Under the pieces are notes generated by a model that saw nothing but the letters and a program-made list of their open reading frames with translations, was not told where the DNA came from and searched no databases. A DNA stretch of 33,629 nt from Acidobacteriota bacterium (GTDB lineage Bacteria; Acidobacteriota; Terriglobia; Terriglobales; Acidobacteriaceae): NCBI GenBank assembly GCA_021779935.1, contig JAJXZT010000069.1:1-33629 (forward strand), given 5' to 3'. The translations under genes were made by a program, and so were the position numbers. This document shows, in pieces, positions 1-33,629 of this stretch (the first letter of the stretch is position 1; each line of letters begins with the position of its first letter).

Positions 1-108
1 TTGGCCAGTGATGTCTGAACCCGCAAGCCGCCCGAAACGCCCCCGGAAAACGCCGGCAACTTTGCTTCCGCACGCCCACAAAACCGGAACCCCGCCACGC
101 TTCACAAC

Positions 109-987
109 TTGTGCAGAGGTTCCCTAACCACCATCGCCGTAGGGTTCTTGGTCATTCCTATGGGACTTCTTCTGGCCCTCATTTTCGACTTTGTCGAACG
201 TAGCGGTATACAAGTCAGTGCCATGACGGCTGGTGCATTGATGGGCGTATTTGTCTTAATTCTAACTGTCATCGCGTGGGGGCTGCGTGCTGTGATCCGG
301 AGCTCCAACCAAACGGCTGCGCAGCTTGAAGCACGGCGGTGGCTAAGTGAGCGCGAGGCTGGAATTTCATCGGAGGATCGCCGCTGGAGAACACTTGCAA
401 TCCGGTGGGCTTCCTGGATTCCTACTCTTACCGTGTTATTGGTTTTCTTATTCCTGCCGGAAGCATGGGGAGTGGTTTCGCATCTTCTTAAGCCTCGCGC
501 AGGCGAGTTGAACGAGTTTCAAATTTCGATTCCGATTACCTGGACCATTACTTATAATTTCGCGGATACCGTAACCGGATCCTCCTACGCTACCGGCCTT
601 GCCGGGCGGGGAATCGCTCTCGAACCCAGACGATACATTCGAGCAGATTTGCCGTTATCAAGTTGGACTGTGGGTACAGAACGATATAGCCAATGGAGCG
701 AACCAGACAGTGCCTGGTGGACGCCACCAGGCGATCAGGTGATTGCCACGCATGTTGTTGGAACTGGAAACGCCAGACTGGTTTGCATGGAATATCGGCC
801 GACGTTCTGGAAGCAGCTACATATTCCCGATGATCCGCAATCTGCCCGGATCACTTGCAGGGGACAAAGTCGCTTGTATGCCAAATTCGCGGGTGAAAGA
901 TTTGACGTTCCCGCCTTTTACGACATGCTGGACAATATAAGTTATTCAAGCGATGTTCCGCCACTAGGGCCACCCTTCCGGCGGTGA
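109..987 (+). CDS. Membrane-anchored hypothetical protein
   Basis: Not a family I recognise. The 292-residue reading has hydrophobic segments at about residues 6-24, 42-63 and 104-122. A soluble, probably extracytoplasmic, C-terminal region of about 170 residues follows, with many Trp and Tyr and only two Cys. The start is uncertain. TTG at 109 is the first start in frame; ATG at 160 is an alternative that would remove most of the first helix, and neither has a good Shine-Dalgarno. It converges on the radical SAM gene, with 41 bp between the two stops. No operon partner is visible inside the window on its left. Coding status rests on ORF length and hydrophobic pattern only. Confidence 0.55.
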   Translation: MCRGSLTTIAVGFLVIPMGLLLALIFDFVERSGIQVSAMTAGALMGVFVLILTVIAWGLRAVIRSSNQTAAQLEARRWLSEREAGISSEDRRWRTLAIRWASWIPTLTVLLVFLFLPEAWGVVSHLLKPRAGELNEFQISIPITWTITYNFADTVTGSSYATGLAGRGIALEPRRYIRADLPLSSWTVGTERYSQWSEPDSAWWTPPGDQVIATHVVGTGNARLVCMEYRPTFWKQLHIPDDPQSARITCRGQSRLYAKFAGERFDVPAFYDMLDNISYSSDVPPLGPPFRR

Positions 988-1028
988 GGCAGATCGCTGG
1001 TCATCGCGAGCACACCAGTGTGATTCAG

Positions 1029-2624
1029 CTACTCGACAATCCTTAGTCTCGTCATTCCCTCGTCCGACGACGCAGACGGGAACATCGGCATGCGCGAGGA
1101 AGTGGCCCTGCCCGTCTGCCACACGGGCGCTTGCAGTTCCGGCATTGGTTTCGCCTGGAACAATCTGCGGCATTGTTTGGCAATCATCCGGGCCGACGAT
1201 TTTGCCTTTTTCCGCCGAGCGCTATCGGTGGAGATTCCCGTGCCCGCATACATCTGCCGGTAGAGTTTTGACACGAAGAGGAACGCCAGCCGTGACTTCA
1301 GTGACCGCGTGCACTTCGATCGCTTCCAGATGGAGCGCATGTCATAGAAGCGATCCCATACTCCCTGGGTCCGTTCGCGAATCTCGTCGCAACTCATCAG
1401 CGGATGCGGAGTAAACATCTTTGGCCGGACGTTGGATGGGATGAGCCAAAAACGCGTGATTGGGATGCCGTCCACATAGGTTGGAGACTTCTCCTGCTCT
1501 TTTTCCCAGCGTCTGAAATCGACCGTTCCCGGAAACGGCGTCATCATCACGAACTGTGCAAACGTCAGGTCGGCTTCCAGCGCGAGTTCGGCGGTGGCCG
1601 CAAACGTGGCTGGCTTGTCCGTGGGCAGCCCGAAGATGAAAGATCCAAGCACGTGGACGCCGTGCTCGCGGAACTTCCGGAGCTGCCGCACCAACTGATC
1701 GCCCGAGCAGTTGAAGTCCTTGTAGACCGCCTTCAATCCTTCCGGCGTAACCGCTTCCACGCCCACCAGCGCGCCCTTGATGTTGGCCTTGCGCATCGCG
1801 TCCAGGAATTGCGTATCTTCCGCCGCCTCCATCGTGATCTGGGTGAAGAAGACCATATCTCGCGGCAATTTCGCCAGCTCTTCCATCAACTGGAAACGCT
1901 CTTCGCGAATGCTTTCCAACTCTTCTAACTTTGCGGCATTGTTCTGCTGTTTTGCCAAGCGCAGATCCGTCAGGGTCACAGGATAGAAGTTGTCATCCGC
2001 CAGGGCAACGAAGCGAAATCCCTTGCGCCGCAGTTCCACGATCTCATCAATCACGCTTTCGAACTTCCGTTGCCGGGGACGCTGTCCGTCAGTGCGCCAC
2101 ACCGAGCAGAACGAGCAATGCTTGGGACAGCCGCGAATCGTCTGCACGGAGGCCCACATGTACTTGTCACTGGACATCAGGTCCCAGCGCGCGGCGAGAA
2201 ATTGATCGCCTTCGATCTTTCCGCCTTCATACATTCGTTCGGGAGTTCCCGCGAGGCAGTCTTTCACCGCGCGCGACCATACCAGGTCGCCGTCGCCGGT
2301 CACCACGCTGTGCGCGGCGCCGCGTTCGAACGCCTCTTCCGGATAGAGCGTTGCGTGGATTCCGCCATAGACGACCCATGCACCCCGCTCGCGCGCCATC
2401 CTGCCAACTTCGTAGCCGCGCAGCGCGTTTCCGGTGTGCACACTGACGCCCACAACATCGCCGGGCTGAATCGTGCTGGGGTCGAGCTGCTCCAGTGATT
2501 CATCGACAAGCACCGGATCGCCCACCGACCTCGGAGTGGCTGCCGCCAGTACAAACAGCCAGCGCGGAGTGATCACCGCCGTACCAAACGAGTTATCGCT
2601 GGGATTCACCAGGTGCACGGTCAT
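1029..2624 (-). CDS. B12-binding-domain radical SAM protein
   Basis: Predicted iron-sulfur enzyme that cleaves S-adenosylmethionine to a 5'-deoxyadenosyl radical; the substrate is unknown. The N-terminal 130 residues resemble a cobalamin-binding Rossmann domain (residues such as GDVVGVSVHTGN and WVVYGGIHATLYPEEA). The radical SAM cluster motif CPKHCSFC (CxxxCxxC) lies near residue 166, followed by the GVEAVTPEGLK and GSFIFGLPTD stretches typical of this superfamily. The ATG at 2624 is chosen because AAGGTGG precedes it by about 8 nt; the frame stays open another 39 codons upstream without family-like sequence. At 531 residues it has the usual length of B12-dependent radical SAM enzymes such as the hopanoid HpnJ/HpnP types. 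Its neighbours suggest no pathway. The C-terminal 60 residues are basic and poorly conserved in appearance. Confidence 0.88.
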   Translation of the reverse strand: MTVHLVNPSDNSFGTAVITPRWLFVLAAATPRSVGDPVLVDESLEQLDPSTIQPGDVVGVSVHTGNALRGYEVGRMARERGAWVVYGGIHATLYPEEAFERGAAHSVVTGDGDLVWSRAVKDCLAGTPERMYEGGKIEGDQFLAARWDLMSSDKYMWASVQTIRGCPKHCSFCSVWRTDGQRPRQRKFESVIDEIVELRRKGFRFVALADDNFYPVTLTDLRLAKQQNNAAKLEELESIREERFQLMEELAKLPRDMVFFTQITMEAAEDTQFLDAMRKANIKGALVGVEAVTPEGLKAVYKDFNCSGDQLVRQLRKFREHGVHVLGSFIFGLPTDKPATFAATAELALEADLTFAQFVMMTPFPGTVDFRRWEKEQEKSPTYVDGIPITRFWLIPSNVRPKMFTPHPLMSCDEIRERTQGVWDRFYDMRSIWKRSKCTRSLKSRLAFLFVSKLYRQMYAGTGISTDSARRKKAKSSARMIAKQCRRLFQAKPMPELQAPVWQTGRATSSRMPMFPSASSDEGMTRLRIVE

Positions 2625-2936
2625 CGAGATACCACCTTTTGTTCGAACGAGAATGCGGCGGAAGGCTGAATGAATACATCCTGGCGGGTCGAAGGATTTC
2701 GATTCAGGATTGGAAACAGACGGTAGTCCGCGTCGCCCCACTTTGCGTGTTGCTAATCATACATATGGATGAAGTCTTCTCACAGCGAAATACGCGGAGA
2801 TATGCAAGACTTCTGTGGGGTCTTTTAGAAAGTGGTGTCGCGATAAATGATCTTCGGCGCGAGACGCGAATAGCCTTACCGTTTGACCATGGCTTTTCTT
2901 ATTACGTCGAGTACATCCAAATGTTCTCTCAGAGAG
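2625..2936. other. Intergenic gap, no gene supported
   Basis: This 312-bp stretch lies between the start of the radical SAM gene and the stop of the next minus-strand gene. A plus-strand open frame crosses it (2639-2995), but it shows no family-like sequence and runs into the antisense of the neighbour's C-terminus, so it is not called. The AAGGTGG Shine-Dalgarno of the radical SAM gene sits at its left edge. No clear terminator hairpin is visible. Confidence 0.5.
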
Positions 2937-4226
2937 TCAGCGACAGCCATCTGGCACTGCAATGTGAATCGGCTTCAATCCGGGCTTTGCTGTAATCGGC
3001 GTAACTTCCGATCTGCAATCGGCGTAGTCCATGGGTTGATTCGAGTAGCCGTAGAGGCTGATGCCGTATGAGGCACCCCGAACACCGTAAAGGAGGACAA
3101 CACTCCCGCCCGCGCTCCATTTCTCACCCCTGATGACATGAGACGAATCCTCGAGCTCGAATCTCCAACTAAATCGGCCGGATTCTACAGGCGGCTCCAG
3201 CACCACGGGAATAGGAACTAACGGCAGCGAACTTGGATTGAAATCAAGTGAACGAGCATATGTGTGATCAGTAACGGTTATCCGAGCGGCCTGTGCACGT
3301 CGCGGCGTGCCAGGGTAATAGATTTCGCTTCCCGCCCCAACTGCCCTTTGTGCCGTTGTCGTTAGTGATAGCAGGTATTTTCCAGGAGCAACATTGCTGA
3401 AGTAGAACCTGCCATCGGGCTCAATCGAAACAGGGTTTCTGCCTTCTGAGTGTGAAGACACTTCCGCTAAGTACACGTTGACATACTGATCGATGCCAGG
3501 CATCAGCCGCCCGGATACAGAGTAATTTCTAATGGAGACCGGCATTTCCGTGCAGAGACCTTCTTTCACGGAGACAGGACCCGAAGCGGCGTAACGACCC
3601 TGACTGAGGTGCGATTCGAGAGTGTAAGGGCCGGCAGGGAGATGCCGCAGTTCGTAAATCCCATTGTCATCGCTCTGTGCGGTATACGTGTTCCCATTTT
3701 CGTCGAGGAACGTCATCGAAGCATTTCGTGCGGGAAGTCTTTCACGGCCTGCGACAGTCCAGTCCACAACATGGCCGATAATCGTACCTCCCGGACCTGC
3801 ACAGTGTGAGCCATCGAGTGTACGCAGGTCCAGTTGCGCGGTCTTCAGTGGCTGAGTTCGGCTACAGAGGTTGACTTCGACCACTCCGTATCGGCTTCGC
3901 CGTCCTGAAACAAGATAGTCCTCCCCATCAGCCATCACGGTGTCACAAGGGTATCTCCCGTCGAGAAGTACGATTTTGGGCCAGTACCAGGGCAAGCCCC
4001 AGTAACGTTCGTGCACAATCGCGAGAGCCTGACTTGAATATCGTTTGCCGTCCCAATTGTAGGTCTTGCCCATCAACTGGACGATGCGGGCCGTAAACAC
4101 TGCCCGATTCCTATAACTCTGGGATGTTTTCTGGATCGGTGTGCTATTCGTGCATGAACAGCCGAATACCAATGGCGAGGAGAACGTTACAACTAGAACG
4201 ATAATAGCTGCGCGAAGTATGGGCAT
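2937..4226 (-). CDS. Lipoprotein with TIMP/NTR-like and CpR domains
   Basis: Probable surface lipoprotein of unknown function. Starting at ATG 4226 (GAGG six nt upstream), it has a signal peptide MPILRAAIIVLVVTFSSPLV ending in the lipobox LVFGC. The mature protein begins CSC, followed by an F-T-A-R-I-V segment, the pattern of TIMP/netrin-like modules. A module with WPKIVLLDGRYPC and YLVSGRRS follows. A carboxypeptidase-regulatory-like beta-sandwich sits around residues 150-225 (DDNGIYELRHLPAGPYTLES), with a second such repeat near 265-300 (DGRFYFSNVAPGKYLLSL). Longer frames upstream of 4226 would mask the signal peptide. Its core is shared with the protein encoded at 21329-22411, which has a different N-terminal anchor. 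Confidence 0.75.
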   Translation of the reverse strand: MPILRAAIIVLVVTFSSPLVFGCSCTNSTPIQKTSQSYRNRAVFTARIVQLMGKTYNWDGKRYSSQALAIVHERYWGLPWYWPKIVLLDGRYPCDTVMADGEDYLVSGRRSRYGVVEVNLCSRTQPLKTAQLDLRTLDGSHCAGPGGTIIGHVVDWTVAGRERLPARNASMTFLDENGNTYTAQSDDNGIYELRHLPAGPYTLESHLSQGRYAASGPVSVKEGLCTEMPVSIRNYSVSGRLMPGIDQYVNVYLAEVSSHSEGRNPVSIEPDGRFYFSNVAPGKYLLSLTTTAQRAVGAGSEIYYPGTPRRAQAARITVTDHTYARSLDFNPSSLPLVPIPVVLEPPVESGRFSWRFELEDSSHVIRGEKWSAGGSVVLLYGVRGASYGISLYGYSNQPMDYADCRSEVTPITAKPGLKPIHIAVPDGCR

Positions 4227-4378
4227 GACAGCCTCAAGCATATAGACACTCTGGACGCGTCTATTGTTCCCCATCATGAGCCGCGGCGGAACGAAGATAA
4301 AGTTACTTCCGAGTATCTACCTGTGCGATGATCTGAAAACGCGGCGGCCATCCAGAAGGAGATGGCCCACGCTGCACA

Positions 4379-4858
4379 ATGGAAATGGATCAAATGCGCA
4401 GGCCGAATCGGATTGTGGTGTTGACGTTGAAGGTTGGTGTATTCAGCGCACTACTGGTCACCGTGATCTCGGCGTTGGTGATTACCCTGCTCGCCGGCGT
4501 ACGGGATAGTTCACTACCCAGTGTGTTGGATATAGGCAAAACCACCTTGTTGCTGTGTACGATCACCGTCGTATCTTGCGGCTCTTTTGGCTTCCTGGCC
4601 GGAGTGACAGCAAGCGCCTGGATATATTTGCGCAGAGGACATATACGGTCAAACAGGCGGCTTCTTGTCGAATCCGTAACCGTGGGTTTGCTGCTGGGCG
4701 CAACCTTTCCAATCTTCGATGCCTTTCTAAATTCGCCGTCTCTCAAATTGAGCATGTCTTGGCTCAATCCAGTGCAGATCGTTTTCTGCGCAGCGCTCAG
4801 CGTCCCTTGCGCATTGATCTGTGTGCTGGTTTTTCGCAAGCGCTTCAATATGATATAG
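4379..4858 (+). CDS. Small polytopic membrane protein
   Basis: Unrecognised 159-residue protein with four hydrophobic helices at about residues 13-40, 54-82, 97-118 and 128-150, joined by short basic loops. This is enough to call it an integral membrane protein but not to assign a role. AAGGAG occurs at 4356-4361 but is 17 nt from the ATG used, which is long. ATGs two and five codons downstream are alternatives. A minus-strand frame covers the same interval; the plus strand is preferred because its hydrophobic residues cluster into regular helix-length blocks. It is transcribed divergently from the lipoprotein gene to its left. Confidence 0.5.
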   Translation: MEMDQMRRPNRIVVLTLKVGVFSALLVTVISALVITLLAGVRDSSLPSVLDIGKTTLLLCTITVVSCGSFGFLAGVTASAWIYLRRGHIRSNRRLLVESVTVGLLLGATFPIFDAFLNSPSLKLSMSWLNPVQIVFCAALSVPCALICVLVFRKRFNMI

Positions 4859-5395
4859 AGTCCTCTTTCCCATCTGATCGTGACACTTTCGCCGCATGCG
4901 ATTCCGGCCTGTTTAAGATGTATGTATTTCACTAGTCCACGAATACTCGCCGGACTCCACCGCACAAATTGAATCTGAAAATAACAATCCCCCGGTTCCG
5001 CCGGGGGATGTCTATTTGCCGATGCAGAAAGCTACCGTAGAGTAAATCGTGCAGTGTTTATGCGCATTCAAGATGGGAGCAGGCGTTCGTGTGGACACGC
5101 GTGTGGACATGCGCATGATTGCCTCCTGATGAACAACACTTCACTTCCTAATAGCCCGTTCTCGTCCGCGATTCTGCTAACCGTGCAGCCAAGCTGGATC
5201 TCAGGTTTGATCGGCGTAGAAGATGCAGATTCCCGGCGTTTCAAAGCAGCTTGTGAAAACATCGCGGCGAAATACGGAGTGATACAGAAGATCACCCCAA
5301 GAGCGGGCACGAGTCCGCCACCAGTCTCTGCCGGAACATACACAACGTTACCGTCTTTTCGGTCCTTACCGAGAGAAAGAATACTTCACGGCCGG
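4859..5395. other. Intergenic region with few features
   Basis: This 537-bp gap holds one clear element, the hairpin at 4988-5008. A 91-codon minus-strand frame (5068-5343) contains a hydrophobic block, but it has no recognisable family and no good Shine-Dalgarno, so it is not called. Near 5090-5113 a short GTGTGGACA unit is repeated in tandem. Confidence 0.4.
4988..5008 (-). terminator. Rho-independent terminator-like hairpin
   Basis: TCCCCCGG (4988-4995) pairs perfectly with CCGGGGGA (5001-5008) around a 5-nt loop. Read on the minus strand, the stem is followed by TTGTTATTTT, a U-rich tail. It would therefore serve minus-strand transcripts coming from the secreted-protein gene about 390 bp away. 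Confidence 0.5.
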
Positions 5396-6457
5396 TTACC
5401 GAATGGTCTTCAGCAGACGGAGTCGGTCGAAGGTGATTTCGGCGCGGATGGCAGGGACGGCAGTGGGATAGCGGAGACGCGCAAATGTGACCCAGGCATT
5501 ACGGTAGGCCTCCCACGTTTCTTCGACGTTGGAAAGATGGTCGGCTGTGACGGCCCCCTGATCGATCTCGTCCTTTGTTTGCGTTCGCAATTGCTGGAGC
5601 GTCTTCTCGTATTCGCGATGCAGTAAGACATCGGCCATTGTGATTTGATGGCCAGAGAGTGCGGGCCATTTCTTGCGCTCGAAATGAACTACCTCCGTGT
5701 GAAAGAGATCTTTAAGGATGTCCTGTGAGCCGATGGTTCGCATACCTCGGATGGTGCCACCTTGATCCACCTCGGAGGCATGTGCCTCGATGTACGCGTT
5801 CTGGGCCACAAGGAGCTTTTCGAAAGCTGCCCGTTGCTCTGGAGTCATGGAAGATTTCAGTGAGTTGTAGTACCGGCTTCTGCGGTCATCCTCGATTTTG
5901 GATGCGTAACTACTGCAAAAGTTCATCGTGAAGGTTGTCGCGGCATAATCGCAGAATTCGAAGTGTCCATGAGCACGAGGTGAACCATTGAGTTTCTCGA
6001 TGTCCGGCAGAGCAAGCATTGCCATTTCTTTTTCGGACTCGCAGGCGAAGCGCATGGCCAGAGGGATGTTGCGCTTGACTCCGGCACCGTTGAAATATAT
6101 GTCGGCGAGGATGAGCGAGCCGCCGACGACCCATGCAATGGGTTCCTCCTGGTTTTGTCCGAGGTCAGCCTTCTGTGCTAGCCGTTCCCGCCATGCACAT
6201 GCACGGGCCTCGGAGTAATTTACCGGGCGTCCGATGCCGCGATAGGAGCGGTAAGAAGCACAAGCCGGGGGTGTCTTGGGAACAGGAACTCTCTCTGCTT
6301 CTGCGGGTAGCGTAATGGATGCGTATGCGGAGCAATCCGCGGGAAGTGCCGCAGGTATACTCTGGCCGACAGCGGCCCTCGCAAGCACACAATTTCCAAC
6401 AAAGATAGCTGTCGTGAGGCTAAGGAGTTGCGTGCAGAGATGGCGTGCGCCGGCCAT
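5396..6457 (-). CDS. Secreted protein with Sel1-like and LprI-like regions
   Basis: Predicted exported protein of about 353 residues. ATG 6457 begins MAGARHLCTQLLSLTTAIFV and an Ala-X-Ala-type cleavage region, a convincing signal peptide; the longer frame upstream overlaps the brnA antitoxin. A segment near residues 110-140 (LADIYFNGAGVKRNIPLAMRF) matches a Sel1-like TPR repeat. The following region resembles the lysozyme-inhibitor LprI/DUF1311 fold: Cys residues around FCDYA and NFCSSYA, SSMTPEQRAAFEKLLVAQNAYIEAHASE, then a second TWEAYRNAWVTFARLRYP unit. Known LprI-like proteins protect against lysozyme, but the role here is inferred. No Shine-Dalgarno precedes the start; TATACT lies 8 nt upstream, suggesting a leaderless mRNA. 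Confidence 0.7.
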   Translation of the reverse strand: MAGARHLCTQLLSLTTAIFVGNCVLARAAVGQSIPAALPADCSAYASITLPAEAERVPVPKTPPACASYRSYRGIGRPVNYSEARACAWRERLAQKADLGQNQEEPIAWVVGGSLILADIYFNGAGVKRNIPLAMRFACESEKEMAMLALPDIEKLNGSPRAHGHFEFCDYAATTFTMNFCSSYASKIEDDRRSRYYNSLKSSMTPEQRAAFEKLLVAQNAYIEAHASEVDQGGTIRGMRTIGSQDILKDLFHTEVVHFERKKWPALSGHQITMADVLLHREYEKTLQQLRTQTKDEIDQGAVTADHLSNVEETWEAYRNAWVTFARLRYPTAVPAIRAEITFDRLRLLKTIR

Positions 6458-6464
6458 TTGTAGG

Positions 6465-6470
6465 AAGTAT
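6465..6470 (-). promoter_or_regulatory. Putative -10 element, leaderless start
   Basis: On the minus strand TATACT is followed by 8 nt (TCCTACAA) and then the ATG at 6457. This places the expected transcription start at or near the start codon, and no Shine-Dalgarno is present. No convincing -35 is seen. It lies inside the 3' end of the brnA reading frame. Confidence 0.4.
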
Positions 6471-6525
6471 ATGCCAACTGGCGGGTGCCACCCTCCCGCA
6501 TTTTGGGCTTGAGTGGGGCAGTTCT

Positions 6526-6864
6526 CTATCGAGTGCGCGTCCTCTTCGTTCGGCTGTTGCTGTTCTCTGCGCCCGCCCGCTCCGGCCCCTTCTTTTGCTC
6601 GTACGAACGCAGCATTTCTTTCCGAAGCAGGGCGTTCGCTTTTGTCTGATAACCACGGCCATCCTCTTTGAGCCACGCTATTACGTCTGCGTCCAGGCGT
6701 ATGGTGACCGGCCTCTTCACCGGGCGGTACATCTGGCCGCGCACTGCCCGACTCAGTTGTTCTTCCGTCAGCTCCGGAATTTCTGAAGTGTCGATCCGAT
6801 CATCGGGGATCGCCGCAATGGCTTTCAGTTCCCTCTGCCGTTGCCTACTTGTCAGCTTCTTCAT
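6526..6864 (-). CDS. brnA: BrnA-family antitoxin (orphan)
   Basis: DNA-binding antitoxin of the BrnT/BrnA type II toxin-antitoxin family. BrnA normally neutralises the RelE-fold RNase BrnT and represses its own operon. The 112-residue product has the family arrangement: an acidic N-terminal stretch (DDRIDTSEIPELTEEQLSRA), then a ribbon-helix-helix-like core PVTIRLDADVIAWLKEDGRG followed by YQTKANALLRKEM. ATG 6864 is chosen for GGAGG four nt upstream. A Ser/Arg/Lys-rich tail of about 25 residues follows the core and runs past the next gene's start (6457 lies downstream, so no overlap with the chosen start). Only the C-terminal tail of brnT remains upstream, so this antitoxin has no intact local toxin. 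It may be a degrading remnant or a retained regulator. Confidence 0.85.
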   Translation of the reverse strand: MKKLTSRQRQRELKAIAAIPDDRIDTSEIPELTEEQLSRAVRGQMYRPVKRPVTIRLDADVIAWLKEDGRGYQTKANALLRKEMLRSYEQKKGPERAGAENSNSRTKRTRTR

Positions 6865-6980
6865 AAAACCTCCGCTCTCTCGGAGTGGCTTTTCGCGCTG
6901 AAATGATGCGCGTGACTTCCTCGCCTTGTTGCAATCGTACAGCAATTGCGTACATATTCGTCAATACATAATTGTATGTA
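6845..6980 (-). pseudogene. brnT: BrnT toxin remnant (C-terminal fragment)
   Basis: In the frame that ends with TAG at 6845-6847, the minus strand encodes a peptide containing EEVTRIISARKATPRERRFY, the signature C-terminus of BrnT toxins (RIISAR-A-T--ER--Y). It overlaps the brnA start by 20 nt, the usual brnTA operon geometry. An in-frame ATG at 6955 would give 36 residues, but BrnT is about 90 residues. The missing N-terminal catalytic half is replaced by the 3' end of mnmE, whose stop is at 6982. The frame stays open into mnmE antisense-free sequence without BrnT-like residues. It is therefore a truncated toxin gene. Confidence 0.75.
6965..6980. repeat. Short palindrome between mnmE and brnT remnant
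   Basis: TACATA (6965-6970) and TATGTA (6975-6980) form a perfect inverted repeat with an ATTG centre, immediately beyond the mnmE stop. A related GTACATA occurs at 6950-6956. TTGACG follows on the minus strand at 6964-6959. It could be an operator or promoter region for the remaining brnA, or chance AT-rich sequence. Confidence 0.3.
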
Positions 6981-6981
6981 C

Positions 6982-8346
6982 TTATTTTCCAATGCAGAAC
7001 GTACTGAAGATCAGGTTCAGGATGTCGTCGGCGGTAGTCGCGCCGGTGATTTCGTCCAAGGCGCGCAGGGCGTTGTAGAGGTCGAGCAGCAGCATCTCGT
7101 GCGGCGTACGGTTAGCAACAGCCTGGTCCGCCTGGTCCAGCGCCGCCAGTGTTTTCGTCACCAGGTCCTGTTGCCGGACGTTCGTCAGGAATCCGCTCTC
7201 CATCTGCGCGCCGCCGTCGCCGCGGACGCGTTGCAGAATCTCTTTGCGCAGGGATGCAATGCCTTCGCCGCTGAGCGCCGAGGTGTGCACGAGCGTCAAG
7301 CCGCTGGTGGCGGGTGTGTTGGAGTCGCGCGCCACGTCGCACTTGTTCCACACGGCCACGGCCGCGCGCTGCCGCACCTGCTCCAGCAGTTCGCGGTCCA
7401 TGTCGTCCACCGGCTGCGAGGCATCGAGCACCACGAGCACCAGGTCTGCGTCGGCCAACGCCTCCATAGATTTACGAATGCCAATGCTTTCCGCCTCGTC
7501 GAGCGCGTGCCGAATGCCGGCCGTGTCGACCAGTCGCACCGGCAGCCCGCCGATGGCCACCGTCTCCGTCACCAGGTCGCGCGTCGTCCCCGGAGTGGCG
7601 GTGACGATGGCGCGTTCCCGCTCCACCAGGCAGTTAAACAGGCTCGACTTGCCGACGTTCGGACGTCCCACGATAGCCAGCGTCAGCCCCTCATGCACAA
7701 CCTTTCCATAGGCGAAGCTTGCGGCCAGTTTCTCCAGCGGCTCGCGGATTTCGCCGATGCGCCGCACGATCTCCGTGCCGGGCATCACCGCCACATCGTC
7801 TTCGGCAAAGTCGATGCCTGCCTCAAGCGTCGCGATGAGTTCGACGAGTTGTTTCTTGATCCGCTGCAGACGATGCGACAGTGCGCCGTCGAGTTGCTGT
7901 GCCGCCACCTTGGCCTGGAAGAGCGTCTGCGATTCGATCAGGTCGCGCACCGCCTCGGCCTGTGTCAGGTCGAGCCGTCCGTTGAGGAAGGCGCGCATGG
8001 TGAATTCGCCCGGTTCGGCCAGCCTCGCGCCTCGCGCCAGAGACATCTCCACCACGTGGCGCAGCACCACCGGTGCGCCGTGACAACTGATCTCGACGAT
8101 ATCGTCCGTGGTATAGGAGTGCGGCTTAGCGAAGAACGTCGCGACGATTTCGTCGATGCGCTCGCCCGTTGCAGGCTCGATGAGTTCTCCAAAGAGTGCG
8201 CGACCAGCTTCGAGTTGGCGATTCGCGCCGAGTCGCAGAAAACTCGCGGCGATTTCCCTGGCCTCCGGACCGGCCAGTCGCACCACACCAATGCCGCCGC
8301 GTCCGGGAGGCGTCGAGATGGCAACAATTGTGTCGTCGAGATGCAC
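6982..8346 (-). CDS. mnmE: tRNA uridine-5-carboxymethylaminomethyl GTPase MnmE
   Basis: GTPase that, with MnmG, installs the carboxymethylaminomethyl group at U34 of tRNAs, using methylene-tetrahydrofolate as one-carbon donor. All landmarks are present in 454 residues. The N-terminal TrmE domain begins DTIVAISTPPGRGGIGVVRL. The helical domain contains FTMRAFLNGRLDLTQAEAV. The G domain has the P-loop GRPNVGKSS near residue 227, DTAGIR near 272 and NKCD near 333. The protein ends in the invariant FCIGK, whose Cys is required for activity. The start is GTG at 8346. No Shine-Dalgarno is visible; TAATCT lies 6 nt upstream, suggesting a leaderless mRNA. mnmE normally neighbours jag near the origin; here a small unrelated gene intervenes. 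mnmG is not in the window. Confidence 0.97.
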   Translation of the reverse strand: MHLDDTIVAISTPPGRGGIGVVRLAGPEAREIAASFLRLGANRQLEAGRALFGELIEPATGERIDEIVATFFAKPHSYTTDDIVEISCHGAPVVLRHVVEMSLARGARLAEPGEFTMRAFLNGRLDLTQAEAVRDLIESQTLFQAKVAAQQLDGALSHRLQRIKKQLVELIATLEAGIDFAEDDVAVMPGTEIVRRIGEIREPLEKLAASFAYGKVVHEGLTLAIVGRPNVGKSSLFNCLVERERAIVTATPGTTRDLVTETVAIGGLPVRLVDTAGIRHALDEAESIGIRKSMEALADADLVLVVLDASQPVDDMDRELLEQVRQRAAVAVWNKCDVARDSNTPATSGLTLVHTSALSGEGIASLRKEILQRVRGDGGAQMESGFLTNVRQQDLVTKTLAALDQADQAVANRTPHEMLLLDLYNALRALDEITGATTADDILNLIFSTFCIGK

Positions 8347-8350
8347 GGAT

Positions 8351-8452
8351 CAAGATTACCGCACACAGGCCAAACCTTATAGCCGGCAAATCCGACGCCG
8401 CGGGTGGCTGTAACAACAGAACCCGTAGTCTGTTCAAGATGCGGTAATCTTG
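8351..8452. promoter_or_regulatory. Divergent duplicated -10 promoter elements
   Basis: CAAGATTACCGCA (8351-8363) and TGCGGTAATCTTG (8440-8452) are a perfect 13-bp inverted repeat 76 bp apart. Each copy contains TAATCT oriented toward the adjacent gene. The mnmE GTG (8346) starts 6 nt after its copy and the rightward gene's GTG (8458) starts 7 nt after the other. The arrangement looks like two identical divergent core promoters producing leaderless mRNAs. Confidence 0.5.
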
Positions 8453-8457
8453 TCGTC

Positions 8458-8883
8458 GTGCAAAAGCGCGCAATAGAGATTCACGATTCGGCGGTTGATA
8501 GCGTTGCTATCCAAGATGGCACGGCAGTCATACATTTTTCGTCGGTGTACATTCATCAATCAGATGGCACGCCCGCTGTTGATGCTGGTACAGGCTGGAC
8601 GCAGGAAGCTGTCCTGCATATCGGCGACGCCGTCATCGAAGGCGTATTTTCCGAAGAAGCGCGGGAAGAACGCGGCGACGAAGCTCATTACCTTTACAGT
8701 GGCTCATTGAGAATAGGCGATAAGGTATCAGCCAATCTCATCCCGATCCCTCTCGAAATCACAGCAGACATCGAGTTACGTATTGAGTCGCACGGTTATA
8801 CAGTTCGCGTGACTGGTGCCAACGCACATCTGGAGCTTATTGGCGAGGCAGTATACGTCGAGGAATTCACACCTAATAACTGA
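8458..8883 (+). CDS. Conserved-looking small hypothetical protein
   Basis: About 141 residues, acidic, rich in beta-strand-like alternation (VDSVAIQDGTAVIHFSSVYIH, LRIGDKVSANLIPIPLEIT, DIELRIESHGYTVRVTGANAHLELIGEA), with no signal peptide or helix of membrane length. I do not recognise a named family; it looks like a soluble beta-barrel or sandwich. The frame opens at a GTG at 8404, but GTG 8458 is preferred for two reasons: protein-like sequence begins there, and a -10-like TAATCT ends 7 nt upstream within a 13-bp repeat shared with mnmE. It is convergent with the jag operon, with the shared terminator hairpin between them. Confidence 0.6.
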   Translation: MQKRAIEIHDSAVDSVAIQDGTAVIHFSSVYIHQSDGTPAVDAGTGWTQEAVLHIGDAVIEGVFSEEAREERGDEAHYLYSGSLRIGDKVSANLIPIPLEITADIELRIESHGYTVRVTGANAHLELIGEAVYVEEFTPNN

Positions 8884-8952
8884 AACCGATCGACGACCAC
8901 AGCGCATCTGGGCCCAGTGCTTAAAGCGGTTATGAGTCGTGGTGACGAAAGA

Positions 8953-8975
8953 AGGCCGGCTTACGCAGCCGGCCT
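8953..8975 (-). terminator. Terminator of the rpmH-jag operon
   Basis: AGGCCGGCT (8953-8961) and AGCCGGCCT (8967-8975) form a perfect 9-bp stem with a TACGC loop. On the minus strand it follows the jag stop by about 28 bp and is trailed by TCTTTCGT. On the plus strand a seven-T run occurs 14 nt further on, so it may act on both convergent transcripts. Confidence 0.75.
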
Positions 8976-9002
8976 GTCGTGATGACGAATTTTTTTCGCG
9001 CT

Positions 9003-9545
9003 TTACCGTCTGCGTCGCATCGAGGGCGCCGGTGCCGGCTTACCCTTGTAGTCCTTGGGATACACCACCAGGTGCCGCTCCGGGCCCATGCCTTCGCTCT
9101 CCGTACGCAGATCGGCCTGGTCGCGCAGCGCCAGGTGGACGATGCGCCGTTCGCGGCTCGACATGGGAGCAAACGAATACGGCACACCGCGATCGCGCAC
9201 CTGTTGTGCCGCCACTTCGGCGGCCATCTTCAGCTCGTCGAAGCGCGCGCGCCGATGGCCCATGCAATCGAAGGCAACCTTGTCATGGTCGTCGGAGCCC
9301 ATGCGCAGCGCTTCCATCACCACGCACTCGATGGAGCGCAGCAGTTCGCCGCCGCGTTCAATCAACATGCCACTGTCTGTCCCGCTGAACTCCACAAGGA
9401 TCGACGGTCTCTCCCAGTCGCGGTCTTCCGGCAATGGAGGATCGACGGTGATCTTGTACTTCAGGCGGAAATCGCCGAGCTGGATGATGGTGTTCAGCAG
9501 TTCGCTGATGCGTTTGGCGGTAGCGATCTTGTCCTGCATTGGCAT
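9003..9545 (-). CDS. jag: KhpB/Jag RNA-binding protein (KH and R3H domains)
   Basis: RNA-binding protein usually encoded after yidC; in other bacteria Jag/KhpB works with KhpA on small RNAs and envelope growth. About 180 residues. The KH type II-like part holds ILVEFSGTDSGMLIERGGEL. The R3H part ends with APMSSRERRIVH, where R-R-I-V-H fits the Rx3H motif, followed by the GMGPERHLVVYPKDYK end common to Jag proteins. The canonical GxxG loop of the KH domain reads ERGG, with Glu in place of the first Gly. No Jag_N domain is visible. ATG 9545 is chosen; the frame reaches 9590 through non-family sequence. It sits 60 bp after yidC in the same operon. A trailing basic RRRR tail could also contact RNA. 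Confidence 0.88.
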   Translation of the reverse strand: MPMQDKIATAKRISELLNTIIQLGDFRLKYKITVDPPLPEDRDWERPSILVEFSGTDSGMLIERGGELLRSIECVVMEALRMGSDDHDKVAFDCMGHRRARFDELKMAAEVAAQQVRDRGVPYSFAPMSSRERRIVHLALRDQADLRTESEGMGPERHLVVYPKDYKGKPAPAPSMRRRR

Positions 9546-9605
9546 AAGACAGTATCCCGTTCTCCGTTTTCGTAGCCCTCGAACAACCAACCGAAGCGGA
9601 CAGTT

Positions 9606-11435
9606 CTACTTCTTCTGTTTAGCGGCGCGCTTCAATGCGATCGCGCGGATTTCCTTGCCAAGCTCCGTGCGGTTCATCACCGACTGCTGCGCGATACCGA
9701 CCAACTGGCTGGTGACCCAGTAGAGTCCCAGTCCCGAGGCCACCGACCAGCTCATGAAGCCGATCATCAGCGGCATCATCAGGTTCATCATGCGCTGCTG
9801 CTCCGCGCTGATGCCCGCCTGCGGCGTCATGCGCTGGAGCATCATCATACTGATGACAATCAAGATTGGAATCAGGAAGTATCGGTCCGGCCCAGCCAGA
9901 TCGTTGAGCCACAGCCAGCTCGCCTGCCGCAGTTCAATCGCGCTGGACAGCATGGTGTAGAAGGCGAAGAGGAACGGCATCTGGATCAGCAGCGGTAAAC
10001 ATCCTCCCGCCGGATTGACGCCATGCTGTTTATAGAGCGCTCCGATCTCCGCGTTCTGTTCCTGTCTTCGCGGATCGTTGAGCTTGAACTTCTTATATTT
10101 CTCCTGGATGGCTTTCATCTGCGGCGCCAGCTTCTGCATCTTCAGCGCCGACTTCATGCTGGTGATGCGCAGCGGCAGCAGCGCCAGGTTGATGACCACG
10201 GTGATGAAGATGATCGCCCAGCCCCAGTTGGAGATCCAGTGCTGCTGCGTCCACTTCAGCCATGCAAACAGCGGCCTTCCAATGAAGGCGAAGATGCCGA
10301 AATCAACCGTGCCTTTCAGGTCGGAGCCTGCGTTCGCCTGCCCGCTCAAACCGTTGGCGTGAATCGCGCCCAGCACATCCATGGCCTTCGGGCCGACGAA
10401 AAGACGCTCGCTGACTGGGGCGTTGAGATAGCCCACGGCCGCGCCGAGCACCGTCTCATCCATCTTGTCGCCGTCTGGCTTCTTCGGGTCTTTAGGAATT
10501 TTGATCGCGTTGCGCAACTGTGCCAACACGGCCTGCTTCGGCTGATCCGGAAGGAAGATGGCGCCGAAGTACTGGTCCACTGCGCCGCCCCACTCGAATG
10601 GGCCTGGCATCACGCGTCCACCGCTGATGTCCTTGCCCTTTTTGTCGGTCGAGAGACGTTTCAGGGAATCGCCCGTGCTGTAGTCGATGCGCTGTCCCGC
10701 GTACGTTGCCGGAACCGTCAGGTCGCCAAAGCCCGCTGGCCATGCCGGCAGCGCCGTAACGTAGCCTCCGTTCTGCGTGACGCTGGTCTCCACCTTTACC
10801 ACGTACGAGTGGTCAAAGGTGAAGCTCTTGTGAACGGTTACGTTTCCATCGGAGTAATCGAAATTGATCGTCGCTGGAGATTTCGCTACCTGGATGACTC
10901 CCGGCTGGCTGCCGGCTCCGGTTTGCGATTCGCTCGTCACGTAGAGCGCCGAGTTCAGCTTGTCGCGCAGTCCCTGGTCCCATGTCCACAGCGAGAGCGG
11001 ATATCCCCACTCGGACGCCGCCTGCTGGTGAACCAGCTCGAGCGGCTTGCCGTTTTCATCCTTGTACTTCTTCAGGATCCACGACTTCACCAGTCCGCCC
11101 TTGTTGGAGAAGGTGATCTTGTAGAGATCGTTCTCCACCACGGTTTCGCTCTCTGCGGTCGCCTGCGTCAGCGGCACTGCCGGGGCCTGCGCTGTCTTTG
11201 CTGGGCCGCCGGCCGTAGCCGTCGCGACTTGCGCACCGGGTGCTGGCGTGGCTGGCGTAGTCGCCGCCGGTTGGGTTTGCTGTGCCTCGGGCTTTGCCGG
11301 AGCTTGTGTATTGTCCGGCTTGAAGAGGAACTTCTGGCTCAGTATGAGCAGAACAAAGCTGATGACGAAGACGAGGATCAGGCGGGATGAATCCATCCCA
11401 CCCGGTTCATGTTGAGGATTTTTGTATTCAGCCAA
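9606..11435 (-). CDS. yidC: Membrane protein insertase YidC
   Basis: Insertase that places proteins in the cytoplasmic membrane, alone or with SecYEG. About 609 residues, the long Gram-negative form. There is an N-terminal anchor (SSRLILVFVISFVLLILSQ), then an Ala/Pro/Thr-rich linker, and a large periplasmic beta-super-sandwich domain including VHKSFTFDHSYVVKVETSV. The conserved five-helix insertase core follows (about residues 380-600), containing RITSMKSALKMQKLAPQMKA, NPAGGCLPLLIQMPFLFAFY and SGLGLYWVTSQ. The hydrophilic-groove arginine is supplied by LPLRITSMKS. TTG 11435 is selected because AEYKNPQHEPGG, the usual start of acidobacterial YidC proteins, follows it; the ATG at residue 14 is an alternative. 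yidD lies 40 bp upstream. Confidence 0.95.
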   Translation of the reverse strand: MAEYKNPQHEPGGMDSSRLILVFVISFVLLILSQKFLFKPDNTQAPAKPEAQQTQPAATTPATPAPGAQVATATAGGPAKTAQAPAVPLTQATAESETVVENDLYKITFSNKGGLVKSWILKKYKDENGKPLELVHQQAASEWGYPLSLWTWDQGLRDKLNSALYVTSESQTGAGSQPGVIQVAKSPATINFDYSDGNVTVHKSFTFDHSYVVKVETSVTQNGGYVTALPAWPAGFGDLTVPATYAGQRIDYSTGDSLKRLSTDKKGKDISGGRVMPGPFEWGGAVDQYFGAIFLPDQPKQAVLAQLRNAIKIPKDPKKPDGDKMDETVLGAAVGYLNAPVSERLFVGPKAMDVLGAIHANGLSGQANAGSDLKGTVDFGIFAFIGRPLFAWLKWTQQHWISNWGWAIIFITVVINLALLPLRITSMKSALKMQKLAPQMKAIQEKYKKFKLNDPRRQEQNAEIGALYKQHGVNPAGGCLPLLIQMPFLFAFYTMLSSAIELRQASWLWLNDLAGPDRYFLIPILIVISMMMLQRMTPQAGISAEQQRMMNLMMPLMIGFMSWSVASGLGLYWVTSQLVGIAQQSVMNRTELGKEIRAIALKRAAKQKK

Positions 11436-11475
11436 GGTATTTTGCCAGTCTCGCCCGCCTCGTGCGCGCGGCGGG

Positions 11476-11775
11476 TTATCTCGTAATGGAACCGCAGCTC
11501 CCCAGAGCTGCATGGTCGTGGCCGTGCGCGACAGCGTGCGCCTCGGCCTCCTCGAAACTTGTGGTGCGTACTACCGGATCAACGCCGCTCCCGCCAAAGG
11601 GATTGCAGCGCAACACGCGCCATGTCGCCATTGCCACTCCGCGCCACACGCCATAGCGTTCCACTGCCTCCATCGCATATTCCGAACACGTCGGGATGTA
11701 GCGACACGAGTGCGGCAGCGCCGGAGATATAAAGCGCTTGTAGAACTCGAGCGAGCGTAGCAACAGCCACTTCAT
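11476..11775 (-). CDS. yidD: Membrane protein insertion efficiency factor YidD
   Basis: Small amphipathic protein at the inner face of the membrane that helps YidC/SecYEG insertion. The 99 residues carry the family signature: a hydrophobic start MKWLLLRSLEFYKRFISPAL, then SCRYIPTCSEYAMEAVERYG, WRVLRCNPF and GGSGVDPV, including the conserved cysteines. The ATG overlaps the rnpA stop by 4 nt (ATGA), so the two are translationally coupled. The C-terminal tail is His-rich (HAVAHGHDHAALG) and is likely dispensable. Confidence 0.95.
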   Translation of the reverse strand: MKWLLLRSLEFYKRFISPALPHSCRYIPTCSEYAMEAVERYGVWRGVAMATWRVLRCNPFGGSGVDPVVRTTSFEEAEAHAVAHGHDHAALGSCGSITR

Positions 11776-12278
11776 CGTGTGCCCGCCTCCCGCGCAGCCG
11801 ATGGCGTCGCTTTTGTGCCGTTGGCGTTGCGCAAGATCACCTGGAAGGCTTTCCCAACTTCCTGGGAGAGGGCGACGAACTCGGCGACCATTACAGTTTT
11901 CCTGGGGTTAATCACCACGTCCACCGGCCCTCGCAGTTCGCCCAGCACTTCAAGATTATGCCGCACCGCCTCGCGCATGCGGCGACGAATTCGATTGCGC
12001 TCCACGGAAGGGCCAAGTGCCTTCGGCACCGTGAATCCAACGCGAACGCCTCCGGCCATCGGACGCCGCGTCTTCTGCGCAGCGGCGGATTCCCCGGACG
12101 TGCCAACTGTCGGAAACTCGCGCCCCTCGGTTCCTTGCGGAACGCCCGGCGCGAACAGGTAAAAGACGGTCATGTTTCCCGAGAAATGACGACGGCCCTG
12201 CTGATACACACGTTGAAAGTCAGCGTGCTTCAGCAGGTGCGTCGATTTCGGGAATCTGCCTTTTGGAGTGATGCTCAC
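11772..12278 (-). CDS. rnpA: Ribonuclease P protein component
   Basis: Protein subunit of RNase P that helps the catalytic RNA bind pre-tRNA leaders. The family core is clear: LLKHADFQRVYQQGRRHF, the central strand MTVFYLF, VGFTVPKALGPSVERNRIRRR (the RNR motif), then MREAVR and DVVINPRKTV. The start is GTG at 12278, 45 bp after rpmH. At 168 residues it is longer than the usual 110-130. About 33 extra residues, Gly/Pro/Ala/Thr-rich (roughly residues 45-77), lie between the second and third strands, and there is a short C-terminal extension. The stop overlaps yidD by 4 nt. Confidence 0.95.
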   Translation of the reverse strand: MSITPKGRFPKSTHLLKHADFQRVYQQGRRHFSGNMTVFYLFAPGVPQGTEGREFPTVGTSGESAAAQKTRRPMAGGVRVGFTVPKALGPSVERNRIRRRMREAVRHNLEVLGELRGPVDVVINPRKTVMVAEFVALSQEVGKAFQVILRNANGTKATPSAAREAGTR

Positions 12279-12323
12279 GGCTGTCTGCCCTGGCGGATTA
12301 TTTGGGGCCCGGGCAGGCTTGCA

Positions 12324-12479
12324 CTAGTCGCGATAGCCCGGTTTCACGGAGACGCGCTTGCGTCCCTTGGCCCGGCGACGCGATAGTACGGCCTGGCCGG
12401 CCTTCGTCTTCATACGGCTCCGGAAGCCGTGTACTTTCAAACGACGGCGCCGGTTGGGTTGAAATGTGCGCTTCGGCAT
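12324..12479 (-). CDS. rpmH: 50S ribosomal protein L34
   Basis: Small rRNA-binding protein of the large ribosomal subunit. The minus strand encodes 51 residues beginning [19 protein letters not shown] and continuing [20 protein letters not shown], the invariant L34 signature, then [17 protein letters not shown] lies about 11 nt before the ATG. It is first in the leftward operon rpmH-rnpA-yidD-yidC-jag, the standard arrangement beside bacterial dnaA. The gene is conventional apart from a slightly long C-terminus. Confidence 0.97.
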
Positions 12480-12527
12480 GGAAAAACTGCGCTCCTAACT
12501 GAACAAATGAGATGTCCGCAAACAGTA

Positions 12528-12557
12528 AGTATAAACGATGCCTTGCGAAACCGGCAA
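12528..12557 (-). promoter_or_regulatory. Putative rpmH promoter
   Basis: On the minus strand TTGCCG (12557-12552) and TATACT (12533-12528) are separated by 18 bp. This places the start near 12521, about 40 nt before the rpmH ATG. The -10 matches consensus at five of six positions. Confidence 0.5.
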
Positions 12558-12585
12558 TCCAGACCGGGAAAGTGAAAAATAGAAA

Positions 12586-12694
12586 GGAAAAAGTGGAAAG
12601 GAGTGAGCTAGTCAAGCTCGTTCTCCCGTGCGAGCTTAATCTTTGTTTGGTCTTCAAACTTTTTACTTTTCCCTTTTTACTTTCCACTTTTTCC
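12586..12694. repeat. 15-bp perfect inverted repeat, A/T-rich
   Basis: GGAAAAAGTGGAAAG at 12586-12600 is the exact reverse complement of CTTTCCACTTTTTCC at 12680-12694. Inside the right side, a CTTTTTACTTT unit appears twice in tandem (about 12657-12683), so the region is strongly purine/pyrimidine-biased. Confidence 0.6.
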
Positions 12695-12859
12695 AGTTCT
12701 CGCACACAGCTTTGCGCATTCCTTCCCGAACGCGAATAACTTTCTGCACAACTCGCGCGGCAGTTAGAAAGTCGGCACTTGACGAACGGACGAAAGAGGC
12801 GAATAAACGAGTTCACCTTGTTGCGAGGAATGTTTCCGACGTCTTGTTCGCGGTGGATT

Positions 12860-12893
12860 TTTTCGTGCTAGTATCCGTGAAGTCACACGAAAA
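12860..12893. promoter_or_regulatory. Inverted repeat over putative dnaA promoter
   Basis: TTTTCGTG (12860-12867) and CACGAAAA (12886-12893) are perfect 8-bp inverted repeats with an 18-bp centre. TGCTAGTAT, an extended -10-like sequence, lies at 12866-12874, so the repeat would straddle a dnaA transcription start near 12881. That is a plausible operator geometry, but the promoter has no good -35. Confidence 0.35.
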
Positions 12894-13084
12894 CCTGGTC
12901 TGCCCTACTCTTTGTGCAGACCGCGCTGAGGTTTCCGCGCGCAAAACGAAAGTCGTCTGCAAAGACATCGGTCTTCTAAGCAACGACAAGAATAAACAGA
13001 AAGAATAGTGCGGCACCCCCTTTCCGCGCTGGGCTGGCTACCGGGCGTTTGAGCCCGTTGCTCGCCGGAAGGTGACGAACCGCC

Positions 13085-14467
13085 TTGGGTTACTACATGT
13101 CTTCGTTTGCTGCTGCATCATCGAATCCGTGGGTCCGCATCCTTGATGCGCTGGAAAAGAAAATCAACCGCCACTCCTACGACACCTGGCTCAAGCCCAC
13201 TCGCTACAGCCACGTCGAGGGAGCCAAGCTCTTCATCCAGGTTCCCACCCCCGAGTTCCGCCAGATCGGCGAGAAGTACGCCGATCTTATTCAGGAAGCA
13301 ATTGAGAATCTCGGGATGGAATATCAGGATGTAGAGTTTGTAACGCCGGAAGATCCCGCGCAGACACCCATTCGCCACAACGGCGGACTCGCGGCCGTCA
13401 GCTCTCCTGCGGCCCGGCCGGCGCAGGCGCGCTTCGACTGGGACGGTGCGGCGCAACTCAACCCTCGCTACACGTTCGACGCTTTCGTTATTGGCAGCGG
13501 CAACCAGTTTGCCCACGCCGCGGCCCTGGCCGTCGCCGAGCGGCCCTCGAAGGCCTACAATCCGCTCTTCCTCTATGGCGGTGTGGGAATGGGCAAGACC
13601 CATCTCATGCAGGCCATCGGTCACGAGGTCAAGAAGCGCCAACCGGAAGCTTCTATCTGTTATGTCTCGACCGAGAAGTTCACCAATGAGATGATCAACT
13701 CGATCAAGCACGACAAGATGGTCAGCTTCCGTGACCGCTTCCGTGGCGTCGACGTGCTCCTGATCGACGACATCCAGTTCCTCGCTCAGAAAGAGCGCAC
13801 ACAGGAAGAGTTCTTCCACACTTTCAATGCGCTGCACGATTCGCTGAAGCAGATCGTCATTGCCAGCGACCGTCCTCCCAAGGAACTTGCTGAAATCGAG
13901 GACCGCTTACGCAGCCGGTTCGAGTGGGGATTGATTGCGGACATCCAGCCGCCCGACCTTGAAACCAAAATCGCCATCCTGGAGAAGAAGGCGGAGTCCG
14001 AGCATATCGTGCTGCCGAACGATGTTGGCCAGTTCATTGCCTCTAACATCCGTAGCAACGTTCGCGAGCTTGAGGGGGCGCTGATTCGTCTTTGTGCCTA
14101 TGCATCGCTTACCGGCGTCGAAATCAATCTCCCAATGGCGCAGCAGGTCCTGAAGAACATCATCGATCAACAGAGCCGTAAGGTGACCATAGAGGCCATC
14201 CAGAAGGCCGTCAGTGAACAGTTTGGCCTCCGGTTGCCGGAGATCAAGGCGAAGAACAACTCTCGCCCCATCGTCTTCCCGCGCCAAATCGCCATGTACC
14301 TGTCCAAGCATCTCACCGAGGCATCCCTGCCGGAGATTGGCCGTCAGTTCGGCGGGAAACACCACACCACGGTTCTTCACTCCATTGAGAAAATCGAAGA
14401 GCAGCGCAAGAATGACAAGGATTTAAACAGGATGTTGAACAAACTCACCGAGACTTTGAGCAGTTAA
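13085..14467 (+). CDS. dnaA: Chromosomal replication initiator DnaA
   Basis: AAA+ ATPase that binds DnaA boxes, melts the origin and loads the helicase. Domains: I at about residues 12-90 (WVRILDALEKKINRHSYDTW); a linker of about 35 residues; the AAA+ module with Walker A GGVGMGKTHL near 165 and Walker B LLIDDIQF near 226, plus sensor regions; and the domain IV helix-turn-helix with the signature GGKHHTTVLHSIEKIE near 422. The length of about 460 residues is normal. The TTG at 13085 is listed because AAGGTGA lies 9-12 nt upstream. ATG at 13097 gives a more usual N-terminus (MSSFAAASSNPW) but has no Shine-Dalgarno, so the start is open between the two. It diverges from rpmH and precedes dnaN. 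Confidence 0.97.
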   Translation: MGYYMSSFAAASSNPWVRILDALEKKINRHSYDTWLKPTRYSHVEGAKLFIQVPTPEFRQIGEKYADLIQEAIENLGMEYQDVEFVTPEDPAQTPIRHNGGLAAVSSPAARPAQARFDWDGAAQLNPRYTFDAFVIGSGNQFAHAAALAVAERPSKAYNPLFLYGGVGMGKTHLMQAIGHEVKKRQPEASICYVSTEKFTNEMINSIKHDKMVSFRDRFRGVDVLLIDDIQFLAQKERTQEEFFHTFNALHDSLKQIVIASDRPPKELAEIEDRLRSRFEWGLIADIQPPDLETKIAILEKKAESEHIVLPNDVGQFIASNIRSNVRELEGALIRLCAYASLTGVEINLPMAQQVLKNIIDQQSRKVTIEAIQKAVSEQFGLRLPEIKAKNNSRPIVFPRQIAMYLSKHLTEASLPEIGRQFGGKHHTTVLHSIEKIEEQRKNDKDLNRMLNKLTETLSS

Positions 14468-14550
14468 ACTGCGGTTTCCGGTGAGATTTCCACGTTCCGC
14501 CGAAGTTTTCCGAGCGGAAAAAACGGTATCCTTGTGGATGCAGTGGTAAG

Positions 14551-14591
14551 ACTGGGGAGGAATCAAAAAGATACTCCCCGTCTTCCCCAGT
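14551..14591. repeat. Hairpin within the dnaA-dnaN gap
   Basis: ACTGGGGA (14551-14558) pairs with TCCCCAGT (14584-14591). An alternative inner pairing of GGGGAG with CTCCCC (14554-14559/14574-14579) is possible. No T-run follows on either strand, so termination of dnaA is not certain. It separates the DnaA-box-like groups. Confidence 0.4.
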
Positions 14592-14720
14592 GGGTGACGA
14601 TGAGCCAGGCGGATTTCCAGCGCTTAGAATTCATTCCAGCCAGTTTTGAAGCGGTTTTCCCTTTGATTTCCACTTTTCCAGAGGACCTACTGTTACTACT
14701 AGTTTTTATTGCTTTTATTT

Positions 14721-14729
14721 TGATATAAG
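14721..14729 (+). promoter_or_regulatory. Putative dnaN extended -10 promoter
   Basis: TGATATAAG is a TGn extended -10 (TATAAG, five of six). It lies at the right end of the AT-rich tract of the putative origin, about 130 nt before dnaN. No clear -35 is seen. Confidence 0.4.
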
Positions 14730-14860
14730 GACAAGTCAAAGACAGTGTTAGGTTTTAGCTGTCTTCAAGGGATAATAGAGGCGGTCCCTGCCGCGGTTTG
14801 AGGCGGGGTAACGTGCCGGGGGCAAATATGGCAGAGGCAGGAATCGTACAAGGAACGACC

Positions 14861-15973
14861 ATGGAGATTACGATCAGCAAGTTTGATCTTCTCAAGGAAC
14901 TCACAGCCACGCAGGGCGTAGTCGAGCGCAAGACGACGATTCCAATTCTTTCCAATTTTCTCTTTGAAGCAGCCGACGGCGTCCTCACCATCACTGCGAC
15001 CGATCTCGACCTGAGCCTGCGTACCTCGTGCGATGCCATCGTCAAGAAAGATGGCTCCTGCACCATCCCCGCCCGCAAACTTTACGATTATGTGAAACTG
15101 CTCGGCGACGGTGATATCTCCATCAAGTTGCTGGAGAACCATTGGGTGCAGATCCGCGCCGGTCGCTCGAATACCAAGATGGTCGGTATGGCCCGCTCGA
15201 ATTTCCCCAGCGTGCCCACATTTCCCGCCACCGGCGCCGTCAAGATCCCCGCCGCCGTTCTCAAGATGCTTATCAGCAAGACCATCTTCGCCATTTCAAA
15301 TGAAGAGTCACGTTACACGCTCAATGGCGCACTGATGGTCCTGAAGCCGGAATCGATCACCATGGTCGCCACCGACGGTCACCGCCTGGCGCATATCGTC
15401 AAGGAAGGCGCCAGCTTCGATGTCAGCGGCGAAATGAAGACGCTGGTTCCCAAGAAGGCGATGGCCGAGCTTTCCTCGCTGCTCAACAATGCCGACATCG
15501 AATTTGTCGAGTTCGCCAAGGATGAGTCGACGCTCTTCTTCCGTATCGGCAGCCGTCTGCTGACCTCGCGCCAGCTTACCGGCCAGTTCCCGAACTACGA
15601 GGCTGTGTTGCCCAAGGAGAACACGCGCATTGTCCCCGTGCGTTGCGCCGACCTCCAGGCGGCCATCCAGCGCGTCGCGCAGTTTGCCGACGAGCGCTCG
15701 GGCGCCATCCGCATTCGCCTCGAAAAGAACGAGATGAAAATCTCCTCGTCTTCCACCGAGACCGGCGAATCCGAAGACTCAATTGAAACCGAGAACACCG
15801 GCGAACCGATGACCATCGGATTCAACTCGGCCTACTTGCTCGACTTCCTGAAGGCTGCGGAAACCGAAGGCGTCCGCCTCGAGTTCAAGGACGCCCAATC
15901 CGCCGGCCAGATGCGTCCCGAAGGCGACGAGGAGTACAAGTACCGTTATGTTGTTATGCCGATGAGGATTTGA
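14861..15973 (+). CDS. dnaN: DNA polymerase III beta subunit (sliding clamp)
   Basis: Ring-forming processivity clamp of the replicative polymerase. The 370-residue protein starts MEITISKFDLLKELTATQGV, with VERKTTIPILSNFLFEA and TDLDLSLRTSC in domain 1. It has the typical middle domain (ALMVLKPESITMVATDGHRL) and the C-terminal VVMPMRI that contributes to the partner-binding cleft. ATG 14861 is chosen over an in-frame ATG at 14798 because AAGGA lies 7 nt upstream and the clamp fold starts there. An acidic insertion is visible in domain 3 (SSSTETGESEDSIETENTGE). It follows the putative origin and ends at a Rho-independent terminator 21 bp on. Confidence 0.97.
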   Translation: MEITISKFDLLKELTATQGVVERKTTIPILSNFLFEAADGVLTITATDLDLSLRTSCDAIVKKDGSCTIPARKLYDYVKLLGDGDISIKLLENHWVQIRAGRSNTKMVGMARSNFPSVPTFPATGAVKIPAAVLKMLISKTIFAISNEESRYTLNGALMVLKPESITMVATDGHRLAHIVKEGASFDVSGEMKTLVPKKAMAELSSLLNNADIEFVEFAKDESTLFFRIGSRLLTSRQLTGQFPNYEAVLPKENTRIVPVRCADLQAAIQRVAQFADERSGAIRIRLEKNEMKISSSSTETGESEDSIETENTGEPMTIGFNSAYLLDFLKAAETEGVRLEFKDAQSAGQMRPEGDEEYKYRYVVMPMRI

Positions 15974-15993
15974 GGCGCCCACATCAAAGACAT

Positions 15994-16019
15994 AGGGCGC
16001 TATCATTGGCGCCCTTTTT
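15994..16019 (+). terminator. dnaN terminator
   Basis: AGGGCGC (15994-16000) pairs with GCGCCCT (16009-16015) around an 8-nt loop. The last T starts a five-T run, a standard Rho-independent terminator 21 bp after the dnaN stop. Confidence 0.85.
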
Positions 16020-16048
16020 CGTTATGAAATAGCGGAGGAGGTAACACC

Positions 16049-16450
16049 ATGCTCAAGGGTTTCCGGCAGTTTCTGCTTCGCGGCAATGTCGTGGATCTCG
16101 CGGTTGGCGTCGTGGTGGGAGCGGCGTTCGGCTCCGTCGTCGCGTCCTTCACCAAGGACCTCCTGACGCCTTTAATCGCCGCCCTGGTTGGCAAGCCCGA
16201 CTTCTCCGCCTACGCTTTTGAAATTCACGGCTCCAAGTTTCTCTACGGCAGCTTCGTCAACGCCATCATTTCGTTCGTGCTCGTCGCCGGAGCGGTTTAT
16301 TTCTTCGTCGTCACTCCCATGAACGCGCTCATCGCCCGTTCGCATAAGGAGCCGCCCGCCGATCCCTCGACCAAGAAGTGTCCCGAGTGCTGCATGGAGG
16401 TTCCCATCGACGCCCGCCGCTGCGCGCATTGCACTTCGACGCTGGCGTAA
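16049..16450 (+). CDS. mscL: Large-conductance mechanosensitive channel with zinc ribbon
   Basis: Pore-forming membrane protein that opens under high membrane tension to release solutes on hypo-osmotic shock. The 133 residues have the MscL core: the N-terminal amphipathic segment LKGFRQFLLRGNVVDLAVGV, first helix VVVGAAFGSVVASFTKDLLTPLI, a short periplasmic loop, and second helix FVNAIISFVLVAGAVYFFVV. At residues 110-128 a zinc-ribbon-like CPEC plus CAHC is attached, followed by TSTLA. GGAGGAGG precedes the ATG. The C-terminal helical bundle seen in Escherichia coli MscL is replaced by this ribbon, a variant found in several phyla. It stands alone between dnaN and the VWFA gene. Confidence 0.95.
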   Translation: MLKGFRQFLLRGNVVDLAVGVVVGAAFGSVVASFTKDLLTPLIAALVGKPDFSAYAFEIHGSKFLYGSFVNAIISFVLVAGAVYFFVVTPMNALIARSHKEPPADPSTKKCPECCMEVPIDARRCAHCTSTLA

Positions 16451-16613
16451 GAAGTGTGGAAACGGCTTGTTTGGCGCAGCCGCATTTTGTGCGGTTTCCA
16501 AGCACTTTTTGGCCTGCCCCAGCCGTGTTCGCCGTTACAACTTTCGGTGGATTGTTGCTGAAAACCCGAGGACGTACTCTCGTTTCCAACATCCTCAGCA
16601 AAACACGACACAC

Positions 16614-16625
16614 GGGTGGCCACCC
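16614..16625. repeat. 12-bp perfect palindrome
   Basis: GGGTGGCCACCC is self-complementary and lies in the 294-bp gap between mscL and the VWFA gene. Such a loop-less palindrome is not a good hairpin; it might be a protein-binding site or chance. Nothing else coding is seen in this gap. Confidence 0.25.
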
Positions 16626-16732
16626 CTGTTACGTGAAGATGTAAAGTGACGATGTCATTTGCTGAGCTTCATCATTACCTCCATGTTTTTTCGGCTGTGC
16701 GACCCTCGCGCAGCCGGACTTGTCTGTATAGA

Positions 16733-16738
16733 TATAAT
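16733..16738 (+). promoter_or_regulatory. Perfect -10 hexamer before VWFA gene
   Basis: TATAAT lies 6 nt before the ATG at 16745 (spacer TCCGCC), with no Shine-Dalgarno. This suggests a leaderless mRNA. A convincing -35 is not seen. Confidence 0.5.
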
Positions 16739-16744
16739 TCCGCC

Positions 16745-17638
16745 ATGCGCTCCATTGGCCTTGCAGCAGTACTGGTACTCAGCAGCGCCTACTGTATTGC
16801 CCAATCGGTTGCTGCAACCTCGCCAGCGACCATCTCTTTGCTAGTGACACAGGACGAATGTGCGCCGCCCCTTACCCTCGTGAATCTGAAGACAAGCTCA
16901 AAGGTGAAACCCGCCGCCGTGGAGGTGTTGCCGGACGGGCCCGTGGACTACACCGTTCTTTGGGATGTGAGCAACTCCGAGCGCGGTATCTTTCAATCAA
17001 CACGTGACGCCATCGACCTCACGTTGCGCGAAGTGCCACGCCCTGGACTGGACAAGGGATTACTCGGCGCGTTCTCACAGGAAAGCTACTTCGCAAATCA
17101 ATACACCAGCGATCCGACTGTCATCATGCAGTACTACAGGCGTTTCAAGCCTGCTGGTGGAACCGTTCTGTATGACACGCTTATCGATGCGGTCGTGCGT
17201 ATGCAGACATTTGATTCTTCCGATGCTCCTCGCGTCGTGTTCGTGTTTTCCGATGGTGAAGACAACGCGAGCCATCACAAGCGCGACCAGGCTCTGGCTG
17301 CTTTGCTCGCAGCACACATCCGTGTATACGCATTTTCCCCAAATAATTCCGGCTTTACCACGCGCGGCGACAACATTCTGAGGTACTTCGCGGAGAATAC
17401 CGGAGGAAGATTTTTGGTGATCCCTTCCAGCCCCAGCGTCAACGACTATCAGCGGTCCATGTCGAAAGTGATGCGAGAAATCCGTTACGACTGGACGCAT
17501 TGGTACCGGGTAAATCTCCAGTTAACCGACTCTGTAAAACCCGGGAAGAAGATCGAACTTGGACTTACGAATGGCAACCGCCATTGTCCGTTACACGCTG
17601 CGGCGGTGCACTTCAACACGGAAAAACCGAAGTCATAA
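16745..17638 (+). CDS. Secreted VWFA-domain protein
   Basis: Predicted exported protein carrying a von Willebrand factor A fold, resembling the VWFA-related proteins common in Acidobacteriota (TIGR03436-like). ATG 16745 begins MRSIGLAAVLVLSSAYCIAQ, a signal peptide. The metal-ion-dependent adhesion site appears intact: DVSNS (DxSxS) near residue 78, a Thr region GTVLYDTLIDAV, and FSDGEDNA. The central fold continues to AHIRVYAFSPN and the ENTGGRF motif typical of these proteins. About 297 residues from this start; the earlier in-frame ATG at 16646 would bury the signal peptide. A role in adhesion or as a partner-binding scaffold is inferred only from the fold. No Shine-Dalgarno is present; the -10 hexamer sits 6 nt upstream. 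Confidence 0.8.
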   Translation: MRSIGLAAVLVLSSAYCIAQSVAATSPATISLLVTQDECAPPLTLVNLKTSSKVKPAAVEVLPDGPVDYTVLWDVSNSERGIFQSTRDAIDLTLREVPRPGLDKGLLGAFSQESYFANQYTSDPTVIMQYYRRFKPAGGTVLYDTLIDAVVRMQTFDSSDAPRVVFVFSDGEDNASHHKRDQALAALLAAHIRVYAFSPNNSGFTTRGDNILRYFAENTGGRFLVIPSSPSVNDYQRSMSKVMREIRYDWTHWYRVNLQLTDSVKPGKKIELGLTNGNRHCPLHAAAVHFNTEKPKS

Positions 17639-17755
17639 AACCGCGTAGAGAGTTTCCTTTAGAGGTCTTTCCAAACCCTCTTTTCTCCCCGGTCTATCTG
17701 CCTGATTTTGCTGCACTTGCAATCGCTGTCGCAGCCCCTTTTCAGCCGCTTTCCA

Positions 17756-17764
17756 TGCTAAAAT
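17756..17764 (+). promoter_or_regulatory. Putative gyrB promoter (extended -10)
   Basis: TGCTAAAAT is a TGn extended -10. It lies about 150 nt before the gyrB ATG with no -35-like hexamer at the usual spacing. The architecture resembles the gyrA promoter. Transcription would start near 17771. Confidence 0.45.
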
Positions 17765-17834
17765 ACACATAGGTCGATTTGCCTCTAAGTGACGACAATT
17801 CAGTCAGTTGAAGTCACCCGTGGCGCTTCAGTGA

Positions 17835-20567
<2,733 letters not shown>

Positions 20568-20594
20568 GCGGAAAAGTCAGACGTGGTTTTGGTT

Positions 20595-20640
20595 GGTAGC
20601 GCGGGCCTTCAGGCCCGCGAAACTGCTCACGGTCGCTACC
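20595..20640. repeat. REP-like compound hairpin
   Basis: CGCGGGCC (20600-20607) pairs with GGCCCGCG (20612-20619) over TTCA. An outer GGTAGCG (20595-20601) pairs with CGCTACC (20634-20640). In acidobacterial genomes this GTAGCGCGGGCC-TTCA-GGCCCGCG unit recurs between genes, as far as I recall, and is often mistranslated as VARAFRPAKLLTVATR-type peptides. It sits between the convergent gyrB and membrane-protein genes. Confidence 0.55.
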
Positions 20641-20658
20641 AGAAGCGTAGGTGTTTTG

Positions 20659-21234
20659 TTATGGCTGGATCTCTGCCTGAGACCTCTTCGTCACCGTTTT
20701 GCTTCCCCGAATGCGATGTATTGCGATCGACACAATGAGCGCCGCCATTCCAACTCCACAAGCCCAGGCTATGGCGGGCGTGACGATGCCCAGATTGCTG
20801 CCGTCCGAGAATATCGGCCATGTCATGCAGGCCAGATATACAAGTAACGCACATCGATCAAAAACTGAAAGCCGCTCGGCGTCGTAATAATACGTCGTGA
20901 TACAGCCCACAGCGTAAAAGGCCAACAGTAGCGCAGAGAGGCCCGTCGATACAGTAATTCGGGAGCCCACCAACGAATTGTGTGTCTCCAACACGAGGAG
21001 TGAATTCAGAACACCAAAAATGAGCAACCCCGGTAACCACACTACCCAACGCTGCGCGCTCGCGTAGAGACCGACGGCAAGGCCGCCGAGAGACAGGAAT
21101 CCCGTCCATCTCGAAAATCGAAACGAAACTCCGAGGAGCCAGAACAGCGTGACGACCGCCGCAATGACAAGAAGGAACTTCCCCGCGAAACGGAGCGCAT
21201 GCATCGCGTCATTGCGTGCTTGGTTACGCATCAT
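20659..21234 (-). CDS. Multi-helix membrane protein
   Basis: Unrecognised 191-residue protein with about six hydrophobic segments (roughly residues 14-35, 42-60, 66-86, 92-115, 127-144 and 152-172) and a basic C-terminal tail (RIRGSKTVTKRS). No catalytic or transport signature is seen. The start ATG at 21234 has a second ATG beside it and no Shine-Dalgarno; TAGCAT about 12 nt upstream could be a weak -10. It lies 94 bp downstream of the next minus-strand gene and could be co-transcribed with it. It converges with gyrB across the REP-like hairpin. Confidence 0.55.
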   Translation of the reverse strand: MMRNQARNDAMHALRFAGKFLLVIAAVVTLFWLLGVSFRFSRWTGFLSLGGLAVGLYASAQRWVVWLPGLLIFGVLNSLLVLETHNSLVGSRITVSTGLSALLLAFYAVGCITTYYYDAERLSVFDRCALLVYLACMTWPIFSDGSNLGIVTPAIAWACGVGMAALIVSIAIHRIRGSKTVTKRSQAEIQP

Positions 21235-21328
21235 GGTTGTGCTGGAATGCTACCATCTGGTCCTTCCGCCAAACTGCACGATACTTCAGAGTTACACCAA
21301 CTGCTCCCTTTTCTTGGAACCGCGCGGC

Positions 21329-22411
21329 CTATTTCATGCGGAAGCTTTCTTCTCCAACCGATCCTTTCTTTAGATCGTGCGTGAATCCACTCCACTTTAT
21401 ACCTGTCGGATTGATTGTGTACTGCCCCGGTGGCAGTCCGGTGATGTCGTAGAAACCTTGTGCGTCCGTAACTAATCCGAAGCTTCCAGACGGCCCAGTG
21501 ACGAAAACACTCACCCCGGGTACCGGAATTCTTAGATCGCCGCTCTTCCTGTAAATCTGGCCAATCAAGCGCACACCATCCTTAGGCGGCCCGTCACGCA
21601 GGATTTGGAGCTCTACGGCGGAGTTCTCGAGACGCCCGGTACGTCCGCAAGGAGTCCTCTCTATCACAGGGAGAAAGCGGATAAGTACCTCGTCGCTGCG
21701 CCGGCCCTCGATAAAAAAGCTTTGAGATTTGTCGCTCGGACTATAAAAACCTCGAAGGATAACCAGCTTCGGAAGCCGTGAGGACAATCCTCCGAATCGT
21801 TCTTCGACGCGGGCAACCGACCAAAGAGACCATCGGTGAAAGCTCTTGGGCCCCACGAACAAAATCTTTGCCGTGAAGTCTGTATCGCGCGGAACCCCAT
21901 CATCGTTTAACAAAGGACGGCCGCTGCAGTCGCCGATCGGATCCCACCATGGCAATGCCAACGACGACAGTACCGCGGCTACTACGAGCATGCAGAACAA
22001 CCCCGAAACCAGAACCGCGGCTAGACGCGGCTTGGCGGGAAACAAAGGACGTTCCAGCGGCGAAGGCCATTTGCGTCGTGACGCGAAGAACCAGAACAAG
22101 CCTGGAATAACGATGGCTCCCGAGAAGACCGCAACAGCGCCGAGAATCCCTCCGAATGGCCAAGAAAACAGAAGCACAAGCAGCGGCGCAAACGGAGCTA
22201 CCCACAGACACATTCGTGAAGCCCGTCGCGCATTCCGTGTTGCCACGAGAGACGCAAGAAGGGGGACAAAGCCCCCTGCAACAATGGAAGTAAGAGCAAC
22301 GGGCGCGTGAACAAAAGTCGGTGTTCCTCCAATCACCGCAATGACACACATCGCCATGAGCGTCCCCAGGAGGACGACCATCCAGCCGATGATCCGCAAT
22401 ATCCAGATCAT
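21329..22411 (-). CDS. Polytopic membrane protein with NTR-like and CpR domains
   Basis: About 360 residues. The N-terminal half has about five membrane helices (near 5-27, 38-57, 69-87, 91-109 and 130-153). The extracytoplasmic half contains DFTAKILFVG, then LPKLVILRGFYS and FFIEGRRSD, then a CpR beta-sandwich (PGVSVFVTGPSG, DAQGFYDITGLPPGQYTINP). The same segment order occurs in the lipoprotein encoded at 2937-4226, so the two share a module with different anchoring. ATG 22411 is supported by AGAGGG about 8 nt upstream; the frame extends 17 codons further. Function is unknown. The shared fold is the surface-exposed type used in adhesion or sensing, but that is inference. Confidence 0.65.
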   Translation of the reverse strand: MIWILRIIGWMVVLLGTLMAMCVIAVIGGTPTFVHAPVALTSIVAGGFVPLLASLVATRNARRASRMCLWVAPFAPLLVLLFSWPFGGILGAVAVFSGAIVIPGLFWFFASRRKWPSPLERPLFPAKPRLAAVLVSGLFCMLVVAAVLSSLALPWWDPIGDCSGRPLLNDDGVPRDTDFTAKILFVGPKSFHRWSLWSVARVEERFGGLSSRLPKLVILRGFYSPSDKSQSFFIEGRRSDEVLIRFLPVIERTPCGRTGRLENSAVELQILRDGPPKDGVRLIGQIYRKSGDLRIPVPGVSVFVTGPSGSFGLVTDAQGFYDITGLPPGQYTINPTGIKWSGFTHDLKKGSVGEESFRMK

Positions 22412-22623
22412 GGAGACCCTCTTGCCGAGATAGACACCCGCTCTGGCAGTCTGGTTCTCCAAACCACCGTCGGCAGCCGGGATGCAATGTTATGCAGGAA
22501 TTACTTCCACCTGTAACTGCCTTATCGCTTAAAGCAATACAAACCGTCTCATCCCTCCCGAAAAAGGAATCTTTGTAACGCGTCCTGCTGCCGCGCCGCC
22601 CTCATCCCCGAAATTTGCGACGC

Positions 22624-22658
22624 AAAAAAATCGCCCCACACCGTCATCGATGTGGGGC
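22624..22658 (-). terminator. Terminator of the TonB-dependent receptor gene
   Basis: Reading the minus strand, GCCCCACA (22658-22651) and TGTGGGGC (22640-22633) form a perfect 8-bp stem with a 10-nt loop, followed by GATTTTTTT. This is a textbook Rho-independent terminator 25 bp after the gene's stop. Confidence 0.9.
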
Positions 22659-22682
22659 AGAGCGATGCAACATCTTTCGGGA

Positions 22683-25586
22683 TCAAAAGCTGAATGACAG
22701 TCGCATATCGATCCGGCGGGTAGCGTCTTCCAGTCCCGAGTACGGGCCGCCCGCCAGGCTGATCGACTGTCCGAACAGTGGCGAATTCAAATTTCCTACC
22801 GGCACTCCCAGGTTGACGTTGTTGAACAGGTTCTGTGCCGAGACGCTCAATGTCAGCGCGTAGCGTTGTTGTGTGCCTCCGCCGCCGAAGCCTCCGCCTC
22901 CGCCCGCCAGTCCGCGTCCGCCGAGGCCCCTCGGATGCCAGTGGTGTCCGCCATCGTCGCCTCCGCCGCGATGTCCATTCCCCTCGCCGCCGAATCCAAA
23001 CGTCTTTTCCGCGCGCATGTTAAACGCGAATGCCGCCGGGCCAGTTTCGGTGTTCGGAGCGACCAGCGTGTCATTCGGGCCGGGATTGATATTGAACGTG
23101 CCATACGGCGTTACCCGCAGATCGGCCGTCGGCGTCGTCGACGTCGCGTATGCCGGACGTCCGTTGTGCAAGCCCGTGCCGAAGAGGTCTTCTCCCAGGC
23201 TGACGCTGAAAGGAATTCCCGAGCGTATGGCGATCATCGGATCGAGTTGAATGCCGTACGGCAACGACACGCTGCCGCCCATGAACACGCGGTTTGCGAT
23301 GTCATAATTCGAGCGTCCGTAGTCCGACATGATGTTCCACGGATTCACCGGGAAGCTGCCCACGCCCGACGTATCGCTATGGCTGCTGTTGTAGGTGTAA
23401 TACCCGAACAGCGAAACCCAGTGCATCTGCACGCGGAAGTTCGTGATCAACTGGTTCTGCCGGAAGATTCCACCAGATTGATACTCGTAAATATTTCCCT
23501 CTGTCGGTATCGGACGCACCGCCGCCGATGGATCGGTCGGACTATATGTCCCGGGCAGCGGAGCATTGATGTCGTTCGTGTAGAGTTGTCGCTCGCCACG
23601 CGAATTCAGGTACGTCACCGACATGGTGGCGTTCTTCGTCACCTGCCGTTCAAGGCTCACCGCCGACTCCAGCGCATACGGAGCCCGCAGATTCGGCGCA
23701 ATCCGATACACCGTCGGCGCCGTCGTGCCCGCCCCGGCAATGTTCGCGACCGAAGGAACCGAGGGGAAGAACGTCGGGTTCTGCACCAGGTAGCTGAGCT
23801 GGTTCGTGCCGTTCAACCGCTCGGCCACAATCATCTGATCGTCGTCGAAGCGGTCGTAGAAAATTCCAAAGCCTGCGCGCAACACCGTCTTTACGTTTTG
23901 TCCGTGTCCCAGTCCCCATGCCATCCCAAGTCGCGGCGCCCAGTCCAGGTGATCGCTGATGACGTTTTCCGTCTCCAGCCGCAATCCGTAGCTCAGCGTA
24001 AGGTTCTGCCGCACCTTCCAGTCGTCCTGTGCCCACAGCGCGCCGTCGATGCGGTTCACGCTCGCCACCGGGTTTCCCGCCGTGATGCTGAACTGGCTCG
24101 GCCCGTAACCGGCGGCCTGAATCTGCATCATCGTCATACCCTGTTGCAGCGCCTGTTCCGTCGCCTGGTAGTCGGCCAGCGAGTTGAACGTAAACGTGCC
24201 GTTGAAATTCGCGTTCGTGTCTTCCGTGCGATTGATGTCGCGATAGAAGCCGCCGAACTGCACGTAGTGCTTGCCCAGGTTCATGCTCGTCAGGTTCTGC
24301 AGTTCGTAGTGCGACTCCGCCCGGTTTGACGAGCCCCCACCGTTGCCGCCGCCCGTGAACGCGCCCTGCACATTCAGTGTTGGCGAAAAATCCTGCGGCG
24401 TCTGGACGTTGTGGAAATGCAGGAACTGGAACCGCGTCTCGTTGATCACCTGAGGATTAATGATCTGCGTGTCGCTCACCTGCACCAGGTTGTGCGTGCG
24501 CGTAAAGTCATATCCCTGCGTCGGCAGCGACTGCGTTCCAATGCCGTCATTCGTTTCCGTTGCGCCGAAGTAGTGATAGCGAACCATCAGCGTGTTGTTT
24601 TCAGTGAGCGCGTAATCGATGCGCGGGCTGATGCTGGTCAGCAGCCGCGAAGCCGGAATCACCGCCACGAACGGCGACTGTTGCAGGTTGGAATCCAGCG
24701 CCAGCGTATTCACCAGGTCGTCGTGATTGATGTTGCGGCGCTCCACCGACACAAAGAATGACGCCTTTTTTCCCAGCGGACCGCTCAACCGCCCGCCATA
24801 CAGAATCGTGTGATATGGCGGACGCTGCGAGCCCGCAAGAAATGGGCTCATCGCGTTGAAGCTTGAGTCGTTCCCCTGTATCGACGCGCCGCCATGGAAG
24901 CTCTCGCTCCCCGGCTTCGTCAGAATCTCCACCCGGCCATAGCCCAGCCGGTCGTATTCCGCCGAGAATGGATTCTGGTTGACGCGAATCTCGCGAATCG
25001 CGGATTTCGGAGGCAGGTCGCCGCCCGTAAATCCATCAATGTAAATCTCTGCGCCGTTTGCTCCCACCGAAGGTCCGGCCAGTTCCTGTATTTGCGTCGC
25101 CAGTTCGTCCGGGTCGTCCGCCAGCGACTTCAGATCGCTGCCCTTGATCGCCACCGCGCTGGCGTTTTGCGACGGCGAGACGGCAACCTGTACCGGCTGC
25201 GCCTCCACGTTTACCGACGATTGCACCGAGGAGACCGTCAGGCTGAGATCGAAGTTCAGGTTCTCGCCCGGCTTCACCGCCACGCCCGATGTCGTATACA
25301 GCGCAAAGCCAGCGGCTTTCGCATCCACCGTATAAACGCCGGGCGCAAGTCCCTCCACGCTGTACGCGCCTCGCCCGTTTGTCGTTACCGTGCGCGCCCC
25401 GGTCTTATTATTGCTGGGAGTTACAGTTACCCTGGCGTTGGCCACTACCGCACCCGAGGGATCCGCCACCTGGCCGTGCAGACCACCCAGACGTGTCTGC
25501 GCCCAACCGGTTGCCACAAACAGCAAACAAACTACAGCGCCAACCACGGCGCGAGAAAAAGAATTGCAAGTGACTCTACGGCCCAC
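22683..25586 (-). CDS. TonB-dependent receptor, CpR-plug type (Oar-like)
   Basis: Outer-membrane beta-barrel transporter family, powered by the TonB complex. About 967 residues. There is a signal peptide (MGRRVTCNSFSRAVVGAVVC and following), then a carboxypeptidase-regulatory-like domain near residues 33-115 (LHGQVADPSGAVVANARVTVTPSN, here split by its turn), and a plug with IYIDGFTGGDLPPKSAIREI. A long barrel follows, ending RRIDMRLSFSF with the terminal aromatic typical of outer-membrane proteins. A Gly/His-rich loop (GHRGGGDDGGHHWHPRG) sits near residues 865-910, just before the ALTLSVSAQNLFNNVNLG strand, as in many acidobacterial receptors. The GTG start at 25586 has AAGGA upstream. No TonB box is evident. 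The substrate is unknown, possibly large organic molecules. Confidence 0.9.
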   Translation of the reverse strand: MGRRVTCNSFSRAVVGAVVCLLFVATGWAQTRLGGLHGQVADPSGAVVANARVTVTPSNNKTGARTVTTNGRGAYSVEGLAPGVYTVDAKAAGFALYTTSGVAVKPGENLNFDLSLTVSSVQSSVNVEAQPVQVAVSPSQNASAVAIKGSDLKSLADDPDELATQIQELAGPSVGANGAEIYIDGFTGGDLPPKSAIREIRVNQNPFSAEYDRLGYGRVEILTKPGSESFHGGASIQGNDSSFNAMSPFLAGSQRPPYHTILYGGRLSGPLGKKASFFVSVERRNINHDDLVNTLALDSNLQQSPFVAVIPASRLLTSISPRIDYALTENNTLMVRYHYFGATETNDGIGTQSLPTQGYDFTRTHNLVQVSDTQIINPQVINETRFQFLHFHNVQTPQDFSPTLNVQGAFTGGGNGGGSSNRAESHYELQNLTSMNLGKHYVQFGGFYRDINRTEDTNANFNGTFTFNSLADYQATEQALQQGMTMMQIQAAGYGPSQFSITAGNPVASVNRIDGALWAQDDWKVRQNLTLSYGLRLETENVISDHLDWAPRLGMAWGLGHGQNVKTVLRAGFGIFYDRFDDDQMIVAERLNGTNQLSYLVQNPTFFPSVPSVANIAGAGTTAPTVYRIAPNLRAPYALESAVSLERQVTKNATMSVTYLNSRGERQLYTNDINAPLPGTYSPTDPSAAVRPIPTEGNIYEYQSGGIFRQNQLITNFRVQMHWVSLFGYYTYNSSHSDTSGVGSFPVNPWNIMSDYGRSNYDIANRVFMGGSVSLPYGIQLDPMIAIRSGIPFSVSLGEDLFGTGLHNGRPAYATSTTPTADLRVTPYGTFNINPGPNDTLVAPNTETGPAAFAFNMRAEKTFGFGGEGNGHRGGGDDGGHHWHPRGLGGRGLAGGGGGFGGGGTQQRYALTLSVSAQNLFNNVNLGVPVGNLNSPLFGQSISLAGGPYSGLEDATRRIDMRLSFSF

Positions 25587-25883
25587 GTCCTTACTCTCCT
25601 CGAAATCCGCCCCGGCCTCAATCCCGCGAGACCCGTAAGTTATGAATATTAAATCGCTGTACCAGTCGAATCATGTACGCACTGCCGTTGCAGCGGGCGT
25701 CGCAACACGAAATGTCATCTGACCGTACAGCTTGAATGCGACCGCACAAACGGCCGCGATGGCCTGTCTTCAACTTGCGAAGATGGATAAAGAATTAAGA
25801 AAAGCGGCTTAACTCAGGCTTAATATCACTATCCGACACCTTCGTGAAGTGACCATCGTACCCGTCCCGCGAACGGCTCCGGC

Positions 25884-26297
25884 ATGTCTTGGATTGTGGA
25901 ACTCTTCGAAACCAACGAATCTTTCCGCTGCCTCAAGTTTGAGGTGCGTCCGGCCGGAGAGCATTGAAGCGCTCGATCACGTCGTCGACATCTATATGCC
26001 CACCACCATGACCCGCTTCTGCAACCTTGTCGTCCGGAACCATGCTGCCGGAAACCGCGAAGCCGCCAAGCTATGGTCTACCGGATACTGCCCGTGCTGG
26101 CCTTCACCCGCCAGCACCTCGACATCTCCATCCAGTTCCACAAGCGACAGCTCCACCACCGCGGAATCTTCGCCACTCCAATTGTCCGAAAGAAGTGCGT
26201 CCCCTACGACTCGTTCCATGAAGAGTACGGCAGAGAGATGATGCGGAATCTCGACACACTGGAGGAACTGGCGGAGAAGGAAGGCAACATGTCGTGA
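25884..26297 (+). pseudogene. Possible decayed coding region
   Basis: Protein-like sequence switches frames. ATG 25884 opens MSWIVELFETNESFRCLKFE and hits TGA at 25965. The next frame then reads IEALDHVVDIYMPTTMTRF. The original frame resumes at 26073, ending RNLDTLEELAEKEGNMS at 26297. One or two frameshifts in a small gene would explain this, but no family is recognised and it may be chance. The last 74-codon piece is the most protein-like. Confidence 0.25.
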
Positions 26298-26605
26298 CGG
26301 CAAATTGATCCCCGTCCCTCCGCGTTCATCTTTTGCCTTTCGAAACCTCCGACACCTCCGAAACTACTTCACATGTCAATAGGACGCCGGTCACACATTT
26401 CCCCCAGCTATTTCATTCCAAAACAAATAGAGTTTCAAATTCGATGTCACCTTTTCCCCCTCTGATATGTCAGACTAGATATAGCGACAAAACATTCAAG
26501 CCCGCCACGCGCAGGCTTTGTCGTTTTGGTAAAAGCCAAGAGCTAATAGCTCATCGCGCTTCGCTAAGTCTTTCCTTTTGAAATAGATGACCACTAATCC
26601 ATTTA

Positions 26606-26647
26606 TTTTCAAATATTTACAAAGAAACATCTGTAAATATTTGAAAA
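26606..26647. repeat. Perfect 16-bp inverted repeat, AT-rich
   Basis: TTTTCAAATATTTACA (26606-26621) is the exact reverse complement of TGTAAATATTTGAAAA (26632-26647), with a 10-nt loop AAGAAACATC. No T-run follows, so it is not an ordinary terminator. It lies about 140 bp before the DinB-family start in the AT-rich gap. Confidence 0.8.
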
Positions 26648-26789
26648 CAGGATATTTAAAAATAGGGGGTGGGGGCGTCCACGGCGGGCAAGAGTTTTCA
26701 TCAGTAATTCACATAGTTTCGCCTTTTCTTCGCTCTAGATTTCTGCTAACCTCCCTCTTCGTAGCCGCTGCTGCGGTGTGGAGATCTGT

Positions 26790-27287
26790 ATGGCAATTCG
26801 TGATGTGATTCTGCCTGAGTACGACCAGGAAATGGCCAACACTCGCAAGATGCTTGCCGCCGTGCCCGACGGCAAACTTACCTATCAACCGCATCCCAAG
26901 TCGATGCAGCTCGACAAACTCGCCGGCCACATCGCCGAGATGCCCGGTTGGATTCCGATGACGATGCAAGTCGAAGTGCTCAACATGGACGGCAGCTATC
27001 AGCCCTTCCTGCCCAAGTCGAACGCCGAACTGCTGACGACCTTCGATAAGAACGTGAAGGAGGGCCGCGAGGCGCTGTCCAAGGCTACCGACGAGCAGTT
27101 TGCTGTCGTCTGGACGATGAAGTCCGGCGACCAGGTCTATTTCTCGATGCCGCGCACTGCCGTTGTGCGTGGCCTCATCATGAACCACATCATTCATCAC
27201 CGCGCCCAGCTTGGTGTTTACCTGCGGCTCAACGATGTGCCGATCCCCGGCATGTACGGTCCGTCGGCCGACGAGATGACAAAGTAA
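26790..27287 (+). CDS. DinB-family protein
   Basis: Four-helix-bundle protein of the DinB/YfiT-like superfamily, whose members use three His ligands for a divalent metal and act in thiol-transferase or unknown reactions. The 165 residues include LAGHIAEMPGW, supplying a first His, and IMNHIIHHRAQLGVYLRL, the HxxxHR-x-Q pair that completes the site. The product is soluble with no signal. ATG 26790 is preferred: GGAG lies 6 nt upstream, whereas GTG 26778 would start within it. It stands alone, downstream of the AT-rich region. The terminator at 27385-27413 follows about 100 bp after the stop. Confidence 0.85.
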   Translation: MAIRDVILPEYDQEMANTRKMLAAVPDGKLTYQPHPKSMQLDKLAGHIAEMPGWIPMTMQVEVLNMDGSYQPFLPKSNAELLTTFDKNVKEGREALSKATDEQFAVVWTMKSGDQVYFSMPRTAVVRGLIMNHIIHHRAQLGVYLRLNDVPIPGMYGPSADEMTK

Positions 27288-27384
27288 CCCGAAAGGGTGT
27301 GTCGCGTCGCCGCTCGCATTGAACCGGAGCGCTTCCGCTTCCGTATCAATGAGTGCATCGCAATGCACCCGAAGTACTTCATAA

Positions 27385-27413
27385 GGGGCGGGCGAATTGC
27401 CGCCCCCTTTTTT
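27385..27413 (+). terminator. Rho-independent terminator
   Basis: GGGGCGG (27385-27391) pairs with CCGCCCC (27400-27406) over an 8-nt loop and is followed by C and six Ts. It ends the DinB-family transcript. Confidence 0.85.
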
Positions 27414-27480
27414 CATACCGGCCTCCCGCATACGCGCCAGCCACTCCAGCGCGCATCGCGGGATGTGCGCGTGTCATAAC

Positions 27481-27506
27481 AACGGCGGGGAGGCCTCCCC
27501 GCCGTT
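27481..27506. repeat. 26-bp perfect palindrome
   Basis: AACGGCGGGGAGG is followed directly by its exact reverse complement CCTCCCCGCCGTT, with no spacer. It could extrude as a cruciform or act as a terminator-like hairpin with a short loop. It is possibly a member of a dispersed repeat class. Confidence 0.8.
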
Positions 27507-27623
27507 TGCGCGCCCCACGCTTCGCCTCTCGGGCCGCGCCGTGATACAAACTTATATAGAGAAATTCAACCGGCCCCATGGAATCGGCAGCATGAAATCC
27601 GCTGCGTCTCCCTTTCGTCATCG

Positions 27624-28790
27624 ATGAAAAAGTTCTTTACTTACGAACGTTTCGGTCCACCGCAAGTTATCGCCATTCTTCTTCTCGCGGTCTTCGTCGG
27701 ACAGTGCGCTTATTTCATCTCGCACGTGCCGCTCTCGCAGGTGGAAACCGATTATGTGCTGCGCGGCGTTGCCGTATTGCAGAACGTGCCAGTCGCGGAT
27801 GACGCCGTGCGTTCGCCGATGACCGGCCTGATTTCCGTGCTCGGCGTCTCCGGCGCGGTGCTCACGCACGGCAAGGTGCTCGATCCCTTCTACCTCGATC
27901 AGCATCGCTGGTTCATCCGCACACCGTTCCTCATCGCCGGGTTCCTGCTGGGCATTTCGCTCTGGTATGTCGCGCGACACCTCTACGGCAACCACGGCGG
28001 ATACATCGCGCTCGGCCTCTATGCCTTCAGCCCCGGCATGATCGCCCGCAGCTCAATGGCAGGCCCGGAGATCCTCGGAGCCTGGGGAGCCTTCGGCATC
28101 GTCTTTACCGCCATCGCCACGGCCCACACGTTGTATGCGCCGCGCGAAGTCGTGCTCTGGAACTGGAAGCGCATCCTTCTCCTCGGCATCGCCATCACCG
28201 TCGCCGTTGGCGCGCAGTGGTCGCTGGCGCTGCTGCTGATACCAGCAGTGCTCTTCATGTGGTGGATTGTTCCGCGCCGCCGCATTGCCGCGTCGGTGAT
28301 ATTCCTCTCGGCCTGCGTGATCGCACTGTTGCTGCTCAACGTCAGTTACGCAGCCAGTTTCCGCGCGATGTTCTGGGCCATGCGGCATGCAAGCTGGTTT
28401 GGCGTCAGCACCGAGATGTTCCACGCGCGAACGTTGCCGTCGCTGCTCGGCGACTTCTTCTTCACTGCCGCTCCGGCCGCGGTTATCACCTTCGTCGTGG
28501 CCGTCGGAACCTACATCGTCTGGCGACGCACGCACTTCTTCGGCAACACCGCTCCGCTGATCATCGCGCTGCTGGCGCTGATCTTCGGAATGACGCTCAC
28601 GCACGCTGGCGGCGAACTCTACTTCTTCTATGCGATCCCCTTCCTCATCATCTTCAGTGCCGGAGTCTTTACCGACCTGGTGCAGAGCAAGTCGCCGGCA
28701 ATTCCCGCCGGAATCGTCTATGGAGCGATGCTGGCGCAGGCGGTCTACTCGATTGCCGGACTGATGCGCATCTTCTCCCGTGGCATGTAA
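27624..28790 (+). CDS. GT-C-like polytopic membrane protein
   Basis: About 388 residues with around ten membrane helices. The first loop (SHVPLSQVETDYVLRG) carries acidic residues in the position where GT-C glycosyltransferases of the ArnT/PMT-type (GT39-like) have their catalytic Asp/Glu. Later segments such as FYLDQHRWFIRTPFLIAGFLLG fit the same architecture. The donor would be a polyprenyl-linked sugar and the acceptor unknown, both inferred. The start MKKFFTYERFGPPQVIAILL lacks a strong Shine-Dalgarno. The gene follows the palindrome region and precedes the TonB-like gene by 124 bp, so they might share a transcript. Family confidence is moderate; membrane topology confidence is high. Confidence 0.7.
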   Translation: MKKFFTYERFGPPQVIAILLLAVFVGQCAYFISHVPLSQVETDYVLRGVAVLQNVPVADDAVRSPMTGLISVLGVSGAVLTHGKVLDPFYLDQHRWFIRTPFLIAGFLLGISLWYVARHLYGNHGGYIALGLYAFSPGMIARSSMAGPEILGAWGAFGIVFTAIATAHTLYAPREVVLWNWKRILLLGIAITVAVGAQWSLALLLIPAVLFMWWIVPRRRIAASVIFLSACVIALLLLNVSYAASFRAMFWAMRHASWFGVSTEMFHARTLPSLLGDFFFTAAPAAVITFVVAVGTYIVWRRTHFFGNTAPLIIALLALIFGMTLTHAGGELYFFYAIPFLIIFSAGVFTDLVQSKSPAIPAGIVYGAMLAQAVYSIAGLMRIFSRGM

Positions 28791-28914
28791 TTCATACGCG
28801 GACGGAAATAGCGCCAGAATCGTGGGCCTGTCTGCTCACCCCGGACACTCCGAAACGTCTCTCTGGAAGTGCGCGTCGCTCGCGGGTATCATGGGTGACA
28901 GGGGATGGCAGTAA

Positions 28915-29577
28915 ATGCTGTTGCAACCGGAGCAGAAAGACAACAGTCGACGGCTCGGCCCTCGTCTCGCTTCCGTGGCGATTCACGGCGTAGTTCTGCT
29001 TGCCCTCTTCTACCGTCCCGCGGCGCTCTTTGTCTCGCCTACGTTCGCCTTGCAGGGCAACAACGGAGTGGCCCGTTCCGAGATATTGCTGGCCGACAAC
29101 TGGAAGGCCGACATGCGCGCCTCGCTCAAGGACACTCCGGACAAGCTGATCGCGCCATCCAACTCTCGGACCATCAGACTGGTGCGGCCACCCAAACACG
29201 GCGCGATACCGCAGCTTGCCAAGAAGGACCCTCCCAAGGACACGGCTGAAAAGGCGGCGAAAGCCGGAACGCAATTTGGATCGCTCTACGATGGATCTGA
29301 GGTTGGCCACGAAATCCGTCCGGCGTTTCCCATCGTCTATCCAGACCCGGCAGTCGCACGCGCGGAGTTGCCCGCTGGACTCACGGGCGACGTGATCGTG
29401 GAGGTGACGATCGACGCACAAGGCAACATCACGGGAACCAAGGTGATCCGCGCGCTGGGGCACGGCCTGGACGAAAAGGTGCTCGCGGCCCTGCAGAACT
29501 GGCGCTTCCAGCCCGCAACCCGCGACGGCATCGCCATCGCATCGCAGCAGGATGTCCATTTCCATTTCCCAAGTTAA
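28915..29577 (+). CDS. TonB C-terminal-domain protein
   Basis: Energy-transducing periplasmic protein of TonB type, which would couple the ExbBD proton motive force to outer-membrane receptors. About 220 residues: one N-terminal membrane helix near 18-40 (LASVAIHGVVLLALFYRPAA), a Pro/Lys-rich linker (VRPPKHGAIPQLAKKDPPKD), then the TonB_C fold with LTGDVIVEVTIDAQGNITGT and VLAALQNWRFQPATRDG, the conserved end. GGGGA before the ATG acts as the ribosome site. No exbB/exbD is in the window. The CpR TonB-dependent receptor encoded 3.3 kb to the left may be a partner, although this is contextual only. Confidence 0.88.
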   Translation: MLLQPEQKDNSRRLGPRLASVAIHGVVLLALFYRPAALFVSPTFALQGNNGVARSEILLADNWKADMRASLKDTPDKLIAPSNSRTIRLVRPPKHGAIPQLAKKDPPKDTAEKAAKAGTQFGSLYDGSEVGHEIRPAFPIVYPDPAVARAELPAGLTGDVIVEVTIDAQGNITGTKVIRALGHGLDEKVLAALQNWRFQPATRDGIAIASQQDVHFHFPS

Positions 29578-29642
29578 GCAAGCAGTGACAAGGCAGGTCA
29601 TCTTTCGGGTAAGACCGGGAAACTTTGCTTGCGCAGTGGGTT

Positions 29643-29648
29643 TATCCT
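29643..29648 (+). promoter_or_regulatory. -10-like hexamer, possible leaderless start
   Basis: TATCCT lies 7 nt before the ATG at 29656 with no Shine-Dalgarno between them, the same geometry as at 16733 and at mnmE. No -35 is recognisable. Confidence 0.35.
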
Positions 29649-29655
29649 AGTTGGT

Positions 29656-30369
29656 ATGAAGGCGCTAGCCAACTCGGTGGCGTTGCTGGTTTTGGGCTTG
29701 GCCTCGTCTGCACTGATGGCCCAGTCATCCATGCCGCCTGCATCCATCTACACCGGCGGCATGCAGATGGCAACTCCGCGCGCCAGCATCACGTCGACTC
29801 CATCCGCGCCACACTTCAGCATGCGCATGGATTCGCCACGCCGTGATCGAGACCACGACGGTGGCAACTTCCGGCAGCGCGGTTATAACTACGGCTACAC
29901 GCCTTACTACTACAGCTACGGCGCGTATCCGGTCTATCCGAGTCCGGTCTACCTAGAGAACAGCACGCTGCCGAATGCGGGGACATTCAACACCACGCCG
30001 CCCGCACCGGCGGAAGCGGAGAGCAAGCCCGCCACACCAACCGTGATCGTGGTGCAAGTACCGGCGACGCAGTCGCAAGACGCGCGCTACGACACGCATG
30101 CGTTGGACAATCAACCCGCGCCCGCGATCCGGCCAACGGAGCGCGCGGCACCGATTTCCGCGACGCCATCCGACGAGCCGGAGACGATCCTGATCTTCCA
30201 CGACGGACACAAAATCGAAGTGCAGAACTACGCCATCGTGAACGGTCACATCCTGGTACTCTCGGGAAAATATGCGAAGATTGCGCTCGCGGACCTGAAC
30301 CTTCCGGCAACCATTAAGGCCAACGAAGATAACGGCGTGGACTTCCACGTACCGGGCTCACCCTGGTAA
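29656..30369 (+). CDS. Secreted hypothetical protein, acidobacterial type
   Basis: About 237 residues, predicted exported: MKALANSVALLVLGLASSAL followed by a MAQSS cleavage region. The middle is low-complexity, Tyr/Gly/Pro/Ser-rich (for example YNYGYTPYYYSYGAYPVYPS), then Pro/Ala-rich. The C-terminal 50 residues are compact (ETILIFHDGHKIEVQNYAIV and SGKYAKIALADLNLPATIK). This region resembles a C-terminal domain seen repeatedly in acidobacterial secreted proteins, though I cannot name it. Start ATG 29656 follows a -10-like TATCCT by 7 nt and has no Shine-Dalgarno. It ends 91 bp before the gyrA promoter. Confidence 0.7.
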   Translation: MKALANSVALLVLGLASSALMAQSSMPPASIYTGGMQMATPRASITSTPSAPHFSMRMDSPRRDRDHDGGNFRQRGYNYGYTPYYYSYGAYPVYPSPVYLENSTLPNAGTFNTTPPAPAEAESKPATPTVIVVQVPATQSQDARYDTHALDNQPAPAIRPTERAAPISATPSDEPETILIFHDGHKIEVQNYAIVNGHILVLSGKYAKIALADLNLPATIKANEDNGVDFHVPGSPW

Positions 30370-30456
30370 CCGTAACAGCCGTCCCTGCCTTGCTGTAACC
30401 AATAGATTTAAAAGCACTTAAACGACCCACTCTGCCGACTTTTAGTCGTGTGCTCG

Positions 30457-30465
30457 TGTTATAAT
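30457..30465 (+). promoter_or_regulatory. gyrA promoter (extended -10)
   Basis: TGTTATAAT is a perfect extended -10 (TGn plus TATAAT). No good -35 is at the 17-bp position. Transcription is expected near 30472, leaving a leader of about 155 nt. The leader carries hairpins AGGCAC/GTGCCT (30511-30516/30524-30529) and CGGAG/CTCCG (30551-30555/30562-30566). Confidence 0.6.
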
Positions 30466-30626
30466 TTGGTTTGCTCTTCCGATGGCCAAATCCTGTAATT
30501 GCAAGTAGTTAGGCACGCTTCCAGTGCCTGCGAGGCAAGTGTGTAACTCCCGGAGAATCGCCTCCGTTGTGCCGCAGAGATTTGATTTCGCGACCCGTAG
30601 AGCAACAGGTTTAAAGACGACATTTC

Positions 30627-33296
30627 ATGGCAGACGAAACTAACAATCCGCAACTTCCTCTCGGTGGCGACGGACAAGGTCCGGGCGCCGCCAATGTGCA
30701 ACCCGTCAATATCGAAGACGAGATGCGGCGGTCGTATCTCGACTATTCGATGTCGGTGATCATCGGCCGTGCATTGCCCGACGTTCGCGACGGACTCAAG
30801 CCCGTGCATCGTCGCATTCTCTACGCGATGCAGGACATGAACCTGATGCACAACCGCAAGCACATGAAGTGCGCCGGTGTCGTCGGCGAGTGTTTGAAAA
30901 AATACCATCCTCACGGCGACAGCGCGGTGTACGACGCGATGGTCCGATTGGCGCAGGATTTCTCGCTACGCTATCCATTGGTGGATGGGCAGGGGAACTT
31001 CGGCTCGGTCGATGGCGATCCTCCGGCGGCTTACCGTTACACGGAAGCGCGCATGACGGCGCTGGCCGAAGAGATGCTGGCCGACATCGACAAGGACACT
31101 GTCGATTTCGTTCCCAACTTCGACGATCAGACGGTTGAGCCTTCGGTGTTGCCGACGAAATTTCCGAACCTGCTTGTCAACGGATCGAATGGAATCGCCG
31201 TCGGCATGGCGACGAATATTCCCCCGCACAACATGACGGAAATTCTCGACGCGTGCATCATGCTGGTGAACAAGCCCAGCACCACGCTGGAAGAAGTCAT
31301 GACGGTTGTGCAAGGGCCGGACTTCCCGACAGGCGCGTTCATCTACGGACGCAAGGGAATCATCGATGCTTATCGCCATGGACGCGGTCGCTTTATCATG
31401 CGCGCCAAGGCTGCCATCGAACACCTGACGAAAGAGAAAGACGCGATCATTGTTACGGAAATTCCGTACCAGGTGAACAAAGCGCGGCTCATCGAACGCA
31501 TCGCGGATCTCGTCAACGAGAAAACGATCGACGACATCTCGGATATTCGCGACGAATCCGATCGCGATGGCATGCGCATCGTTATCGAAATGAAGCGCGG
31601 AGCCGAACCGCAAATCGTTCTCAACCAGCTCTACAAACACACGTCGATGCAGGAGAGCTTCAGCATGATCTTCCTGGCCGTGGTCAACGGTCAGCCGAAA
31701 GAGATGGGGCTGGTGCAGGCGATCCAGCACTTTGTCGATCACCGTGTCGATGTGGTGCGCCGCCGCACGGCGTACCTGCTGAGCAAGGCTCGCGAGCGCG
31801 AACATGTGTTAGAGGGTTACCAGCTCGCGCTCGATCACATCGACAATGTCATCACCATCATCCGCGGTAGCACCAATCGCGCAGAGGCCCGTGAAAACCT
31901 TGTCGCTTACTTCGGCGGACGCAAGATCACGATCAACGTCACTGGCAAGCCGCCGGAGATAAATCCGGAAAAGCCGTTTTCAACGCGGCAGGCCGACGCG
32001 ATTCTCGAACTGCAACTGCATCGGCTCACACGTCTTTCCATCGACGAGATCGTCAGCGAGTTGAAGGAAATTCGGGACCGCATCACCGAGTACGAAGCGA
32101 TCCTCGGCAACGACAAGAAGCTGCGCGGCGTGATCACCGACGAACTGAAGCAGATCCGGAAAGATTATGGCGACGAGCGGCGGACGATCATCCAGGACGA
32201 AGCCAAAGAGATCGAACTCGAAGACCTGATTGCCGACGAGCAGATGGCGGTCACGGTTTCGCACGGCGGATATCTGAAGCGGACGGCGATTTCCACTTAT
32301 CGCCAGCAGCGCCGCGGCGGCACCGGACGCACCGGCATGAAGACGCGCGATGAGGATTTCGTCGAACATCTGATTGTCGCTTCGACACACAACTACATCC
32401 TGATCTTCACCAACATCGGGCGCGTCTACTGGCTGAAAGTCTACGAAATTCCAGATGTTGGTGCGGCGGGCAAAGGCAAACACATCAGCAACCTCGTCTC
32501 GCTGCAACCGGGCGAAACGGTGCGCGCCTTCCTCAACGTGCGCGATCTGGAAGAAGAAGGTAAATGCATTTTCTTTGCCACGCGCCACGGCACGGTGAAG
32601 AAGACTGCACTCAAGGATTTCTGTAACGTGATGTCGCGCGGCATTATCGCAATTGGCATCGAGAAGAACGACGAACTGGTCACGGCACAAATCACCGACG
32701 GCCAGCAGATCATCTTCCTCGCCTCGCACGAAGGCATGGCGATCCGCTTCGACGAAGAAGACGTCCGTTCGATGGGACGCCCGGCATTCGGCGTGCGCGG
32801 CATGAACCTTGCCCCGAAAGATTACATCGTTGGAATGGCCGTCACTCCAAAGGCGGGCGATGCGACGATGGAAAGCGAGAGCGGGCCGAAGAAGTCCGCC
32901 AAGACGAACGGCAAGAAGAAGGCCGAGGGTGAAGTGGAAGAAGCTCCGCTGCCGAACCTGATTCTTACCGTCACCGAGAACGGCTACGGCAAACGCACTC
33001 CTGTCGGCGAATACCGCCTCACCGGCCGCGGCGGAAAGGGCATCATCAACGTCAAGACGACGGAACGAAACGGCAAAGTAGTCGGCATCCTGCTGGTCAG
33101 CGAAGAGTCGGAAGCGATGCTGATTTCGCAATACGGCAAGATCATCCGCATGGGCACCGACAACATCCGTGAGGCGGGACGCGCTACGCAAGGCGTCCGC
33201 CTGCTGTCACTGGAAGGTGGAGACAAAGTCGCCGCCGCCGTTGTCATCCCCGATGATGAAAAGAACGGCAACGACGAACCGACGTTGCTGCAATAA
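30627..33296 (+). CDS. gyrA: DNA gyrase subunit A
   Basis: DNA-cleaving subunit of gyrase. About 889 residues. The N-terminal breakage-reunion domain has [20 protein letters not shown], the quinolone-resistance region [20 protein letters not shown] (Ser and Asp at the two key positions, the drug-sensitive type), and the active-site Tyr in [10 protein letters not shown]. The C-terminal DNA-wrapping beta-pinwheel follows, with the GyrA box QRRGGTG, where Thr replaces the Lys of the usual QRRGGKG. A Lys-rich insertion ([18 protein letters not shown]) separates two pinwheel blades near residues 752-772. ATG 30627 follows a long structured leader. The gene is isolated from gyrB by 10 kb. It ends at a 13-bp-stem terminator. 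Confidence 0.97.
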
Positions 33297-33324
33297 AACC
33301 GGGAGTTTCAATTCTCGCGGAAAC

Positions 33325-33355
33325 GAAAAGGCCATGCGCGCTGCATGGCCTTTTC
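33325..33355 (+). terminator. gyrA terminator
   Basis: GAAAAGGCCATGC (33325-33337) pairs perfectly with GCATGGCCTTTTC (33343-33355) around GCGCT. The four Ts belong to the closing arm of the stem, 28 bp after the gyrA stop. Confidence 0.85.
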
Positions 33356-33504
33356 TCATGCGCTCGATTCACTTTCTCCGGCTTGACTTTCACAGGCTCA
33401 TGCGTCAAACTCCCGCACAAGTGCTGCGTATTACCAGCGTGGGGCTGGCAATGCGCGAATCGCAGGACTTCCAGACAAAGTAATTCTCCAGGAGTTCACT
33501 GCTC

Positions 33505-33629
33505 TAGGAGCCTGTCTGAGTAATGGTTCCGGTCATACACAATGGGCTTGAGTTGTGCGAAAGAAACTGCGAATCTGAACGCATGGCGAAGGTTTTCCGT
33601 CCGTATTTTCCTGAGCAGGATTTTCTTCT
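33505..33629 (+). mobile_element. Left end of an IS1182-like insertion sequence (partial)
   Basis: From about 33508 the sequence GAGCCTGTCTGAGTAATGG could be the terminal inverted repeat, followed by an open reading frame of transposase type. The element runs past the window edge, so its right end, target duplication and exact boundary are not visible. Confidence 0.5.
33583..33629 (+). CDS. Transposase, IS1182-like (N-terminal fragment, partial at window end)
   Basis: ATG 33583 opens MAKVFRPYFPEQDFL, which matches the conserved N-terminus of IS1182-family DDE transposases (F-R-P-Y-x-P-x-Q-x-F/L-L, usually followed by PPSL). Only about 15 residues lie within the window, so catalytic residues are not visible. 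There is no strong Shine-Dalgarno. It is placed downstream of gyrA and its terminator, as a typical insertion in intergenic sequence. Confidence 0.65.
   Translation, partial: MAKVFRPYFPEQDFL

Follow-up and report, generated by a model that had tools for sequence, protein, structure and literature searches.

Where does this acidobacterial chromosome begin to replicate, and which DNA signals would its initiator read in order to open the duplex? The window considered here is the whole stretch of DNA that was analysed (33,629 nt, one contig of a 4.49-Mb draft genome). It holds dnaA and dnaN, separated by a gap of 393 bp (14468–14860). The initial annotation placed a replication origin in this gap, with a basal unwinding system (BUS) made of tandem DnaA boxes and DnaA-trios. 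Our analysis of the sequence points the same way: 14485–14730 is very probably the chromosomal origin, and a module of DnaA boxes plus trios at 14665–14730 would serve its unwinding. Four lines of evidence uphold this placement, namely the anatomy of the element, its conservation in relatives, the lack of a counterpart in the rpmH–dnaA gap and a turn of the GC skew in one complete relative (G017).

The element between dnaA and dnaN

The features of the region are as follows (positions in the window).

13085–14467, forward strand: dnaA, with the Pfam domains DnaA_N, Bac_DnaA and Bac_DnaA_C; start uncertain, TTG at 13085 listed
14485–14493, forward strand: distal DnaA-box-like GATTTCCAC near the dnaA stop, read directly
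14533–14541, reverse strand: DnaA-box-like GCATCCACA with two mismatches to TTATCCACA, from the box scan
14666–14674, forward strand: upstream box of the tandem pair, ATTTCCACT, with the conserved core TTTCCAC, from direct reading and alignment
14674–14682, forward strand: downstream box of the tandem pair, TTTTCCAGA, with two mismatches to TTATCCACA and one to TTTTCCACA
14683–14686, forward strand: 4-nt spacer GGAC, read directly
14687–14701, forward strand: five putative DnaA-trios CTA CTG TTA CTA CTA, together CTACTGTTACTACTA
14702–14730, forward strand: AT-rich tract with TTTGATATAAG at 14719–14729, from direct reading and alignment
14861–15973, forward strand: dnaN, sliding clamp, from the open reading frame, Pfam and gene order

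Tandem boxes, a 4-nt spacer containing G and C, five trios and an AT-rich tract had all been described by the annotation, and each can be read directly in the letters. Their arrangement is unique in the genome. A box-box-spacer-trio pattern, composed after the window had been seen, gave a single match at up to three mismatches in 4.49 Mb, this one with none, and the reversed control gave no match. Within the window, CTACTGTTACTACTA at up to three mismatches was found once where 0.08 matches are expected. Furthermore, a tandem-box matrix that holds no trio information, and whose training loci included the window itself, ranks 14665 at the top of the window with a score of 27.8 vs 16.4 for the runner-up.

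The register of the boxes requires a correction. The annotation read them as contiguous at 14665–14682; the letters are there, but in the canonical 9-mer register the pair is ATTTCCACT and TTTTCCAGA, 8 bp apart at 14666–14674 and 14674–14682, with base 14674 common to both. This register is clearer in relatives, for instance in L050 (GTTTTCCACATTTCCGCA). The boxes of the window are weak, as the annotation had remarked in calling them deviant: the upstream one has three mismatches to TTATCCACA by hand count, and the whole dnaA–dnaN gap contains no 9-mer within one mismatch of it. GATTTCCAC occurs at 14665–14673, again at 14485–14493, where the annotation had noticed the repeat, and once more in the window at 32288. 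The sequence that separates the dnaA-proximal boxes from the tandem pair contains an inverted repeat able to form a hairpin, at 14540–14610 (folding z −2.69 vs shuffles).

The strand that DnaA would bind reads 3′-GAT GAC AAT GAT GAT-5′ in the trios, so that all five units are A-centred. In the BUS survey by Pelliciari et al. 2021 (PMC8287927), the system is defined by a box with at most two mismatches, a partner with at most four, a distance of 0–16 bp to the array and at least three trios of the form 3′-NAN-5′. The window element has each of these properties, and the boxes beside its array are tandem and co-oriented, as in most BUS. The DnaA of the window aligns to the B. subtilis DnaA structure 8btg (E 1.8e-146), and the trio-binding pocket expected of a BUS initiator (Asn187, Arg202, Glu228 and others) is found in this alignment: Glu183, Asn187, Ile190, Ile193, Arg202, Lys222, Glu223 and Glu228 of B. 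subtilis are kept, while Asn196 is replaced by Asp. Judged from its sequence, 14665–14730 is thus a canonical BUS, ordinary and well-formed.

Comparison with known origins is in keeping with this. The window element and B. subtilis incC (DnaA-boxes 6/7 and DnaA-trios) share tandem co-oriented boxes downstream of dnaA, a 4-nt spacer, trios of the 3′-GAT-5′ type, an AT-rich tract and the pocket residues of DnaA; incC differs in having six trios where the window has five. In addition, the boxes of the window, unlike those of incC, are nearer to TTTTCCAC than to TTATCCACA; in the canonical register they share one base. Trios also stand beside boxes in Helicobacter pylori oriC2, whose third trio, 3′-GAC-5′, is comparable to the CTG of the window; in that report (PMC8235120) the middle T of the top strand is called strictly conserved, whereas G is frequent in the relatives of the window.

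The remark of the annotation that such elements are known chiefly from Firmicutes and their relatives no longer holds. In PMC8287927, 85% of the species surveyed (1755 of 2070) have a potential BUS, and the in vitro tests were made with purified DnaA from S. aureus, L. monocytogenes, E. faecalis, H. pylori, S. elongatus and D. radiodurans; a BUS outside Firmicutes is therefore not new. The per-species tables of this survey may include acidobacteria.

By analogy with B. subtilis, ATP-DnaA would bind the tandem boxes through its domain IV. The AAA+ domains would then polymerise off the boxes along the bottom strand of 14687–14701, at about one protomer per trio, and capture bases 1 and 2 of every trio, the choice of strand being taken from B. 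subtilis. This polymerisation would open the AT-rich tract and lead to helicase loading, two steps that are likewise modelled on B. subtilis. Extra DnaA may be supplied by the boxes near the dnaA stop.

Conservation and the middle base of the trio

Relatives were drawn from the same family, order and class and anchored on dnaN, the motif itself playing no part in the choice. After removal of two partial clamp paralogues (L337 and L338), 272 loci, five of them with an uncertain dnaN start, gave 259 distinct upstream regions. By DnaN, the 80 closest titled records all come from Acidobacteriota, and almost every one is a metagenome-assembled genome, at about 74–84%; several are labelled Terriglobia, and Candidatus Korobacter versatilis is among the nearest at 80%.

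The annotation had made conservation of boxes, spacer and trio phase a touchstone of its reading, and all three are conserved. The tandem-box matrix scores above 10 in 219 of the 259 regions; the corresponding numbers are 41 for the reverse strand and 3 for shuffled sequence. The scored loci include the training loci of the matrix, and reverse matches are expected wherever an origin holds reverse boxes. When offsets of 3–7 between box and array were tried, the best was 4 in 106 regions and 5 in 102, which makes 208 of 219; other offsets account for 11. Over 95 distinct ungapped spacer-4 loci, the window included, the information content is 1.32 bits in the boxes, 0.61 in the spacer, 1.40 in the trios and 0.87 in 14702–14730; because the loci were picked on box score and on the first and third trio positions, the figures for boxes and trios are inflated, but the AT-rich tract is unaffected. 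In the same loci the flanks of 14665–14730 drop to 0.28 and 0.19 bits. On this alignment, 14665–14730 is an island of conservation. The dnaA-proximal boxes have their equivalents too: over 81 syntenic spacer-4 loci there are 59 forward matches 15–19 nt past the dnaA stop and 50 reverse matches 65–69 nt past it (matches, so that one locus may count twice).

No tandem-box match above 10 was found in 40 of the 259 regions, including five loci of genus g38. In this genus (L072, L075, L076, L078 and L079) the dnaN-upstream stretches examined, only 201 bp long in L079, hold no element of boxes and trios, and its origin may be at another place.

Structural and genetic work on B. subtilis gives the trio its meaning. 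According to PMC10721633, DnaA captures each trio through its first two bases, the second of which is an adenine whose amine is contacted by Asn187; at this middle position C replaces A in vitro and in vivo better than G or T, which impair. The discussion of that paper leaves room for homologues that recognise various sequences, and a 2026 review keeps the motif as NAN (PMC13220808).

We examined the middle base in the relatives with the register set from trio positions 1 and 3 only. The 208 loci with offset 4 or 5 were reduced to 171 with a clear register and these to 102 distinct arrays, in which the top-strand middle is T 352 times, G 151 times, A 5 times and C twice (A, C, T and G in the bound strand). 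Without the register filter the counts are T 473, G 202, C 18 and A 17 (142 distinct arrays, 219 loci). In these sequences the middle of the putative trio is thus nearly always A or C in the bound strand, the natural counterpart of the rule obtained with B. subtilis mutants. Six loci with a clear register have another middle base, and a T-centred third unit looks real in L280 and L286.

Parsimony on a dnaN protein tree (186 tips reduced to 173 with full dnaN; FastTree, midpoint root, no support values used) gives 55 changes T>G, 16 G>T, 2 T>C and 2 T>A in the top strand. Thus 71 of the 75 inferred changes at the middle are exchanges between A and C in the bound strand. Elsewhere, position 1 shows mostly C/T swaps and position 3 A/G swaps, counts which are biased by the choice of register, as that of the middle base is not. 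From mutation alone, an excess of the transition T>C would be expected. Evolution appears to keep an amino-bearing base there over many inferred changes, which matches the B. subtilis structure and mutants.

Could the restriction to A and C be a by-product of GC-rich composition or of the way the register was chosen? The number of C-centred units does rise weakly with GC (Spearman 0.26). However, GC pressure would yield T>C as readily as T>G, for which 2 and 55 changes are inferred, and the register does not use the middle base at all. In shuffled sequence taken through the same procedure, the top-strand middle is C in 20% of units and A in 21%, vs 2.5% and 2.4% observed. We consider this explanation very improbable.

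The A-or-C middle has a practical side. At least one C-centred trio is present in 124 of 207 origins, so that units obtained in B. subtilis by mutagenesis (PMC10721633) occur naturally in the relatives of the window. Sixty of the 207 arrays have no three consecutive A-centred trios in register, a departure from the survey definition of PMC8287927; the NAN rule would miss them in that register for this very reason. With every phase starting up to 16 nt from the second box allowed, an approximation of the published rule, 47 of 207 still lack three NAN trios. Search rules restricted to NAN leave C-centred trios uncounted; this may be why some origins have been reported to lack a BUS.

Promoter, GC skew and linkage to dnaN

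A different function for the conserved island deserves attention. It could be mainly the promoter of dnaN, autoregulated through the DnaA boxes, with TTTGATATAAG as an extended −10 element and the trios as mere upstream promoter sequence. TTTGATATAAG and the related TTTGRTATA resemble the extended −10 consensus. The distance is fixed: in 66 of 103 spacer-4 loci TTTGRTATA begins 17 nt past the final trio. It is also at this motif that the island ends. Nevertheless, boxes and trios persist without it: the 45 nt that follow the array contain TTTGRTATA in only 6 of 102 spacer-5 loci. Neither the period of three, nor the spacer of 4 or 5, nor the A/C-only middle base is explained by promoter function, and scans of 14400–14900 for intrinsic terminators and for the sigma-70 consensus found nothing. 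That the island is mainly a promoter seems extremely improbable to us. A possible dnaN promoter at TTTGATATAAG, inside the predicted unwinding region, is another matter, for promoter and origin roles can coexist in the same island.

Returning to the origin, its position relative to the two genes is instructive. In 136 of the 259 regions dnaA precedes dnaN by no more than 1.5 kb; a few of the dnaN-upstream regions end at contig edges, and dnaA stands 1.9 kb (L060) or 2.6 kb (L061) upstream in two cases. The element is present without dnaA within 1.5 kb in 85 of 102 spacer-5 regions and in 14 spacer-4 regions, which suggests that the origin accompanies dnaN rather than dnaA.

Genomes in which the two genes are far apart bear on this point. 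In G017 (complete, 3.69 Mb), dnaN (1,492,484–1,493,602) and dnaA (from 1,907,724) are 415 kb apart. Forty 20-kb samples, covering 0.80 of the 3.69 Mb, show negative GC skew in 13 of 16 samples up to dnaN and positive skew in 18 of 24 beyond; the exceptions include the sample at 1.40 Mb, which is positive, and the stretch of 1.84–1.94 Mb around dnaA, which is negative. In 1-kb steps over 1.48–1.52 Mb the skew turns at 1,493,001–1,494,000, at dnaN and the element, which begins about 290 bp beyond the dnaN start and less than 1 kb from the turn. For boxes and trios combined, the dnaN element is the best match of the 0.80 Mb scanned; for boxes alone, another site outscores it (22.6 vs 21.4).

Other genomes are less clear-cut. 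G299, with dnaA 1.1 Mb away, has a skew of −0.137 before dnaN and of +0.068 and +0.153 after it, with a local minimum 7 kb before dnaN and positive skew on both sides of dnaA. G346 has no skew turn at dnaN and changes from plus to minus at dnaA. In G031 the sign changes at dnaA–dnaN, but this genome is a mosaic. The window itself lacks the skew minimum that the annotation had looked to at the gap: the skew is −0.024 to the left and −0.068 to the right, negative on both sides and more so on the right, a trend opposite in sign to the one expected of an origin. Our location of the origin is therefore drawn from conservation, synteny, one clean skew case (G017) and one partial case (G299).

The last candidate, a functional origin in the rpmH–dnaA gap (12390–13084) with the dnaA–dnaN element as secondary, was rejected and keeps next to no credence: this gap holds the second-best tandem-box score of the window (16.4, at 12679–12696) and six 9-mers within two mismatches of TTTTCCACA vs five in the dnaA–dnaN gap, but no trios follow the pair at 12679, which is part of T-rich sequence that recurs inverted, as an A-rich copy, around 12570–12605, the scan upstream of dnaA in 34 relatives scored above 10 in three (L032, L041 and L055) and met a trio array in none, and the element travels with dnaN, not with dnaA. 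The site named by the annotation as an example of one that could overturn its reading thus has no conserved counterpart of the element in these 34 relatives. The T-rich and A-rich inverted copies at 12570–12700 mimic DnaA boxes.

A candidate change of the trio code in genus g48

The initiator residue that would read the middle base is almost as constant as the base itself. Asn is present at position 187 in 208 of 211 readable DnaA copies of the relatives (loci, not deduplicated). One genus of the same class as the window, g48 in family f7, departs from both.

None of its 16 loci has a CTA-type array behind the boxes. Instead, 15 of them (L073, L464, L469, L472–L476 and L478–L484) carry, at the same place, tandem boxes, a 5-nt spacer and the five-unit array CAT-CAC-AAC-AAC-AAG or a close variant, such as CAT-CAT-CAC-AAC-AAG in L473 or TAT as the first unit in L481; the array was not found in L485. 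The 2.00 bits of this array follow by construction, the rows having been chosen by that string. The 16 loci represent part of the genus, dnaA having been found in 35 of its 36 genomes. Read at spacer 5, the middle base of the bound strand would be T in every unit, and A-centred trios would be absent; T at this place impairs the Asn187-bearing DnaA of B. subtilis. Read at spacer 4 or 6, the middle bases are mixed. We prefer spacer 5 because it results in five regular units and is used by relatives.

The DnaA of g48 has Ile at position 187 in 13 of 13 readable loci, L485 included, and in the readable copies a His four residues after Arg202, where other f7 loci have Arg. The other genera of f7 kept Asn187 in 12 of 12 readable loci; several show A/C-centred arrays (e.g. 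L460, L466, L467 and L471), and others have no clear element. Ile187 and the putative T-centred array probably represent one evolutionary event.

We tentatively propose, with somewhat less than even confidence, that the Terriglobia trio is an amine code (A or C, read by Asn187) and that the coupled change in g48 swaps this single-strand code. If so, g48 would be a natural case of coupled change of initiator and origin. Alternatively, its array (bound strand TTGTTGTTGT) might presumably be a single-stranded DNA motif of the E. coli kind. As far as the open-access literature shows, the A-or-C rule for the middle base of natural trios and the case in which Ile187 goes with a putative T-centred array are new: in the literature searched, neither natural trios centred on C or T nor any trios of Acidobacteriota are reported.

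Variation of the pocket is also seen outside g48. L087 (G056), a single locus, has Gln at position 187 of DnaA and a different sequence behind the boxes. L424 with L074 (G043) and L426 with L071 (G041) are C-centred in three and four of five units, respectively, and have Ser at the Arg202 position of DnaA.
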